DNA of 64,000 bases, from positions 17,379-81,378 of the forward strand of contig JAFXVS010000046.1 in NCBI GenBank assembly GCA_017534815.1, in the 5' to 3' direction. A model generated the notes under the pieces. It had not been told where the DNA came from and ran no database searches. It saw only the letters and a list, made by a program, of their open reading frames with translations. Position 1 is the first letter of the stretch. Every line of letters starts with the position of its first letter. This DNA comes from Bacteroidaceae bacterium. GTDB taxonomy: Bacteria; Bacteroidota; Bacteroidia; Bacteroidales; Bacteroidaceae. The translations under genes were made by a program, and so were the position numbers. Below are positions 1-64,000 of the stretch, piece after piece.

Positions 1-156
1 TATCTTTATTTTTTAGTTGTTTCTATGTTTTGGCACACTGAAGAACCACCTTTTGGGCAGCCCCTTGTTCAGTTTCGAGGCAAAAGTAATACTTTTTTTT
101 CGTTCAGACGCTACAATTGACATTTTTTTTGACTCAAGAGGCCTTTTTTTTGTTTT
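1..156. other. left-end noncoding DNA
   Basis: AT-rich sequence between the window edge and the stop codon of the MscS-type channel gene. It has long T runs and, on the minus strand at 81-88, a TACTTTTG hexamer-like -7 element that could drive a gene lying left of the window. No good -33 element is seen at the right distance, and no gene is visible here. Confidence 0.4.
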
Positions 157-2709
157 TTAACCTCCGTTCTGCTCCGAATTCGTGATACTTCGTATATAAA
201 TGTCTTGTTGTGGGAACGGAATCTCGATGTTGTTTTCGTTGAGCACTTGATAGATTTTTTCTTTGGCTTGAGCCGTGAATGTAATCCTCTGGTCAACGAG
301 CACCCAAAGCACCAACAATAAATCGACGCTGCTGGATCCAAAGTCGGAAAAAGCAACCAGAATGGGGTGCTTGGGCGTGACGATGTCTCTTCCGTCTGGA
401 GTCTTCTTGCAGATGCTCTTGATACCTTCCACAATCATGCGTCTCACTTCTTCCACGTTGGTGCCATAGGACACACCAAATGGAATGGTCAGGCGTTCGT
501 ATTGATGATTGCGCGTCAGGTTCTTGAAGTTCTTGCTGAACAGGTCGGAGTTGAGGATGGCAACCACGCTTCCATCCAATGTGGTGATTTGTGTACTTTG
601 GTAGGTAATGCTCTCCACTTTGCCAATCATACCGTCATATTCGATGTAGTCGCCCACACGCACTCGACCCGACATGAGCGAGATGCCGTAGAAGAAGTTC
701 TCCAATAGACTCTTGGATGCGAAACCCATACCTGTTGACAAACCGCCTGTCACAATGGCGATGCCCGTTCCTGGCACATGAAGCATCAGGAAGACTGCGA
801 TAATGTAAATGCCCCAGATAAGTAAGCCGATGATGTTTTTGGCGAGGGTGGCGTTGAAGTCCTTGTTCTTGATTTTCCTACGATAACGGAACCACGAAGA
901 ACGGACGATATAATTGATGTATTTGAAGATAAAGAACAAAGCAATGACGATAAAAATCTTGAAAGCAGATGCCGTGAACAATCTTTCAACGTGGATTTCA
1001 CTCATGAACCAAGTCATGCAAAGATGACGCAGATCGAATATCTTGGCAGCCATATAGATGCTCTGCATAATAGAGAAGACGGCACAAACAGGGATGAATG
1101 CACGATTGATAAAGTCATACACCCATGTTTGGTCGATGAAGTCGCCACGTTTCATCCTGAAGCGGATGTCATCTTCCTTGACGTTGTCTCCGTATGCTTT
1201 CTTGATGCGTCTACAAAGAGGACCGTTTTCATACATGTCCATCAAGTCATAGCAGCAGGTGATGGTCGCAATGGCTGCCAACTGGAAGGTCCACCAGACG
1301 ATGATTTGGACGCCCATGAGTGTGAATCCCACCCATGAAAGGATGCATGATGCCAGCATGGCAACGAGCGAAATGGAGCAGTAGATGGCATCGCTGGTGG
1401 GAATGACCTTCCAGCTCCTCTTGAGCATGATTGCTTGCCAAATGGTGAAGATCAGCAGAATGAGGGGAAAGATGATGTTGACCAATGTGTTCGGAATCAG
1501 AATGATACGGAAACAGATGACAATCATCGAAAGCAGGATGAAGGGTGCATAAGCTTGGGCACCTCCCTTGATTTCCTCGTTCTTCAGACGGATGATCAGC
1601 GATATGTAGATGGCCTCTATCAGCCAAGCCATTTCAATCATAAGGCTCGTGGCCATCAGCATCAGATTGTGGTGGAAGAGGGTACGTACAATCATCACAG
1701 CTACGGCAAAGAGGAAGACTGCGAGGGCAATGATGAGGGTGCCACGCTTCTGTTTGAAACTTTCTGTGCGGAACCGTTTGGGAACCAACCAACGCAGAAT
1801 AATATTACTCAGGATGACACCTCCTAAAATATAAACCAACATGAAGATGCTGGCAAACATGACGATGCCACCTCTCCATTCTGACTTGTATTCCTGAAAA
1901 TGACCATTACGCTTCTCTTCCAAGGGCTTATACTTGGTGGCGAAGTCTTCTTTCATTCTGTCCAATTGACGTGGAATGGCCATAAGAATCTGGGGGTAAC
2001 TGGTACCAGGGTTGATGAAGATGCTTTGCTGCAAATCCGTGTATTTCTTTTGGGCAAAGTTGTTCAGCCGTTCTATGCGGAGAAACAACTCTGTGTAGTG
2101 CTTATTGTCTCTCTCGATTCTTTTCAGAATGACCTTCATGTTTTCCCTCAGCGTTTTGGCATATTCGATGCACATAGCACGATCCCTCATGCCTTGAGCA
2201 TCCAGTTTGAAGGTGCTTTTATCTTCAGCTTGATCCTTCTCTTGCTCTTTGCTGTCTGATGTTTCCTGTCCCTCTTCTGCCGCATCTTCTTCATCGATGA
2301 TGGCTGGCGGTATTTGTTTCAGGGAATAAATCAGACTGTCATAGTTGGTGATTTCATATTCGATGTTCTGCTTGATTTGATCAAAAGGAATCGTGCTTTT
2401 TTTGAATTCTTGATATAATGTGGTCGCCTCCTGACAGGCATACGCCACGTCAAACGTAAAATCCTGGCCTTGGGAATAGAGGATGAGGCTCGTTGTTTCA
2501 CAGCGTTTGGTCATTTCAACGAGTCTTGCGTGTTGCGTTTTACGACGTTCTTCCATCTGCTTCATCCGTTCTTTCTGCCTCGTCCACTTGTTGTAGAGTT
2601 CGAGACGCAGAACGTGCAGCGTATGCCCGAGGTCCTTTTCTTTGAGCACAGCATGACCTGATTGGGTCACGGCCATGAGGAGCATGAGGGTAAAAAGAAT
2701 CTTTTTCAC
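157..2709 (-). CDS. MscS-type mechanosensitive channel, large form
   Basis: An 850-residue inner-membrane channel of the MscS family, expected to open under membrane tension and release solutes during osmotic downshock. A signal peptide (about 1-20) precedes a long charged, coiled-coil-like periplasmic region (about 25-275) with an acidic patch near 139-165. Then come several hydrophobic segments from about residue 282 to 640. The Gly/Ala-rich pore helix and MscS beta domain lie around 645-750 (motifs GFASKSLLENFF and VGDYIEYDGMIGKV). The size and extra N-terminal region resemble the large MscK/YbdG-type members rather than the 286-residue MscS. The start codon is GTG, followed directly by a convincing signal peptide, so no ATG is needed. 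It is about 80 bases downstream of the next gene upstream. The fold assignment is secure; gating properties are inference. Confidence 0.88.
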   Translation of the reverse strand: MKKILFTLMLLMAVTQSGHAVLKEKDLGHTLHVLRLELYNKWTRQKERMKQMEERRKTQHARLVEMTKRCETTSLILYSQGQDFTFDVAYACQEATTLYQEFKKSTIPFDQIKQNIEYEITNYDSLIYSLKQIPPAIIDEEDAAEEGQETSDSKEQEKDQAEDKSTFKLDAQGMRDRAMCIEYAKTLRENMKVILKRIERDNKHYTELFLRIERLNNFAQKKYTDLQQSIFINPGTSYPQILMAIPRQLDRMKEDFATKYKPLEEKRNGHFQEYKSEWRGGIVMFASIFMLVYILGGVILSNIILRWLVPKRFRTESFKQKRGTLIIALAVFLFAVAVMIVRTLFHHNLMLMATSLMIEMAWLIEAIYISLIIRLKNEEIKGGAQAYAPFILLSMIVICFRIILIPNTLVNIIFPLILLIFTIWQAIMLKRSWKVIPTSDAIYCSISLVAMLASCILSWVGFTLMGVQIIVWWTFQLAAIATITCCYDLMDMYENGPLCRRIKKAYGDNVKEDDIRFRMKRGDFIDQTWVYDFINRAFIPVCAVFSIMQSIYMAAKIFDLRHLCMTWFMSEIHVERLFTASAFKIFIVIALFFIFKYINYIVRSSWFRYRRKIKNKDFNATLAKNIIGLLIWGIYIIAVFLMLHVPGTGIAIVTGGLSTGMGFASKSLLENFFYGISLMSGRVRVGDYIEYDGMIGKVESITYQSTQITTLDGSVVAILNSDLFSKNFKNLTRNHQYERLTIPFGVSYGTNVEEVRRMIVEGIKSICKKTPDGRDIVTPKHPILVAFSDFGSSSVDLLLVLWVLVDQRITFTAQAKEKIYQVLNENNIEIPFPQQDIYIRSITNSEQNGG

Positions 2710-2788
2710 GATGTTGTGTTATTTTTGTGGGTTTTGGTGTTGTTTGATGAGGGTATATAGGTCTTATAAAACAGATGGGACTGTTGGG

Positions 2789-3565
2789 TCATTCCACATC
2801 CATAAAGTTCTTGGCATGTGTGATGAAGGATTTGCCGAATTTCATGGACTTCTTGCCGTCATTGGCTCCTTCTTCCAATGCCTCTTCCATGATGTCATCC
2901 TCCGTCACAGCATCAGGGGTGGCCTCTTCTTGATCTTCTTCCATAAACATCTCGATGTTCTTCCGCATGTTGTGTGATGTGCTGATCATCCAGCCTTTGA
3001 TACCACCGTTTCGACGGAATGCTTCATATCTGCGCCTCCTTCTGATGCGTGAGAGTTTCATGCCTCGTTTGCAGCGTTTCATCCATGCGACAAAGCCCTT
3101 GGCTCCTCGAACAATGAGTTGACCTATCTTCTTGATGGTTGGCCGCAGATGAATGATGCCTTGTATCGTGGCTTTGACGGCAATGACAATGCCTTTGGCT
3201 GTAGCTATCGCAGCCACTTTCAGTCCATACCAAGTGGCTTTGGCTCCAACAACGATGCCGTGAATCGTGGCTTTTCCAGCGATGACACACCAATGACCAA
3301 ATGTCTTGGCTGTCATCTTGATCCATGCTTTCGTTTTGGCGACTTTCTCTTGGGTATTGTTGTCGTGCCACCATTCGTTCAACCGCTTCCATCCATTTTC
3401 CAATGCCTGCATGCACCACAAGAGTCCTTTTAGGAATCTCTTGAAGAGCCAGACGAGAAATCTCCAAATCAGCACAAAAATGAGCCGAAGAAGTTCACGC
3501 ACCAATTGCGATGCGCTTTTCCCTGTGAATTCTTCACGCCCGTTTTGTCTTTCTTCTTCAATCAT
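2789..3565 (-). CDS. unrecognised protein with 11-residue amphipathic repeats
   Basis: I do not recognise this 258-residue protein. There is no signal peptide. Residues 18-50 are hydrophobic and aromatic with Lys/Arg, suggesting a membrane-inserted or membrane-lying segment. Residues 97-162 form six consecutive 11-residue units (first two GKATIHGIVVG and AKATWYGLKVA), with degenerate copies before them. This period is typical of long amphipathic helices that lie on membranes (apolipoprotein, perilipin and synuclein types). A very basic stretch follows (about 163-185, including RIRRRRRY), then an acidic tail (about 205-235). It sits upstream of the MscS-type channel gene on the same strand, so they may be cotranscribed. 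A role in membrane association or curvature is inference from the repeat only. Confidence 0.7.
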   Translation of the reverse strand: MIEEERQNGREEFTGKSASQLVRELLRLIFVLIWRFLVWLFKRFLKGLLWCMQALENGWKRLNEWWHDNNTQEKVAKTKAWIKMTAKTFGHWCVIAGKATIHGIVVGAKATWYGLKVAAIATAKGIVIAVKATIQGIIHLRPTIKKIGQLIVRGAKGFVAWMKRCKRGMKLSRIRRRRRYEAFRRNGGIKGWMISTSHNMRKNIEMFMEEDQEEATPDAVTEDDIMEEALEEGANDGKKSMKFGKSFITHAKNFMDVE

Positions 3566-3615
3566 ATTGTGATGTCTCAGATGATAGATAGAATGATTTT
3601 AGTGCGAAGTTAGTA

Positions 3616-3623
3616 CAAATTTA
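3616..3623 (-). promoter_or_regulatory. -7 element upstream of the 11-residue-repeat gene
   Basis: Minus strand reads TAAATTTG, matching the Bacteroidetes -7 consensus TAnnTTTG, 51 bases before the start codon at 3565. No clear TTTG at the -33 distance. Confidence 0.4.
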
Positions 3624-3676
3624 TCATTTGTCGGCATTTTGTTCTCTTAAAGTTGTTTAATTGACCCAATAATTGT

Positions 3677-4384
3677 TCAATTCCCCATAAAAAGCAAGAT
3701 TGCAATCAGAATGAACAAGATTCCAGTGATGCCATTCAGCCATTGTTGGAAGTGCTCAAACCCGTGACTCAGTTTGGCTGCTCCATTGACAGCTTTGTGC
3801 ATCAGCCAAGCAATGATGATGACGGGGATGCTGGCTGCTAAACCAAAAATCAGTGGAACCATTGCGCCCACGCTGCTGGAGATGCTGAGAGGTATCATCA
3901 TGCCGAAGTAGAAGATGGCACTTTCTGGGCAGAAGGCAAAAGCGAGGGTCATGCCTAATACTAATGAACCAAGTGGGCCGTTACGTTTGATGATTCTTCC
4001 ACTGTTGTGACAATCGTCTCCGTGATGGTGATGGCGGCGAAATGCTCTGTAAATGAGGTATATCCCAATGCCCATCAAGACGTAAGGAACTATTACTTCA
4101 GCCATAGACAACACGTTCTGCAAGCCAGCTACATTGCTACCGCCACCAATCAGACACATGGTCACCCATCCTAACAGGGTATAGGTGAGTGTCCTGCCTA
4201 AAGCATAGATGATGCCGTCCAGGAGTTTCTTGCCATTACGATATTCATAAGCCAATGCTGAGATGCTGATAGCCAGTTGACAAGGATTGAGTGCAACCAG
4301 CACACCCAGCGCAAATGCAGCCAACAGAGGTAAATCTGCTGACTGCAAGAGAGTGTTAAGTATGTCGTCGATATTTAACTGCAT
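3677..4384 (-). CDS. CcdA/DsbD-like (TauE-like) membrane permease with His-rich loop
   Basis: A 235-residue polytopic membrane protein with about six hydrophobic segments in two similar halves. The first half carries NPCQ (in [10 protein letters not shown]) and the second carries FCPES. This paired Pro-Cys arrangement is that of the CcdA/DsbD transmembrane family, which passes electrons across the membrane, and of related permeases such as the ArsG-type arsenical efflux family. Between the halves, near residues 116-122, a loop reads [11 protein letters not shown], a plausible metal-binding site. The gene overlaps the end of the AspT-like transporter gene by 10 bases, implying translational coupling. 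Which substrate it handles (electrons, metal or organic metalloid) cannot be read from the sequence; no thioredoxin domain is fused. Confidence 0.7.
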
Positions 4385-6084
4385 AAGAGTAGGATGATGA
4401 CTTGCGCTGTGATGATGCGCAGGAACATGGATAAGGGGTAAACCGTTGAATATCCGACAGTTGGTATGCCGTTGTTTGCATTTGAAGTGCTGAATGCCAA
4501 TGCTGGTGGGTCAGTGGTGGCTCCACTCATGACACCCATCAGAAGGAAGTAGTTCATGTGCCATTTCACACGAGCAAAGACACCTGCAATGATCAACGGA
4601 ATGACGGTGATGAGGAACCCAAGCCAAACGTAGTGAACGCCACCGTTAATGACGGTATCAACAAAGTTGCCACCAGCCTTAATGCCGACGCTGGCAAGGA
4701 AGAGCACCAAACCAATGTCTCGAATCATCAAAGATGCGGAGTTCGTCGTGTAGGCCACTAGTTTGAGCTTATAGCCGAAGCGACCCAGCAGAATGGCTAT
4801 GATCAGTGGGCCACCAGCCAAACCTAACTTGACGGGCATCGACATGCCTGGAATGTTGATGGGCAGCATACCAAAGATGATGCCGACCAGAATGCCCAAG
4901 AACAGCGTGAGCAGATTGGGCTTGTCCAGTTGTTGCTTCTTGTCACCAATCCTGTTGGCAAAGCGGTCAACGGCATCCTCTGGACCAACCACCGTCAGAA
5001 TATCACCGACTTGAAGAATCAAGTTTGGGCTGGCAAACAGTTCGATACCAGAACGATAGAGTCGGGTGACATTCACACCATACATGGAACTTGGGTGAAG
5101 GCTGCCCAACGTCTTTCCGTTGATGTTGTCTTTGGTGACGGTGTGCTTTCTGGAAGCCATAGGTACATCTTGCTCATCCCATTCTACCTCCACTTCTGGA
5201 CCGATGAAAGCCACGATGGCTGCGGCATCTTCTTCTGCACAGACGATATACAGTTTGTCGTCAACATTCAACAGCGTTTCCTTGTTAGGTACAATCACAT
5301 GACCATTGTGAAGCATACGTGAGCAGACGAAATCACGTCCGATAAAGCCCCTCACTTGCAGGATGCTTTTGTCAGCAATGGCAGGGTTGAACACTTTGAC
5401 CGTCATCAGATGAGGCTTGACTGCCTCTTTGTTGTTTCGTTTGTTGAAGTGTTCCTCCTCTTTCTGATAGTTCACTTTGAAAATGACACGCATGAGGATG
5501 ATGCTGCAGATGATGCCCACCACTGCAAGGGGATAGGCACAAGCATAACCGTTGGCAATGACTGGTACGCCACCCTTGAAAGGATGTATCTGATTGATTT
5601 GTTCCAAAGCGGCATTGGCGGCACCAAGACCTGGTGTATTGGTGACAGCACCACACAATGTGCCGACCATCATCGGTAGGTTGTCAACCGCAGGGAAAAC
5701 ATTTCGTAGTCCGTAATAGAGAGCCAACATCACCACAATGTTCAGCATGACAATGCCCGCAGCCAAACCATTTGCTTTCAGACCACCCTGTTTCAGTGAG
5801 GTGAAGAAGGAGGGACCGACCTGCAGACCGATACTGAACACGAACAAGATGAGTCCAAAGTCTTGGACGAAATTGATGACAGCCGTGTTCTCCTCAATTC
5901 CTCCCCGCATCAGCAGGTCGCCTGCCAGAATGCCCACAAAAAGAATCCAAGTCACACCTAAAGTCACACCCTTAATCTTTATCTTATTTCCAAGGAATAC
6001 GCCTAACGAGATGACCAGTGCATACAATATGACTGTATGTGCCACACCGCCACCTGTTGTGAATAGTTCAATGAGCCAATCCAT
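4375..6084 (-). CDS. AspT/YidE-type putative transporter with two RCK-C domains
   Basis: A 569-residue integral membrane protein. It has two hydrophobic halves (about 10-195 and 385-569) of the AspT/YidE/YbjL duplicated transporter type. They are separated by about 180 soluble residues containing two TrkA-C (RCK-C) type regulatory domains. The motif [13 protein letters not shown] near the C-terminus matches an equivalent motif in the first half ([13 protein letters not shown]), showing the internal duplication. AspT itself exchanges aspartate for alanine; most Bacteroidetes members are uncharacterised, so the substrate is unknown. The next gene overlaps its end by 10 bases. A TAnnTTTG element at 6108-6115, overlapping the end of the GH28 gene, could give it a promoter of its own. 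Confidence 0.85.
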
Positions 6085-6107
6085 ATAGTATTACTTTTAT
6101 CGGGGTG

Positions 6108-6115
6108 CAAATTTA
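6108..6115 (-). promoter_or_regulatory. possible internal promoter before the AspT-like gene
   Basis: Minus strand TAAATTTG (TAnnTTTG) overlaps the GH28 stop codon and lies 24 bases before the AspT-like start codon at 6084. The position would separate the transporter pair from the hydrolase genes. No clear -33 TTTG. Confidence 0.4.
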
Positions 6116-7477
6116 CGGCTTTTTTTCGGCTTTCACATTCTTCACCGTGAAATTTTCCACATATTCTTGATGGAAATCTGCATTCTTGGCTGTGATGGTC
6201 AGATTTTCGAACGTAAAGTTGCTAAGATGGTACTGATCATCCTGCTGTTTGACATTGAAGAATACGTTGCAGTCGAAGGTGATATTCCGCATGGTGATGT
6301 GGTTGCTGTACGACCTCGGTATACTTTCTCGTCCTTTCAGGTCGTAGAATTGTGTCCAAGGTGCTACAAGCAGGAAATTCTTTCCATTTCCTTCGATGTC
6401 TTCAACGGTCACATATTCATAGAGTTGTGGGGTGTCAGGACGCATTTTGAGCCATAATAGATTATTGGCTTCAGTCACCTTGATGCGGCGCAGGATGATG
6501 TTGTGGTCATATACAGACTCACTGCCCAACGTCAAGCACCCATGACAGAAACCATATTCGCAATCCTCGATGATGATGTTTTCGTTGCCTCCATCACCTA
6601 TCATCTCAGGAAACCTGTTGATGTCAATGCCCTCATAAGTGGTTCGCCAATAGTCTGCATAGGGTCCTTTGCCCCCTTTGATGGCAACGGCATCGTCATT
6701 GACACTCATGTAGCAGTTCTTCACCAATACATTTTTCACCACATCTAAGTCGATAGCATCTGTGCTGGGGGCTTTTACCGGTTTGGCTGGAGAGTAGATG
6801 TGCAGGCGCAGCAACTTGACGTTCTCACTATTATATATATGTGTAGTCCAGAAAGCCGAGTTTTGTAGTTTCACCCCATCTATCTGCACATTCTTGCAAT
6901 TGCTTACATAGACCAATCTTGGACGCTGTTCGTCTTTGTTGGTGCATTGAGGATTCCAACTTCTGCGTTCCCAGAAATGTTTCCAAAATGTATAGCCATT
7001 ACCGTCAATCGTTCCTTGTCCTGAAATGGTGAATCCGTCCAAACCATCAGCGTTGATCAAAGCAGAATAATAAAGGCAAGTCTCTCCTTCAATGCGTGTC
7101 TTCACGATAGGGTAGTCGCTGGGGTCATTGCTCCCCATCAAAGTTGCTCCGTCATAAAGATGCAGATGCACCCCTTGTTTGAAAAAAAGAGCACCAGTCA
7201 TATAAGTGCCTTCTGGTATGACGATAACACCACCTCCTGCTGCTGCCACCTGATCAATCAGTGCTTGCATTTCTGTGGTGTGAAGTTTCCCGTCATTGAT
7301 CACGCCAAAATCTGTCACACGGTATGCTTTGCCCAATGTTTGGATATCAATGGGTGTGGTTTGTTTGAACCATTCTCCGATGATTGTGCCATCAGGCCAT
7401 AGGTCAATTGTGTTTTTTGCGAAAGATGGCATGCACAAGAGTGCGCATGCCATCCAGGATAGGAGCATATGTTTCAT
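6113..7477 (-). CDS. secreted GH28-family glycoside hydrolase (polygalacturonase-like)
   Basis: A right-handed beta-helix hydrolase of family GH28, which cleaves galacturonic acid or rhamnogalacturonan linkages in pectin. A signal peptide precedes a pectate-lyase-like strand region beginning near VTDFGVINDG. The family's catalytic stations appear in order: STDAIDLD (usual form NTDGID), NDDAVAIK (paired Asp), CHGCLTLGSES (His-Gly) and LWLKMRPD (usual RIK). The substitutions make this a divergent member, so exo-action or rhamnogalacturonan specificity is possible. The annotated start is the ATG at 7477. A longer TTG reading is possible, but it would overlap the upstream gene by 8 bases and weaken the signal peptide. 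The upstream stop codon ends one base before the ATG, so the two genes are probably coupled. Confidence 0.82.
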   Translation of the reverse strand: MKHMLLSWMACALLCMPSFAKNTIDLWPDGTIIGEWFKQTTPIDIQTLGKAYRVTDFGVINDGKLHTTEMQALIDQVAAAGGGVIVIPEGTYMTGALFFKQGVHLHLYDGATLMGSNDPSDYPIVKTRIEGETCLYYSALINADGLDGFTISGQGTIDGNGYTFWKHFWERRSWNPQCTNKDEQRPRLVYVSNCKNVQIDGVKLQNSAFWTTHIYNSENVKLLRLHIYSPAKPVKAPSTDAIDLDVVKNVLVKNCYMSVNDDAVAIKGGKGPYADYWRTTYEGIDINRFPEMIGDGGNENIIIEDCEYGFCHGCLTLGSESVYDHNIILRRIKVTEANNLLWLKMRPDTPQLYEYVTVEDIEGNGKNFLLVAPWTQFYDLKGRESIPRSYSNHITMRNITFDCNVFFNVKQQDDQYHLSNFTFENLTITAKNADFHQEYVENFTVKNVKAEKKP

Positions 7478-7478
7478 T

Positions 7479-9650
7479 TTATTCAACGAAGATTTTCTTC
7501 ACTTGTCCGTTGCTGTAGTAAACAATGTTGACACCTTTCTGAAGATCTTTCAGTTCAAGGCCGTTGACAGTGTAGATTCCTACAATTTTGTCTTGGCTGT
7601 TTGCCGTACTGCTATCGACATCAATGTCCTGAATAGTTGTCGCGATGGCTTTTTCTTGATAATCAGCCAATTCATCCTCGCTCAGGATAATCCATTGCTG
7701 CTTGGTGGCTGCGTCACTGTAGTCAAAATCTTTAGGGGAGATAGCATAACCTTTTCGTCTGGAATAAGCATCCGCATTCATCGCTTTGGAACCTGAGTTT
7801 TCCCAAATGAACCAATAACCATGTGTCTTTTTCTGCTTATCGGCTATAGTGATGGTGACATCTGTACGATCAGGCATCAGTTGGAATTTTTCAGTGGCAC
7901 CAGGTGCCGCATGCATGGATCTCATCTCCATATATCCTCCGGTAGCATGGGTGATATATTTACCGTTTGCAACATTCTTGAAAGAGTAAAGTCCGTCTTT
8001 CGGGTCATATTCAATGTACCATGCAGCATCATCTTCGACAACATTTCCTGTTAATACCGGTTCCCATGAGAGGTCATCGGTTTCAGCACTATAATGGAGT
8101 AAACCTTCACCCAACCCGCGGTCAGCATCTTTGTTCATCAAATAATACTTCTTCGTAGGGTAGTACATGTAACTATAGCAAGGTGTACCGGTCGTATATC
8201 CCCATGTTGCATCCAGACCGTCTTCATGCATCGCCTCCACAAACATAGCATTGGCACGATAAAGGAGTTGCGTATTGTTATCTTCATGAGCACCGTTGAT
8301 ACCATAGTTGATCAGTGAGTTGTTGCGGCCATTGGTGTTCTGTGCCCAACCATGCGTACCATCTCCCACTACTTCCACTTCTGTTGTGTTCTCCATAAAA
8401 CGCACGAGGTCATTGGTACGACGACCTTTCCATTGCCAATCGTGAACGTCGGTATTGTCCCAACTGCCAATGGGTCCAAAGTTATAAGCAATTTTGCGTG
8501 TGCCCACACCTACACCATGTGCAAATTCATGTTGAACAGTACCCGTGCGTTGATACTCTTTTGTCTGGCTGATGTTCATTCTTCCTCCATATGAGCACTC
8601 AGCTGTTCCACCCTGAGCTCCAGCTCCCCATGCATAGTGCCCAGATAAGGTGAAACTTTTGATGGCAGTACATTCGTTATAGTTCACGATACCATTATTG
8701 ATGGCTTGAACAATTCGTCCATCCTGTTCGTCATCCCCCTCATATCCATAAGTCCATGTACAGGTGGCTTGGGGCAGGGTTGCGATATACTTGGGTTCAC
8801 CATAAGCCACAACATTGTCTCTGGTAATCACGTATGGACGCACCCAATAGAATGTTTCGGGTTCGAGTGGTTCAATCACATGGATGTTGCCCTCATGCGA
8901 ATAATAGTATGTTGATACGCTATCCATCACAGTTGGTTCAGGATTGCTCTTAGAGAAACAATATCCACGTTCCTTGATTCTGGCTCCATTGTTGGTGACA
9001 TTGAAACGACCCAGTGCGAACACTCCACCGATGGCCATGTAGTCATTCCCTTCCACGATGGGAACGTCTCCGCTGGCGTTGGCGTAGAGCTCGGCAAGTG
9101 TTGTACGTTCTTCCTCATAAAGGCGGGCATCTTCAAGAGCCGCACCTTCGTAGGCATCACCATTGCGATAAAGACGGAAGTTGTCGCAACAGCAATAGTT
9201 GCCTGATGCGTTGGTGAGTCTGAACCCGATGGTGATGTTTCCATGCAGATGGATGAAGTCAACCGTGTATTCACCTTGCGTCGTGACGGTGGTGGTATGG
9301 TCACCAGCAAAAATCACGGCACCCGTTTGTGGGGTAGTGGGATTATCCTGATGAATATTCTGTGCCGTCACTTTCAGGGTGTATTGCCCTTGTGGAAGGT
9401 TTTTCAGTTCTTGGGTGACAGAGGCCGTTCCTACACGGCTATCCTTACTGACCCACTTTTCCACATACACACCCCCATGCTTGGGAAACGACACATTGTT
9501 CTGCATTTGCATTCCTGAAACATTCCAATAGGTGAGGTAGTTGATTTCAAAGTCAGGATTCTTGATGTATCGGTTGCTCACATCGGTCTGTGCTTGAACT
9601 GTCAGCATCGTGCAGAGCCCCATCATCCATGTCAAATGAATCTTTTTCAT
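7479..9650 (-). CDS. secreted HExxH metalloprotease candidate with T9SS tail
   Basis: A 723-residue exported protein of no family I can name. A signal peptide (1-20) is followed by a jelly-roll, carbohydrate-binding-like region (about 25-165, with a Cys triplet at 152-154). Residues about 200-290 resemble an FN3-type beta domain. At 374-378 lies HEFAH followed by GVGVGT, which fits a zincin metal site (two His ligands plus catalytic Glu). The third ligand is not obvious. A lectin-like beta region (about 515-660) precedes a T9SS type A sorting domain at the C-terminus (KIVGIYTVNGLELKDL). It probably acts outside the cell or on its surface. It sits between deoD and the GH28 gene. Protease function is inferred from one motif; the zinc site could serve another hydrolase. 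Confidence 0.6.
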   Translation of the reverse strand: MKKIHLTWMMGLCTMLTVQAQTDVSNRYIKNPDFEINYLTYWNVSGMQMQNNVSFPKHGGVYVEKWVSKDSRVGTASVTQELKNLPQGQYTLKVTAQNIHQDNPTTPQTGAVIFAGDHTTTVTTQGEYTVDFIHLHGNITIGFRLTNASGNYCCCDNFRLYRNGDAYEGAALEDARLYEEERTTLAELYANASGDVPIVEGNDYMAIGGVFALGRFNVTNNGARIKERGYCFSKSNPEPTVMDSVSTYYYSHEGNIHVIEPLEPETFYWVRPYVITRDNVVAYGEPKYIATLPQATCTWTYGYEGDDEQDGRIVQAINNGIVNYNECTAIKSFTLSGHYAWGAGAQGGTAECSYGGRMNISQTKEYQRTGTVQHEFAHGVGVGTRKIAYNFGPIGSWDNTDVHDWQWKGRRTNDLVRFMENTTEVEVVGDGTHGWAQNTNGRNNSLINYGINGAHEDNNTQLLYRANAMFVEAMHEDGLDATWGYTTGTPCYSYMYYPTKKYYLMNKDADRGLGEGLLHYSAETDDLSWEPVLTGNVVEDDAAWYIEYDPKDGLYSFKNVANGKYITHATGGYMEMRSMHAAPGATEKFQLMPDRTDVTITIADKQKKTHGYWFIWENSGSKAMNADAYSRRKGYAISPKDFDYSDAATKQQWIILSEDELADYQEKAIATTIQDIDVDSSTANSQDKIVGIYTVNGLELKDLQKGVNIVYYSNGQVKKIFVE

Positions 9651-9668
9651 ATTACTTGTTTTTTAGTT

Positions 9669-10385
9669 TTACAATTCAATTGCGGCCTCTAATGCTAATG
9701 TCATCATCTCTGTGAAGGAATTTTGGCGTTGTTCAGCACTCAGTTCCACATGACTGACAAAGGAGTCGCTGATGGTGAGCAAGCAAGCAGCCCGTTTCCC
9801 TAATATGTTTGCATTGTGGAAGAGGGCAAAACTCTCCATCTCCACACAATCGCTCCCTGTCCGTTCTGCAATGTCTTGCCATGAGCCTTGTGATGGGTCT
9901 GAATAGAAGACATCGCTTGAATGTACCACGCTCATCTTCAAATCGATGCCCAAGTCTTTGGCTTTCTGTTGAATGACCGCATTCAGCTCGGCATTGGGCT
10001 TGATGTACTTGTCGGTCACTCCGCCTTGCACTCTTGCGAAGGTGGAATCACTAACCGCTGTTTCGGCCAGTGTGACATCCATCACATTGAGCCAATCGCG
10101 GTAACTGCCTGCTGAGCCGATGCGGATGATGTTCTCCACACCATAGAACTTGAACAACTCGTAGGAGTAGATGCCAATGCTGGGCATACCCATACCACTG
10201 GCCATCACTGATACAGGCTTACCTTTGTAAGTACCTGTATAACCCAGCACATTACGTACTGACGTAACCAATTGAGGGTCGGTCAGGAAGGTCTCTGCAA
10301 TGAACTTGGCTCTCAGGGGGTCACCTGGCATGAGAACTGTTTTGGCGAATGCACCTTCTGGAGCTGATATATGTGGTGTTGCCAT
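9669..10385 (-). CDS. deoD: purine nucleoside phosphorylase, DeoD type
   Basis: A 238-residue cytosolic enzyme of the hexameric DeoD class. It phosphorolyses purine (deoxy)nucleosides to the free base and (deoxy)ribose 1-phosphate. The start MATPHISAPEGAFAKTVLMP is typical. The phosphate site LMPGDPLRA, the GMGMPS loop and the substrate segment VEMESFALF are all present, and length matches the E. coli protein (239). It lies 11 bases after the GH128-like gene and 18 before the metalloprotease gene, so it appears embedded in an operon of secreted hydrolases. That is an unexpected partner set for a salvage enzyme; scavenging of extracellular nucleosides or chance operon assembly are both possible. 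Confidence 0.95.
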   Translation of the reverse strand: MATPHISAPEGAFAKTVLMPGDPLRAKFIAETFLTDPQLVTSVRNVLGYTGTYKGKPVSVMASGMGMPSIGIYSYELFKFYGVENIIRIGSAGSYRDWLNVMDVTLAETAVSDSTFARVQGGVTDKYIKPNAELNAVIQQKAKDLGIDLKMSVVHSSDVFYSDPSQGSWQDIAERTGSDCVEMESFALFHNANILGKRAACLLTISDSFVSHVELSAEQRQNSFTEMMTLALEAAIEL

Positions 10386-10396
10386 ACCTTTATAGT

Positions 10397-13378
10397 TTAT
10401 TTGACGAGTATCTTGAATGACTTCCCATTGACGTAAATCATATAGATGCCTGGGGCAAGTCTGTTGTCAATAGGTACTGGGGCACCTGTGACGTTAAAGA
10501 TTTTGAATGAGTTAGCTCCATCTACATAAACACGTCCATCCACGATGCGTGGTTTTTGTGAATCGTTCGTCGGATCTGCTGACACATCCTCGATGCCTGT
10601 TGGCTCAGAACCACCTTCTTTATAAGTGGCAATGGCAATCCAACCCACTTTTTCATGATAAGCTGCATCTTCTGTGTCTCTGGATACGGTAGTCCCTTCC
10701 ACCGTCAAATCTCGGTCGAGAATACGTTTCAACTTGAATCCAGTTGTCCAAGTGGCGCCATCTCCTGTTTCTTCCACATTGGTGCGGCGTAGCATGCTTA
10801 CTGCAGGGTAATTGTTGGTCTGCAATGCTGTCAGAAGGGTGGGTTGGTAGAGGCGGAGCTTCTCCATCTTGGTGGTTTGGGCAGTTTCGTCAAATGTTGG
10901 AGCATATAAGTAATTCAAATGTGTGGAGCTTCCATAGATATCTTCATCAATACCTTGGCCTGCCGCAATCATGATGCCGTTCTCTTCATCCATCATGCCG
11001 ATACCAGGGGTGATGGCCATATAACAAACTGTTTGAACACGGCCAACTTTTGATGTTGATCCAGCATCTGGATAGATGATGAATTTAAAACCAGTGTTGG
11101 TGATGTCAAAGACTCTGGTGCAATAGGTGTAAGAGGATGAGGTCGGCTTACGGATTTCTGTCAGGACGATAGGAGTCACACCTTCTGGAAATGGCTGCTG
11201 GAATGTTACTTCCGTCACATCCGTCCATTTGTTCGATGAGGCGGTGTTGGCGTCAACGGCTCCCACTTCACAATCCAGTTCTCCATATTTGTAATTACCT
11301 ATAGGATGAACAATGAATGGCAGTTCCTCATTGGTGGAGATAGAGCCAGTGTTGTTTACCCAAGGGATTAATTTAAATTTGAATTGGTTGGCAGAATAGT
11401 CTCCTGAAACATAATTTCCTGCGTAGAATCGAGAGTTCTGGCTGGTCATGGAGCCCAAGAATATGCAGATGTCTGAGGAGTTCTTCACATTGAGCGTAGT
11501 GCTGAACTTGAGCTCGATTTCCTCAGTGGATGAGATGGTGGACGTACCATATTGGAACTGCTCTGTACCCTGCGATGGTGCTATGTCAACGGTGACTTCG
11601 TTGCTGTATCGCGTTGTTCCATCTGCATCCGCATCACAGATTCTGTACATGACGGCACCCGAGAGTTCACTCGCATCATCAGTATAGGTGAGGGTTCCAT
11701 CCTCATGTATGCCAATATTTCCCAATGTTGAATATCTGCTGCTGTCTGCTACTTTTCTCTGTATGCGGATAGCGTTACTTTGCTTGGAGTTTTTGTGTAC
11801 CCATGTCAGTGTGACTTGCTTGGCGGCGATATTGTATGTAGCCGTGAGGTCAGTTGGCTCTTTGTATGTCCAGGGCATCCAAGCTTCGTTCTCATCGTCA
11901 TAGGCAAAGCCTGATTTGTATGTGCCAAGCACTTCGGCAGCTTTTGTTGGTGCACCGTTTGTCCATATCTCACGTTTTCCTTCTACTGCGTTATAGACAG
12001 CAAGACGCTCCAGCCATTTCTCATTGTCTGCTCTCTTCAGGACATCTCTTAGCCATTCACCATTCTTCTGTTGGTCATTGCCGCTTCCCCATGAGTACCA
12101 ACCTCCATCTGTACTGAAGCCTCCTTCAGTCGTCCAGTTCGCACCATTATTCCACTCTGTGGCCCATACTGGAAGACCTTTTTCATTGTAAGAAATCGCT
12201 GCATCGTGCAGAGCCTTGAGACGTGAGATACATCCTGCAGGATCTGTTCCACCAACATAATAGTGGGTGGCTATAAAATCCACACGGACATTGTTCTCTT
12301 TACACCAGTTTAAGTATTCAGTAACCCAACCAGTCTTTGGATTACAGCAGGCGAATGTACCGATACGCATACCGCTGTAAAGGAAATCTTTCGCCACATT
12401 GATGAGCGGGTAGTCGCCATGCTTTTCCCTTGGATTGTCAGGAATCTCTTTGATGTATGTATAGACTTCTTTGTTACCAGTTTCGTTATCTGGCTCATTC
12501 TGTCCGAGGATATGTGTGTTGGTGTTGTTTAAAGCATTGATATTATTCCACGATTCCCATGCTCCTTTATAGCCTTCGCCATTAGAGACTCCTGCCTCGT
12601 GGTGACGCTGTGGAACATACTCTGCATTGTCGCGCAGGCTGTTACCTGCTCCCCAGTCGTAAAACCAAGATGCATTGGTGAGATTGATGAGTTGGTCATC
12701 GCGTGCATCACTCATACCTAATTTTCCAGGCCATTGCCAACGGAAAATACGGAAGAAACCCACCTTGTCTGCCAGGAACGCACCTTTGCCATTCCCTTCT
12801 TGGGTCAAATCGACTAAACGGTCTTCGCTGTTTGCGATGAAGCAGTGGCTATAACCTGAACCGTCAATGTTGTTGGCCATTGTCACCATATAGCCACGTT
12901 TAAGCTTAAAGGAACGGATGGGGAAACTGCCATCAGACTTGGTGTAACGTGTTGCCTTGTTATACTGTGTCTCCTCGCCAGTGAAGCCGTCGCCGCTGTA
13001 GGTCGTGAGAGGGTAGAAGTCTGTGCCGTCAGGATTCTTTGTGTCGCTGTGGGGCAATACAATGGCGCCATGACGATAAATGCTGACGCGGCAGTTAGTG
13101 TTATTCACCAGTGCAACACCATTGAATGTCACCTTGACAAGGTAATTGCTGATAACCTCTGAAGGACGTATGTTCTCAAACACGACTGCAGCATCTGGGT
13201 TTTGGATGTCGATGGTGGCAGCCGTTGAGAATGGTTGTGTGCTAGTGATGACATAGTCAATAGCTTCTGTGAGAACAACATTGGTTGTACATTGTGTTAC
13301 TCTTTGTGTTTTGTTTGCGGCATGAATGCTCAGCGCAAATCCGAATAGTAACGCTAAAGTTAAATTCTTCAGTTTCAT
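10397..13378 (-). CDS. secreted GH128-like (asl1-type) glycosyl hydrolase with T9SS tail
   Basis: A 993-residue exported enzyme. A signal peptide (1-20) precedes about 180 residues of beta-rich sequence. The asl1-like TIM barrel of GH128 (beta-1,3-glucanases) follows at about 205-450. The acid/base candidate is Glu295 in GQNEPDNE and the nucleophile candidate is Glu408 in PVWATEWNNG; the motifs WFYDWGAG and ATHYYVGG fit the barrel strands. Beyond it are FN3-like (about 510-600) and further beta domains, ending in a T9SS type A sorting domain (residues about 945-993, ending FKILVK). It is 27 bases downstream of the M64 gene and 11 upstream of deoD. Specificity for beta-1,3-glucan is family inference. 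Confidence 0.78.
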   Translation of the reverse strand: MKLKNLTLALLFGFALSIHAANKTQRVTQCTTNVVLTEAIDYVITSTQPFSTAATIDIQNPDAAVVFENIRPSEVISNYLVKVTFNGVALVNNTNCRVSIYRHGAIVLPHSDTKNPDGTDFYPLTTYSGDGFTGEETQYNKATRYTKSDGSFPIRSFKLKRGYMVTMANNIDGSGYSHCFIANSEDRLVDLTQEGNGKGAFLADKVGFFRIFRWQWPGKLGMSDARDDQLINLTNASWFYDWGAGNSLRDNAEYVPQRHHEAGVSNGEGYKGAWESWNNINALNNTNTHILGQNEPDNETGNKEVYTYIKEIPDNPREKHGDYPLINVAKDFLYSGMRIGTFACCNPKTGWVTEYLNWCKENNVRVDFIATHYYVGGTDPAGCISRLKALHDAAISYNEKGLPVWATEWNNGANWTTEGGFSTDGGWYSWGSGNDQQKNGEWLRDVLKRADNEKWLERLAVYNAVEGKREIWTNGAPTKAAEVLGTYKSGFAYDDENEAWMPWTYKEPTDLTATYNIAAKQVTLTWVHKNSKQSNAIRIQRKVADSSRYSTLGNIGIHEDGTLTYTDDASELSGAVMYRICDADADGTTRYSNEVTVDIAPSQGTEQFQYGTSTISSTEEIELKFSTTLNVKNSSDICIFLGSMTSQNSRFYAGNYVSGDYSANQFKFKLIPWVNNTGSISTNEELPFIVHPIGNYKYGELDCEVGAVDANTASSNKWTDVTEVTFQQPFPEGVTPIVLTEIRKPTSSSYTYCTRVFDITNTGFKFIIYPDAGSTSKVGRVQTVCYMAITPGIGMMDEENGIMIAAGQGIDEDIYGSSTHLNYLYAPTFDETAQTTKMEKLRLYQPTLLTALQTNNYPAVSMLRRTNVEETGDGATWTTGFKLKRILDRDLTVEGTTVSRDTEDAAYHEKVGWIAIATYKEGGSEPTGIEDVSADPTNDSQKPRIVDGRVYVDGANSFKIFNVTGAPVPIDNRLAPGIYMIYVNGKSFKILVK

Positions 13379-13405
13379 AGGTATAATGTTTTTAGTTAAT
13401 ATCCT

Positions 13406-14749
13406 TTATTTGGTTGTGTAGAAATCTGTGATGCGCTGTATGGCTCTGGTACACACAGGACAAAAATCCTCCACCTCATTGATCTTCATGCGGCATTCCT
13501 GGGCAGGACGATAACACCCCTTGCTCTGATAGCCAGCGCCTTCGAACACCCCGACCACTTGGGTGGCTTTGTTGAGAGCCTCCATTGCTTTAGGGTCGTT
13601 CTTATTGACCATCCTGTAGTTGGGAACTTTAGGGTCGAGTGGGGTAGGGATGAGCTGCTTCTTGGGCATCAGGTCTGCCCACTTCGAACCAAAATCCTTG
13701 AGGGTGGTGATGTTGGGCTCCCAAGGTTCCGTATCTGCAGGATACCACTCAGAGTCCATATCATCATAGGCATATTCATCAGCAAGACCGCCATAACTGT
13801 GTCCGAACTCATGCACCAGCACCTCTTTGAAGGTCGGGTGGTCGCTGGTGAAACACGTCACTTGATTGTAAACGCCACCACCACCGTAAGTGTCTGAGTT
13901 GATCATCACCAAGATGTGCTCAAAAGGTACACCTGACAAGAGGTCGTATATCTTGTGCATCTCTTGTGTCATGAGATAACGGTCTGTGTAGAATGTGTCG
14001 TAATGGCTGCCTGCAGCGCTGGTGTGCCAGATGCCGTTGTGGGGAATGCTGGGACCACTCTCTTCTGAAGGTGCTGCCACAGCCACCACGTTGAAACGCT
14101 CCTTCAGCGACTTGAATGGCTCCCTTGCGAACAAAGCTTCCACCACTCTGTCACAGTCGTGGTAGAATTTGCCCATCTGCGCAGTTGTGTAGCCTTCGGC
14201 CACAATGGCGAGGTCAACACAATCGGTGATGTCCCCTCCTTGTTGCCCTTTCCAGACATAATAGAACGGGATTCCGTTTTCACCAATCTTTCTGATGAGG
14301 ATATCCTTCGGGTCAACCGTGTGGGTCATTTCAGTGGTCACCACACGATGGTTGTTGGTCAGGGTGATGGTCACATCTACAGGTTTCTTGGGACATGGTA
14401 CATTGTAAGATGTCTCAAACGCCTTGTCCACCTTCTTGGCCTCGTCATATTGCAACCACTCCTGAAACAGCGTGGAGAAGGTGGTCACGTAGATAACCTC
14501 TTGGGTGGCGTGATCTTTCATTGTCAGTTGTCCATTCCCATTCAGGAATTTCTCCGCAAGCCGGCTCTTTCTTCCAGCCCATCTGTCCTGCTTTTTCAGT
14601 TCTTGCAGATAGATGTGCTGCTCCTTCACATTGCCGGCAAAGATATAGTCCAGACGCAATGTGGCATCCTCAAAATATTCTTCAAAGGATTGTGCATGCA
14701 GAGTTTGCATACAGCAGAAAGTTAGTATGAAGGCAATGTATAGTTTCAT
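13406..14749 (-). CDS. peptidase M64 family (IgA-peptidase-like) metalloprotease
   Basis: A 447-residue exported zinc protease of family M64, whose founding member cleaves IgA. It has a signal peptide (1-19) and an N-terminal M64 beta domain (about 20-150). The catalytic domain has HEFGH at 313-317, followed by a likely third ligand Asp324 in GLADEY, a metzincin-like arrangement. A Cys-rich C-terminus (CYRPAQECRM, FCPVCTRAI) is typical of Bacteroidetes members. No T9SS tail is present, so it may stay periplasmic or on the outer membrane. It appears to head the seven-gene run that ends at 3677, with a -7 element at 14782-14789. The family is widespread in gut Bacteroidetes; the physiological substrate is unknown. 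Confidence 0.88.
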   Translation of the reverse strand: MKLYIAFILTFCCMQTLHAQSFEEYFEDATLRLDYIFAGNVKEQHIYLQELKKQDRWAGRKSRLAEKFLNGNGQLTMKDHATQEVIYVTTFSTLFQEWLQYDEAKKVDKAFETSYNVPCPKKPVDVTITLTNNHRVVTTEMTHTVDPKDILIRKIGENGIPFYYVWKGQQGGDITDCVDLAIVAEGYTTAQMGKFYHDCDRVVEALFAREPFKSLKERFNVVAVAAPSEESGPSIPHNGIWHTSAAGSHYDTFYTDRYLMTQEMHKIYDLLSGVPFEHILVMINSDTYGGGGVYNQVTCFTSDHPTFKEVLVHEFGHSYGGLADEYAYDDMDSEWYPADTEPWEPNITTLKDFGSKWADLMPKKQLIPTPLDPKVPNYRMVNKNDPKAMEALNKATQVVGVFEGAGYQSKGCYRPAQECRMKINEVEDFCPVCTRAIQRITDFYTTK

Positions 14750-14781
14750 AGGTTAGCCCATCTCTGGGTGTTGTTCGGGTA

Positions 14782-14789
14782 CAAAGGTA
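14782..14789 (-). promoter_or_regulatory. -7 element for the M64-deoD-GH28 gene run
   Basis: Minus strand TACCTTTG, a full TAnnTTTG match, 33 bases before the M64 start codon at 14749. The upstream uvrA terminator hairpin occupies its -33 region. Confidence 0.6.
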
Positions 14790-14796
14790 AGTAAAA

Positions 14797-14843
14797 TAAA
14801 TGATGTGAAAGAATATTTGGCGAAAAATTTTTCACATCATTTA
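14797..14843 (-). terminator. rho-independent terminator of uvrA
   Basis: A 13-base inverted repeat (14798-14810 against 14830-14842, core GATGTGAAA / TTTCACATC) follows the uvrA stop codon, and the minus strand continues into a T-rich tract. It would end uvrA transcription just before the M64 promoter. Confidence 0.7.
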
Positions 14844-14890
14844 TTATTTAGGCCATTATGGACGATTTATTACCTTTCTTTTGGGGTATA

Positions 14891-17716
14891 TCACCGCATT
14901 TTGTCCTGCAGGAACTGCCCCGTATAACTGTAGGCGCACTTGGCGACTTCTTCTGGCGTACCTGTCACCACCACGTTGCCGCCTGCCTGTCCACCTTCTG
15001 GACCAAGGTCGATGATGTGGTCAGCACATTTGATGATGTCCATGTTGTGCTCGATGATGAGGATGGTGTGTCCTCTTGCTATTAGGGCATTGAAGGCGTC
15101 CAGCAACTTCCTGATGTCATGAAAGTGCAGACCCGTGGTGGGTTCGTCGAAGATGAAGAGGGTGGGGGTAGCTCGTTCCTGACTTAGGTAATAGGCTAAC
15201 TTGATGCGTTGGTTCTCACCACCCGACAACGTGGAGGATGGCTGTCCCAATTTGATGTACCCCAATCCTACATCTTGCAGCGGTTTCATCTTCTCCACAA
15301 TCTTCTTCTGCTGATGTCTGCTGAAGAACTCAACCGCTTGATTGATGGTCATTTCCATCATCTCATAGGCGTTCATGCCCTGATACCTCACTTCCAGAAT
15401 ATCACTCTTGAAGCGTTTGCCGTGACAGGCTTCACATTCTAATGTCAGGTCATTCATGAACTGCATCTCCACCGTCACCGTTCCTTCTCCCTTGCATTCT
15501 TCACATCGTCCACCTTCGGCATTGAAGGAGAAGTAGGCTGGGGTGTAGCCCATCTGCTTGGACAACTGTTGATTGGCCAGCAATTTACGAATCTCGTCCC
15601 AGGCGCCAATATAGGTCACGGGATTGGAACGTGAAGAGGTGCCGATGGGGTTCTGGTTCACGAAGTCCACGTGTTGAATCATGTTCATGTCGCCTTCCAA
15701 CCCAGAAAACGAACCAGGCTTCTCTGCACTCTCTCCCAGATGCCGCTTCATGGCGAGATAGAGGATGTCTCTCACCAACGACGATTTGCCGCTTCCAGAC
15801 ACGCCTGTCACACAGGTCATCACGTTCAACGGGAACTTCACGTCGATGCCTTTCAGGTTGTTCGCACGGGCATTCTTCACCATGATATAGTTGTTCCAAG
15901 GTCTTCGGCTTTCTGGTAAGGCGATGGTTTCCCTGCCTGTCAGATAGTCAATGGTATGGGAGGCTATTCCGTCCTTTTCATTGATTTCATCCATGCTCCC
16001 AGCATACATCACCTCTCCTCCCAATCTGCCAGCATCAGGTCCCAGATCGATGAGATAGTCTGCTGCCCGCATGATTTCTTCGTCATGTTCCACCACAATC
16101 ACCGTATTGCCCAACTGCTGCAACTGCCTCAGCACATGGATGAGCCGTTGTGTGTCCCTCGAATGCAAGCCGATGCTGGGCTCGTCCAGAATGTACATGC
16201 TGCCCACCAACGAAGAACCCAAACTTGTGGCAAGGTTGATGCGCTGACTCTCGCCGCCCGACAGCGAATTGCTCAGTCGTGACAGGGTCAGGTAACTCAG
16301 TCCCACATCCACCAAGAACTTCAGTCGGCTACGAATCTCCACCAGCAGTCGCTGGGCAATCTTCGCCTCGTGTTCCGTCACCCTCAACGTGCGGAAGAAC
16401 TCGCTCAGTTCGTTGATGGACAGTTCACAAAGGTCGGTGATGCTCTTGCCGCCAATCTTCACATATTCAGCCTCTTTTTTCAGCCTCCTTCCATGACAAG
16501 TCGGACACACCGCCTTGCCCCTGTAGCGTGCCAGCATCACCCGATATTGAATCTTGTATTGGTTCTCCCTTAACATGCGGAAAAACTCGTCGATGCAGAT
16601 GGAGCGGTTGCCCCATTCGTTCTCCTCATAGACCCCATGCCAAAGCACCTCCTTCTGACGTTCGGTCAGTTGACTGTAAGGCGTGAACACAGGGAAGTCC
16701 TCATACTTTTCAGCTCGCCTCACAAACTCCTTCTTCCACTCCGACATCTTGTCTCCTTTCCAACACACGACAGCTCCGTCATATACGGATAACTCTGGGT
16801 CAGGAATGACCAGACTCTCGTCAATGCCGATAATCTTTCCATACCCTTCACATTCAGGGCAGGCACCCACAGGTGAGTTGAATGAAAACATCTGATCCGT
16901 AGGCTCCTCAAACTCCATTCCGTCTGCCTCAAACTTCAGCGAGAATTCCCGTTCCGTCCCGTCCTCAAATCGCAGGATGCAATGTCCATCTCCCTCATAC
17001 AGCGCCGTATTGGCCGAATCTACCAGTCTGTTCACCGTCGCCTTCTCATTCGCCACCTTCAATCGGTCAATCACCAACCTCGCTCCTTTTGTCTCGATTT
17101 CCGCTCCATCCGCTATCACCTCCGTTATCCTCACCACTTCTCCTCCCACTTCCACTCGCTGATATCCGCTCTTATAACACACCTCCAACTGCTCCTTCAT
17201 CGTCCTTCCATTCCTCACCACCAGCGGCGTCATCACCATCATCTTCATCCCCTCCTCATGTTCCAGCATGCAAGCGATGATGTCATCCGTCGTGTTTTTC
17301 TTCACCTCCTGACCGCTGACAGGCGAGTAAGTCCGTCCAATCCTCGCATACAGCATCCTCAGATAGTCATAAATCTCCGTGCTTGTTCCCACCGTCGAAC
17401 GTGGGTTTCTGCTGCTCACCTTCTGTTCAATGGCAATCGCAGGAGAGATGCCCTCGATGAAGTCGCATTCAGGCTTCTTCAGACGCCCCAAGAACTGCCG
17501 TGCATACGTTGACAGACTCTCCACATACCGCCTTTGGCCTTCTGCATACAGCGTGTCGAACGCCAACGACGACTTGCCGCTGCCGCTCACACCTGTGATG
17601 ACCACAAACTGATTATGTGGTATCTTCACATCGATGTTTTTCAGGTTGTTCACCCTTGCGCCTCTCACACTGATGAAATCCTTCAGGTCAGCGCTTTTCT
17701 TCTCAATCTTTTTCAT
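14891..17716 (-). CDS. uvrA: excinuclease ABC subunit A
   Basis: UvrA, the damage-recognition ATPase of nucleotide excision repair, which works with UvrB on DNA. At 941 residues it has the usual length. Two ABC modules are visible: Walker A motifs GVSGSGKSS near residue 42 and again near 640. Paired signature motifs (LSGGESQRI and LSGGENQRI) and the zinc-finger cysteines (CPECEGYG, CPTCHGRR, CEECKGEG, CEACHGKR) are all present. It has its own -7 element (17727-17734) and terminator (14797-14843), so it is probably transcribed alone. It is divergent from the lipoprotein gene at 17814. Confidence 0.97.
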   Translation of the reverse strand: MKKIEKKSADLKDFISVRGARVNNLKNIDVKIPHNQFVVITGVSGSGKSSLAFDTLYAEGQRRYVESLSTYARQFLGRLKKPECDFIEGISPAIAIEQKVSSRNPRSTVGTSTEIYDYLRMLYARIGRTYSPVSGQEVKKNTTDDIIACMLEHEEGMKMMVMTPLVVRNGRTMKEQLEVCYKSGYQRVEVGGEVVRITEVIADGAEIETKGARLVIDRLKVANEKATVNRLVDSANTALYEGDGHCILRFEDGTEREFSLKFEADGMEFEEPTDQMFSFNSPVGACPECEGYGKIIGIDESLVIPDPELSVYDGAVVCWKGDKMSEWKKEFVRRAEKYEDFPVFTPYSQLTERQKEVLWHGVYEENEWGNRSICIDEFFRMLRENQYKIQYRVMLARYRGKAVCPTCHGRRLKKEAEYVKIGGKSITDLCELSINELSEFFRTLRVTEHEAKIAQRLLVEIRSRLKFLVDVGLSYLTLSRLSNSLSGGESQRINLATSLGSSLVGSMYILDEPSIGLHSRDTQRLIHVLRQLQQLGNTVIVVEHDEEIMRAADYLIDLGPDAGRLGGEVMYAGSMDEINEKDGIASHTIDYLTGRETIALPESRRPWNNYIMVKNARANNLKGIDVKFPLNVMTCVTGVSGSGKSSLVRDILYLAMKRHLGESAEKPGSFSGLEGDMNMIQHVDFVNQNPIGTSSRSNPVTYIGAWDEIRKLLANQQLSKQMGYTPAYFSFNAEGGRCEECKGEGTVTVEMQFMNDLTLECEACHGKRFKSDILEVRYQGMNAYEMMEMTINQAVEFFSRHQQKKIVEKMKPLQDVGLGYIKLGQPSSTLSGGENQRIKLAYYLSQERATPTLFIFDEPTTGLHFHDIRKLLDAFNALIARGHTILIIEHNMDIIKCADHIIDLGPEGGQAGGNVVVTGTPEEVAKCAYSYTGQFLQDKMR

Positions 17717-17726
17717 AAATCGGCCA

Positions 17727-17734
17727 CAAAGTTA
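17727..17734 (-). promoter_or_regulatory. -7 element of uvrA
   Basis: Minus strand TAACTTTG (TAnnTTTG), 10 bases before the uvrA ATG at 17716. By the rnpB spacing, transcription would start at about 17720, giving a leader of only a few bases. Confidence 0.55.
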
Positions 17735-17797
17735 AGAAAAAAACAAGTGTTTCAGCGTTTTTTCCATAGAAAGATGTTGTGAGTGAATATTTTTTCT

Positions 17798-17805
17798 TAC
17801 ATTTG
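17798..17805 (+). promoter_or_regulatory. -7 element of the YiiX-like lipoprotein gene
   Basis: TACATTTG, with TTG 18 bases upstream as a possible -33. If transcription begins 7 bases past the element, as for rnpB here, the start is 17812, two bases before the ATG, so the mRNA would be nearly leaderless. Confidence 0.55.
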
Positions 17806-17813
17806 ACCCCGAT

Positions 17814-18440
17814 ATGGTAAAGTTGGCAGAACTTCTCCTTCCCTTGGCGTTGCTTTTGAGTGCGTGCGCAGAACGTCACGAGACAGTGGTGATCACGGGA
17901 CATGAAGCCTTTCGTGAAGGTGACCTCGTCTTCCGATGTGGCTCAGGAGCGGAGAGCCGGGTGGTGACAGAAGCCAGTAGCTCCACATACTCCCACATCG
18001 GCATCCTCCATTATGACTCGCTGACCGCCCAATGGATGGTCGTTCATGCTGTGCCTGGAGAGACAGAAGGCGATGAACCCGAATACCTCAAGAGCGAGTC
18101 CATCGAGACATTCTATGCTGCCGACAGAGCCTTTCGAGGAGCCTGGGCAAGAGTGGATTGTGCTGACAGCATCGCAGCGGCAGCAGCCCAATATGCCTTG
18201 CAGAAGGTGGCAGAACGGGTGGAGTTCGACAACGACTACCAAATCTCCGACACCACGTTGCTCTACTGCACCGAACTCGTCTGGCAGGCCTACCTCCATC
18301 AGGGCATCGACCTCAGCGACCAGCAGCGCCATGAATTGCCGATGTTCGTGTGCAAGGACGGTGAATGCATCTTCCCCTCCGATGTTGAGAATAGTACCAA
18401 AATCATATATGTTAAACCCTTTAAAACAAAAGAACAATGA
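17814..18440 (+). CDS. YiiX/YebB-type NlpC/P60-like cysteine hydrolase, lipoprotein
   Basis: A 208-residue lipoprotein with signal peptide and lipobox LLSAC at residues 14-18. The mature part matches the permuted papain-fold YiiX/YebB family: FREGDLVFRCG, then a conserved His in TYSHIGIL, and the catalytic Cys in LLYCTELVW with an aromatic WQAY after it. Such proteins are amidases or esterases acting on peptidoglycan or lipid-linked substrates at the envelope; the substrate here is unknown. The stop codon overlaps the start codon of the next lipoprotein gene (ATGA), so the pair is translationally coupled. The promoter (17798-17805) leaves almost no leader. Confidence 0.8.
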   Translation: MVKLAELLLPLALLLSACAERHETVVITGHEAFREGDLVFRCGSGAESRVVTEASSSTYSHIGILHYDSLTAQWMVVHAVPGETEGDEPEYLKSESIETFYAADRAFRGAWARVDCADSIAAAAAQYALQKVAERVEFDNDYQISDTTLLYCTELVWQAYLHQGIDLSDQQRHELPMFVCKDGECIFPSDVENSTKIIYVKPFKTKEQ

Positions 18441-18829
18441 AAAAGATTCTTTCAATTCTGAGCATTGCGCTCGTGGCATTGGCATTCGTGTCATGTAACA
18501 AGAACACTCCAGAAGGTGTCATCGAAGAGTACGTAGCCTGCATGCAGAAGGGACAGTATGAGGAAGCCCTCAACCTCTTCTACTTCAAGAAGGCGCTCAC
18601 AGACAACGACAGACAGCAGTATGCTTCTTTGCTGCGCGACAAGGTGGGCAAGGAAATCGACAAGAAAGGTGGCATCACAGGCGTGGAAATCACGAAGGTG
18701 GATTTGGCAGAAGACGGCAACACCGCTAATGCTGAGTACGTGCTGAAGTATGGTGACGGCTCCACCAAGGACGAGAAAGCCAAACTCCTCAAGGTCGATG
18801 GCAAGTGGAAAATGGACTCAGGCAAGTAA
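18437..18829 (+). CDS. DUF4878-type small lipoprotein
   Basis: A 130-residue lipoprotein with lipobox AFVSC at the end of a signal peptide (Cys20). The mature domain (VIEEYVACMQKGQYEEALNL, then YVLKYGDGSTKDEKAKLLKV and a terminal GKWKMDSGK) has the helix-sheet layout of DUF4878, an NTF2-like fold. Function is unknown; related proteins are thought to bind ligands or partners at the envelope. It is coupled to the hydrolase lipoprotein upstream by a 4-base overlap, and a terminator (18852-18889) ends the two-gene unit. A second DUF4878-like lipoprotein is encoded at 57844. Confidence 0.8.
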   Translation: MKKILSILSIALVALAFVSCNKNTPEGVIEEYVACMQKGQYEEALNLFYFKKALTDNDRQQYASLLRDKVGKEIDKKGGITGVEITKVDLAEDGNTANAEYVLKYGDGSTKDEKAKLLKVDGKWKMDSGK

Positions 18830-18851
18830 CCGCTCCATTCATGAAAGTCAC

Positions 18852-18889
18852 AGAGGATATGCCGCAAGGTGCATCCTCTTTCTTTTTTA
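18852..18889 (+). terminator. terminator of the two-lipoprotein operon
   Basis: AGAGGAT...ATCCTCT hairpin followed by TTTCTTTTTT, 22 bases after the DUF4878 lipoprotein stop codon. Confidence 0.85.
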
Positions 18890-19000
18890 TATAAATAATG
18901 TGGAAATTAAAAACACGTGGAGCGATTAAACCTTTTGGTGTGTGCTCTGTCAAAAAAGCAGTTATAACTATTTTTTTACTATTTTATTTATTAATTCAAC

Positions 19001-20254
19001 ATGAAAAAAATTATTCTATCATTGATGACGCTTGTTAGCTTGACAGCGTCTGCACAGTTTGGTGGTTTTGGCGGTCGTGGCCAGGGAAACCCTTGGGTAG
19101 ACTCAGAAGCAGCTGTATCAGAGGACTTCAAACCAGCATTAAGCAATCAGGACAACAAACAGTATCCTATGGTGAATTCAGCGCGCCAAGTTCGTGCTCA
19201 GATTTCTGCTCCTAATGCTACAAAGGTGGGTCTTGACATTGCAGGTAAGATTTATACCATGACCAAGGACGAGAATGGTGTGTGGACAGGTACTTCTGCT
19301 CCTCAGGATCCAGGTTTCCACTACTATCAGTTGAATGTTGACGGAGCAAGTGTTCCAGATCCAGGAAGCCTCTACTACTATGGTGCAAGCCGTTGGGGTA
19401 GCGGTATTGAAGTTCCATCTGAAGACCAGGATTTCTGGCAGGTGAAGAATGTTCCTCAAGGCTCAATGGGTGAGGTTTACTACTATTCTTCTTACACAGA
19501 GAAGATGCGTCGTTGCTTCGTTTATCTGCCTAACGAGTACTTCACTAATCCTACCAAGAAGTTCCCAGTTCTGTATCTGCAGCACGGTATGGGTGAGAAC
19601 GAGTACAGCTGGCCATATCAGGGTCATGTTGCCTCTATCTTGGATAACCTCATCGCAGCTAAGAAGGCTGTTCCATTCATTGTCGTGATGGATAATGGTC
19701 TGAATGCAAATAAACCATTTCCAGCAGGTGAGATGCCTCAAGGTCTTCAGGGCGGTCAGCGTCCTCAGGGTGGTCAGCGTCCTCAGGGTGGTCAGCGTCC
19801 ACAAGGTGGCTTTGGCGGCTTTGGTGGTTTTGGTGGCGGCTTTGCTGAAGATTTCAAGAATGTGCTCTTCAATGATATCATGCCAATGGTAGAGAAGAAC
19901 TACCGCGTGGTTGCTGATCCTGCACATCGTGCATATGCAGGTCTCTCAATGGGTGGTATGCAGGCTCGTGAGGTCACTCTTGCTAATCCTGGCAAATTCG
20001 CTTATGTAGGTTCATTCAGTAGCGGTGCTTGGAGTGTTGACCAGGTGAAGAACTCAGAAGGTTTTGCTAAGAACACCAAACTTCTCTTCATGAGTGGTGG
20101 TGGCAAGGAGAACATGGGTTGTGTAGAAGCTGCTAAGAACATCAAGGAGCAGCTCGGCATGAATGCTGTTGGTTATGAATCACCAGGCACAGCACACGAG
20201 TTCCACACTTGGCGTCGTAGCCTCTATGAATTCGCTCAACTGCTCTTCAAATAA
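19001..20254 (+). CDS. secreted CE1-like esterase with N-terminal E-set domain
   Basis: A 417-residue exported alpha/beta hydrolase of the esterase D / feruloyl esterase (CE1) type, which removes feruloyl or acetyl groups from plant polysaccharides. A signal peptide (1-19) and Gly/Phe-rich linker precede an E-set beta domain (about 55-145), then the esterase domain (155-417). The nucleophile is Ser316 in GLSMGG, and the His is probably His402 in EFHTWRR. Residues about 246-280 are low complexity: GGQRPQ repeated, then GGFGGF, encoded by a 15-18 base tandem repeat, inserted between the oxyanion region and the nucleophile. A terminator at 20276-20313 follows. The start is the only ATG giving a signal peptide. 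Confidence 0.85.
   Translation: MKKIILSLMTLVSLTASAQFGGFGGRGQGNPWVDSEAAVSEDFKPALSNQDNKQYPMVNSARQVRAQISAPNATKVGLDIAGKIYTMTKDENGVWTGTSAPQDPGFHYYQLNVDGASVPDPGSLYYYGASRWGSGIEVPSEDQDFWQVKNVPQGSMGEVYYYSSYTEKMRRCFVYLPNEYFTNPTKKFPVLYLQHGMGENEYSWPYQGHVASILDNLIAAKKAVPFIVVMDNGLNANKPFPAGEMPQGLQGGQRPQGGQRPQGGQRPQGGFGGFGGFGGGFAEDFKNVLFNDIMPMVEKNYRVVADPAHRAYAGLSMGGMQAREVTLANPGKFAYVGSFSSGAWSVDQVKNSEGFAKNTKLLFMSGGGKENMGCVEAAKNIKEQLGMNAVGYESPGTAHEFHTWRRSLYEFAQLLFK
19748..19845 (+). repeat. in-frame tandem repeat encoding Gly-Gly-Gln-Arg-Pro-Gln units
   Basis: Near-identical copies of GGTCAGCGTCCTCAGGGT run through the esterase gene, followed by GGC/TTT repeats. The reading frame is kept, so copy-number change would lengthen or shorten a surface linker without breaking the enzyme. 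Confidence 0.8.
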
Positions 20255-20275
20255 AACATCAATACACATAAGCAT

Positions 20276-20313
20276 AAGAAGGGGAGGTCGCAATTGCAAC
20301 CTTCCCTTCTTTT
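20276..20313 (+). terminator. terminator of the esterase gene
   Basis: Long near-perfect hairpin (AAGAAGGGGAGG ... CCTTCCCTTCTT) with a T-rich tail, 22 bases after the esterase stop codon. Confidence 0.85.
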
Positions 20314-20700
20314 ATAGCTCGTATATAGACCTCCGATTTTTCTTCACTCGAGTCATTTTATCATTTGACTCGAGCCAATCGATGATTTGACTCGAGTGAA
20401 GGTTTTTGAGGCATGGGTCGCATCCGCTCAAAATATCCAAAAAATCCATGTCAAAATCTTCAAAAAAGGGACAGGGAGTTTCTCGTAAACAAACCACCAG
20501 TTTGTCGGTAAGAAACTATACGTTTGTCGTAATGTTTCCACCCTTTTGTTGTTTGGGGTAAAAACTGACCTAAAATCACGCTAGTTAACTCGATTCATCA
20601 AACGAGTTAACTCGATCGATGAAATGAGTTAATTCACGAGGACTTGTGTTTGTTGAGCATGGCCTGCCATACAATGTCATGATGAGGGCTTTATGTGAGG
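20314..20700. repeat. compound intergenic array with 22-bp period
   Basis: This gene-free stretch holds three sub-arrays, each with an exact 22-bp period but a different core. ACTCGAG begins at 20346, 20368 and 20390. GTTTsTCG begins at 20478, 20500 and 20522, with a degenerate copy at 20544. GTTAACTCG begins at 20584 and 20606, with GTTAATTC at 20628. The first and second sub-arrays are 88 bp apart, exactly four periods. The first and third cores are palindromes (ACTCGAGT; CGAGTTAACTCG). No coding potential is seen. Confidence 0.85.
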
Positions 20701-20708
20701 AAGCAAAA

Positions 20709-20948
20709 CTATTTCCATATCTCATCCAATGTTACGACGCGTCCACGACCATTCTTGATGTCTTCATCTCCTTGGCGTAGAATCTCAACCATAGCGGGTG
20801 AAGACATGATATATTCTGTCTCGTCCATAGCCTGCTTCTTAGCCGTCAGTTTCTTGAGGTACTTTACGGCTTTCTGCATAAGAGTCTCGTCCTCAGCGAT
20901 AAGGCTCAATTCGCGGAATAATTCCGCATTTAATTGTAATGCTGTCAT
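20709..20948 (-). CDS. orphan antitoxin-like small protein
   Basis: A 79-residue, mostly helical protein (MTALQLNAELFRELSLIAED ... KYLKKLTAKK ... VTLDEIWK). It resembles the small antitoxin-like proteins that Bacteroidales encode next to RelE/HigB-type toxins. The N-terminal LNAELFRELSLIAEDE pattern is the part I recognise; the family assignment is tentative. No toxin gene lies within the flanking 286 or 454 bases. The promoter is good (TTTG, 19 bases, TAACTTTG), with a predicted 19-base leader, so the gene is probably expressed. Confidence 0.65.
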   Translation of the reverse strand: MTALQLNAELFRELSLIAEDETLMQKAVKYLKKLTAKKQAMDETEYIMSSPAMVEILRQGDEDIKNGRGRVVTLDEIWK

Positions 20949-20973
20949 AGTGCCATTTTATTGATTTCGGTGG

Positions 20974-21004
20974 CAAAGTTACGATTAAGCGAGTGAAATA
21001 CAAA
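20974..21004 (-). promoter_or_regulatory. promoter of the antitoxin-like gene
   Basis: Minus strand -33 TTTG (21001-21004), 19-base spacer, -7 TAACTTTG (20974-20981). Confidence 0.7.
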
Positions 21005-21205
21005 ATAAAATCGCTTTTATTTTTATTTCCGAGCATAAGTAACTTATCTAAAGTTACACATAATCATTGAAATAACAAAAAATACAATATAAAATATCAT
21101 GGAACAGGCAAGTTAGCGAAAAGAATGAAAGGGTGACAAAATGATAATTGGCTCGTCTTTCTGAAGATTTTGAGCGTCAGTGACCACTGAATGAAGAAAA
21201 AGTTG

Positions 21206-21213
21206 TACCTTTG
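21206..21213 (+). promoter_or_regulatory. -7 element of the M15 peptidase gene
   Basis: TACCTTTG, 21 bases before the ATG at 21235; predicted leader about 15 bases. No obvious -33 TTTG. Confidence 0.6.
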
Positions 21214-21234
21214 CAAAAAAGATGAGATACGAAC

Positions 21235-22047
21235 ATGAATAAAAGAGTCCTTTTCACTTCCATCATCACCTTGTTGATGCTGAATGGATTGACTGTTTCA
21301 GCACAGAATCAGGAAGGGGCACATATATGGAGCCCTACCTCGAACCCGACTCAAACTGATGGATCGCTTCCTGCTGCGGCACAGAGAGTGATGGATGCCT
21401 ATCCTGCGTTTAAGATGACGTATAGGGATAACGCCCTGCATTTCGAAGATGGCACAAAAATCATCTATGATGACGGACGGGAGAAAAGCTTTGAGGAAAA
21501 ATTGGATGACTGTGACATCGAGGATATGTTCTCTATGGATTATGACAGAACCTCAACGGTTCCTGGCTATCTGGAAGATTGCGGAAGGGGACGTAATGAG
21601 GAACTCTTCAAGAAGATGTATGGCAGAACGGAGGGTGAGGTGCGCAAGAATCTTGTCAGCGTGAATTGGTTCGGTCAGAAGATACCCTTCACAAAGGTGA
21701 ATGGGGCAGCGGAGCAATTGGGCAAGGTGGCGGCAGAACTTGCCAAACTGCCACAATACAGAAAGTACCTCACGAATGCTTCTACTTTCTATTGGCGAAA
21801 GGTGAGGGGCGCGAACCGTCAGAGTGCGCATAGTTATGGGATTGCCATTGACATCAACACGACTTACTCTAATTATTGGCTCTGGTCTAATCCCAACAGC
21901 TCTGAGACGGACACCTTGAAGTATGTGAACAGGATTCCGCTGGAGGTTGTGGAGGTATTCGAGAAATACGGTTTTATCTGGGGCGGACGATGGTATCATT
22001 ATGACACCATGCATTTTGAATATCGACCAGAATTCTTCATGGACTGA
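21235..22047 (+). CDS. M15-family D-Ala-D-Ala carboxypeptidase-like protein
   Basis: A 270-residue exported protein with a signal peptide (1-23). The C-terminal half carries the metal site of the Peptidase_M15_4 (VanY-like) family: SAHSYGIAIDIN gives the His and Asp ligands, and WYHYDTMHFEYRPE gives the catalytic Glu/Asp and last His. Such enzymes trim D-alanine or L-Ala-D-Glu cross-links in peptidoglycan in the periplasm. The N-terminal 120 residues are a less conserved extension. It is convergent with the B3/B4-domain gene, whose stop codon is 28 bases away. Confidence 0.85.
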   Translation: MNKRVLFTSIITLLMLNGLTVSAQNQEGAHIWSPTSNPTQTDGSLPAAAQRVMDAYPAFKMTYRDNALHFEDGTKIIYDDGREKSFEEKLDDCDIEDMFSMDYDRTSTVPGYLEDCGRGRNEELFKKMYGRTEGEVRKNLVSVNWFGQKIPFTKVNGAAEQLGKVAAELAKLPQYRKYLTNASTFYWRKVRGANRQSAHSYGIAIDINTTYSNYWLWSNPNSSETDTLKYVNRIPLEVVEVFEKYGFIWGGRWYHYDTMHFEYRPEFFMD

Positions 22048-22075
22048 ACAGCCCCAAAGGAGATGACACCATCAT

Positions 22076-22741
22076 TCATTTGTAGATGAAGAAGGTTCCG
22101 CCATTGCTTTGAGCATATTTACGGAGTAGAGCCTGGATGTACGCTGCATTTTCTTTGACACGCTGCTCGTTGCCGTCATAGCCGTTGATGAGGACGAGCA
22201 GGTGGGTGGTCTCGTTGGTCATCTTGGTTCGTTCGTTGTCACTTGTGGGTGTTCCTACGCCGCCTTGTGCGTCACGATAGACTGGCAGGCCGTGAATGTT
22301 GATGTTCCCACGTCCGATGCCTTCGTATGGTTCACCTTCACGTCCGATTCCCAATGTGAGCGTGTCGCCCACGAATTTGTCGGCATCGAAGCCACCGATG
22401 CTGTATCCGTAGGCGATGGATGCCAGATTGATGAGATCGACGAGGGTGTCGCGCTGATAGAGTTCCTTGCCCTGAAGCATGCGACGTATCAGGGCTTCAG
22501 AGGCTGGACGGTATCGGGATGGGTCTTTGCCGCATGCCCTGTACACTCGCCGTGTGGCAGAGATGCTGGTCAGTTCCTTCAACGATTCTGTGGTCAGTTC
22601 CCCACGAAATTTTTCTGCCAGTTGTTCAATCTCGGCCCATAGGGCTTCATTGTACGGGGAATTGACAACCTCCGCTTCCAGGCATGCTCCCACAAACTCT
22701 GGGCAAATCTGCTCTATCTCATTTGATACAATGACTTGCAT
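22076..22741 (-). CDS. stand-alone B3/B4-domain (PheT-related) protein
   Basis: A 221-residue cytosolic protein consisting of the B3/B4 domain of the phenylalanyl-tRNA synthetase beta chain without the rest of the synthetase. In PheT this domain performs editing; free-standing copies are thought to deacylate mischarged tRNA or bind amino acids, but most are untested. Family features are TSISATRRVYRACGKDPSRY, the LVDLINLASIAYGYSIGGFD stretch and the late TTHLLVLING segment. It is 20 bases downstream of the cytidylate-kinase-like gene on the same strand, suggesting a two-gene operon. Confidence 0.8.
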   Translation of the reverse strand: MQVIVSNEIEQICPEFVGACLEAEVVNSPYNEALWAEIEQLAEKFRGELTTESLKELTSISATRRVYRACGKDPSRYRPASEALIRRMLQGKELYQRDTLVDLINLASIAYGYSIGGFDADKFVGDTLTLGIGREGEPYEGIGRGNINIHGLPVYRDAQGGVGTPTSDNERTKMTNETTHLLVLINGYDGNEQRVKENAAYIQALLRKYAQSNGGTFFIYK

Positions 22742-22761
22742 CTCAGAATGTTTTGTTTGCT

Positions 22762-23397
22762 TCAGCCTATAAAATTCAGAATAAACTCCACAATCTCGTC
22801 CTCTGTCTTGCCGTCCACTTTAATGACGAGATCGTAGTTGCGGGTGTCGTAACGAGACGAATCGGTATAGCGTTTGACATAGTTCTCACGCATCTTGTCC
22901 ACTTTCTCGATAATCTTGCGTGCCTCTTCCTCGCTGACGTTCTGCTTGCGCATCACACGAGCCACACGGAAAGGCATAGAGGCCTGTATCAAGATGCACA
23001 GATGATTGGGATGGTTGCGGAACACGAAAAAGCCACTACGACCAGTGATGACGCAAGATTCTGTCTCGGCGATGCCTTCCAAAATCTCCGTCTCGGCCTT
23101 GAACATCTTCTCTGTGGTCAGATGTTCTGACACTTCTCCCGTCTTCGCCTGATAATCGCGGATTTCGGCTCCCCCCAAACTCACCACACGGGTGAAATCT
23201 TCCCACCAATATTTCTTTTTGCCTTTCATTTTCTCGATTTCTTCCACACTGAGGTTATACTTTTTCTCCAAGGCCTCGATGAGTGCCTTATCAAAGCATT
23301 CCACACCCAGCTTCTCGGCTAATTTACGTCCGATGGTGCGGCCGCCACTGCCCAGTTCACGATTGATGGTGATGACAAATTTCTCGTTCTTGTTCAT
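22762..23397 (-). CDS. cytidylate-kinase-like P-loop protein
   Basis: A 211-residue cytosolic protein of the Cytidylate_kin2 family. The N-terminus has a beta strand and a modified P-loop, ELGSGGRTIGRKLAEKLG, where the usual Lys of Walker A is replaced by Arg. Downstream are VITGRSGFFVF and a lid-like segment rich in Arg (PFRVARVMRKQN). Nucleoside monophosphate kinase activity has not been shown for this family as far as I know, so the function is uncertain. Its leader contains TATCTTTG at 23456-23463. It probably shares an mRNA with the B3/B4 gene. Confidence 0.8.
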   Translation of the reverse strand: MNKNEKFVITINRELGSGGRTIGRKLAEKLGVECFDKALIEALEKKYNLSVEEIEKMKGKKKYWWEDFTRVVSLGGAEIRDYQAKTGEVSEHLTTEKMFKAETEILEGIAETESCVITGRSGFFVFRNHPNHLCILIQASMPFRVARVMRKQNVSEEEARKIIEKVDKMRENYVKRYTDSSRYDTRNYDLVIKVDGKTEDEIVEFILNFIG

Positions 23398-23455
23398 GGT
23401 CGTTTTTGATGTATTGTTTATTCTTTATGAAGATTTCATGTTCTTTTCTGAGGAA

Positions 23456-23463
23456 CAAAGATA
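23456..23463 (-). promoter_or_regulatory. -7 element of the cytidylate-kinase-like gene
   Basis: Minus strand TATCTTTG (TAnnTTTG), 58 bases before the start codon. A TTTG is present upstream but only 12 bases away, so the -33 is uncertain. Confidence 0.45.
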
Positions 23464-23590
23464 CTTCGTTTTTTCCAAACAACCACTAAAGAATGGGTTC
23501 TAAAGCATTTTTTTTATAAATTTTGTCTCATTTTTTGCGAATTCTGCCACTCAAAAGAGTTTGATTGTATCAAAAAAGGGGTAACATTGA

Positions 23591-25654
23591 TCAGTCGTAG
23601 AAGTTCCAACTGAGTCCGAAGCGGATGCTGGAGGGGTTCATGGGATAGTTGGGTAACCAGAAGTAGCGACCGTCGGACTGGTTGAAGTGGTGATACATGA
23701 TATAGAAACGTGTGCGCTTCAGGTCGAAGTTGGCATAGACAGAAAGGAGAGGGTAGTTGCCCACTTTCTCTTTTTTCTGTGGGTTCTGGTTCATGAACAT
23801 GCCGATGACTGGGGAGTAGTCTGGGGCGTTGAATTCTGTGAAGTATTTCATGTCGGCGCCGAACTCGGTCTTGAGGACTTTGGCAATCTTGAAACGCAGA
23901 TACAGGTTGGTGTAGAGCGACACAACGGGAAGGGGCAGCACATCATTATGACTGCAAGTCTGGTAGGTGACGTCGTTCTCCCAATGGAAGATGCCGAGCT
24001 TGAAGTATTGGCGCAGGTTGGCGCTGATAACCTGGATGTTGTCGCTGCATTGCATGGGGGTGACGTTGTTGGTGAAGACGGTGTTCCCATCGGAAGTGAG
24101 GACGGGGATGCCGTTGTTCTGGAAGTAGGTGAAGTTCTTGATGTTCTCCACTCCCACCGTGATCGTGGTGTTGGTGTGGGGTATGTCGATGATGCCTTCG
24201 ATGCGCTGTCTGAACTCCTTGTCCATACTGCGATCCCACCATGCGTGCTTGCCGTGATAATGGTCGAAGTAGAAGCTGGGGGAGACGTTCTTGATGTGGG
24301 CGTTGAGCGCCACTTGGGCGGTGTCGCCAAGCAGAGGGATGTTGACCTCAGCATGACCGCCGACGTCGAACTGCCCGATATCGGGTCCTGCAACAACAAA
24401 TTCGGCGTCGAGGTTGTAGTGGACAGTGCTGCCTTGCGTACGGATGATCTGTCCTCCTGCCAAGATGTTATTCTCTTTATAGTACTGATTCTCAACAAGT
24501 CCTGTGGTGTTGGTGTGGAAACCTCCGTAGCGAGTTGAGTCGGCGAGCATGAACTTGTTGAATTCGAAGCCCACGTAGGCGTTGAGTCCGAAGAGCGCCC
24601 ACTTGTTGAAACCTTCGCAGAGAGATATTCCGACGAGGTTCTTCATGTGGAAGTATTTGGTGTAGTCCTGTGTGGAGTCACCAGGCAGGTAGGTGTAGGA
24701 GTGGTAGTTCTCGGGCTCCATGTAGGCACGATGGTTGCGCATCATATTGCGGAGCTCGAAGGTGTGGAATATCTTGCTGACGGGCACGAAGACGTCTCGT
24801 GTGGTGACGGAATCGACCTCTTCCTCACGATAGAATCCGATGTTGTAGTGATGGGTGAGGAAGACGAGGTCGTGCTCCTGACGGTTCCAGGTCTGCGAGA
24901 GCTTGGTGGGGATGTCGTTGGAGGTCAGCTCGTGCGCCATGTTCTCAGGGTTGGTGATGTATTCCTCGTTTGCGATGCCGCCATTCTCGGCAATCTTCAT
25001 GTAGTTGTGTTGGTAGTAGAGGTGGAGGTTGTAGTGGTCGGCGATGTAGGAAGACCAGAAGGAGGCGTTCATGTAGGATGTGGACTGTTTGTCGTAGTAT
25101 CCACGGCCGTAGATGTAGTCGAAAATGCCTCCGAAATTGAATTTCTTGCCAACATTGTTGGTGTAGGTCGCTTTGATGTGGTCTGAACCTGTGTCCCTCG
25201 AACCGTTCCAGTTGTAGGTCACGTTCATGAAGGGCGACTTGGTGTTGTAGAAGCGGAAGTGCTGGGTGTTGACATAGAACATGTCGAAGGGATCGGTGAA
25301 CATGAAGTCTGGGATTTCAGTCCGTTCCATGAAGATGCGTGACAGGCGAGGGGAACCGACATTGCCCAGCGAATTGTAGTGACCCTCGATGCCTTCAGGC
25401 AGGTCGGTGTTCATGAACATGTGGTGGAGCGTGTCAACATAAGTGTCGGTCATGTTGCCATACTTGTCATCTACAGTCCAAGCCCTGATGTCGTTGGGAA
25501 CAACCTTCTTTTTCTTCTTGGTTTCAGCGGAGTCTGGTCTGGCATCCATCGACATATCAGAGTTCGTTTCCAACTCTGATATGATGCGTTGTGCATAGCT
25601 TGACGGAGCAAGTAACGCAAAGAATATGGATATGATTAAATATCTTAAATTCAA
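23591..25654 (-). CDS. putative outer-membrane porin, Porin_10 family
   Basis: A 687-residue outer-membrane beta-barrel of the Bacteroidetes putative porin family. A signal peptide (1-21, ending SSYAQ) precedes a short polar segment with a KKKKK run near 45-50. A long series of alternating polar/aromatic strands then ends in the aromatic C-terminus SWNFYD, a typical barrel signal. No ATG is available. The best start is the TTG at 25654, which gives a clean signal peptide; the next Met lies after the cleavage site. It is 62 bases downstream of the 88-residue membrane protein gene. Permeant solutes are unknown. Confidence 0.8.
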   Translation of the reverse strand: MNLRYLIISIFFALLAPSSYAQRIISELETNSDMSMDARPDSAETKKKKKVVPNDIRAWTVDDKYGNMTDTYVDTLHHMFMNTDLPEGIEGHYNSLGNVGSPRLSRIFMERTEIPDFMFTDPFDMFYVNTQHFRFYNTKSPFMNVTYNWNGSRDTGSDHIKATYTNNVGKKFNFGGIFDYIYGRGYYDKQSTSYMNASFWSSYIADHYNLHLYYQHNYMKIAENGGIANEEYITNPENMAHELTSNDIPTKLSQTWNRQEHDLVFLTHHYNIGFYREEEVDSVTTRDVFVPVSKIFHTFELRNMMRNHRAYMEPENYHSYTYLPGDSTQDYTKYFHMKNLVGISLCEGFNKWALFGLNAYVGFEFNKFMLADSTRYGGFHTNTTGLVENQYYKENNILAGGQIIRTQGSTVHYNLDAEFVVAGPDIGQFDVGGHAEVNIPLLGDTAQVALNAHIKNVSPSFYFDHYHGKHAWWDRSMDKEFRQRIEGIIDIPHTNTTITVGVENIKNFTYFQNNGIPVLTSDGNTVFTNNVTPMQCSDNIQVISANLRQYFKLGIFHWENDVTYQTCSHNDVLPLPVVSLYTNLYLRFKIAKVLKTEFGADMKYFTEFNAPDYSPVIGMFMNQNPQKKEKVGNYPLLSVYANFDLKRTRFYIMYHHFNQSDGRYFWLPNYPMNPSSIRFGLSWNFYD

Positions 25655-25716
25655 AATTTTAAATCGTCTTACTTGATATAAAACAATAAGTAATCCTTTA
25701 GGACTTTCTGAGGTTG

Positions 25717-25983
25717 CTAAAACATGAATCGCAGATAAAACTCAACCAGTTTGACGGCAATGGCTCCAAAGCCGACGCTGAAGAAAAGGATGCGTTGTTC
25801 TGGCAACACGAAGTATATCACCACAGCAGCTACAAAGCCTATCATGAACACCCAATTGAGAATTCTGCGGGTGTTGGCTACGCTGTTGCTGGAAGACTTG
25901 CCCTTATGCCATTTCTTCTTGCTTTCGTTCTTGCTCTCAGCAACAGCCTCTGCGATGATTTTATCAACGTCTTCCTGATTCAT
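25717..25983 (-). CDS. small membrane protein of unknown function
   Basis: An 88-residue protein with a charged N-terminal half (MNQEDVDKIIAEAVAESKNE, KKWHKGKSSS) and two closely spaced hydrophobic segments (about 43-60 and 64-82). I do not recognise a family. It lies 33 bases downstream of the DUF4468 gene and upstream of the porin gene on the same strand, so the three may form one transcript. Confidence 0.65.
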   Translation of the reverse strand: MNQEDVDKIIAEAVAESKNESKKKWHKGKSSSNSVANTRRILNWVFMIGFVAAVVIYFVLPEQRILFFSVGFGAIAVKLVEFYLRFMF

Positions 25984-26016
25984 GATGAATAGATGATGGT
26001 TGCCATTGGTTTATTA

Positions 26017-26664
26017 CTAGTTGATGGACTCAGAAATTTCCTTCTTCAGTTGGTTCACCATGTCGATGGTCTTCATGCGGAACTTGCCATTGATGCGTCT
26101 CAAATCGCCTTTCTTGTTCAGGCATTCCTTGTCCGTGATCCAATCTTCTGCTGTCATGCGGATAAATTCTCCCTCACCCTGATCAACATTGAAGGACAGG
26201 GTATGGAGCATGAACTCCACTTTCCCATCGCTGATGCTCAAGTCGAGCAGATAGAAAGCCTGCGTGTAGTTCTTGGCGAGTGGCTTGACGGAGAATATCA
26301 GCTCTTCGGCTCCTTGGCATTCAATCTTGCCACTCTGCTTGTTGGCTTCCTTCACCTTCGAGAACTCGATGTTCTTGAAGAAATTGGCGTCTCTGTAATC
26401 GTCACCCATCATGGTGTTGGGCTCATATCGAAGGCTGGCCCATTGTGCCACCTTGTTGAAGATGTCTTCCTTGCTCTTGCCTGGTGCAGCGATGACATCT
26501 TTGAACACTACCTTGCCGGCCTCTTCAGGAATGGCGCCCTTGGCTGTGTAAACAGACATATCGGCTTTCCCTTTGGGGGCTTTCCTGCTGATAAGACCTT
26601 CACTTTGCGCTTGCATCATCATGGGAAGTGCCACTGCAAGAATGGCAATGATTATCTTTTTCAT
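26017..26664 (-). CDS. DUF4468-type exported protein
   Basis: A 215-residue periplasmic or surface protein with a signal peptide (1-19, ending MMQAQ). The body resembles DUF4468, a Bacteroidetes domain with a TBP-like fold: VVFKDVIAAPGKSKEDIFNK near 50-70 and LLDLSISDGKVEFML near 145-160. No enzymatic residues are evident and the role is unknown. It starts the possible operon that continues into the 88-residue membrane protein and the porin, with a consensus promoter at 26714-26745. Confidence 0.72.
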   Translation of the reverse strand: MKKIIIAILAVALPMMMQAQSEGLISRKAPKGKADMSVYTAKGAIPEEAGKVVFKDVIAAPGKSKEDIFNKVAQWASLRYEPNTMMGDDYRDANFFKNIEFSKVKEANKQSGKIECQGAEELIFSVKPLAKNYTQAFYLLDLSISDGKVEFMLHTLSFNVDQGEGEFIRMTAEDWITDKECLNKKGDLRRINGKFRMKTIDMVNQLKKEISESIN

Positions 26665-26713
26665 TTGAATGGAATTTTAATCGCTTGAATAGAATATGTT
26701 TTATAATCGCTTG

Positions 26714-26745
26714 CAAAGTTAATGCTTTTACATTTTATGGTCAAA
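26714..26745 (-). promoter_or_regulatory. promoter of the DUF4468-porin gene group
   Basis: Minus strand -33 TTTG (26742-26745), 20-base spacer, -7 TAACTTTG (26714-26721), 50 bases before the start codon at 26664. Confidence 0.7.
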
Positions 26746-26805
26746 TATTTATTTCTAAATATTCTAAAAACGTCAGAGAAAACAAAGAAGAGAGGCGAAG
26801 ACGCA

Positions 26806-26834
26806 ACAAAAAGGAGACGTCCTGAGACGTCTCC
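26806..26834 (-). terminator. terminator of the ECF sigma operon
   Basis: Perfect 9-base stem GGAGACGTC / GACGTCTCC with a 4-base loop, then TTTTT on the minus strand, 46 bases beyond the Spy-like gene stop codon. Confidence 0.85.
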
Positions 26835-26880
26835 CACTAATTGTTTCACTCTAATTTATCTTGTCGGATGTACAAGTTCT

Positions 26881-27417
26881 TTACCTTCTGTTGTTATTGT
26901 TGCCGTTGGGGGTGCTGCCATTCCATCGTGGTGTTGTCCATCGGTTAGGTGTTGTGCTCCTGCCTGGCTGGAACTGGTTCAGGGCTTCCACCTGGAAACG
27001 TGCCAATGCCACTCTCACTCCGTAAATCTTCTTCCAAGAAAGCACAGTGTGGAATTTCTTGTAGTAGGTCTGTTCCACTTTGCGGCTTTCTATCTCAAGG
27101 CTGGTCACCCGCATCACCATTTGTTCGTAGTCTTCCTCGCTGAGGTTTGTATTTCTGAAAGCCTTCATCATAATCTCCCGCTGCTGTCTGCCCAACTGAC
27201 GCTGTTTGTTCTGCATCTCATTGAGGAGTGGGAAGAACTTTGCTGATTCCGCTTCGGTCAAGTGTGCTTCGCTTGCCACGAACTCGTTCATACGCTTCGT
27301 GTACAATTCAGGATTGAATTCCGTACGTGGATTCTGAATCCTTCCAAAGCCCTGGTTCTGCGCGTTCACACAGAAGCATATCAGCATTGTTGTGATGACT
27401 AATACAAATCTCTTCAT
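26881..27417 (-). CDS. Spy/CpxP-like periplasmic protein
   Basis: A 178-residue exported protein with a signal peptide (1-19, ending CVNAQ). The middle is an alpha-helical stretch with the layout of Spy/CpxP/CnrX-like periplasmic sensors or chaperones: RMNEFVASEAHLTEAESAKF, then EMQNKQRQLGRQQREIMMKA and NLSEEDYEQMV. The C-terminal tail is Arg/Asn/Pro-rich and disordered. It is the last gene of a unit with an ECF sigma factor and a small membrane protein. By analogy with CnrYXH-type and CpxP systems, it could sense envelope stress or metal and feed back on the sigma factor; this is inference. Confidence 0.72.
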   Translation of the reverse strand: MKRFVLVITTMLICFCVNAQNQGFGRIQNPRTEFNPELYTKRMNEFVASEAHLTEAESAKFFPLLNEMQNKQRQLGRQQREIMMKAFRNTNLSEEDYEQMVMRVTSLEIESRKVEQTYYKKFHTVLSWKKIYGVRVALARFQVEALNQFQPGRSTTPNRWTTPRWNGSTPNGNNNNRR

Positions 27418-27458
27418 GGATGATGTTACTTATTGAGTGATGCTATCATGCGTCAGGA

Positions 27459-27884
27459 TTATTCGCTGAAATCTTCAGCCGACAGGTAGTAATACACATC
27501 GACATTATCCACCATGCTGTAGGTCATCAGATCCTCGTTGAAATTGTCCTGCGTGTAGTGATTCTCAGCCTTCTGCTGTTCCACAGGAGTAGATGATGGC
27601 ATGGAGATGAACTTCAGTGCCACAGTGACAATGAGGACGAGCGATGCAGCAATAGACATGGTGCTGATCCATAGGTTACGACGGCGGTTCTTGTGAATGT
27701 GGAAGAGTTGCGCCGTTCGTGCAGGAACTTCTTCTGCCTTTTCAGGAACCTCTTGTTCTACGGCATCTATCTGCTCCATGATTCGAGCAGTCAGATTGTC
27801 GAAATATGCGTCAGACACCTTGAATGGGTATCTGCCGTTGCCCTCAGGGGCAAATATTCGGTTGTTCTTTGTACTCATAATCAT
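27459..27884 (-). CDS. single-pass membrane protein, anti-sigma candidate
   Basis: A 141-residue protein with a cytosolic N-terminal part (about 1-65) and one transmembrane segment (about 73-92, ISTMSIAASLVLIVTVALKF). A short periplasmic tail ends in a helical ENFNEDLMTYSMVDNVDVYY stretch. The initiation codon may be the Met at residue 1 or 3. It begins 70 bases after the ECF sigma gene and is followed 41 bases later by the Spy-like gene. The topology and position fit an anti-sigma factor, but no ZAS-type His/Cys motif is present, so that role is a proposal only. Confidence 0.65.
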   Translation of the reverse strand: MIMSTKNNRIFAPEGNGRYPFKVSDAYFDNLTARIMEQIDAVEQEVPEKAEEVPARTAQLFHIHKNRRRNLWISTMSIAASLVLIVTVALKFISMPSSTPVEQQKAENHYTQDNFNEDLMTYSMVDNVDVYYYLSAEDFSE

Positions 27885-27954
27885 ACGTTTTTGTTGTTTA
27901 GTTATTGGTGTGACTATTGTTCTTTTAAAAGGTTTAATAGTGCAATGACTTTTT

Positions 27955-28500
27955 TTATTCTTTTGACTTAATAAAGTTTGTAATCTTTTCTACGGCAATG
28001 TGGTAGGATGCCTTTAACGCTCCGACGCTGGTGCCTACGAGGTCGGAAATCTCTTCGTATTTCTTATCTTCGAAATACTTCATACAGAACACTTGTCTTT
28101 GTTTGGCGGGTAGGGTGGAGACTGCCTGCATCAGCAGTTCCTGTGTATTGTCGCCATCGAAATACTCATCTGCCACAAAGTTCGCCTGTTCCACAAAATC
28201 TTCATCGTCAATGGAGGCCATCTGTTTTTGTTGCTTCAGAAACGTGAGGGACTCGTTGTATGCTATCCTATACAACCAAGTGAAGATGGCTGACTCACCC
28301 TTGAAATTGTCCAAGCCTTTCCATGCTTTGATAAACGTGTTCTGCAGCACATCGTCCGTGTCGTCGTGGTTTTGTACCACATAGTGAATCTTCCAATAGA
28401 GTTGACGTGAATAGACGTTGACAATCTGTTCAAAGGCCTTGCGCTTACTCTGCGGGTCTTGAATGCGTTTCAGTATGTCTTGTTCATCTATCTTTGCCAT
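27955..28500 (-). CDS. ECF-family RNA polymerase sigma factor
   Basis: A 181-residue sigma-70 family regulator of the extracytoplasmic function class. It has region 2 (about 30-95: LYWKIHYVVQNHDDTDDVLQ, then FIKAWKGLDNFKGES and TWLYRIAYN) and region 4 with helix-turn-helix (about 125-175: LPAKQRQVFCMKYFEDKKYE, then VGTSVGALKASYHIA). The start is placed at MAKIDEQD (28500) because 28 extra N-terminal residues in the longer reading do not look like sigma sequence. It directs RNA polymerase to a small regulon, probably autoregulated, and heads the operon with the anti-sigma candidate and the Spy-like protein. Confidence 0.92.
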   Translation of the reverse strand: MAKIDEQDILKRIQDPQSKRKAFEQIVNVYSRQLYWKIHYVVQNHDDTDDVLQNTFIKAWKGLDNFKGESAIFTWLYRIAYNESLTFLKQQKQMASIDDEDFVEQANFVADEYFDGDNTQELLMQAVSTLPAKQRQVFCMKYFEDKKYEEISDLVGTSVGALKASYHIAVEKITNFIKSKE

Positions 28501-28554
28501 CTCGGATGCGTTGCTGTGCCGTTTTGACAAGTTGGCTTTAGGAATGGTTTGGCA

Positions 28555-28605
28555 TGAAAAAAGTGAAAGTCCTTCTATCCACACGGAAAAGACAAACTTT
28601 CACCT
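28555..28605 (-). terminator. terminator of the small T9SS-tail gene
   Basis: GTGAAAGT / ACTTTCAC stem (28563-28570 with 28596-28603) followed on the minus strand by TTTTTT, between the small T9SS gene and the sigma factor gene. Confidence 0.75.
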
Positions 28606-28656
28606 TCTTTTTATGATAATTTTATTAACCCTTTCTCAATGAGGAGAGTTTGTTCT

Positions 28657-28986
28657 TTAGTGCAGGTAAACTTTGCGGGTGAACTTACCAATCTTCACGA
28701 TGTAATAGCCTCGTTGCAACTGAGAGAGTTCAAAGGTCTTCGATGCACTGTCAATCACCTGTGAATAGACTTTTTCGCCAGTAATGCTATAGACTTCCAG
28801 CGTCTGTCCATCTGCATTCTTCACCCGGATGCTTGACCCGCTTACTGCAATGGTGATCTGATTCTGCTCCATCTCTATCTGGCTGTCCTGCATCTCTTCC
28901 GATTCAGCCATCATCGTAGCTGGAACGGATGACAAACATGCCATCAATAGAAGGACTTTAGATATTTTAAGTAACGATTTTACCAT
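28657..28986 (-). CDS. minimal T9SS sorting-domain protein
   Basis: A 109-residue exported protein made of a signal peptide (about 1-28, ending MMAES), a short acidic linker (EEMQDSQIEMEQNQ) and a complete T9SS type A sorting domain (about 40-109: VYSITGEKVYSQVIDS, then LQRGYYIVKIGKFTRKVYLH). There is no cargo domain, so the protein is little more than a secretion tag. The start at 28986 is chosen because it gives the signal peptide and lies just behind a consensus promoter; a 27-residue longer reading would run into the promoter. It could be a free competitor or adaptor of the T9SS, or a remnant of a larger protein; both are inference. Confidence 0.75.
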   Translation of the reverse strand: MVKSLLKISKVLLLMACLSSVPATMMAESEEMQDSQIEMEQNQITIAVSGSSIRVKNADGQTLEVYSITGEKVYSQVIDSASKTFELSQLQRGYYIVKIGKFTRKVYLH

Positions 28987-29006
28987 ATACAATACGTTTT
29001 GTGATG

Positions 29007-29038
29007 CAAATATAGAGCCTTTTTTTTTTAGTACCAAA
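29007..29038 (-). promoter_or_regulatory. promoter of the small T9SS-tail gene
   Basis: Minus strand -33 TTTG, 19-base spacer, -7 TATATTTG (29007-29014), 20 bases before the start codon at 28986. Confidence 0.7.
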
Positions 29039-29073
29039 TTTTTTTCAAAAAAAATGCATTTTTGCACAATAAA

Positions 29074-29119
29074 TTTAAAAAAGAAGGAGATGACAGGTGT
29101 TTATGCCTGCCATCTCCTT
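29074..29119 (-). terminator. terminator of the PpiD-like gene
   Basis: Stem AAGGAGATGGCAGG / CCTGTCATCTCCTT (one G-T pair) with a short loop, then a T-rich tract on the minus strand, about 30 bases after the stop codon. Confidence 0.85.
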
Positions 29120-29146
29120 ATATATATAAATAATGTGTAATTATTT

Positions 29147-31297
29147 TTAGAAGAACTTGTAACGATTATCCTTCACCTTTGCTTTCATGTAGAGCGCATT
29201 GATGATGGTGCTTGAGGCGTTGCGGAAATTGTTCATGCCAAGAGATTCCTCTTCTGCTTTCGCGTCAAACTTCTCAGATGTCTTGGTCTTGTCAATAACC
29301 TGGAACATGTAAACACCACGATTACCCTTGACGGGACCTGCAAATGCGCCCTTAGCGGTCTTAGCTGCCACAGCGCTTACCAGAGGCTCGGATGCGCCTG
29401 TCGATGCAATGAATGCTGGTGCACTGAATGACACGTGCTTGATGGTGTCAACCACTACATCCTTCAGCTTTTGGGCTTCAGCGATACTCTTCACATTCTT
29501 AGCTGACTCATAAATCTTGGCAATCTTCTTCTCGTTCTTGACCACTTCCGTCAACTCTTCCTTCAGCTTTGCTTGTGAACGGTAGCCTTCCTTGTTGATG
29601 CCAGTCAGGGCAACCAACAGCAGATGGTCGTTGCTGCCACATTCGTAGAGTGGGGAAATGGAACCTTCCTTCGCCTCATCAAACACCCACTTCAGCGCGT
29701 CGCGAGTGGCACGGATGCCTGCAATACCGTGAGCGGCTGTCGTCACATCGTTGATAGGACGAACCGTGTAGCCGTTCTTTGCAGCATTCGCCTCAATCTG
29801 CTCCAAGGTTGTGTTCTCGGCTACAAATGAAGAGAATTTGTTGTATTCCTTGCTGTAAGTGTCATCAGAGAACTTCAGTTCTTTCACAACAGCTGCCACG
29901 TTGTACTTTGTGATTGGGTTGGCAGTCTTCAGTACCTGCAGGATGATGGTAGAACCATTCTCCAACTTCAGTTTCTTGGTCTCGCCAGCATTCATGCCAT
30001 AGATGGTGTTGATGTAGAGCGTGTTGTCTGCATCGAGGGATGCCTTTTGGAATTGCTCTGTGGCAATCCATGAAGAGTCGCCTTCCTGATTGTACTTTTT
30101 GGCGATTTCTTTGAATTGTGCACCACTGTTGAGCGCTGTCATGATGCTGTCAGCCTTCTTGGCGATGTCGGCTTCATCCTTGCCGATCACACCCAGTTGA
30201 CGGAACAGTACAGAGTCTGGCTGAGTGGTCTTGCCCAATAACTTATAAGTATAGTAAGTGTTGGTCATTGGATCGAAGGCAGGAGTCTTCACAGAACCTA
30301 CAGCTGTAGAGTCGAGAAGAGATGAAATCATGCTTGGGAAAGCGTCTTTCGTTTTGTATACATCAGAGTAGGGGAGCAATGAAGTTGCCTGACGTACAGC
30401 GTTTCCTGCTGTTGTATTGCTGGTGGCTGCAGTCAGTTTTGCAGCTGCATCAGCCATCTCAGTCTCAGCAGCCTTCTTGTCTGCATCGCTTGCGACAACA
30501 AGGACATCAATGATTTTCACATCGCGTGTTTCGATGAACTGCTGATACTGCTCCTTGTCCTCGTTGTATTTAGCGGTCAGTTCCTCGTCTGTCACCTTCA
30601 CATCCTCATCCTTTACGGATGCAGCAGGGATGGCGGCCAGCACAAGGTCTGATTCCTCAGCGCGGCTGTCGAAAGTCAACTTAGCTTCTACAGGGTTGGA
30701 GAGGAAGCACTGAGAAAGGAGCACCTGATACTTTTGAGTGAGCAACTGGTCACGAATCTGACGCTGTGCAAACAAATAGTACTTGTAAATCTTTTCGTAA
30801 GCTTCTGGAATCTGAGTGCCAGCGTCCTTCAACTTCTTATACTCATTGAGGAACGTGTTTACCGTTGCATAGTCGTAACGGCCTGTCTGCTGGTTCATGA
30901 ACACTGGTACCTGAAGCATCTGACTGTAACCAGTCTTCACGATGTCTGAGATTTCTGCATCGCTCACTGCAAGTCCCAATTCGTCACACTGCTTCTGAAT
31001 AAGTTGCTGCTGAACATAAGTCTGCCATGCCTCATCCTTGATGCGGTTCAGTTCTTCCTCGCTAAAGGAACTCTTCTGCTGAGCAATTTCGTAGTAAGTC
31101 TGCATGTCGTCCACCAGTTTCTGATAATCCTGGATGGAAATAGACTTGCCGTCCACCTCGCCGACCTGCTGGCTTGATTTCTGGAAGAGGCTCTCAAGGC
31201 CTCTAAATAAGTCGCCGGCGACGAAGAGGAACAACGCCACGGCGATGATGGTCACAAGGAGTACACCCTTGCTTCTGATTTTTTGTAATGCTGCCAT
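29147..31297 (-). CDS. PpiD/SurA-type membrane-anchored folding factor
   Basis: A 716-residue protein of the SurA_N/PpiD type. It has one N-terminal membrane anchor (about 11-31, GVLLVTIIAVALFLFVAGDL) followed by a SurA-like chaperone region (about 40-210). Parvulin-type (PpiC) peptidyl-prolyl isomerase domains follow around 340-450, and a long helical C-terminal part carries further PPIase-like sequence. It acts in the periplasm on newly exported proteins such as outer-membrane barrels. The length exceeds E. coli PpiD (623). It has its own -7 element at 31393-31400 and a terminator, so it is probably monocistronic. Confidence 0.87.
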   Translation of the reverse strand: MAALQKIRSKGVLLVTIIAVALFLFVAGDLFRGLESLFQKSSQQVGEVDGKSISIQDYQKLVDDMQTYYEIAQQKSSFSEEELNRIKDEAWQTYVQQQLIQKQCDELGLAVSDAEISDIVKTGYSQMLQVPVFMNQQTGRYDYATVNTFLNEYKKLKDAGTQIPEAYEKIYKYYLFAQRQIRDQLLTQKYQVLLSQCFLSNPVEAKLTFDSRAEESDLVLAAIPAASVKDEDVKVTDEELTAKYNEDKEQYQQFIETRDVKIIDVLVVASDADKKAAETEMADAAAKLTAATSNTTAGNAVRQATSLLPYSDVYKTKDAFPSMISSLLDSTAVGSVKTPAFDPMTNTYYTYKLLGKTTQPDSVLFRQLGVIGKDEADIAKKADSIMTALNSGAQFKEIAKKYNQEGDSSWIATEQFQKASLDADNTLYINTIYGMNAGETKKLKLENGSTIILQVLKTANPITKYNVAAVVKELKFSDDTYSKEYNKFSSFVAENTTLEQIEANAAKNGYTVRPINDVTTAAHGIAGIRATRDALKWVFDEAKEGSISPLYECGSNDHLLLVALTGINKEGYRSQAKLKEELTEVVKNEKKIAKIYESAKNVKSIAEAQKLKDVVVDTIKHVSFSAPAFIASTGASEPLVSAVAAKTAKGAFAGPVKGNRGVYMFQVIDKTKTSEKFDAKAEEESLGMNNFRNASSTIINALYMKAKVKDNRYKFF

Positions 31298-31392
31298 TTT
31301 TTATTGTTTTTTATTTAATAATATACCCGTATAAAGATATCATTTTGTTCCTTCGCCACACTTTCTTCTGTGCACGAAATCACAAAATCATG

Positions 31393-31400
31393 CAAAAGTA
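31393..31400 (-). promoter_or_regulatory. -7 element of the PpiD-like gene
   Basis: Minus strand TACTTTTG (TAnnTTTG), leaving a leader of about 90 bases before the ATG at 31297. A short hairpin-capable palindrome lies upstream of it. Confidence 0.45.
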
Positions 31401-31540
31401 CGAAAAAAATCTCACTCGAACACGATGTTCGGTAAGATTTTTTCAAATAATCCCCTTTTTTGTGAGGGTTCTTAAAAAACAAGCGGACTTTATGCGCCCA
31501 TTGGGTAACACTCTGACATGTTACTTATACCATGATTGTT

Positions 31541-32122
31541 CTAATCATTGAGGATGAAACGACTTTCTTCGGTGGACCAACGGAGGGTGTAATGGAGCGT
31601 GAAAGGCTCATTGGTCTTGCCACCGCCATGGGTCTGAAGGAGAAGAGGAGCATTGGTGGCGGTGACAGTGAGTTGATCGGTGTCTTTGTCGATGGTGATC
31701 TTGCGGAAGTGATCAACGTTGGTCAGTGTGTAGTAGTCGAGCGTGCGGAGAGGTTCCCAGTCTGTGGAATAAAAAGCCACGGAGGAGTCGGGGGTGTTGT
31801 CGCAGAAGATGGTGCTGATGACCATGATGATGCGCGTCCCGTCATGTTTAGTGAGCATCTTGAACTCTTTCTCGGATTGGGGCGAGACGACGAGATAGGC
31901 GTAGTCATCCGTCAATTCCTTCATGGTGGAGAAGGTGCGGAAGAGGTTGCGGGTCTGCATGGTCTTATCATGCTTCTGATTATCCACAATCTCCAGACGG
32001 TTGTACTCGGACAGAACCGGGCACACCTCTTGAGGCATCTTGAGGAAGAGGTTTTTGAATGACTGAGCGTGGGAAACTAATAGTGAAAGACTCAATACAA
32101 ATAATGCAAATATCCTTTTCAT
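31541..32122 (-). CDS. DUF3256-family exported protein
   Basis: A 193-residue exported protein with a signal peptide (1-19, ending SHAQS). The body matches DUF3256, a Bacteroidales family of unknown function: FLKMPQEVCPVLSEYNRLEI near 25-45, KTMQTRNLFRTFSTMKELTD, and YTLTNVDHFRKITIDKDTDQ later. It is 28 bases downstream of the MacB-like permease gene and may be the last gene of the export operon, though its function need not be related. Confidence 0.8.
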   Translation of the reverse strand: MKRIFALFVLSLSLLVSHAQSFKNLFLKMPQEVCPVLSEYNRLEIVDNQKHDKTMQTRNLFRTFSTMKELTDDYAYLVVSPQSEKEFKMLTKHDGTRIIMVISTIFCDNTPDSSVAFYSTDWEPLRTLDYYTLTNVDHFRKITIDKDTDQLTVTATNAPLLLQTHGGGKTNEPFTLHYTLRWSTEESRFILND

Positions 32123-32150
32123 GCCGCTAAACTTAACTAACCTCTATACA

Positions 32151-33377
32151 TTACTCATGTCTGATGGCCTCGATTGGATCCATGTTGGCAGCCTTGCGGG
32201 CAGGGATGTATCCGAAGATGATGCCGATGAAGGTGCAGACAGCGAAGGACACGTAGATGGACCATGCGGGGATGCTGGAAGGCATACCCATGACTGGTAT
32301 GACAAATTGCCCGACAAGGCATCCTAACAGTACCCCCAATAGTCCGCCTGTAAGTGAAATGAGCACAGACTCGATGAGGAACTGGAGAGAGATGACCATG
32401 CCTGTGGCACCTACAGCCATACGAAGACCAATCTCCTTGGTACGTTCTGTGACGGACACGAGCATGATGTTCATGATGCCGATGCCTGCCACGAGCAGTG
32501 AAAAGGCTGCTGCAACGACAAGAATGATGGTGACGGTGTCCATCGTGGAGGACATGGTTTCCATCATCTCTGCCTGTGAACGGATGGTGAAATCATCTTC
32601 GGCCTCAGCCTTGAGTTTATGGTTGCTACGCAGAATCTGGGTCAATTCCTCGATGGCTGCATCGGAGAGCTCTTCGGTGAGTGCCGAGCAGACGATGGAG
32701 GAGAAGTAAGTCTGTGCAGCGATACGCTTCATCACGCAGGTGTAAGGGGCAATGATGACATTGTCCTGATCCATTCCCCATGAGTTGTAGCCCTTGCTCT
32801 CTAAGACACCGATGATGCGTAACGGAATGGACTTGAAACGGATGTTCTTGCCGATGGCTTCAGCCTCCTTGCCTTCGCCAAATAGTTCTTTGACAATGGT
32901 GGTCCCGACCACGCACACCTTGGAAGCCTTGCGGACGTCTTCCTCCGTGAAGTTGGTTCCCTCTTCCAAATCCCACTGCTTGATGTCAAGGTATTCGGTC
33001 GATTCGCCATAGACGGTGCTGTTCGTATTGTTGTTGCCATAGATGACCTGACCGCCGGATGTGACTTCTGGAGACACATAACTGACGAATTTCTTTTCAT
33101 CGAGGATGCGCTGGTAATCAGCCGTCTTGAGGGTCTGCATGGAAGAAGGATCTTGACGTACACCACCACGTCTGTCTGCTCCAGGACGGATGGTGAGCAG
33201 GTTGGTTCCCATCGTGGAGAGTTCCTTGCGAATACTTTCCTTTGAGCCTTGTCCGATGGACATCATAATGATGACAGCAGCCACACCGATGATGATACCG
33301 AGCATGGATAGGAACGAACGCATCTTGTTGTTCGCCACAGCGTTGATGCTGACCTTAAATAAGTTAAGTATATTCAT
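32151..33377 (-). CDS. MacB-type ABC transporter permease
   Basis: A 408-residue permease with one N-terminal transmembrane segment (about 20-40), a MacB periplasmic domain (about 45-245) and an FtsX-like core of three transmembrane segments (about 290-400; VVAAAFSLLVAGIGIMNIML, then the ISLTGGLLGVLLG stretch). It couples with a separate ATPase, adaptor and TolC-type channel to drive substrates out of the periplasm. The order TolC, adaptor, ATPase, permease on the minus strand is a MacAB-TolC operon with the ATPase split off. The gap to the ATPase gene carries one of the two 17-bp palindromic elements. Confidence 0.92.
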   Translation of the reverse strand: MNILNLFKVSINAVANNKMRSFLSMLGIIIGVAAVIIMMSIGQGSKESIRKELSTMGTNLLTIRPGADRRGGVRQDPSSMQTLKTADYQRILDEKKFVSYVSPEVTSGGQVIYGNNNTNSTVYGESTEYLDIKQWDLEEGTNFTEEDVRKASKVCVVGTTIVKELFGEGKEAEAIGKNIRFKSIPLRIIGVLESKGYNSWGMDQDNVIIAPYTCVMKRIAAQTYFSSIVCSALTEELSDAAIEELTQILRSNHKLKAEAEDDFTIRSQAEMMETMSSTMDTVTIILVVAAAFSLLVAGIGIMNIMLVSVTERTKEIGLRMAVGATGMVISLQFLIESVLISLTGGLLGVLLGCLVGQFVIPVMGMPSSIPAWSIYVSFAVCTFIGIIFGYIPARKAANMDPIEAIRHE

Positions 33378-33404
33378 TGAGTGTTATCATTATTATGACA
33401 ATCG

Positions 33405-33421
33405 CCCAGCGCGTGGGCTGG
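33405..33421. repeat. 17-bp palindromic element, copy 1
   Basis: CCCAGCGCGTGGGCTGG with nested inverted repeats (CCCA/TGGG and CCAGC/GCTGG on the opposite strand). It abuts the stop codon of the ABC ATPase gene (33422-33424) in the gap before the permease gene. Confidence 0.85.
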
Positions 33422-34186
33422 TTAATCGTCTTGGGGTTTTGGCAGTGCTGCTAATGCTTCAGCTGCCGACTTGATGTTGGTATTGATCGTATCCTCGCGA
33501 ATCTTGCCGTCGCGCAGATTGATATTACGTGAGGCGAAGGAGGCAATCTCTGGATTGTGGGTCACGAAGATGATGGTGTGTCCCTCTTGATGAAGCTTCT
33601 GGAAAAGCACCAGCATCTCAAACGATGTGCGTGTGTCGAGGTTACCGGTCGCCTCGTCAGCAAGGAGTACAGCAGGATTGTTGACCAATGCACGGGCGAT
33701 GGCAACACGTTGCATCTGACCACCAGACATCTGGTTACTCTTGTGATCAAGGCGGTCGCCAAGTCCCACTTCTTGCAATGCCTTGATGGCAGCCTCACGA
33801 CGTTGCTTTGCTGAATACTTATTATTATACATCAGCGGCAACTCTACGTTCTCCACAGCAGTGGTCTTGGCCAAGAGATTATAGTTCTGGAACACGAAGC
33901 CAATCTTCCTGTTGCGCAGTTTCGCACGTTGGTTCTTACTCATCTTACGGACGGGGGTACCATCCAGATAATATTCACCAGAGGTGGGCGTATCGAGGCA
34001 TCCCAACTGATTGAGCAGGGTCGATTTTCCTGAACCCGAGGTTCCTTGTATGGTCACGAACTCCCCTTCGTAAATCTTAAAGCTGACACCACGCAGGGCT
34101 TTCACGGTTTCAGAACCCACCTGAAAATAGCGCTTCACGTTGTCGAGTTCGATGACAACCTTACGATTATCTTTTTGTTCGTTCAT
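33422..34186 (-). CDS. ABC transporter ATP-binding protein, MacB/LolD type
   Basis: A 254-residue ATPase subunit. Walker A (GTSGSGKST), the signature (MSGGQMQRVAIARAL) and Walker B (VLLADEATGNLD) are all present, with the H-loop His in IIFVTHN. The MacB/LolD class is the best fit from the neighbours. The start is placed at MNEQKDNR (34186), with 72 residues of the longer reading excluded because they translate the tail of the MacA-like gene in another frame. It is 22 bases after the MacA-like gene. Confidence 0.93.
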   Translation of the reverse strand: MNEQKDNRKVVIELDNVKRYFQVGSETVKALRGVSFKIYEGEFVTIQGTSGSGKSTLLNQLGCLDTPTSGEYYLDGTPVRKMSKNQRAKLRNRKIGFVFQNYNLLAKTTAVENVELPLMYNNKYSAKQRREAAIKALQEVGLGDRLDHKSNQMSGGQMQRVAIARALVNNPAVLLADEATGNLDTRTSFEMLVLFQKLHQEGHTIIFVTHNPEIASFASRNINLRDGKIREDTINTNIKSAAEALAALPKPQDD

Positions 34187-34208
34187 CTTCAGTCTTTCTG
34201 TTTGTTCA

Positions 34209-35465
34209 TTATCTGGAGAAATTACCGCCACCGGCAGGTCTGCCGCCACCCATGCCGGCACCACCGCCTGCACCAGGAGCACCACCTCGGGCACCGCCAG
34301 GTCCACCTGCACCACCACGATTTCTATTGCCACCTGGACGTGGCATGAATGGGTTGGATGTTGTCTGTTCTTCTTCCTCTTCTTCACCGCCAATAATCTC
34401 AAAATCAGTGAGCACCTCAGTGCCAGCTGCTACGCCAGAGAGAATCTCAGTGAGCATGCCGTTGCTGATGCCGATTTCAACCTTATGGGCTTTGAAGACG
34501 TTACCTTCTTTTGTCCAAACTTTAGCGTGGCCTTCCACATCCTCCACTGTCTCACCGTCTTGCAAAAGAGCTTCGTTGGGAGTGAAACGCAATGCTCTGG
34601 CGGGAACAGCCAAAACGCCGTTTCTCTCCATTGTGTAGATGGTTACGTTAGCTGTCAGACCTGGCTTCAGTTTCAGTTGGTCGTTAGGAGCGGAGATAAC
34701 CACCTCGTAAGTGACCACATTACTTTCTGTTGTGGCTTGCTGGCGCACTTGAGTGACTGCACCTTCGAAGATGTCATCAGGGAAAGCGTCAACAGTGAAA
34801 GTGACACGCTGTCCTTCCTTGACACCACCGATGTCAGCCTCGTCGATGTCGGCAATCACACGCATGTCAGTCAAATCCTGAGCAATAATGAAGAGAGTAG
34901 GGGTAGTCATGGCTGAAGCCACAGTTTGGCCTTCCTCCACTTCCTTAGAGAGTACGACACCGTCAATCGGAGAAGTAATAGTGGCGTAACCGAGGTTGGT
35001 CTGTGCCTCAGTTACATTCTGCTGCTGCACTTTCACCTGCTGCAAAGCCTGCTCGTAATTCAGTTTGGCATTTTCGTAGTCATTAGCAGAAACAAGTCCC
35101 TTCTCATAAAGGGTTTTGTATCGCTTATAATTGGCTGATTGATAGTTCAGTGATGACTGGGCATTAGAGAGATTGCTCTGCGCTGATGCCAATTTGGAGA
35201 GCAAGTTGGTCTTGTCGAGTTCAGCAATGACCTGACCACGATGCACTTCAGAGTTGTAGTCTACATAAATGCGATCGATAATACCAGAAACCTGTGTACC
35301 GACTTCCACCTCTGTCACAGGCTCTATAGTACCTGTGGCGGTGATGCTGGTGGTAATGTTCTGCTTCTCTACTGGAGCGGTGGAGTAGGTCACCTGAGGT
35401 CCCTCGCTACATGCAGCGAAGGTTGTTGCGATGATAATTGTTGTGAATATGTTGCTTGTCTTCAT
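34209..35465 (-). CDS. MacA-type periplasmic adaptor with Gly-rich tail
   Basis: A 418-residue membrane-fusion/adaptor protein. It is probably a lipoprotein (lipobox-like TTFAACSEG near residues 15-20). It has a barrel-sandwich (lipoyl) domain (TITSPIDGVVLSKEVEEGQT), an alpha-helical hairpin with LNYEQALQQVKVQQQNVTEA (about 95-150) and a beta-barrel part with RQQATTESNVVTYEVVIS. The C-terminus (about 370-418) is an unusual Gly/Pro/Arg-rich low-complexity tail following an acidic EEEEEE run. It bridges the permease and the TolC-like channel. Confidence 0.9.
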   Translation of the reverse strand: MKTSNIFTTIIIATTFAACSEGPQVTYSTAPVEKQNITTSITATGTIEPVTEVEVGTQVSGIIDRIYVDYNSEVHRGQVIAELDKTNLLSKLASAQSNLSNAQSSLNYQSANYKRYKTLYEKGLVSANDYENAKLNYEQALQQVKVQQQNVTEAQTNLGYATITSPIDGVVLSKEVEEGQTVASAMTTPTLFIIAQDLTDMRVIADIDEADIGGVKEGQRVTFTVDAFPDDIFEGAVTQVRQQATTESNVVTYEVVISAPNDQLKLKPGLTANVTIYTMERNGVLAVPARALRFTPNEALLQDGETVEDVEGHAKVWTKEGNVFKAHKVEIGISNGMLTEILSGVAAGTEVLTDFEIIGGEEEEEEQTTSNPFMPRPGGNRNRGGAGGPGGARGGAPGAGGGAGMGGGRPAGGGNFSR

Positions 35466-35511
35466 TGTCTTTTAGAATTGAAGAGTTGAATATTTGAATA
35501 ATTGATATCTC

Positions 35512-36852
35512 TTAAAGTTTGATTCTTTCTCCTGCATAGAAGTTCAGCATAGCTGCATTGAGCAGGGCCGTGTATTTAGTTTGCAGCAGTTGTTGCTCGG
35601 CTTGCAACAGATTGTTCTTGCCTGTGGTCAGTTCCACAATGTTCTTGAGACCCAAGTTGAACTGCTCGCTGACGAGATCATAACTTTCCTGCATGCTCTT
35701 CACATTGTTTCTGGCGTAGATGAACTGTTGCTGAGATGTTGTGGCATTCAACCAATAGTTTTCGATGGTTGAGTAGAGCTGCTTCTGTTGTTCGAGTAGA
35801 TTCAGTTCGCTGGTCTGCAACGCGTACTTCGCCTTGCGAATGTTGGTGCGAGCTTGATGATTGTCGAACAGCGGTACAGAAATAGACAGACCTAACGAGT
35901 TGTTCACGTTGGTCTTAACTTGTTTGAAGAAGTCTGTATGCTGACCTGACGAGTTGTTGGAACCGATACCTGCTGTCATGGAGACGGTTGGCATGTATCC
36001 TGCTCGTGCTGATGAGATGGCGATTTGTGAGGATTCGATGTTCAGCTTGCTTGACTGAATTTCAGGACGATTCTCGAGAGCCGCGTTGTATACGGACTCT
36101 TCGTTGGGAATCATTGCTAACACTTGTGCGTCGGTTACATCTGGTACAGCAATATTAAATGCCTCGTCATCGTGAATCTCCAGTAGTTGCTTCAATTGCA
36201 ACTTGTAGTTCTCAAGCTGTGACTGTGCCTGCACCAATGAATACTGATCTTGGCTTACTTGTGCTTCCAATTGTACAAGGTCAACTCGGGCAAGACTACC
36301 CACTTCGACCATCGTCTTGGCACGATCACGTTGCATCATGCTTGATTTGATGATTTCGCGACAAACCTTTACGGCTTCCGTTTCATACAGAATCTGCACA
36401 TACAATTGTGCAATCTGTTCTTGAATGGTGTTCGCCTGTTGGTCGATACCCAGTTCTGCAATCTTTTCAGTGAGTTTGTTTTGCTTGATGGTGTTGATGT
36501 TACGATTACCGTTCCATACCGTCCAGTTGGCATTGATACCATATGAGCCATTGTATGATACAGAGTTGCGGTTGGTGGTCATTGTTCCGCCAGCAAGGTT
36601 GATGGTTGTTTCAGCGAAAGGTCGCCACGAAGCGTTTTGGTTTGTGCTAAATGACACAGAGGGAAATAGTGCCGACTGGCTCTGCAATACATCCTCATGG
36701 TCTGAAGCAGCCGTTATCCTCTTCTGCTGCAATTGAATGTTGTTGGCAAGAGCATAGTTGAGACATTCTTGCAGCGTCCAAACTTTCTGCCCCCATGCCG
36801 CAGTGCCTGCCAGCAGGATGGATAACGTTGTCAATAAGTGTTTTTTATTCAT
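35512..36852 (-). CDS. TolC-family outer-membrane channel protein
   Basis: A 446-residue outer-membrane efflux protein. A signal peptide (1-21, ending TAAWG) precedes two similar coiled-coil/beta repeats of the OEP type (about 30-220 and 235-440; KVWTLQECLNYALANNIQLQ and AENRPEIQSSKLNIESSQ are diagnostic). The first gene of the MacAB-like operon, it supplies the exit duct. The start is placed at 36852 because the longer reading adds 26 non-signal residues. Confidence 0.92.
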   Translation of the reverse strand: MNKKHLLTTLSILLAGTAAWGQKVWTLQECLNYALANNIQLQQKRITAASDHEDVLQSQSALFPSVSFSTNQNASWRPFAETTINLAGGTMTTNRNSVSYNGSYGINANWTVWNGNRNINTIKQNKLTEKIAELGIDQQANTIQEQIAQLYVQILYETEAVKVCREIIKSSMMQRDRAKTMVEVGSLARVDLVQLEAQVSQDQYSLVQAQSQLENYKLQLKQLLEIHDDEAFNIAVPDVTDAQVLAMIPNEESVYNAALENRPEIQSSKLNIESSQIAISSARAGYMPTVSMTAGIGSNNSSGQHTDFFKQVKTNVNNSLGLSISVPLFDNHQARTNIRKAKYALQTSELNLLEQQKQLYSTIENYWLNATTSQQQFIYARNNVKSMQESYDLVSEQFNLGLKNIVELTTGKNNLLQAEQQLLQTKYTALLNAAMLNFYAGERIKL

Positions 36853-36947
36853 TGTTGGTTTGTTTGATGTCCGAGTATATTGGAACCCGTTAAACTTGAA
36901 AAGTTTAATATTCCGAGGATAGTTTAACATACTTTATTATAAAAAAT
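36853..36947. other. gap between tolC-like gene and rnpB
   Basis: 95 bases between the TolC-like start codon and the RNase P RNA 3' end. It must hold the promoter of the export operon, but no full TAnnTTTG is obvious. Confidence 0.4.
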
Positions 36948-37407
36948 GAAAGCAGTCGGGCTGTAAGCCGGGTTCTGTGTGCATTTGTGCTATGTGGTTT
37001 ACACAACGTACAGTGATGCATGTCTGTCATTTATCTACTCCATGAGTCACCCCATGGCTCAAGCGTTCTACCCTCCACCGAACAATCGGGCGGGCTACCC
37101 TCGTGGCGGTGGTTTACATGAACTTGCAGCACCCAAGATGCACAGCCGACATGTCACCATGCCGCTGGTGAGCTCTTACCTCACCTTCTCACCATTTCAG
37201 CCGTGACAATCACGCTCATTCAGAGAATCAGCATGGATGCCCCGTCTGTTGTTATTTTCTTCTGCATTACTCAACCCTTGCGGACTGCTTCTATATTAGG
37301 AAGTGGGTTGCCCTATGCTGCCCGGACGTTCCTCTTTCGACTTGCTGCCAAAATCACGTGAATGACCAGTCATTAAGTCGCCAGCGACAGACTGTCCGGC
37401 TGCTTTC
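36948..37407 (-). ncRNA. rnpB: RNase P RNA, bacterial type A
   Basis: The catalytic RNA of RNase P, which matures tRNA 5' ends. The minus strand begins GAAAGCAGCCGGACAG and ends CGACTGCTTTC, forming the closing P1 helix (GAAAGCAG with CTGCTTTC). The conserved core follows: GAGGAACGTCCGGGCAGC near 37330 (the common form has GAGGAAAGTCC), AGAGCTCACCAGCGGC near 37165, and the 3' core segment ending AGAACCCGGCTTACAG. Length is about 460 bases, as is usual for Bacteroidetes. A -7 element (37414-37421) lies 7 bases upstream, which fixes the 5' end well. Confidence 0.95.
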
Positions 37408-37413
37408 AGTCGG

Positions 37414-37421
37414 CAAAGGTA
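37414..37421 (-). promoter_or_regulatory. -7 element of rnpB
   Basis: Minus strand TACCTTTG ending 7 bases before the mapped RNA 5' end. It serves as an internal calibration for other promoters in this window. Confidence 0.75.
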
Positions 37422-37431
37422 CGGAAAAAAT

Positions 37432-37473
37432 GAAAAAAGAAAGACAAGCCATAGGGAAAATGACTTGTCTTTT
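37432..37473 (-). terminator. terminator downstream of queH
   Basis: AAAGACAAG / CTTGTCTTT stem followed on the minus strand by TCTTTTTTCATTTTTT, between the queH stop codon and the rnpB promoter. Confidence 0.75.
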
Positions 37474-37561
37474 AATATAATTTGTATAAAAAGGGAGAAA
37501 AACTCCGATAAAAAAGGGGTAAACTTTTCATTCTTGACGACATCGGAGCCATCATTTGTTT

Positions 37562-38203
37562 TTATTGGTTCATGGTGTTTGTGGTGGGAAGAGGGGCTGG
37601 GGATTGAATGCTGAATTCACAGCCGCAGTATTGCTGGTTGTAAAATTGGTATTCACGAAGGAGTTGGTTGCGACGGTCTTGGAGGCCGCCTTTACGCCAG
37701 TTCTGCCCCCAGAAAAGAGGTATGAGGTGAGAACCGAGAGATGAGAACTGGGAGGCTACGGCTTGCTGGGCTTCAAGGCCGGCTTGGTTGATCTGGTCGA
37801 GGCTTTTCCAACGGGAGGATGCGAGGGTGGTGGCGAAATGGCTGATGCCGAGTTTTTGGGCTTGAAGGGCGGTGGCTGTGAGGCGGATACGGAAGCACTG
37901 TAGGCAGCGGGAACCGCGTTCGGGTTCATGCTCGAGTCCTTGAACTTGCTGGAGCCAGTTTTCATGGTTGTAATCACCATCAATCCATGGTATGCCGAGA
38001 CTGTCGGCATGGCGTTTGCTCTCATTCTTGCGAATAACGTATTCCTCTCGGGGGTAGATGTTGGGGTTAAAGTAAAAGATGGTGGGGCGGATGTCGTGTT
38101 GGAGCATCCATTCGACAATGGCGGAGGAGCAAGGGGCGCAGCATGCATGGAGCAGCACCTCATGAAGCCCTTCGGGTATTTGTATGTCGTTCTTTTTCTT
38201 CAT
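37562..38203 (-). CDS. queH: epoxyqueuosine reductase QueH
   Basis: QueH reduces epoxyqueuosine to queuosine in tRNA, the last step of that modification, replacing the unrelated QueG. At 213 residues it matches the family. The conserved Cys pairs are visible: HACCAPCSS near residues 15-23 and RCLQCFRIR near 100-108. FYFNPNIYPREEY and GDYNHENW also match. It is divergent from the BASS transporter gene, with separate facing promoters, and followed by a terminator, so it is probably monocistronic. Confidence 0.92.
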   Translation of the reverse strand: MKKKNDIQIPEGLHEVLLHACCAPCSSAIVEWMLQHDIRPTIFYFNPNIYPREEYVIRKNESKRHADSLGIPWIDGDYNHENWLQQVQGLEHEPERGSRCLQCFRIRLTATALQAQKLGISHFATTLASSRWKSLDQINQAGLEAQQAVASQFSSLGSHLIPLFWGQNWRKGGLQDRRNQLLREYQFYNQQYCGCEFSIQSPAPLPTTNTMNQ

Positions 38204-38221
38204 TTATATCTTTTCGTGCTG

Positions 38222-38229
38222 CAAAGTTA
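38222..38229 (-). promoter_or_regulatory. -7 element of queH
   Basis: Minus strand TAACTTTG, 18 bases before the queH ATG at 38203. Confidence 0.55.
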
Positions 38230-38251
38230 CGACTTTTTCGTGAATAATCCG

Positions 38252-38274
38252 TAACTTTGCAATCTGTAACTTTG
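38252..38274 (+). promoter_or_regulatory. tandem -7 elements of the BASS transporter gene
   Basis: Two TAACTTTG copies (38252-38259 and 38267-38274), 15 bases apart, precede the ATG at 38283. The nearer would leave a 2-base leader, the farther about 17 bases. Confidence 0.5.
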
Positions 38275-38282
38275 TGCCCGAA

Positions 38283-39236
38283 ATGAAAGTCATAGGTTTT
38301 ATCAAAAATTGGATGTTGCCCATTGCTATGGCGCTCGGTGTGGCAGCTTATTATATTTATGTGAGCATCCCAGTGTTGGATGGGACACATCAGGCAGTAA
38401 GCAAAGCAATCAGTTATGTACAGCCGGCGTTGCTTTTCTGTATGCTCTTCGTGAGTTTCTGCAGGATGAGTATTCGTGAGTTGAGGCCGAGGGCATGGAT
38501 GCTTGAATTGCTCGCCATTCAAGTAGTGAGTTTCGTGGTGATGGGTTTGTTGTTGGTGTGGATGCCAGATTTGCCTGGGCGTGTGGTGATTGAGAGTGCG
38601 ATGGTCTGTATGATTTGTCCGACAGCAACGGCGGCAGCGGTGGTGACAACTCGCTTGCATGGCAATGCGAACGTGGTGGTGAGCTACACGTGTCTTATCA
38701 ATATGGCGGTGTCGTTGGTGGTGCCTGCGATGGTACCGTTTCTGCATGAGGGCACGATGCCTGGTATGGGTTTCGAACTTTCTTTCCTGCTGATCTTAGC
38801 CAAAGTGTTCCCCTTGCTGATGATGCCTCTGATGGCGGCATGGCTGGTGCGGCATTTGTTCCCGAGATTTCATGCCTTTATCTTGCAACAGCCAAATCTG
38901 GCATTCAACTTGTGGGCGGTGTCATTGTCGTTGGCCATTGCGGTGTCGGTCAAGGCGTTGGTGCATAGCGAGGAGAGTACATGGAACATGGTGGGCATTG
39001 CGTTGGCATCGTTGGTCTGCTGCTTGGTTCAATTCGGTTTGGGTCGATTGATAGGGCGAAGACATGGAGAGCCGGTGGCAGGCACGCAGAGCCTCGGACA
39101 GAAAAATACGGTCTTCGCCATTTGGATGGGTTACACGTTCCTGAATCCCGTGACGGCCTTGGCTGGCGGTTTTTATTCACTGTGGCACAATCTGGTCAAC
39201 TCTTGGCAGTTGTGGAGGGTGCGACGGCAAGGCTGA
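38283..39236 (+). CDS. BASS-family (bile acid:sodium symporter-like) transporter
   Basis: A polytopic membrane protein of about 317 residues with about nine to ten transmembrane segments of the BASS/SBF type. The motif MVCMICPTATAAAVVTTRLH has the Pro-rich crossover seen in this family, and GYTFLNPVTALAGGFYSLWH forms the second. Homologues carry bile acids, pantothenate, pyruvate or other organic anions with sodium; the substrate here is unknown. The start is placed at the ATG at 38283; a GTG nine bases upstream would overlap the nearer promoter element. It is convergent with the YgiQ gene, 16 bases from its stop codon. Confidence 0.85.
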   Translation: MKVIGFIKNWMLPIAMALGVAAYYIYVSIPVLDGTHQAVSKAISYVQPALLFCMLFVSFCRMSIRELRPRAWMLELLAIQVVSFVVMGLLLVWMPDLPGRVVIESAMVCMICPTATAAAVVTTRLHGNANVVVSYTCLINMAVSLVVPAMVPFLHEGTMPGMGFELSFLLILAKVFPLLMMPLMAAWLVRHLFPRFHAFILQQPNLAFNLWAVSLSLAIAVSVKALVHSEESTWNMVGIALASLVCCLVQFGLGRLIGRRHGEPVAGTQSLGQKNTVFAIWMGYTFLNPVTALAGGFYSLWHNLVNSWQLWRVRRQG

Positions 39237-39252
39237 TTGATTATGACGTCTC

Positions 39253-41097
39253 TTACTTATTTTTAAAGAGCCTTTGGATGAGGTCGGCGCGACCTATCTG
39301 ACGGAGCAATCGGATGATGTTCTGTCTTTCGGAGGGCTTGTACCAGAAGAAGAATTGACGCTGGGCAAGCTTTTCTTTTTGTGTCTTGGCTGACCAGACT
39401 GGCTGAAGCGTGTAGGGGTGTAGGCCTGTGTACCACGCTTCTGTAGAGACAGTCATGGGGGTGGGCGTAAAGTCCTGCACTTGCTCGAGTTGGAAGTCGA
39501 GGTCTTTGGTCAGGACTGCAAGTTCTGCCATGTCTTCGGCAGTGCAACCAGGATGGCTGCTGATGAAATAAGGGATGATTTGCTGGCGCAGGTTCTTGCG
39601 GCGGTTGATGTTGTCGAAAATGCGCTTGAAGTCGTAGAAGAGTTGGAAGGAGGGTTTGCGCATCAGGTCAAGCACGCGGTCTGAGGTGTGTTCGGGAGCC
39701 ACTTTTAGACGACCACTGACATGCTTCGTGATGAGTTCCTCGGTGTACTGGCGGTTGATGCGGTTTGTGCGCTCATCGCCAGTGTCGTGGAGCAAGAGAT
39801 CGTAGCGAACGCCCGAACCGATGAAACTCTTCTTGATGCCGGGCATGGCATCGACAGCATGGTAAATGTCCAGCAGGGCGGAGTGGTCTGTGTTGAGATT
39901 CTTGCAGACTTTCGGATGAATGCACGAGGGACGCTTGCACTGGTGGCAAAGGTCGAGGTTCTTGCCGTGCATGGCGTACATGTTGGCAGAGGGTCCGCCG
40001 AGGTCACTCAGATAGCCCTTGAAATCGGACAGTTGGCTGATGGCCTTGACCTCGCGCAGGATGCTTTCCTTGCTGCGTGAGGTGATGAACTTACCCTGAT
40101 GGGCGGAAATGGTACAGAAGGCGCAACCTCCGAAACAGCCACGATGGAGACAGACGGAGAACTTAATCATCTCGTAGGCGGGGATGCGCTTGCCTTTGTA
40201 TTTAGGGTGGGGCAGACGTGTGTAAGGAAGGTCAAAGGAGTGGTCAAGTTCGTCCTGCGTCAGCGGCTGATAGGGAGGGTTGACGACAGCATAACGGCCA
40301 TCGACCTCCTGAATGATGCGCTGGGCGGCATATTTGTTCGACTCCTCCTCGATGTGACGGAAGTTCTCGGCTTGGGCACGTTTGTTACGGAGGCATTCCT
40401 CGTGGCTATGGAGCACGATGTCGTTGGAACGGATGCCTCCTGGTATTTCATTTTTCTGCAAGAGGGACACTGTCTGTTTCTGAGGAAATCGTGCCATGAG
40501 ATTGCGGAACATTTTCACGTCAATCTCGCAGTCTTGCTCCATCAACAGCTGTGCCAGCGAGATCATCGGCTTCTCCCCCATACCGTAGATCAGCAGATCG
40601 GCGCCTGAAGGATGCAGAATGGTGGGCATGAGGCGGTCTTGCCAGTAGTCGTAATGAGTGAGGCGGCGCAGACTGGCCTCGATGCCGCCAATGACGACGG
40701 GCACATCAGGGTATAGTTCCTTGAGAATACGCGTATAAACAATGGTGGGATATTCAGGACGTAGGTCGTGACGGCCATCAGGCGAATAGGCATCCTCAGA
40801 ACGCAGTCGCTTGTTGGCTGTGTATTTGTTCACCATCGAATCCATCGCTCCGGGGGCAATGCCAAAGAAGAGGCGGGGACGTCCGAGTTTCTTGAAATCA
40901 CGAAAATCGCCATGCCAATCGGGTTGAGGAACGATAGCCACCTTCAGCCCTTCTGCCTCAAGAATGCGACCGATGACCGCCGCGGCAAACGAGGGGTGGT
41001 CAACGTAGGCGTCGGCGGAGAAGAGGATGACATCGAGCGTGTCCCAGCCGAGGCGTTCAAGTTCTTTTTTCGTTGTGGGGAGGAAGGGCATCGTCAT
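39253..41097 (-). CDS. YgiQ-family radical SAM protein
   Basis: A 614-residue YgiQ-type protein, with the radical SAM cysteine cluster CLHRGCFGGCAFC (CxxxxCxxxCxxC-like spacing, where the last three Cys match the CxxxCxxC rule). N-terminal YgiQ domain motifs are LPTTKKELERLGWDTLDVIL, and a C-terminal YgiQ extension has the Cys pair CHQCKRPSCIHPKVC. Chemistry for this family is not established as far as I know. The start is placed at MTMPFLPT (41097); the preceding 62 residues of a longer reading are translation of the neighbouring gene in another frame. It is 40 bases downstream of the amidase-like gene, with a 17-bp palindromic element in between. Confidence 0.9.
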   Translation of the reverse strand: MTMPFLPTTKKELERLGWDTLDVILFSADAYVDHPSFAAAVIGRILEAEGLKVAIVPQPDWHGDFRDFKKLGRPRLFFGIAPGAMDSMVNKYTANKRLRSEDAYSPDGRHDLRPEYPTIVYTRILKELYPDVPVVIGGIEASLRRLTHYDYWQDRLMPTILHPSGADLLIYGMGEKPMISLAQLLMEQDCEIDVKMFRNLMARFPQKQTVSLLQKNEIPGGIRSNDIVLHSHEECLRNKRAQAENFRHIEEESNKYAAQRIIQEVDGRYAVVNPPYQPLTQDELDHSFDLPYTRLPHPKYKGKRIPAYEMIKFSVCLHRGCFGGCAFCTISAHQGKFITSRSKESILREVKAISQLSDFKGYLSDLGGPSANMYAMHGKNLDLCHQCKRPSCIHPKVCKNLNTDHSALLDIYHAVDAMPGIKKSFIGSGVRYDLLLHDTGDERTNRINRQYTEELITKHVSGRLKVAPEHTSDRVLDLMRKPSFQLFYDFKRIFDNINRRKNLRQQIIPYFISSHPGCTAEDMAELAVLTKDLDFQLEQVQDFTPTPMTVSTEAWYTGLHPYTLQPVWSAKTQKEKLAQRQFFFWYKPSERQNIIRLLRQIGRADLIQRLFKNK

Positions 41098-41120
41098 TGA
41101 CAATTGGTGTATGAGAATCA

Positions 41121-41137
41121 CCCAGCGCGTGGGCTGG
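41121..41137. repeat. 17-bp palindromic element, copy 2
   Basis: CCCAGCGCGTGGGCTGG, ending one base before the stop codon of the amidase-like gene (41138-41140 on the minus strand). It is identical to the element at 33405-33421. Confidence 0.85.
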
Positions 41138-43984
41138 CTATTCGAGGAAAGTGAGGAAGGCTTTGGCGAGAGCGTTGAGTTTCTTGCGGTCGGTAATGCT
41201 TTCGAGCGGGAAACCAAGACGAACGAAACGTTGCTGTTGAGCAATGGCGGCACAGTTGCCGTTATTGTAGGTGAGGATGGCAAAGGCCTGGCCTGATGGA
41301 GCCAACACCGACGGAGCTGGCACGCAGTAACTCTCAGGATTCATGCCTCGGTAGATGTCGAAGGTGAGTCCGCAGCCGGTTATGGTTGAGCGTTGAGAAT
41401 TGAGCGTTGGGAGTTTGCCTGCGATGGTACCGCCTATGGTTGGACAGCCAGCATTGGCAGCACTCATCAACACCTTGCCGCCATTGTTGTAATATTGTTC
41501 AACGAGGGTGTTGGTGCGGCTGTTGAACTGCTTTTGTGTGCCATAGATAAGATCGATGATGGGGTAGTCGGAGAGTGATACTTTTCCCTCAAGGAGAGAT
41601 TGCTCGCTGCAGGAGGTGAAGGAGTGGTTGCCGCTGAGCATGATGGCGCGACCATGGATGACAGGATAATCGAAGGTGTTGCCCATCATCAGTTGTCCTT
41701 CCAGTTCCATGCCGCTCATGCCCAATCCGTCAGAGGCCTCGCTGCCAGCCTTCGAACGGTCGAAGTAACGCTGTCTGCCACAGAAACCTGTGTAGGCTCC
41801 ATACGGTACGCCGGGGTCGGCATCGAGGTCGAATCCGCAGGTGGTCGTGGTGTTGATGACTTGCGGACCTTCCAGTCTAGTGAAGGCATTGACCACCAGC
41901 ACGGTTCCCTTGTTCTGCGAGGAGATGCCACAGGAAAGAATCTCAGAGGGGAAACTTTCGCCGCCCTCGTTGACCGCTGTGATTTTGAAGGAATAAACCT
42001 CGTCTGGATTTAGTTCGATCGTGTGGGATGTTCCCTTGACGATGACACCACTGTCGAAGCCTTGATAGTTGCGACGGGTATAGAGGACATACTCCTTGGG
42101 TTTGGCTGTCGGTTCGAGTGGATCATCCACGGGAGACCAAGAGAGAGTGGCGGTATGCTTCTGTTCGTTCAGCGTGATGGCGAAGTTCTCCACAGGCAGT
42201 GGCTGAATGACATAATCGCGCTGATAGAGCGTGGCGATATACTTCACGATGGTCTTATAGACGGAGCGCGAAAGGTCGAACTTGAAGTGTGGGTCGTAAG
42301 CCATTCGCATGTCGGCGAAGTTCTGATGGGAGAGCATTTCGAGGATGCAGGCGGGAGGCATCGGAGCGCGAGCCTCACCATAGTTGCGGTTCCAGAGTTG
42401 GCGAACCTGCCAATTGTATTTCTTCAGGTCGATGGTGAAGTTGGTGAGGAACATGCTGATGAGGTCGCGGGACACATATCTGTCCATACCTGCACCTGTC
42501 TTGCCTTCGTTGAAGTCGGTCATATAGACACCCAACGATCCGACAAAAGCATCGTCCGTCTTCACACCGGCATCAGTGTGGAAGGCGACGGAGATGTCCA
42601 GCGGAACCCTCAGCCCATCCTCACGCTTGGGGTTGTAGATGGAGCCGCCTGACAGATAGTTGATGGCGGCCGAACGGGCATTGATGTCGTTGTTGTAGTC
42701 GTTGTTGCCGAATGGCTCGGTGTGAATCTTGTATGGGAATCCGTACCATTGCACGCTGTACTTGGCGGCTTCAGCCCATCGTGGCAAGCCTGAGGGCTGC
42801 ACTCTGCCGTTATGTCCTTCGGGTACGATGTTGCCCATACCACCTCCGAAGCGTACGGCATCCGCGCTGACCACTCCCTTGTGGCGGCTGTGATTGGATA
42901 GCGACACCATGCCGTAGTTGTGTTCTCCCTCGTCAAATTCGAAGGTACCGAGATACACCCAGGTGCCGCCGCCCATCTGCTGGTTCACCTTGAACTGGGT
43001 GGTGCCGCCTTTGTGATAGACGGTGTAAGTGGCGTCATCCACTGCATCCTGACGGGTGGGGTAGGTCACATAGACGGCGTATTTTCCTTCCTCTGGGATG
43101 TTGGGAATCCATTGAGCCAATCCCTCTTCCTTAGGTGATGAGACAGTGGGCACATAGCGGGCACTTCCGTCGGTGAAAGGCGAGTCGCACGACTCATACA
43201 CTTCCTTGTATTGCGCAAATCCGTGCTCATTGGTGGTCTGCCATTTGATGCTCTTCTGCTTGCGGCGGAAGGACTCGAGGTAGGTTCCACCTTTATGTGG
43301 CTGGTCATTATCGACGATGACCTCGTAGGTCTGGTAATCGCGTTCGCGGGGTGTGAAGACGACGGCGCCGGCATTCTGGAGCATGGGGATGATGAAGGGG
43401 ACGACGAATGTCTGGGAGAAGAGGTCTTCGGTGGTGCAGAAGAGTCGGGGACGTTGCCAATACCAATCGTCCTTCTCCAGACGGTAATAGCGTCCGTGAC
43501 TTTGCCACAAGGCGATGTGATTGCCCTCCAAACCTTTCTCTGGCGTGTAGGGGCGGGAGATGTTCTTCACCCACGGCTCGCCATCGTAGGTGTCGCTCAA
43601 CAGTCTCGACGCATCTTTCTTCCCTTTTCTAAGGAAGTTGGGGACAAGATCCTCGATGGCTCGTCCGTCGGTTTCCACGACGACATCGTAATTTCTCTGC
43701 GTGACAGACAGGAAGGAGCGAATGTCCTTATAGACTCTCTCCACCACCTCAGGCGTGAAATGCTGTTCGGGGAAACCGCCGCCCAGCACGATGCGGATGC
43801 TTCGGTTATCGTTGTCGATGTCGCACGAGACGACCGTGGAGGGTTTGATGTTGGCATCATACCGTGTATAGTTCTCCGCCCATTCCGTCAGTTGGCTTTG
43901 CAGGCTCTGCGAATTGCCGTAGTTGGGCAATGCCAGCAGCAGGATGAGCAGGATATGTCTGATTGTCATTTGTCGAATCTTCAT
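41138..43984 (-). CDS. secreted amidase-3-like protein with golvesin-type insert
   Basis: A 948-residue exported protein, often labelled xanthan lyase in Bacteroidetes annotation. A signal peptide (1-25) precedes an N-acetylmuramoyl-L-alanine amidase-3 type zinc fold, split across the chain. The first His segment is IALWQSHGRYY (155-163), the second is AFHTDAG (His469), and the catalytic Glu is in ILEMLSHQNFAD (Glu549). A golvesin C-terminal-like beta domain (about 255-385) is inserted between them. An FN3-like domain (about 605-705) follows, then about 240 residues of unknown fold. Cleavage of peptidoglycan or another amide-linked polymer is inference. Residues about 857-868 are encoded by a heptanucleotide repeat insertion. 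Confidence 0.72.
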   Translation of the reverse strand: MKIRQMTIRHILLILLLALPNYGNSQSLQSQLTEWAENYTRYDANIKPSTVVSCDIDNDNRSIRIVLGGGFPEQHFTPEVVERVYKDIRSFLSVTQRNYDVVVETDGRAIEDLVPNFLRKGKKDASRLLSDTYDGEPWVKNISRPYTPEKGLEGNHIALWQSHGRYYRLEKDDWYWQRPRLFCTTEDLFSQTFVVPFIIPMLQNAGAVVFTPRERDYQTYEVIVDNDQPHKGGTYLESFRRKQKSIKWQTTNEHGFAQYKEVYESCDSPFTDGSARYVPTVSSPKEEGLAQWIPNIPEEGKYAVYVTYPTRQDAVDDATYTVYHKGGTTQFKVNQQMGGGTWVYLGTFEFDEGEHNYGMVSLSNHSRHKGVVSADAVRFGGGMGNIVPEGHNGRVQPSGLPRWAEAAKYSVQWYGFPYKIHTEPFGNNDYNNDINARSAAINYLSGGSIYNPKREDGLRVPLDISVAFHTDAGVKTDDAFVGSLGVYMTDFNEGKTGAGMDRYVSRDLISMFLTNFTIDLKKYNWQVRQLWNRNYGEARAPMPPACILEMLSHQNFADMRMAYDPHFKFDLSRSVYKTIVKYIATLYQRDYVIQPLPVENFAITLNEQKHTATLSWSPVDDPLEPTAKPKEYVLYTRRNYQGFDSGVIVKGTSHTIELNPDEVYSFKITAVNEGGESFPSEILSCGISSQNKGTVLVVNAFTRLEGPQVINTTTTCGFDLDADPGVPYGAYTGFCGRQRYFDRSKAGSEASDGLGMSGMELEGQLMMGNTFDYPVIHGRAIMLSGNHSFTSCSEQSLLEGKVSLSDYPIIDLIYGTQKQFNSRTNTLVEQYYNNGGKVLMSAANAGCPTIGGTIAGKLPTLNSQRSTITGCGLTFDIYRGMNPESYCVPAPSVLAPSGQAFAILTYNNGNCAAIAQQQRFVRLGFPLESITDRKKLNALAKAFLTFLE
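41384..41415. repeat. heptanucleotide repeat inside the amidase-like gene
   Basis: Four to five degenerate copies of TTGAGCG / TTGAGAA / TTGAGCG / TTGGGAG. On the coding strand they are read as Leu-Asn-Ser-Gln-Arg-Ser-Thr within residues about 857-868. Confidence 0.75.
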
Positions 43985-44008
43985 GATTTGAAATTCGTTG
44001 TTCCTCTC

Positions 44009-45256
44009 TTAATGTCCTTTGTAATTGTATTTCTGGAATCCGATCAGTTTGTCGTAGCGCTGTCCGAAGGGGCGGTGATAGACATAGACGTAGTATTCAT
44101 TCTCCGTCTGATGGAAGTCGCCCTCGCAGGGTCTGGTCTGTCCCACTTCGTCATCCTCTCCCTTATACATATATATATAATTATAGGAGCCCTGCTTCAG
44201 GGTGGTCGTCAGTTCATACTGATGGTCGATGAGGTTGTACTCCATCTTGTTGTCCTCCTCCATGCGGTTGTTGGTCAGGTCGCCGAACAGATAGACGTCG
44301 CCGCCAGGCACTTTGGGCATCTGCAGGGTGAAATGCGTGATGAAGTAGTCACTTTCCGTGTCGCTGTGGTAGTCCCCTTCGTTGCGCACATAGTAGCGTC
44401 CGTTCTGGTCTTCGTCGTACAGATAGTTGATGCGCTGCTCGTCTGTGAAGAGGGTGGCGTCGTAGTAGTCGCCGTTGAACTCCATGTGTTCCACGCGCAT
44501 GGTGGGGACGTATTGATCCAGAATCTCGAAACGTCTGTATTCGTTGCCGGCGGGGAAGATGAGGGCGCGGTTGTGGTTGAAGACGAGCCTATCCACCTGC
44601 ATCAGCGTGGGGCGCAAGTCCTCGACGTGGTTGTCCCAGCGATGGTTCTGCGTGACGATGTACTTGAATTCGTTCACGGGATTGCTCACCTGATAGCCTC
44701 GGTAGTTCACGGCGAAGTTCACCTGCTGATGTTCCTCGTAGGTGTCGATGTCGGTGTTGGCGGTCACTTCGATGTCCACGCCGACGCGGGGTTCCAGCAC
44801 CGAGAAGCAGGCCTGCGCCACGGGGTCGTCCTCTCCGTCCTCGAAGATGTTGATGCGGTAGTTGCCCGACACCAGCAGCCTCGTGTTCTCGTTCGGAAGC
44901 GTCAGCCAATAGTGGCAATAGCTCATCTCCGTACCCATGGCGGGCTCGTAGTCATCGATGCGCTGTTCGCTGAAGCCAGTCATGTACTCGCTGGTCAGCA
45001 GGTCGCTCTCCGTCCAGTCGGCATTGCAGTGGGTGATGGTGTAGGTGTATCGCTGATACTGCGCTTGCAGGTCGTCGAAGCTCACCTCCACGCCATGCCC
45101 GCGGCTCAGCAGCACGACCGGCGGCGCGCCCCATTGTCCGTCCACCTTCACCTGCAGCGTCTTGATGCGGGGTGAGAAGCAGATGTTCTCCTGAGCGTGG
45201 ACTCCCAGTCCCAACAGCGGGAGGGCTAAAGCGATGAAACAACGAAGCAGCTTCAT
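44009..45256 (-). CDS. T9SS plug protein (DUF5103 family)
   Basis: A 415-residue exported protein of the DUF5103 family, now named type IX secretion system plug domain. It is expected to bind the SprA/T9SS translocon at the outer membrane. A signal peptide (1-22, ending HAQEN) precedes a long all-beta protein: VLLSRGHGVEVSFDDLQAQY near 50-70, YCHYWLTLPNENTRL, and YNYIYMYKGEDDEVGQT late in the chain. Two plug sub-domains are expected. It lies 24 bases upstream of the amidase-like gene and 4 bases downstream of the GH3 gene, so the three are probably cotranscribed. The presence of this plug component fits the several T9SS-tailed proteins in this window. Confidence 0.85.
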   Translation of the reverse strand: MKLLRCFIALALPLLGLGVHAQENICFSPRIKTLQVKVDGQWGAPPVVLLSRGHGVEVSFDDLQAQYQRYTYTITHCNADWTESDLLTSEYMTGFSEQRIDDYEPAMGTEMSYCHYWLTLPNENTRLLVSGNYRINIFEDGEDDPVAQACFSVLEPRVGVDIEVTANTDIDTYEEHQQVNFAVNYRGYQVSNPVNEFKYIVTQNHRWDNHVEDLRPTLMQVDRLVFNHNRALIFPAGNEYRRFEILDQYVPTMRVEHMEFNGDYYDATLFTDEQRINYLYDEDQNGRYYVRNEGDYHSDTESDYFITHFTLQMPKVPGGDVYLFGDLTNNRMEEDNKMEYNLIDHQYELTTTLKQGSYNYIYMYKGEDDEVGQTRPCEGDFHQTENEYYVYVYHRPFGQRYDKLIGFQKYNYKGH

Positions 45257-45260
45257 TTTC

Positions 45261-47450
45261 TTAATTAATATTGACGCTCACTTTCCCCTTGATGTCGTTC
45301 ACGTTGGCACCCACGTTCAGCGTGTAGGTTCCGGCAGTCACCTTCCACTGATGGCCAGTCTCGTCGTAGTAGGCGAGTTCGTTCTTCGGGATGCTGATGC
45401 GCAGGGTCTCGCTTTCGCCCGGGTCGAGGACCTTCGTCTTGGCGAAGCCCTTCAGTTCCTTGGCGGAGCGGGGCACGTCACTCTGGGGAGCGGTCATGTA
45501 CACCTGCACAATCTCCTTGCCGGCCACCTTGCCCGTGTTGGTGACGGTGGTCTCGACGATGATGTTCTCTCCCGACGTCACGGCGGTCGGTTTGCCGTAG
45601 GCGAAGGTCGTGTAGCTCAGACCGAAGCCGAAGGGGAAGAGGGGCTTGACGTTCTTGGTGGCGAAGTGGCGGTAGCCGACGAAGATGTCCTCCTTATAAT
45701 AGACCTGCTTCTTCACGCCCGGGTAGGCTTCGGCGCCGTACTGCACATAGGGATAGTCCTCGTACTTCGCGGCGAAGGTCACGGGCAGTTTGCCGCTCGG
45801 GTTGACGACGCCGGTCAGCACATTGGCGAGCGCCGCGCCCGATTCGCTGCCCAGATACCAGCAGTGAACCAGTCCGGCCACATCCTTCAGCCAAGGCATG
45901 GCGTAGGGGTTGCCGCCGAAGGTCACCACGATGATGTTCTTCTGAATCTTCGCCAGTTCCGCGATGAGCTCGTTCTGACCGTAGGGCAGGTCATAGCTCT
46001 CGCGGTCGCCGTTCTCGCAGTCCTGACGCGTGTTCTTGTTCAGGCCGCCGATGAAGATGATGAGGTCGCTCGACTTCGCGGCCTCCAGCGCCTCCGCCTT
46101 CAACTGGGCCTGCTTGGCGGAGTCGATGCGGTCCACGCGGTCATACATGGCGCGGCCAGAGTAGTAGCCAGGGGCGTAGGAGATCATCGTCTCGTAGCAA
46201 CGCTTCAGCGCGTCCAGCGGCGTGTCGTCGCGTAGGGTCTTCAGTTCCGACGAGCCGCCGCCCTTGGTCAGGGAGCGCGTGGCGTTCTCGCCCACCACGA
46301 GGATGTTGTGGTACTTCGCGTTCTTCATCGGGTTCAGCGGCAGGATGTTCTTCTCGTTCTTCAGCAGCACGATGCCCTCCTCGCCAATCTGGCGGCACAC
46401 CTCGTAGTGAGCCTCCGAGCACTGGCTGCCGATGACCTTCTTCGGATTCATCGACGTGCGGAAGATGGTTCTCAGCACGCGGCTCGCCTTCTCGTCCAGC
46501 ACCGACATGGGCACCTTGCCCTCCGTGATGAGCTGCTCGAACGGGTTGCCCAGATAGTAGTCGTCGTAGCCGAAGGCGCTCTCACGCACCTTGCCGTCGG
46601 TGTAGGTGCCCATCTCGATGTCCAGACCGCCCAGCGCGGCCTCCATCGTGTTCGTCGTGCCGCCCCAGTCGCTGACGAGCGCGCCGTCCCAGCCCCATTC
46701 CTTCTTCAGGATGCCGTTCAGCAGTTCGTCGTTGTGGCAGCAGTGCACGCCCTTCCACATGTTGTACGAGCCCATGATCGTATAGACATGCGCCTGCTCC
46801 ACAGCCTTCTGGAACGGGCGCAGATAAATCTCCCTCATCGCGCGGTCCGACACGTTCACGTTCACGGCGAAGCGGTCGGTCTCCTGGTCGTTCAGCACGA
46901 AATGCTTCAGACAGCACGCCACGCCGTTCGCCTGAGCCCCGCGGATGTACGGCACCACCATCTCGCCCGCCAGGAACGGGTCCTCGCCCATGTACTCGAA
47001 GGCGCGGCCGTTCAGCGGCGTGCGCTGGATGTTCACGCCCGGACCCAGCATGATGTCCTTGCCGCGGAAGGCGAATTCCTCGCTCACCGCGTTGCCGTAG
47101 GCCTGCGACAGGTCGCGGTTCCACGTCGATGCCAGACACGTCAGCGAGGGGAACGCCACGATCGAGTCGTTCGTCCAGCGCGCCGCGTTCCAGGTGTTCC
47201 ACTCCAGTTCCTCGCGCACCCCGTGGGGGCCGTCGTCCATGTTCAGCTGACGGATGCCGAGCCTCGGCACGCCGGCGCTGGTGAACTTGCTCTGCGCATG
47301 CAGCAGCTTGATTTTCTCGTGTGTGGTCATGCGGCTCAGCGCATCCTTCACGCGCTCCTCCAGCGGAGCGTTCGGGTTCAGATAGGTTTGTGCCTCCGCC
47401 GTCATGGCGCCCAGAGCCAGCAGCGCGGTCAAGATAAAGGTCTTCTTCAT
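45261..47450 (-). CDS. secreted GH3 beta-glucosidase/xylosidase-like enzyme
   Basis: A 729-residue GH3 exo-glycosidase that removes terminal beta-linked sugars. A signal peptide (1-20, ending TAEAQ) precedes the (beta/alpha)8 domain. The substrate-binding segment LKHFVLNDQETDR and the nucleophile Asp261 in LVSDWGG are present. The alpha/beta sandwich (about 340-590) and the C-terminal FN3-like domain (about 620-710) complete the standard GH3 layout. Specificity (glucoside, xyloside or other) cannot be read here. The gene is clearly GC-richer than the left part of the window. It has a full promoter (47486-47517) and is followed after 4 bases by the T9SS plug gene. Confidence 0.93.
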   Translation of the reverse strand: MKKTFILTALLALGAMTAEAQTYLNPNAPLEERVKDALSRMTTHEKIKLLHAQSKFTSAGVPRLGIRQLNMDDGPHGVREELEWNTWNAARWTNDSIVAFPSLTCLASTWNRDLSQAYGNAVSEEFAFRGKDIMLGPGVNIQRTPLNGRAFEYMGEDPFLAGEMVVPYIRGAQANGVACCLKHFVLNDQETDRFAVNVNVSDRAMREIYLRPFQKAVEQAHVYTIMGSYNMWKGVHCCHNDELLNGILKKEWGWDGALVSDWGGTTNTMEAALGGLDIEMGTYTDGKVRESAFGYDDYYLGNPFEQLITEGKVPMSVLDEKASRVLRTIFRTSMNPKKVIGSQCSEAHYEVCRQIGEEGIVLLKNEKNILPLNPMKNAKYHNILVVGENATRSLTKGGGSSELKTLRDDTPLDALKRCYETMISYAPGYYSGRAMYDRVDRIDSAKQAQLKAEALEAAKSSDLIIFIGGLNKNTRQDCENGDRESYDLPYGQNELIAELAKIQKNIIVVTFGGNPYAMPWLKDVAGLVHCWYLGSESGAALANVLTGVVNPSGKLPVTFAAKYEDYPYVQYGAEAYPGVKKQVYYKEDIFVGYRHFATKNVKPLFPFGFGLSYTTFAYGKPTAVTSGENIIVETTVTNTGKVAGKEIVQVYMTAPQSDVPRSAKELKGFAKTKVLDPGESETLRISIPKNELAYYDETGHQWKVTAGTYTLNVGANVNDIKGKVSVNIN

Positions 47451-47485
47451 ATTGTCGTCGTTTTAGTTTTAACTGATTACGGCGA

Positions 47486-47517
47486 CAAAGTTACGGATAA
47501 CTCTCCGAACGACCAAA
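47486..47517 (-). promoter_or_regulatory. promoter of the GH3 gene
   Basis: Minus strand -33 TTTG (47514-47517), 20-base spacer, -7 TAACTTTG (47486-47493); predicted leader about 29 bases. Confidence 0.75.
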
Positions 47518-47606
47518 TATAATATATATAATGTGGAAAAAGTTTTTCCATTTGCGGAGAAATATTCACCTTTTCCGCAAAACGAGATTGCAAGTGAAAA
47601 ATGACT

Positions 47607-50600
47607 TTATTTCAGTGTGACGGTCGTGCCGCGCCCGTCGTAGTTGACGAGGATGCCGTCGGGCATGCCGAAAGTGAAGGGCTTGGGGGCATCGGCGGTG
47701 ATGAGGACGACGTTGAACTTGCGATTCTTGAGCATGCCGGGGAAGGTGCCGCGGCGGGGAGCGATGGTGAGGGTGCGGGCGGCGTCGTCGTAGCGGATGT
47801 CGATGGTGCTGTAGCGGCCGCGCTCGTAGTTGTAGTTGGTGCCCTCGTCCTCGTAGAGCTCGAAGTGGCCGTCGCGCCCGCCGTAGATGTAGAGGTGGAT
47901 GATGTCGGGGGTCTTCTCGTCGCTCCACTCCATGTCGGGGCCGACGGGGAGGATGGCGCCCTCGGGCACGAAGACGGGGATGCGGTCGTAGGGGGCATCG
48001 ACGATGAGACGGCGGGGGGAGGGTTGAGAGTTGAGAGTTGAGGATTGAGAGTTGATGACCTTCTGGCCGGTGTAGAGGTCGTACCAGCCGCATTGTCGGG
48101 GGAAATAGACGCTGCGGCTGCGGGCTTTGTACTGGCTGACGGGGCAGGCCATGAGGGAGGGACCGAACATCCACTGGTCCTTGATGTCGAGGACGTCGGG
48201 GTCGCCGTTGAAGTCCATGACGAGGGCGCGCATCATGGTGTAGTCGTGGAGGTGTACCCAGCCTGCCATGGAGTAGAGGTAGGGCATGAGGAGGTAGCGG
48301 AGGCGGTGGTGGCGGACGATGCTCTGGTAGGCGGGATGGGTGTCGGGGGCGATGTTCCATGCCTCGCGCAGGGGCCACTGACCGTGGGCTCGGTAGATGG
48401 GGATGAAGCATCCGAACTGGTCCCAGCGGGTCTGGAGCTCGCGCCACTCCTTGAGGTCTTCGTTCTCCTGTCCGGTCTGGTCGAAGTGCTGCTGGGCGCG
48501 CACATAGCGGTTCTCCACGCAGAAGCCGCCGTCGTCCATGCCCCAGAAGGGGAGTCCGGAGAGGCTGTAGTTCATGCCGGCGGTCATCTGGGCGCGCATG
48601 TCTTCCCATCGGGTGCCGATGTCGCCGCTCCATGTGGCGGTGGAGTAGCGCTGCTCGCCGGCGAATCCGCTGCGTGTGAGGAGGAAGACGCGCTGGTTGG
48701 GGTTGACGGAGCGTTGGCCGTTGTAGATGGCGTCGGCGTTGACGATGCTGTAGGCGTTGAAGTATTCGGTGGAGGTGCCGAGGGCGGTGGCGCCGCAGAG
48801 GGCCTTGCGGTACCACATCGGGGTGCAGTCGCGCACGTTGGGCTCGGAGGCGTCCATCCACCAGGCGTCGATCATGGAGTTGGGAGTTGAGAGTTGAGAG
48901 TTGATAGTTGAGGGCTTGCCTGAGAGGCCGGTGTAGAGGTGCTCGTCCATCTGCTTCCAGAAGAGTTTGCGGGCGCCCTCGGAATAGGCGTCGTAGAAGG
49001 AGCCGACGTAGCCGGGACCCACCCAGTCGCGGATGTTGTCCCTGACGGCCTGCTGGTACATCCAGCCCTTGCTGTCGAGTTCCTTGTAGTGGTCGGTGTT
49101 GCAGTAGAACTTGGGCCAGACGCTGATCATGAAGCGTCCGTTCATGGCATGGACGTCGTCGAGCATCCGCTGGGGGTCGGGGAACCGCGCCGCCTCAAAC
49201 TCGTGGCTGCCCCACTGGTCTTCCTTCCAATAGTTCCAGTCCTGCACGATGTTGTCGATGGGGATGTGCCGCTTCCTGAACTCCGCCAGGGTCTCGGTCA
49301 GCTCGTCCTGCGTCTTGTAGCGCTCGCGGCTCTGCCAGAAGCCCAGCACCCACTTGGGATAGACGGGCGCCTTGCCGGTCAGGGTGCGGTAGCCGCTGAT
49401 GACCTCGTCGAGATTGGCTCCGGCGATGAAGTAGTAGTCCATGTCCTTGGCCATCTCGCTCCAGATGCTCAGCTTCCCCTGCTCGTCGGCAGAGCGCGGA
49501 GAGGCCACGCGCAGTCCGCAGTAACTGACGCTGCCGTCGGGCTGCCACTCGATGCGGAGCTGGTTCTTCTCGCCCTGGTGCAGGGGCACGGTGAACTTGT
49601 AGGCATTGGGATTCCACGCCGTGCGCCATCGCTCCGGCACGACCTCCTTGCCGCCCATATATACCTTGATATATCCAGCGTAATAAAGGATGAACTGGTA
49701 GTCGCTCGTCTCGGGCGCCTCGATGAAGCCTTCATAGACGACCTTGGCGCCCTCCAGCCTGAAGCCCTTGGGCAGGTTCTGGATGCCGCCCTTGTCGGTC
49801 TTGCCGATTTCGGAGTCGTCGGGCAGGGCATATTCGAAATAGAGGGAATCCTCGTCACGCACGAACTGTCGGCCGCTCCGGTCGGTGTAAGTGCCCGTCA
49901 GATGCCCCTCCTTGCCCTGCTTGTCGTAGAGAAGGAACGCGCGGTTCAGCTGGAGGTAGTCGTCTGGATTGCCGAATCGGCAGTAGGAATAGCTGTCCCA
50001 CAAGATGCCGTAGTTCCTGTTCGACACGACGAACGGCACCGCCACCTTCGTGTTGTACTGAAACAGATCCTCGTTCTTCCCCTTCATGTTCAGCTCCTCC
50101 GATTGGTGCTGCCCGAGTCCGTAGAACGCCTCGTCAGCCGGACTCTCGAACGTCAGCCGCCACGTCAGTCCACGTCTTTGCTCCTCAGTCGGATGTCCGC
50201 TGCCGAGTTCCCTGTCCGGCACACGGAACGGCTTGAACGTCTTTCCCGTTTCCTCCTCTTGCAGCAGCGTCTTCCCCGATGCGTCGAGGAACGCCACTCG
50301 TCCATTCCGCTTGTCCACCACCGCCGTCACCTTCGCGGCCTTCACCCTGACGCTCCAGGCATCCTCCTCCACCGTGAACATCGGCTTCGCCTTCTGTTCC
50401 ACAATCATCAGACTCCGCTGCTTCTCCGGCAACGCCTCTTCCGACGTCGCCCTCACCCGAATGATTCCGTCGGCCATCACCTGCAGCCGCACCACACGCG
50501 CCTCGCCCCCATCAGGACGAACCGTCACAAATGCCCCTTGCCGTTCCACCTGCGCGGCTTGACCAGCCAGTGTGAACCACAAGGGGACAAAAAGTAGAAG

Positions 50601-50612
50601 AAAACGTTTCAT
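47607..50612 (-). CDS. secreted GH31 alpha-glycosidase with PA14 domain
   Basis: A 1001-residue GH31 enzyme, probably an alpha-xylosidase or alpha-glucosidase acting on oligosaccharides such as xyloglucan fragments. A signal peptide (1-20) precedes a beta-sandwich domain (about 25-220). A PA14 domain (about 240-370; GFRLEGAKVVYEGFIEA) is inserted before the (beta/alpha)8 barrel. The nucleophile is Asp587 in WWMDASEPN and the acid/base is the Asp of SGDIGTRW about 70 residues later. A DUF5110-type C-terminal domain ends the chain. Two heptanucleotide insertions are read in frame, at residues about 567-579, just before the nucleophile, and about 853-864. It is GC-rich like the GH3 gene. Confidence 0.9.
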   Translation of the reverse strand: MKRFLLLFVPLWFTLAGQAAQVERQGAFVTVRPDGGEARVVRLQVMADGIIRVRATSEEALPEKQRSLMIVEQKAKPMFTVEEDAWSVRVKAAKVTAVVDKRNGRVAFLDASGKTLLQEEETGKTFKPFRVPDRELGSGHPTEEQRRGLTWRLTFESPADEAFYGLGQHQSEELNMKGKNEDLFQYNTKVAVPFVVSNRNYGILWDSYSYCRFGNPDDYLQLNRAFLLYDKQGKEGHLTGTYTDRSGRQFVRDEDSLYFEYALPDDSEIGKTDKGGIQNLPKGFRLEGAKVVYEGFIEAPETSDYQFILYYAGYIKVYMGGKEVVPERWRTAWNPNAYKFTVPLHQGEKNQLRIEWQPDGSVSYCGLRVASPRSADEQGKLSIWSEMAKDMDYYFIAGANLDEVISGYRTLTGKAPVYPKWVLGFWQSRERYKTQDELTETLAEFRKRHIPIDNIVQDWNYWKEDQWGSHEFEAARFPDPQRMLDDVHAMNGRFMISVWPKFYCNTDHYKELDSKGWMYQQAVRDNIRDWVGPGYVGSFYDAYSEGARKLFWKQMDEHLYTGLSGKPSTINSQLSTPNSMIDAWWMDASEPNVRDCTPMWYRKALCGATALGTSTEYFNAYSIVNADAIYNGQRSVNPNQRVFLLTRSGFAGEQRYSTATWSGDIGTRWEDMRAQMTAGMNYSLSGLPFWGMDDGGFCVENRYVRAQQHFDQTGQENEDLKEWRELQTRWDQFGCFIPIYRAHGQWPLREAWNIAPDTHPAYQSIVRHHRLRYLLMPYLYSMAGWVHLHDYTMMRALVMDFNGDPDVLDIKDQWMFGPSLMACPVSQYKARSRSVYFPRQCGWYDLYTGQKVINSQSSTLNSQPSPRRLIVDAPYDRIPVFVPEGAILPVGPDMEWSDEKTPDIIHLYIYGGRDGHFELYEDEGTNYNYERGRYSTIDIRYDDAARTLTIAPRRGTFPGMLKNRKFNVVLITADAPKPFTFGMPDGILVNYDGRGTTVTLK
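48023..48055. repeat. heptanucleotide repeat in the GH31 gene, copy near the C-terminal domain
   Basis: TTGAGAG, TTGAGAG, TTGAGGA, TTGAGAG: four 7-base units read in frame on the minus strand as an Asn-Ser-Gln/Ser-Ser-Thr-Leu peptide at residues about 853-864. Confidence 0.8.
48877..48912. repeat. heptanucleotide repeat in the GH31 gene, copy before the nucleophile
   Basis: TTGGGAG, TTGAGAG, TTGAGAG, TTGATAG, TTGAGGG: five 7-base units encoding Ser-Thr-Ile-Asn-Ser-Gln-Leu-Ser-Thr at residues about 567-579, a few residues before catalytic Asp587. Confidence 0.85.
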
Positions 50613-50654
50613 GCTTGTTGAGTCCTTTAACTTCCCTTCCTTTCCTATAATCTA

Positions 50655-52640
50655 TTACTTCAGGTCTTCCAACCAGTCGGCACTGCTTGCGTCGCTTGGC
50701 ATGCGCCAGTCGCCGCGAGGCGAGAGGCTGACAGAACCGACCTTCGGACCGTCGGGCAGGCAGGAGCGCTTGAACTGCTGATTGAAGAAGCGGCGGCAGA
50801 AGGTCTTGAGCCACTTCTCGATGGTCTCCTCGTCGTAGGTGCCGACGGGCATACCGGTCTCTGGCGTTTCTGTGTAGGTCTGCTTGATGAAGGCCTGCTT
50901 GGCAAGGTAGAGTATCTTGGCGGGACGGAATCCGAGGCGCAGGAAGTTGTAGAGGAAGAAGTCATGCAGCTCGTAAGGTCCCACGAGGTCTTCGGTCTTC
51001 TGCAGGATGGTTCCGTCGATGTCGGCAGGGATGAGCTCGGGCGAGATGGGGGTCTCGATGATGTCGAGCAGCGTGGTCTTCGAGTCCTCATCGACGCTGG
51101 TCAGCGCCACCCACTTGACGAGGTGCTTCACTAAGGTCTTGGGGATGGAGCAGTTGACGCCATACATGGACATGTGGTCGGCGTTGTAGGTACACCATCC
51201 AAGAGCGAGTTCGCTGAGGTCGCCGGTGCCGATGACGAATCCGTTGCACTGGTTGGCGACGTCCATGAGAATTTGGGTGCGTTCGCGGGCCTGGCAGTTC
51301 TCGTAGGTGACGTCGTGGTTGTTGAGGTCATGGCCGATGTCGAGGAAGTGGCGGATGCATGCTTCCTTGATGCTGATCTCCTTGATGGTGATGTCGAGCG
51401 ACTTCATCAGCGCCATGGCATTGTGGTAGGTGCGGTCAGTGGTGCCGAAGCCAGGCATGGTGATGCCGATGACTTCCTTGCGCGGACGCTTGAGCAGATC
51501 CATCGTCTTGACGCACACGAGCAGGGCGAGGGTGGAGTCGAGCCCGCCGCTGATGCCGATGACGATGCTGCGTGCGCCGGTGTGGACGATGCGCTTGGCC
51601 AGCGCCGAGGTCTGGATGGAGAAAATCTCCTTGCAGCGATCGTCGAGCTCAGGACCCTGGGGCACGAAGGGGTGGGGGTTGATCCATCGCGTGAGTTCGA
51701 AGTCATAAGATGGATTGACCGTCTGGCTCTGCACGTGAACCGTGGTGAGCTGTGGGCTGGCGTTGGCAAGCTGCGAACAGATTCGGGTGTTCTCTCCGAA
51801 AGTGGTGTTGTGGCGCCGTTCGGTGAGGAGCCTCTCGGTGTCAATCTCGCTGATGACCATCTGCGGCTCAAGGCTGAAGCGTTGGCTGCGGGCGACGAGG
51901 CTGCCGTTTTCGTAGATGAGGGCGTTGCCAGCGAAGACAACGTCTTGGGTGCTCTCGCCGAATCCGCAGGAACTATAGACATAACCAGCGATGCAACGTG
52001 CGCTCTGCTGACTGATGAGCGAGAGGAGATATTGGTTCTTGCCGATGAGCTCGTTGGATGCGCTCAGGTTGAAGATGATCTCGGCGCCCTTCATCGCCAG
52101 TTCGCTGCTTGGTGGCACGGGTGCCCAGAGGTCTTCGCAAATCTCGATGGCGAAGCAGGTCTTCTGGGTGTGGAAGAGAATGTTACATCCAAAGGGAACC
52201 GTCTGTGCGCAGAGGTGAACCTGTCGAGCGTCAGCGGCTGTGGATGGGGCGAACCAGCGCTGCTCGTAGAATTCTTTGTAGTTGGGCAGGAAGGTCTTGG
52301 GTACGACGCCGAGCATCTTGCCGCCCTGCACAACGATAGCGCAGTTCATCAAAAGACCGCTCACCATGACGGGCATACCGACGATGGCGATAATCTGCAA
52401 CGACCGAGTGAAGTCGAGAAGCTTGAAGAGGCTCTCCTCGCACTTTTCGAGCAGTAGCTGCTGACCGAAGAGATCCTGGCAGCTGTAGCCGCTGATGCAG
52501 AGTTCTGGAAACACGATAATCTCAACACCCTTGCCTTCGGCCTGCACGATGAGGCTTTCAATCTGCTGGATGTTGTACGAGCAGTCAGCAACTTTCAGAG
52601 AGGGAATGGCTGATGCAACTTTGACAAAACCGTAATTCAT
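50655..52640 (-). CDS. nadE: glutamine-dependent NAD+ synthetase
   Basis: NadE of the glutamine-using, bacterial/eukaryotic long type (661 residues). It amidates deamido-NAD+ to NAD+ in the cytosol, the last step of NAD synthesis. The N-terminal nitrilase-type glutaminase (about 1-270) shows the Glu-Lys-Cys triad in ELCISGYS, KTFLPNYKEFYE and EICEDLWAP. The C-terminal synthetase has the ATP-binding SGGLDSTLAL motif. The 5' leader consists mostly of a nine-copy CTAGG repeat (52675-52756) reaching back into the upstream gene. It is followed, 42 bases on, by the GH31 gene. Confidence 0.95.
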   Translation of the reverse strand: MNYGFVKVASAIPSLKVADCSYNIQQIESLIVQAEGKGVEIIVFPELCISGYSCQDLFGQQLLLEKCEESLFKLLDFTRSLQIIAIVGMPVMVSGLLMNCAIVVQGGKMLGVVPKTFLPNYKEFYEQRWFAPSTAADARQVHLCAQTVPFGCNILFHTQKTCFAIEICEDLWAPVPPSSELAMKGAEIIFNLSASNELIGKNQYLLSLISQQSARCIAGYVYSSCGFGESTQDVVFAGNALIYENGSLVARSQRFSLEPQMVISEIDTERLLTERRHNTTFGENTRICSQLANASPQLTTVHVQSQTVNPSYDFELTRWINPHPFVPQGPELDDRCKEIFSIQTSALAKRIVHTGARSIVIGISGGLDSTLALLVCVKTMDLLKRPRKEVIGITMPGFGTTDRTYHNAMALMKSLDITIKEISIKEACIRHFLDIGHDLNNHDVTYENCQARERTQILMDVANQCNGFVIGTGDLSELALGWCTYNADHMSMYGVNCSIPKTLVKHLVKWVALTSVDEDSKTTLLDIIETPISPELIPADIDGTILQKTEDLVGPYELHDFFLYNFLRLGFRPAKILYLAKQAFIKQTYTETPETGMPVGTYDEETIEKWLKTFCRRFFNQQFKRSCLPDGPKVGSVSLSPRGDWRMPSDASSADWLEDLK

Positions 52641-52674
52641 ATTGTTTGTTTTTTTGATTGATCTTATTGATTTT

Positions 52675-52756
52675 CTAGGTCTCCTAGGTCTCCTAGGATT
52701 TCTAGGTCTTCTAGGATTTCTAGGACTTCTAGGATTTCTAGGACTTATAGGTCTTA
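52675..52756. repeat. nine-copy 9-bp CTAGG tandem repeat
   Basis: Nine tandem 9-base units of form CTAGG(A/T)(T/C)TT run from 52675 to about 52756. They fill the gap before nadE and run through the stop codon of the GH2 gene (52754-52756). Units alternate between CTAGGATTT and CTAGGACTT, pointing to duplication of an 18-base pair of units. Confidence 0.85.
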
Positions 52757-55336
52757 TTGGACTGTGATATTAGCGGTGGCAGGTTTGAGGCCTTGGGCAG
52801 TCACATGCACCTTGGCGCTGCCGGATTTGCCATTGCTCTGGATGCCGATGACGAGTTGGCCGTGGAAGGCTTTCATCGTGGGTTCTGTGAAGACTTCGAG
52901 GCTGGTCGCGTCGCCATTGCAGATGCCCTTGAACGTGGCGGCACCGGTCACTTCCACTTCAATCTGGTTGCTGGCATAGGGCACGAGATTGCCGTCCTTG
53001 TCGAGGATGCTGACAGTGATGAAGGTCATGTCCTCGCCGTCGGCCTTGAGGGGCTTGATTTCTGCGCCCAGGTCGCCTGTCAGTTTGATTTGCGATGCAG
53101 CTCCTGCAGTTCTGATGCGCTCTGTGCCGACTTCCCGTCCTTGTTGATCATAGACCACAACCTTGATTTCGCCTGGCTCGTACTTGACGTTGTTCCATCG
53201 CAGACGGTAGCGGTCGATGGCAGGGTCATTGACGTCAGAAATCCGTCCTTCCTTGCCGGCGCCCTTGTGCACGTCGGTCCTCTTCGTTATCTTGCCCTGA
53301 GACTTGCCGTTCACGAAGAGTTCGGCAGTAGGGTAGTTCGTGTAGCAATACACGGGCGTCACTTCTCCCTCGCGACCAGGGAATGTCCAGTGGGGTACCA
53401 GATGAATGGTCTTTTCATCTTGGTTCCAATGGGAGCGGTAGAGATAGTAACGGTCTTTGGGTAGTCCCGCAAGGTCGAAGATGCCGAAATAGGAGGAACG
53501 GCTGGGCCAGTATTCATCGTAGGGAGTGGGTTCGCCAAGATAGTCGAAGCCTGTCCAGACGAACTCTCCAATCACCCAATCCTTGTCCTCTTGCAGGAGC
53601 CAGTCCTCTTCGGGTACATTTGACCACCAGCAGGCTTCCATGTCATAGCTGGAGCATTGCCCGTCGTCGTACGCCTTGCCATCAAGACGCTCTACTGGAA
53701 ATTTATACACTCCACGGGAGGAAACGGTGGATGCCGTCTCACTGCCGAGCACGAATCCGTGACGCAGTTTCTCGTAGGCGGCTTCGTATCGGTGGGTGCG
53801 GTAGTTGATGCCTGGAATGTCGAGCACCTGTGCAAAACCTGAGGAGATGGCATTGTCGATGCGGTCCATACCCGACGTGACAGGACGGGTAGGGTCGAGG
53901 AAGTGAACAAAGTTCTGCATCTCCCGCGACATACGGTTACCCTCTTTGGCTCCCTGTTCAGAAATCTCATTGCCGATGGACCACATCACGATGGAGGGGT
54001 GAAGACGATGAGCCATGACAAGGTTATGGAGGTCGCGCAGCCACCAATTCTTATAGAAACGACTGTAGCCGTTCTTGCATTTAGGCCATTGCCACATGTC
54101 GAAACTCTCTGCCATCACCATCATGCCGAGGGAGTCATAGACTTCCATCTGCATCTGTGAGGGTGTGTTGTGAGAGGTACGGATGGCGTCACATCCCATG
54201 CTCTTCAGCAGTTCCACCTGACGGATGAGGGCTGCCTTGTTGACAGCAGTGCCAATCATGCCGAGGTCATGATGCAGACAGACGCCTTTGATTTTCCGGG
54301 CTTCTCCATTCAGCATGAAACAGCCATTCTCTCCCGACACCTCCACTGTCCTGATGCCGTACTTCACAGTCTTTGTGTCAAGCACATCTCCTTTGCCGCC
54401 ATCTGCGATGATACTGACGGTGAGGTCGTAGAGTAGGGGGTGTTCGGGTGACCAGCATTCCACATCTTCCAGAGATATTTCAGCCGCCGCATGAGCGTCT
54501 GCAGGCGTATCGAAGTACTCAAGATTCATCTCCTTTATATTTCCGTTTGATGTGAACCAGCGTGCAGTAGTAGGGACCACTGGCGTGACGTCGATGGTTT
54601 TGTCTTGTGTGGAGAACCGGACGATGCAGTTTCTTCCATCTGCAATGTCAGCCGACAACGCAATGGTGGCTTCCTGCGTTTTCCCATTCCATTGTTTCGT
54701 CTCTACATTGATGCCCCAATCGAGGATGTGGGACGTGCCTGTCTGAATCAGGGTGACAGGGCGGTACAGACCTGCTCCGGGATACCAGCGGCTACTTTCC
54801 TCCACATTCTTCAGATGCACGGCGAGGGTGTTGGCCGTATCGTCACCGTTCACTACGCCAGTGATGTCGATATTGAAAGGTGTGTAGCCGTACTTCCATT
54901 CGCCGACCTTCATACCGTTGACATAGACTTCCGGCTCTGCCATTGCTCCGTCGAAGTTGAGGACAGCGCGCTGCGTGTTCTTGTCAACTTTGAAAGTGGT
55001 GCGGTACCAACCTTCGCCAATCCAAGGTAAAGAGCCCGAACGCCCGGTCTTCTCAGTAGCGGTTTTCTCACCGTTCTGCTCGATGGCAACAGTCTGCTTG
55101 TCGATTTCCTTGTCGAAGGGACCGCTGATTGCCCAGTCGTGAGGAACTTGCACCATCTGCCACTTACTGTCATTGAAGCCCACTTCCGACGGAGCCATCG
55201 CATCGAGTCCTTCGCCGCGTGAAAACCTCCACCCATCGCGCAGAACCGTCTCCTTGCGCTGGGCTGTGGCGGTGAGTGTCGTGCAGAGCATTCCCAGCAA
55301 CAACAATCCCTTGAATATGTTTAGATAGTTAGTCAT
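52754..55336 (-). CDS. GH2 beta-galactosidase-like enzyme
   Basis: An 860-residue exported GH2 enzyme. A signal peptide (1-26, ending TATAQ) precedes the sugar-binding jelly roll (about 30-205) and an Ig-like domain (about 210-330). The TIM barrel has the acid/base Glu457 in SIGNEISEQG and nucleophile Glu533 in VLGSETAST, and C-terminal beta domains of the DUF4982 type follow. Beta-galactosidase is the usual activity for this layout, though beta-glucuronidase and related activities occur. Four bases separate it from the mltG stop codon. The stop codon is part of the CTAGG repeat. Confidence 0.9.
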   Translation of the reverse strand: MTNYLNIFKGLLLLGMLCTTLTATAQRKETVLRDGWRFSRGEGLDAMAPSEVGFNDSKWQMVQVPHDWAISGPFDKEIDKQTVAIEQNGEKTATEKTGRSGSLPWIGEGWYRTTFKVDKNTQRAVLNFDGAMAEPEVYVNGMKVGEWKYGYTPFNIDITGVVNGDDTANTLAVHLKNVEESSRWYPGAGLYRPVTLIQTGTSHILDWGINVETKQWNGKTQEATIALSADIADGRNCIVRFSTQDKTIDVTPVVPTTARWFTSNGNIKEMNLEYFDTPADAHAAAEISLEDVECWSPEHPLLYDLTVSIIADGGKGDVLDTKTVKYGIRTVEVSGENGCFMLNGEARKIKGVCLHHDLGMIGTAVNKAALIRQVELLKSMGCDAIRTSHNTPSQMQMEVYDSLGMMVMAESFDMWQWPKCKNGYSRFYKNWWLRDLHNLVMAHRLHPSIVMWSIGNEISEQGAKEGNRMSREMQNFVHFLDPTRPVTSGMDRIDNAISSGFAQVLDIPGINYRTHRYEAAYEKLRHGFVLGSETASTVSSRGVYKFPVERLDGKAYDDGQCSSYDMEACWWSNVPEEDWLLQEDKDWVIGEFVWTGFDYLGEPTPYDEYWPSRSSYFGIFDLAGLPKDRYYLYRSHWNQDEKTIHLVPHWTFPGREGEVTPVYCYTNYPTAELFVNGKSQGKITKRTDVHKGAGKEGRISDVNDPAIDRYRLRWNNVKYEPGEIKVVVYDQQGREVGTERIRTAGAASQIKLTGDLGAEIKPLKADGEDMTFITVSILDKDGNLVPYASNQIEVEVTGAATFKGICNGDATSLEVFTEPTMKAFHGQLVIGIQSNGKSGSAKVHVTAQGLKPATANITVQ

Positions 55337-55340
55337 CTTA

Positions 55341-56384
55341 TTATCTCTTAATACCTCTTTCGTTCAGCGCTCTCACATAACGAGCCGCATTGCGCTGGTG
55401 CTCGCCATACGAGACGGCATAATTGTGGGTGCCTGAGAAATCTTCCTTGGCACACATATAGATGTAGTCATTTCGGTCGTGGTTGAGTACAGCGTCGATG
55501 CCGGCAATGCTGGGTACGCGGATCGGTCCAGGAGGCAGACCAATATTACGATAGGTGTTGTAAGGGGATTCCACTTTTAGATGTTCGTGCAATACCCTTC
55601 GAATGGTGAAGTCGCCCACGGCATAAATAACGGTCGGGTCGCTCTGCAGCGCCATCTGCTTGCGCAGACGATTCATGTAGAGGGCGGCGATGGTTGGTTT
55701 CTCGCCGTTGTTGGCAGTCTCACTATCAACGATGGCGGCCAATGTGACGACCTTCTCCTTGGTCATCTCCTGACCCGCATACTGACTAACCTCTTGCAGC
55801 TTTGCCGTGCGGTCGGTATTCCAGAAGACCGCGTTCTCCTTCTGCATACGTTCCATCAGTTTAGGAATGCTCACGTCCCAGTACACCTCATAGGTGTTGG
55901 GAATGAAGAGTCCTGGCAATGATTCCTTTGTGTAGCCCAGAGATTGTATATTCGTCTCGTTCTGAAGATATTGCAGGATGCTGAGCGAGTCTGCCATCAA
56001 TTGATGAGCCAGCTTTCCTGCCATCTGATCCATTGTTCGGGTCGATGGCACCACCAGCATGATGGGCTTCTCGTTATGGTTGCGAATGTCGCGGATGTAG
56101 TTGAGCATGGTCAGGTCAGGTCTCACTTCATAGCGTCCCGTGCGAATCTTGTCTTTTAGGTTCAACAGTCCCGCATAGAGGTGAAACACACGCATCTCCT
56201 CAGGCTTTGCCACTTCTTCCGTTTTTCGAGCGATGGAGTCCACCGTGTCGTCTTCGTCGATGTAGATATAAACGGGTCCGGCTACTTCGAATCCGCTTCT
56301 ATATACCCACCATACTCCGGCGCCTGCAGCCGCCATTAGGCACAGCAGCACCCATATCCATCCAGTACTTTTCTTCTTTGTCAT
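55341..56384 (-). CDS. mltG: endolytic murein transglycosylase MltG
   Basis: MltG (YceG family), a membrane-anchored lytic transglycosylase that cuts nascent glycan strands and sets their length. One N-terminal transmembrane segment (about 10-27, [20 protein letters not shown]) precedes a LysM-like region, then the catalytic domain with the conserved Glu in [10 protein letters not shown] and [12 protein letters not shown]. At 347 residues it fits the family. The start is placed at MTKKKST (56384). A longer reading of 23 extra residues would use the promoter. It is divergent from der, with facing promoters and a palindrome between. Confidence 0.92.
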
Positions 56385-56411
56385 TGCTACATATATTATA
56401 TAATGTGGCGG

Positions 56412-56419
56412 CAAAGGTA
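56412..56419 (-). promoter_or_regulatory. -7 element of mltG
   Basis: Minus strand TACCTTTG, 27 bases before the ATG at 56384. Confidence 0.6.
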
Positions 56420-56462
56420 ATGATTTTAAGTGAAAAAGTGAGAAACTTTTCACATTTATTCG

Positions 56463-56470
56463 TACCTTTG
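56463..56470 (+). promoter_or_regulatory. -7 element of der
   Basis: TACCTTTG, 18 bases before the ATG at 56489; predicted leader about 12 bases. Confidence 0.65.
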
Positions 56471-56488
56471 CACAAAATTCTTAGGCTT

Positions 56489-57802
56489 ATGGCAAATTTA
56501 GTAGCTATCGTGGGGCGTCCCAATGTGGGAAAATCGACCCTGTTCAATAGGTTGACGAAGACTCGTCATGCGATTGTAAGTGACGAGGCGGGCACGACAC
56601 GTGACCGTCAATATGGCAAGTGCGAGTGGGGGAACAAGGAGTTCTCCGTCGTGGATACTGGTGGATGGGTGGTCAACTCAGACGATGTGTTTGAGGAGGA
56701 AATCCGTCGTCAGGTGCTCATCGCCATCGAGGAGTGTGACGTGATTCTGTTTATGGTGGACGTTCGGACAGGTGTGACGGACTTGGATATGGAAGTGGCT
56801 GAAATCCTGAGACGGAGCAAGTTGCCAGTATTTGTTGTGGCGAATAAGGTGGACAGCAATGAATATCGTTATGACGCTGCTGAGTTCTACAGTCTGGGTC
56901 TGGGCGATCCGTATTGCATCAGTTCGCTGACGGGTTCAGGAACGGGTGACCTCTTGGATGCTGTGGTGGGGAGTTTCACCAAGGAGATGAAGGAGGTGAT
57001 AGAAGAGGACATCCCAAGAATTGCTGTCGTCGGTCGTCCGAATGCGGGCAAGTCAAGTATCATCAACGCTTTTCTGGATGACAACCGTAATGTGGTGACG
57101 GACATCGCTGGCACTACACGTGATTCCATCTATACGAAGTACGAGAAGTTTGGCTTCAATTTCTACTTGGTCGATACAGCTGGTATCCGCAAGAAGAATA
57201 AGGTGACGGAAGACTTGGAGTATTATTCGGTGATGAGGAGCATCCGCGCCATTGAAAATTCGGATGTGTGCGTGCTGATGGTGGATGCCACCAGAGGCAT
57301 TGAAGGTCAGGATATTAACATCTTCCAGCTGATTCAGAAGAACCAGAAAGGTCTGGTGGTTGTGGTGAATAAATGGGACTTGGTGGAGGACAAGTCGAAC
57401 GAGGCCATCCGCTTCTTCGAGAGGGCCATCCGTGACCGTTTCGCACCCTTCACGGACTTCACCATCATCTTTGCGTCGGCAGTCACGAAACAACGTATCT
57501 TCAAGGTGCTGGAAGAGGCTCAAAAGGCATACCAATCGCGTACCAACAAGGTATCCACAGCCAAGCTGAATGAGGTGATGCTGCCCATCATTGAGGCGAC
57601 ACCGCCACCATCGTTGAAGGGTAAGTACATCAAGATCAAGTACGTGATGCAGATTCCTGACACGAGGGTTCCATCGTTCGTGTTCTATGCCAACCTCCCG
57701 CAGTATGTGAAGGAGCCTTATAAGCGGTTCTTGGAGAACCAGATACGTGATCACTGGAACTTCAAAGGAACACCCATTAACGTGTACATCAGGCAGAAGT
57801 AA
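56489..57802 (+). CDS. der: ribosome biogenesis GTPase Der
   Basis: Der (EngA), an essential GTPase needed to assemble the 50S subunit. At 437 residues it shows two tandem G domains: first [13 protein letters not shown] and NKVD, second [13 protein letters not shown] and NKWD. A C-terminal KH-like domain (about 345-437) follows. The longer upstream reading runs into the divergent mltG gene and promoter, so the ATG at 56489 is used. It is followed by a heptanucleotide repeat and then the DUF4878-like lipoprotein gene. Confidence 0.97.
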
Positions 57803-57803
57803 T

Positions 57804-57838
57804 AGTTTAGAGTTTAGGGTTTAGTGTTTAGAGCTAAG
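57804..57838 (+). repeat. heptanucleotide array between der and a lipoprotein gene
   Basis: Five 7-base units (AGTTTAG, AGTTTAG, GGTTTAG, TGTTTAG, AGCTAAG), immediately after the der stop codon and six bases before the next ATG. Confidence 0.8.
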
Positions 57839-57843
57839 TATTG

Positions 57844-58257
57844 ATGATTAATCAGATGATTGTAAGGTCGTTATATCGTTGTATTCCAGCTTTGTGTTTG
57901 GTGCTGTTTCTGGTGTCTTGCGAGGAAAAGGAGCGTAAGCCAGAGAATACGTTGAAGGAGGCGTTGGAGGCGTTGGAAAGGAACGACCACGATGGCTACC
58001 TGAAGCACGTGGATATGGGTGATGATATGGATGCCGCCAAGACTGCATACATGAAGGATGCGCTCCGTCAGCATGTGGGGTGGCGACGTTCAGAACGTGC
58101 TGCCGTGCTCTCCATCGATATGATTGATGCCCAGATGAATGGCGACAGCATCTGCACTGTATATTACCAATATTCCTTTGCTGACGGCACCAAGGAAGTG
58201 GGTGCGCAGAAGATGGTGCGGCACGGTCAGGAATGGAAACTCAGATTAAGAAATTGA
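57844..58257 (+). CDS. DUF4878-like small lipoprotein
   Basis: A lipoprotein of about 137 residues. A signal peptide with lipobox LFLVSC (Cys near residue 25) is followed by ENTLKEALEALERNDHDGYL, a mostly helical segment, then a strand region ending HGQEWKLRLRN. This layout, including the terminal basic strand, resembles the DUF4878 lipoprotein at 18437, so they may be paralogues. Function is unknown. The start is the ATG at 57844; a TTG three bases earlier and an ATG at 57856 are alternatives. Confidence 0.65.
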   Translation: MINQMIVRSLYRCIPALCLVLFLVSCEEKERKPENTLKEALEALERNDHDGYLKHVDMGDDMDAAKTAYMKDALRQHVGWRRSERAAVLSIDMIDAQMNGDSICTVYYQYSFADGTKEVGAQKMVRHGQEWKLRLRN

Positions 58258-58358
58258 AACTAAAAACTAAAAATTAAAAACTAAAAGTGAAAATAACTCG
58301 CCATACGGACAGGAAGGGTAACTTATACTTTTAGTTTTTAGTTTTTAACTTTTAACTT
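58258..58358. repeat. inverted pair of heptanucleotide arrays forming a long hairpin
   Basis: A left array of AACTAAA-type units (58258-58289) and a right array of TTTTAGT-type units (58327-58358) are reverse complements over about 30 bases, with a 37-base loop. The right arm ends four bases before the NSS transporter start codon. Confidence 0.8.
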
Positions 58359-58362
58359 ATAT

Positions 58363-59739
58363 ATGAGCAGTAACAAGAACGTATTTGCATCGAAGGTGGG
58401 AGCCATCTTGGCGGCGGCAGGAAGTGCTGTCGGCTTGGGAAACGTGTGGCGCTTCCCTACGGAGACGGGTGCCAATGGCGGTGCGGCGTTCATCCTCATT
58501 TATGTGCTCTTCATGCTGGTGTTGGGTGTGCCCATCATGGTGACGGAGTTCGCCATCGGTCGGCATGGTGGTAAGGATGTCACCCATGCTTTCGAGAAGA
58601 TGAGTGGTGGCAAACGAGGTTGGCGATGGATGGGACTTGTCCCTGTGGTCAGCGGTTTCCTCGTGCTCAGCTACTATGCTGTGGTGGCAGGCTGGACACT
58701 CTACTATGCCTACGAAGCACTCATCGGCGGCTTTGCTGGCAAGACTTCTGAGGCGTTCACGAACGACTTCCAGACCTTCTCATCCGATTCCTTGCAACCT
58801 GTTTTCTGGATGGCCATCATCATTGCGCTGACGTGCGGCATCGTTGCTCTTGGCGTACAGAAGGGCATCGAACGAGGTGCGAAGATCATGATGCCCCTCC
58901 TCTTTGTTTTCATCCTTGTGCTGGTGGCGTGTTCATTGTCGTTGCCTGATGCAGGCAAGGGACTTACATTCCTCTTCATGCCCGACTTCTCCAAAGTCAC
59001 CAGTTCCGTCATCCTCAGTGCGATGGGGCAAGCGTTCTTCTCGCTCAGCGTGGGTTTGGGTTGCCTCTGCACCTATGCTTGCTACTTCCGCAAGGACATC
59101 GACTTGATGAAGGATGGTTTGAGTGTGGCGAGCATCGACACATTGGTGGCGTTACTTAGCGGACTCATCATCTTCCCCGCAGTCTATTCCATCTCAGGTT
59201 TGAGTCCTGATGCAGGTCCCTCGCTGGTGTTCATCACCTTGCCAAACGTCTTCCAGCAGGTCTTTGGCAACCTTCCTTGGCTTGCCTACATTTTCTCCCT
59301 CATCTTCTACCTGTTGCTCGTGATGGCAGCCCTGACCAGCAGTATCTCCATGCTGGAGATGTCCGCAGCCTATTTCCACAAGAACCTGCGCCTGTCTCGT
59401 CCTTTGGCAGCCATCATTGTCAGCGTTGTTTGTCTAATCTTGGGTACCTTCTGCTCATGGTCGTTTGGCGACTGGTCTGAGGTGAAAGTTTTTGGTTTGA
59501 ACTTCTTCGACCTCTTCGATTTCCTCGTGGCCAAACTCATCATGCCCATTGGCGGCATGCTCATGTGCATCTTCCTTGGTTGGGTCGTCGATGAGAAAGT
59601 GCTATGTGCTGAGATGACCAATCACGGCACCATCAAGAGTCCTCTTTATCCCACCTATCGCTTCATCATCCGCTACGTCGCCCCTCTCTGCATCTTCCTC
59701 ATCTTTGCCAACGAGTTGGGACTGTTCAATTGGTCGTAA
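58363..59739 (+). CDS. NSS-family sodium-dependent transporter
   Basis: A 458-residue neurotransmitter:sodium symporter (SNF) family protein, related to LeuT, TnaT and MhsT, using sodium to import amino acids or related solutes. The NSS start motif SAVGLGNVWRFP (TM1, with the unwound Gly/Asn) is present, followed by about eleven hydrophobic segments; TM6 and TM8 signatures are less clear. Eleven rather than twelve helices is usual for bacterial members. A diverged, deleted copy of the same gene lies at 63462-63637. Its translation start sits at the foot of the heptanucleotide hairpin (58258-58358). Confidence 0.9.
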   Translation: MSSNKNVFASKVGAILAAAGSAVGLGNVWRFPTETGANGGAAFILIYVLFMLVLGVPIMVTEFAIGRHGGKDVTHAFEKMSGGKRGWRWMGLVPVVSGFLVLSYYAVVAGWTLYYAYEALIGGFAGKTSEAFTNDFQTFSSDSLQPVFWMAIIIALTCGIVALGVQKGIERGAKIMMPLLFVFILVLVACSLSLPDAGKGLTFLFMPDFSKVTSSVILSAMGQAFFSLSVGLGCLCTYACYFRKDIDLMKDGLSVASIDTLVALLSGLIIFPAVYSISGLSPDAGPSLVFITLPNVFQQVFGNLPWLAYIFSLIFYLLLVMAALTSSISMLEMSAAYFHKNLRLSRPLAAIIVSVVCLILGTFCSWSFGDWSEVKVFGLNFFDLFDFLVAKLIMPIGGMLMCIFLGWVVDEKVLCAEMTNHGTIKSPLYPTYRFIIRYVAPLCIFLIFANELGLFNWS

Positions 59740-59823
59740 ATGCACTCAGAAAGTGTGAAATAAATGCATTTTCTGCACGTTTACCTCTTTTTTTATGTTT
59801 TTTTACACTTTTCTTTCAAAAAA

Positions 59824-59855
59824 TTTGAGAGATAAATAAATAATGTATATCTTTG
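59824..59855 (+). promoter_or_regulatory. promoter of the 1057-residue secreted protein
   Basis: -33 TTTG (59824-59827), 20-base spacer, -7 TATCTTTG (59848-59855); predicted leader about 73 bases. Confidence 0.75.
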
Positions 59856-59934
59856 GCCATTAATTTGCATGGAATGTGCTAATGCATAACTTAGAAGTGA
59901 TCATCAATTAAATATTAACTAAATTAACTAAAAC

Positions 59935-62900
59935 ATGAAACGAAAACTACTTTTGGCAGCGGTCACCTTATTCGCTGCAGTGTTTATGGGGGGGAGTTCC
60001 CTCAAGGCAAAGGAAGACGTAACTGCCACCTATTTGAGGGATGCGGATTTGTCTTCGTTAAACGGATGGGGAAACCCTGGTAGGACTGACTGGAAAACTG
60101 ACGGTGCAGTCAAAGTGGTGGAATTTTGGAACTGGTCCAACCAGTTTAATTTTTCGCAAAAAGCTCAACTCCCTGCTGGTTATTACCGACTTGCGGTAAA
60201 CGCTTTCTATCGTAATGGTTCTGGTGGTGATGGAACCAACGATAACATGGCTTGGATTTTTGCAGGTGAGAAGACTCAAAACGTTATAGCGTTGAACAGT
60301 ATGAGTGATTTGTCTGGGTATGCAGGCTCAAACGATTTATACCGTGCTGCGACAGCTTTTTCACAAGGTAAATTTTCTAACGAGTTCGACTTCACCGTTA
60401 CAGGAGAAGGAACAACTGAAGTGGAAATAGGTTTCAGAGGAACATGTCCTGGCGCAGGTTGGTGTATCCTTGGTCCTGTAACTCTTTGGCAATATACGGT
60501 AGAGGATTATTTGGGTGATTATCGTGACAAAGTTAGTGAGGCAAAGTCATTGTATGAAAAGCCTATGAACGCCACGGTTCTTAGTAACCTGAAGGCTGCT
60601 GTTGTGGAAGAATCTACATTATCAACTCCAGATGATGTGTTTAGTGCGATTGATGCTTTGAGACCTGCTATCAGTGATGCGAACACTTCTGTTGCCAACT
60701 ATGCTCAGGCAAAGGCAATCCTTGATGCTGCTAATATATACGACGCTGCAGGTCAGGCCAGCTATGCCGCAGACGAGACTATTGCAGCTATTCAAGCCGC
60801 ATACAATGACGGTTCTTTGATTGCTGTCACTGACGAGCAGAAAGCTGCGGCACAGACAGCATTTTTAACAGCCTGCAAGGCTCAGACTCAGCCTGCTGAT
60901 GGTTGCAATATGACTGCGTATATTCAGAATTGGGATTTTCTCAATTGTGAAAATGGTAATTTCCCTGGATGGATAATTTCCACTACGGCAGGTTATGCAA
61001 AGAAATTCAACGATACCGCAGTGGAATACTGGAACGAGTTTGCAGCTAATGGTGGATTTGACTTTTATCAGAATGTGACAGACTTGCCTACGGGTGTTTA
61101 CATTGTTCAGGCCTTGATGTGGAACTCTACAGATAATGAGGTTGGTGCAGCTGGCGTAAATGGTGAATGTGGCGCATACGGAAAGAGTTCAAGTTCTGAT
61201 GAGTTTGCTCCTGTAACTGTTGACACGAGAGATGATGGAAAGGCTGTGTATGCCACAGGAGAAATTGCAGTTATTGATGGAGCACTTCGCTTAGGCGTGA
61301 AAAACAGGGCAACAATGGGTGGTCGTTGGTTTGGTGTAGATGGGATACAACTTTTCTATGCCCGCCAGTTGAGTGCAGAAGAGCTGGAAGTAATTGCAGG
61401 GGAAACGGCCGTGAAGGTTTACAATGAGGCACTTGCTGCTGCTCAGGCTGTAGTTGAGGGTAGTATTCCGACAAAGGCTTATACGAATTTGAATGATGTA
61501 ATCACTACCAATACATTGACTGAGGGTACATCAGCCGAGTATAATAAAGCTGCTGTGGCTCTTAATAATGCAGCTGATTTAGCAAATTCACTTGTTGACC
61601 CTTATGCTGCATGGAAGGATATGAAGACTCAAGCAGAGGCTCTTGCAGCCGTTCACAATAACAATGCAAGTGCTAACCAAACACTTCTTGCAGCCATCAG
61701 TGATCAGGATGACGCTGTAGAGGCTGCGACGATTGCTAGTGATATTGAAGGCGCTATTTCTACATTGAAGGATGCGATGGTAACTTACGTTGGTGTTGCA
61801 GAACCAACTAAGGGTGAATGCTTCGACCTTACCTTCATGCTTGTGAATCCACACTTTACAGAGGGCGACACCTACCAAGCTACTGGTTGGACTCTCGAGA
61901 GCGGTCAAATTACAGAACATCGTGTTGAGACTCATAACTTTGAGTCATGGCATAATTACTTTAATCTCAGCCAGACAATCCCTAATCTGCCTAAGGGTAC
62001 GTACAAGGTGACGCTTCAAGGCTTCGCCCGTCATGATGAGAATGGTCCTACTGATAAGACGCGTCTCTATTGTGGCCCTATGACCCAAGTGATCAAGAAC
62101 ATTAAGGATGAATACAGCGAAACGCCTTTCTTCTATTCTCCTATGGAAGGTACATATTGTCCATTCCAGAATGGTTATATGGAAAAAAACTATGACACTG
62201 CCTACGAACTTGGGGGAACGACCGTTTATCAACCCAATGGCATGACAGGTTCTTGCTACTACTTCCAAGCAACGAACCCTGTTACCGAGCAGCCATTCTA
62301 CATTAACGAGGTGAAAACTGTGCTTGATGCGCCTGGTGATTTGAAAATTGGCTTCAAGTGCGAAACGAACACGGATTGGGTGATTTGGGATAACTTCCAC
62401 CTCTATTTTTATAGTTCTGCCATCGAGGTGGAAATGGATGAGGATGTGCCACAAACCTTCGATAAGAATCTAGAAAATGCCAACGTGACGCTCAAACGTA
62501 CTATTAAGGAAGGTCTGAACTCAGTTGTATTGCCATTCAGCATGACTCAGGCAGAAGTGGAAGAATACTTCGGCGAAGGTTCTGTAGTTTACGTGGTGGA
62601 TGCCTTCGATGATGAGACCTCAACCGTGTTGTTTGAAGAAGTGGACGACATTCAGGCAAATGATCCTTGCATTCAGGCAAATGTTCCTTGTATCCTTAAG
62701 GCTACAAAGGCAGGTACATCTTATGAAATTAATGGTCGCCATATTTATGCTGCTGAACCTGTCGTTTCAGACGGCAAACTTAGGTTCATCGGTTCATACG
62801 AAAACGTCACGATTCCAAGTAATGAAGGCAACTACATTTTGTATAATGGCGAACTTCTGGCCGTTGACTCGGACAACCCAGAGGATGTGGTGACGATGAA

Positions 62901-63108
62901 GGGTTATCGTGCATACTTCAAGGTTGTGGATAATGCAGGATCACGTGTTCTTTCAATTCAGCTCGAAGACGAGAAGCCTACAGATATTGCTGAAATCGAT
63001 AACGAGCAGGTAGAAGACGGCGTTATCTACAACTTGGAAGGTCAGGTTGTTGGTGCTGACTACAAGGGCATTGCTATCATCAACGGCAAGAAGGTGCTGT
63101 TGAAGTAA
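59935..63108 (+). CDS. large secreted multi-domain protein with T9SS-type tail
   Basis: A 1057-residue exported protein I do not recognise as an enzyme. A signal peptide (1-25, ending SLKAK) precedes three jelly-roll, carbohydrate-binding-like domains (about 30-185, 320-480 and 620-815). They are separated by helical linkers (about 190-300 and 485-610) that look like FIVAR-type three-helix bundles. A beta domain (about 825-985) contains a duplicated IQANDPC/IQANVPC segment. A C-terminal T9SS-like sorting domain ends EGQVVGADYKGIAIINGKKV. An adhesin or glycan-binding surface protein is the most economical reading; this is inference. Confidence 0.6.
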   Translation: MKRKLLLAAVTLFAAVFMGGSSLKAKEDVTATYLRDADLSSLNGWGNPGRTDWKTDGAVKVVEFWNWSNQFNFSQKAQLPAGYYRLAVNAFYRNGSGGDGTNDNMAWIFAGEKTQNVIALNSMSDLSGYAGSNDLYRAATAFSQGKFSNEFDFTVTGEGTTEVEIGFRGTCPGAGWCILGPVTLWQYTVEDYLGDYRDKVSEAKSLYEKPMNATVLSNLKAAVVEESTLSTPDDVFSAIDALRPAISDANTSVANYAQAKAILDAANIYDAAGQASYAADETIAAIQAAYNDGSLIAVTDEQKAAAQTAFLTACKAQTQPADGCNMTAYIQNWDFLNCENGNFPGWIISTTAGYAKKFNDTAVEYWNEFAANGGFDFYQNVTDLPTGVYIVQALMWNSTDNEVGAAGVNGECGAYGKSSSSDEFAPVTVDTRDDGKAVYATGEIAVIDGALRLGVKNRATMGGRWFGVDGIQLFYARQLSAEELEVIAGETAVKVYNEALAAAQAVVEGSIPTKAYTNLNDVITTNTLTEGTSAEYNKAAVALNNAADLANSLVDPYAAWKDMKTQAEALAAVHNNNASANQTLLAAISDQDDAVEAATIASDIEGAISTLKDAMVTYVGVAEPTKGECFDLTFMLVNPHFTEGDTYQATGWTLESGQITEHRVETHNFESWHNYFNLSQTIPNLPKGTYKVTLQGFARHDENGPTDKTRLYCGPMTQVIKNIKDEYSETPFFYSPMEGTYCPFQNGYMEKNYDTAYELGGTTVYQPNGMTGSCYYFQATNPVTEQPFYINEVKTVLDAPGDLKIGFKCETNTDWVIWDNFHLYFYSSAIEVEMDEDVPQTFDKNLENANVTLKRTIKEGLNSVVLPFSMTQAEVEEYFGEGSVVYVVDAFDDETSTVLFEEVDDIQANDPCIQANVPCILKATKAGTSYEINGRHIYAAEPVVSDGKLRFIGSYENVTIPSNEGNYILYNGELLAVDSDNPEDVVTMKGYRAYFKVVDNAGSRVLSIQLEDEKPTDIAEIDNEQVEDGVIYNLEGQVVGADYKGIAIINGKKVLLK
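62650..62691 (+). repeat. 21-bp in-frame tandem duplication
   Basis: Two copies of a 21-base unit, differing at two positions, encode IQANDPC then IQANVPC inside the 1057-residue protein. Confidence 0.85.
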
Positions 63109-63160
63109 TAGCACTCGCTTAGTGACAGTAAAAGATGTTTAATTTAATAAGAATAAGATT

Positions 63161-63364
63161 ATGAAGAAAGTATATATTGCTCCAATCATGGAGATGGCTG
63201 ATATGGATTCAGCCGAGCTGATTTGTGCTTCCCCACTCAATACGTCAGGTGGTCCCTTCAGCGGCGAGAGTGGCAGCAACAAAGATAAGGGCGCAATAAA
63301 CGCAGATTCCAGATTTTTTGATCTCGATGACGATTCTGAAAAAGGCGGCATTTGGGATTTCTAA
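63161..63364 (+). CDS. 67-residue peptide with MKKxYIAP leader
   Basis: A 67-residue protein with no signal peptide. It begins MKKVYIAPIMEMADMDSAEL, then has a Cys (Cys22), a Ser/Gly-rich middle (NTSGGPFSGESGSNKDKG) and an acidic end (FDLDDDSEKGGIWDF). The start pattern resembles short unannotated Bacteroidales proteins; I know of no assigned function. A leader plus Gly/Ser-rich core could be a secreted or modified peptide precursor, but no maturase or exporter gene is next to it. It lies 52 bases after the large secreted protein gene, on the same strand, ahead of a shared terminator. Confidence 0.65.
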   Translation: MKKVYIAPIMEMADMDSAELICASPLNTSGGPFSGESGSNKDKGAINADSRFFDLDDDSEKGGIWDF

Positions 63365-63382
63365 AACCAGATAAATAAACAG

Positions 63383-63422
63383 AAGAGGAAGCTCTCGCAA
63401 TCATGCGGGGGCTTCCTCTTTT
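63383..63422 (+). terminator. terminator of the peptide gene
   Basis: AAGAGGAAGC ... GCTTCCTCTT hairpin with a T run, 18 bases past the peptide stop codon. Confidence 0.85.
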
Positions 63423-63427
63423 GTGCC

Positions 63428-63471
63428 GTAGGGGTACCCTAGGGTTACCGTAGGGTTACCCTTGGGTTGCC
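63428..63471 (+). repeat. four-copy 11-bp tandem repeat at a pseudogene edge
   Basis: GTAGGGGTACC, CTAGGGTTACC, GTAGGGTTACC, CTTGGGTTGCC. The last copy overlaps the first homologous bases of the NSS transporter remnant. Confidence 0.8.
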
Positions 63472-63637
63472 TCTGCACCTATGCCTGCTATTTTCACAAG
63501 AACCTCCGTCTCTCCCGTCCGCTGGCGGCTGTGGTGGTCAGTGTGGTTTGCTTGGTGTTGGGTATCGTTTCATCATCCGATACATTGCCCCCTTGTGTAT
63601 CTTCCTAATCTTTGCCAACGAGCTGGATTTGTTTTAA
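63462..63637 (+). pseudogene. NSS transporter remnant with two internal deletions
   Basis: This 176-base stretch is a decayed copy of the NSS transporter at 58363-59739. Three segments are joined. The first matches around 59056-59085 (GGTTGCCTCTGCACCTATG), the second around 59371-59446 (CACAAGAACCTGCGCCTGTC region), and the third around 59656-59735 (CTTCATCATCCG ... TTTGCCAACGAG). Each junction falls at short sequence shared by both sides (around GCTATTTcCaCAAG, and at GGTATCG). The rest of the gene is missing. It therefore derives from a second copy of the transporter, not a shadow of the intact one. Confidence 0.8.
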
Positions 63638-63746
63638 GATAATTTTTTTACCCCCCCCCCCAACATCAAGGAGTGGAGGCTTTGGGGAGTGGTAGAAAAT
63701 TTTTCTTTTGTCCTCTGAGTCCACTTCGAGGCTGTCCCTTAGGGGT
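63638..63746. other. noncoding DNA with an 11-C homopolymer
   Basis: The stretch contains an unbroken run of 11 C bases at 63651-63661 and no plausible gene. Confidence 0.6.
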
Positions 63747-63801
63747 AAAATTTGTTACTATTAAGGCGCGCAAAATTTAAACTTAAGGGTAACAAAATTT
63801 T
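63747..63801 (-). repeat. imperfect inverted repeat with GCGCGC loop
   Basis: Arms 63747-63765 and about 63782-63801 pair over about 19 bases, with three mismatches and a 16-base loop. It lies 40-90 bases downstream of a consensus minus-strand promoter and may fold in its transcript. Confidence 0.65.
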
Positions 63802-63841
63802 TCCTTCGTGGTGGCCTCTTCCACCTCTTCTTTTGACACTA

Positions 63842-63873
63842 CAAAGGTACAACAAATTTTCAATATATCCAAA
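63842..63873 (-). promoter_or_regulatory. consensus promoter with no gene downstream
   Basis: Minus strand -33 TTTG (63870-63873), exact 20-base spacer, -7 TACCTTTG (63842-63849). Transcription would run from about 63835 toward the pseudogene on its antisense strand; no reading frame of convincing size follows. Confidence 0.7.
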
Positions 63874-63928
63874 TAAATGTAGTAAAAAATTCGGAAAATG
63901 CCCGAAAAATCAGTTTTTTTGAATAGAG

Positions 63929-63952
63929 CGTTACAGCGTTACAGTGTTACAG
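63929..63952. repeat. three-copy 8-bp repeat
   Basis: CGTTACAG, CGTTACAG, TGTTACAG in tandem near the right edge. Confidence 0.8.
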
Positions 63953-63956
63953 TTGT

Positions 63957-63982
63957 TTTTTAGGGTTCTCAAACCCTAAAAA
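63957..63982. terminator. symmetrical terminator-like hairpin
   Basis: Arms TTTTTAGGGTT and AACCCTAAAAA with a 4-base loop; T-rich on one side and A-rich on the other, so it could act in either direction. It may belong to a gene right of the window. Confidence 0.65.
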
Positions 63983-64000
63983 TACTTCTATATTTATATA

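Follow-up and report, generated by a model that had tools for sequence, protein, structure and literature searches.

A fixed 22-bp step with exchangeable palindromic cores in dispersed intergenic arrays of Bacteroidaceae suggests docking sites for paired DNA-binding proteins

Why would a single intergenic region carry three different short motifs, each repeated at a step of exactly 22 bases? This question is raised by a locus in a stretch of 64,000 nt (the window) from a Bacteroidaceae bacterium (assembly GCA_017534815.1, contig JAFXVS010000046.1, positions 17,379-81,378, forward strand), whose genome is a 2.31-Mb draft that is 75% complete. A first-pass annotation had described three blocks of different cores with a common period and had proposed that the spacing itself is selected. 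The starts of these motifs were exact: ACTCGAG at 20346, 20368 and 20390, GTTT[CG]TCG at 20478, 20500 and 20522, and GTTAACTCG at 20584 and 20606, with GTTAA recurring at 20628. The degenerate copy of the second block at 20544 reads CTTTTGTTG when counted from 20543. Between 20331 and 20650, we counted 16 recurrences of 7-mers at lag 22, whereas in 2000 dinucleotide-preserving shuffles no lag between 9 and 59 ever had more than 9. As none of the 2000 shuffles reached 16, the 22-base periodicity is not a product of chance. Tandem Repeats Finder also gave a period of 22 for blocks 1 and 3. Blocks 1 and 2 are indeed four periods (4 x 22) apart in the window copy, but block 3 does not keep the phase of block 2, as it is 40 bases from 20544 to 20584. 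In random contigs of the same genome, the 22 lag was detected in 1 of 73 intergenic segments. Chance periodicity of random DNA, which the annotation had named as a possible objection, is therefore not supported, and neither is the idea of arrays occurring genome-wide.

The locus lies between a putative esterase gene (PF00756; 19001..20254, + strand) and a small convergent open frame of 79 aa (20709..20948, - strand) with a weak DUF2683 match below the curated cut-off, the gene calls being those of a crude open-frame script. It is a mosaic string of dispersed intergenic modules in the order A-B-C-D. Module A (20342..20401, no strand assigned) contains three ACTCGAGT-type palindromes (20344-20355, 20366-20377 and 20388-20399) at 22-bp steps, and as a whole forms a 60-bp near-palindrome with 80% complementarity. 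Module B (20413..20470, + strand) runs from GGTCGCATNCGCTCAAAATC to TCAAAATCTTCAAAAAA with an internal 23-bp repeat, and is also found by itself at other places of the genome. Module C (20474..20560, + strand) comprises the GTTTsTCG units and their degenerate copy, with a period of 22 bp; positions 20474-20525 matched other copies and the end at 20560 was set by inspection. Module D (20581..20638, no strand assigned) again contains three palindromes at 22-bp steps, of the GAGTTAACTC type (20581-20592, 20603-20614 and 20625-20636); the first base of core 1 deviates and core 3 has one C to T change. This third block is a 48-bp near-palindrome, 85% complementary. The palindromic nature of the cores was confirmed for blocks 1 and 3, where the dyads have 5 or 6 of 6 pairs. 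Block 2 was discarded as a palindrome array, no core of module C reaching 5 of 6 pairs.

Other features were recorded in the window. An inverted repeat 3' of the esterase gene (20276..20311, + strand), terminator-like by inspection, is separate from the arrays; a terminator scan of 20240-20720 returned no terminator-like site, and this hairpin is likewise absent from its output. No known RNA of Rfam was matched in 19000-22000 with E up to 1. A copy of module F (63423..63471, - strand) is made of GGGTACCC/GGTTACC repeats with an 11/22-bp period, and a 9/18-bp tandem array of TTCTAGGAC occupies 52673-52763. Self-comparison of the window also revealed near-palindromes of 94 bp (58261-58354) and 51 bp (14795-14845).

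We then examined the step with searches in which the gap between two copies of a core was free (N2-32), so that the step was not presupposed. For GAGTTAACTC, the core of module D, the step was 22 in 31 of 31 forward pairs, found in 6 of 201 genomes of the family and 5 of 30 genera; as a control, the reversed pattern had one match in the 201 genomes. For ACTCGAGT, the core of module A, 25 of 27 pairs had a step of 22 and two a step of 21 (6 of 22 chosen genomes). Two further cores had first been spotted by lag-22 scans, and only their other places are therefore independent. The step of GAACATATGTTC was 22 in 9 of 9 pairs, all in one genome (G036) out of the 45 of the genus, two of them at the place of discovery of the core and seven independent; that of TTCATTAATGAA was 22 in 6 of 6 pairs (2 of 20 genomes), three at places of discovery and three new. 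The GAACATATGTTC family occupies five places in G036, including L144:1712-1785 and C1, C18, C22 and C25, with GC-rich spacers. Carriers include the cultured Prevotella communis E15-14 and Prevotella sp. tc2-28. Among 15 carriers of D, 207 forward pairs were found, and the 75 listed all have a step of 22, although ten of these 75 (G242) duplicate pairs of G220; the former has the ten D places of the latter and the two were treated as one genome.

At least 118 stretches with GAGTTAACTC-N12-GAGTTAACTC are present in the species-genome collection, and we examined 80 loci (L163-L242, 607,806 bp). The titles among these 80 listed loci are only Prevotella, Prevotellaceae, Bacteroidaceae, Bacteroidales or Mediterranea. 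As the loci were chosen by an exact D pair, core conservation and D counts are inflated in this set. Among pairs of identical 8-bp palindromes other than D, 40 of 48 in these loci are at lags 22 (25 pairs), 44 (12 pairs) or 66 (3 pairs). When five pairs lying within D arrays and four within a predicted gene (L178) are set aside, the proportion is 31 of 39, and this reduced set contains 12 arrays with eight cores at 22 or 44 (ACTCGAGT, GCTCGAGC, AGTCGACT, CATTAATG, AGTGCACT, AAGGCCTT, AATCGATT and TTCATGAA). When palindromes of 10 bp were considered, a lag of 22 or 44 was seen for 235 of 248 pairs in the 80 listed D loci and for 20 of 20 pairs in other array genomes, and genomes lacking exact D pairs contained no such pair in 611 kb. 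One genome of the latter kind (G032) gave two lag-22 pairs when 8-bp palindromes were used. The step is thus kept while the core changes, both in the free-gap searches with four cores and in the arrays of other cores, and the proposal that the spacing is selected holds.

Modules A and D belong to a superfamily of arrays in Bacteroidaceae, with two to five copies of one 8-12 bp palindrome, 22 bp from dyad to dyad. Among 115 arrays (including a few overlapping sub-arrays and the one in the predicted gene of L178), three cores were counted in 83, four in 21, two in 9 and five in 2. The cores of an array are of the same family. At a step of 22, different 10-bp palindromes were paired in only 1 of 34 cases in D loci, 0 of 30 in the other genomes with arrays and 1 of 8 in those without D, so that heterotypic arrays were rejected as a general rule. 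D cores rarely occur outside arrays: in 708 kb sampled from the own genome, with a bias towards hits, 12 were within arrays and none stood alone, and in D loci 240 were within arrays and 7 alone, three of the 7 belonging to an irregular array of L241. This longer GAGTTAACTC array (L241:3137-3290) has GC-rich spacers and steps of 24, 24, 23, 22 and 22. The step also deviates in the two A pairs at 21, and L167 and L193 have joints of 23 bp. The 22 lag was detected in 16 of 156 intergenic segments in the hit-biased sample and in 7 of 55 in G036, the stretches L083-L102 (mostly) and those of G036 coming from contigs with known matches. A lag of 21 in the random own-genome contigs was rejected as a second period, since it accompanies lags 14, 28, 35 and 42, as heptamer repeats do. 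Heptamer tandem repeats of the GAGAGTT and AGTTTAG types lie in the window at 48019-48055, 48877-48912, 57804-57833 and 58257-58293, and similar repeats explain the peaks at lags 14, 21 and 28 in the random contigs.

From 161 distinct core-spacer-core units (whose core part is biased by the D-pair search), we obtained the spacer consensus RAWNSATSNWTY, which is nearly symmetric, with an AT centre lying 11 bp away from that of the core. Spacers are 10-14 bp long and vary between units. By eye, the same spacer type accompanies several other cores, and a different type is seen with GAACATATGTTC, with GCTCGAGC and in the Mediterranea copies; L186 and L218 have quite different spacers, yet the same core and step. 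On the outer side, flanks of about 20 bp have a layout mirrored between left and right: A/T-rich at 3-8 bp and again at 15-18 bp, with a G/C-rich part at 10-14 bp in between and background composition beyond. This layout is common to D (n = 128; equalled in strength by 0 of 500 shifted nulls) and to other cores (n = 29; by 3 of 500), which suggests that array and flanks form a frame of roughly 96 bp.

Changes within the D core were compared in 73 cores of 24 D-like arrays, including a pair that is probably due to chance (L300) and an array of GTCGAC type (L313). Among 57 changes, 28 are symmetric transitions from GAGTTAACTC to GAATTAATTC (C8 to T, G3 to A). All three cores are changed in two copies, fully in L046 and with a further change at the first core in L038, and both spacers of L046 are those of a nearly unchanged copy (L034). 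Changed D cores were seen in L033, L038, L046, L052 and L089, in addition to the window core at 20625-20636. From the pattern of the substitutions, cytosine methylation or concerted change is a possible origin of the symmetric transitions.

We then investigated the dispersal of the modules. A search of the own genome with 20330-20660 gave 39 matches, one being the query and the others matching parts of it; palindromes can match on both strands. The map of the sampled pieces contains 69 modules (B 14, G 12, A 7, C 7, K 6, D 6, E 5, F 4, N 3, I 2, H 2 and T 1). The order B-C-D-E recurs at two other places (L088, L089) and H-C-D-E at one (L086). Near-identical stretches of about 59-85 bp surround the array at places whose flanks are otherwise unrelated, also across genomes, so the array unit itself appears to be copied; longer composite blocks are shared within genomes. 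The array of the window is therefore a member of a dispersed intergenic family, as had been considered possible. This family is patchy. Wide occurrence among relatives was not found, as 39 of 45 genomes of the genus have no match to the window DNA (E 0.001); among the six that match, five have 15-28 matches and one a single match. G022 and G032 have 0 and 1 matches, though the esterase protein is 100% and 99% identical and the DNA about 97%. These two genomes were rejected as an orthologous-site insertion pair because the sequence past the esterase gene does not align.

The annotation had held that homologous loci lacking the 22-base spacing would speak against it. They do lack it, only in the sense that the whole array is absent after the esterase gene in 12 of 12 orthologous regions (BLAST, with about 600 bases each inspected by eye). 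Nor could the M15 peptidase gene be located in 8 relatives. In a syntenic region with paaK, an ACT gene, a tRNA and purB, an array is present in one species and none in the other, and no clean pair of occupied and empty sites was seen. Separately, a 23-bp dispersed sequence, TTGGCTACGCCGAGCT(A/G)AAGGTT, occurs in 31 of 45 genomes of the genus with at most 2 mismatches; some copies form inverted pairs separated by about 70-220 bp, in a REP/BIME-like manner. In the own genome it is found at G000:C45:63328-63350 and G000:C8:31140-31162, and, judged by other copies, it interrupts module C, and also module D at its left core, as a 21-bp insertion.

What could maintain such a geometry? A near-exact step, unrelated cores with one geometry and a shared flank frame argue for protein dimers on double-stranded DNA, on one face of the helix. 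With about even confidence, we propose that dimeric DNA-binding proteins dock on modules A and D, which would be helically phased arrays that have spread by copying. Each palindrome would be bound by a dimer, and the 22-bp step would set the dimers on one face of the DNA, where they could sit side by side and bend or wrap it, possibly assisted by the A/T tracts. Separate core families would be read by separate proteins of similar build, and the elements would multiply via copying into new intergenic places. Several results count against this docking proposal. Neither a binding protein or bound complex nor a neighbouring gene common to the arrays was found. Two helical turns of 10.5 bp would ideally require 21 bp rather than 22, and some steps measure 21, 23 or 24. 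The A/T pattern of the flanks best fits a period of 12.5 bp for D and 12.0 bp for other cores, not 11. Whole arrays fold well as RNA, and free exchange of cores would predict mixed arrays, which are rare. A more far-reaching version, which we consider doubtful, is that the arrays are chromosomal docking platforms with an invariant geometry (same-core dyads every 22 bp in a frame of about 96 bp) and a swapped recognition word, each word having its own dimeric protein; a single genome would then hold several addressing systems in parallel, which would have passed between genera.

The main rival is that the arrays act as RNA or single-stranded DNA, in the form of long palindromes that are either bidirectional terminators or hairpins that are cut, with left-hand A tracts and right-hand T tracts as terminator tails. 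Folding z values of -8.3, -4.0, -6.1, -6.3, -2.9 and -6.4 for six elements (the first two being the window arrays) are in its favour, as are an A run on the left in 60 and a T run on the right in 53 of 112 arrays, vs. 21 and 21 for the opposite runs. Moreover, spacers within an array match each other's reverse complements (4.53 of 10 vs. 3.91 permuted, 0 of 2000; 58 arrays). However, this likeness is stronger in direct orientation (5.26 vs. 3.90 of 10), and outer flanks do not pair copy by copy (9.49 vs. 9.59 permuted; 68 arrays). Nor are the arrays clearly sorted to gene ends: 21 convergent, 17 divergent and 47 co-directed of 85, against 55, 72 and 183 of 310 gaps, i.e. a mild convergent excess, with 4 further arrays inside predicted frames and 22 at locus edges. 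This small placement bias makes the terminator reading less probable, and the scan around the window arrays gave no terminator-like site. The spacing is much stricter than any loop requires; a hairpin needs no exact spacing, so the exact step favours docking on double-stranded DNA, and we judge the RNA or hairpin explanation unlikely. The direct likeness of spacers within an array, together with the longer tandem forms of L241 and L186, would also be expected from functionless minisatellite slippage of a 22-bp unit. This origin is very improbable, as core and step recur in several genera while spacers differ, and unrelated cores have a common step and flank layout.

A selfish origin was also considered, in which small mobile elements of REP or MITE type would owe their 22-bp geometry to the binding sites of a transposase. 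The near-identical units at unrelated places, the patchy distribution, the absence from the 12 orthologous sites and the module mosaics all fit such elements. In addition, Y1 transposase (PF01797) was found above the cut-off in 7 of 21 genomes, corresponding to 7 of 17 carrier handles vs. 0 of 4 non-carriers. However, Y1 is absent from array-rich carriers (G036, 98% complete, with 8 D pairs; G235, 52 pairs; G239, 50 pairs), and no match was found in the own genome (75% complete); RAYT mobilisation was rejected for want of a consistent link. In 81 arrays, the symmetrised flank consensus contains no GTAG or CGTC tag, and no target duplication stands out at fixed offsets of 0-44 and lengths of 2-9 (varying offsets would escape), the best 12 excesses being all of length 2 and scattered. 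As for the terminal inverted repeats of a MITE, the flanks have the mirrored layout described above, but no copy-specific inverted ends were found in 68 arrays. There is no clean pair of occupied and empty sites, and no gene family is common to the array loci, the best cluster being found in 4 of 80; on the same ground, a cognate gene adjoining the arrays was rejected. D and A patterns had no match in viral contigs, nor one D element in phages. Neither one D element nor the window element matched any of 72,556 plasmid records, a collection possibly poor in plasmids of these hosts. We therefore rejected a phage or plasmid origin as well as plasmid iterons. A CRISPR array, which would have unique spacers of about 30 bp and cas genes close by, was rejected too, with spacers of only 10-14 bp that share a consensus and loci without a common gene family. 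Taken as the explanation of the geometry, a selfish element is rather improbable in our view.

Among known systems, the right operators of phages are palindromes for dimeric repressors, about two turns apart and often three in number, on which binding is cooperative; they adjoin the repressor gene and few promoters, whereas the arrays are dispersed and have no constant neighbour. By analogy, the arrays may work somewhat like phased operators while being dispersed like REP, BrickBuilt or PINSR repeats. In the available text of PMC3733652, REPs (GTAG and CGTC families, RAYT) are stem-loops with a GTAG/CGTC tag and a variable distance to their partner. The arrays resemble REP/BIME as presented there in being short, palindromic, extragenic, clustered and patchy, with many copies, but they differ in having mostly three same-core dyads, a fixed 22-bp step, no tag and no consistent RAYT link. 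BrickBuilt, a MITE of Porphyromonas gingivalis with 19 copies in one genome, a 23-nt tandem unit, a leader and a tail (PMC4596501, available text), is likewise an intergenic element of Bacteroidales with a tandem unit of similar length. By its description, it is set apart by a unit without spacers and by inverted-repeat ends resembling IS ends, and the word stem 'palindrom' does not appear in the main text of that paper. Also set apart by description is PINSR, a 188-bp dispersed intergenic repeat of Prevotella intermedia/nigrescens (PMC4755523, available text): it is similarly unlikely to be coding, devoid of terminal inverted repeats and patchy between species, but it is one family of another clade, described without 22-bp arrays. 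In the available text of the open-licence literature, including PMC4755523, PMC5771137, PMC4596501, PMC3733652 and PMC4524435, no description of such arrays was found.

In dispersed palindromic repeats, which are common, it is usually the sequence that is conserved, and the spacing is loose. In these arrays, by contrast, nothing is as constant as the spacing, and the sequence can be exchanged from one family to another. They yield a simple prediction, helical phasing with dimer binding, and could help to identify the protein by which such elements are read, moved or tolerated in Prevotella-type bacteria. If the arrays do address different proteins, their recognition words would be parallel addressing systems shared across genera. 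Our results suggest that the intergenic three-palindrome arrays of some rumen and gut Prevotella-type bacteria are docking platforms for paired DNA-binding proteins.
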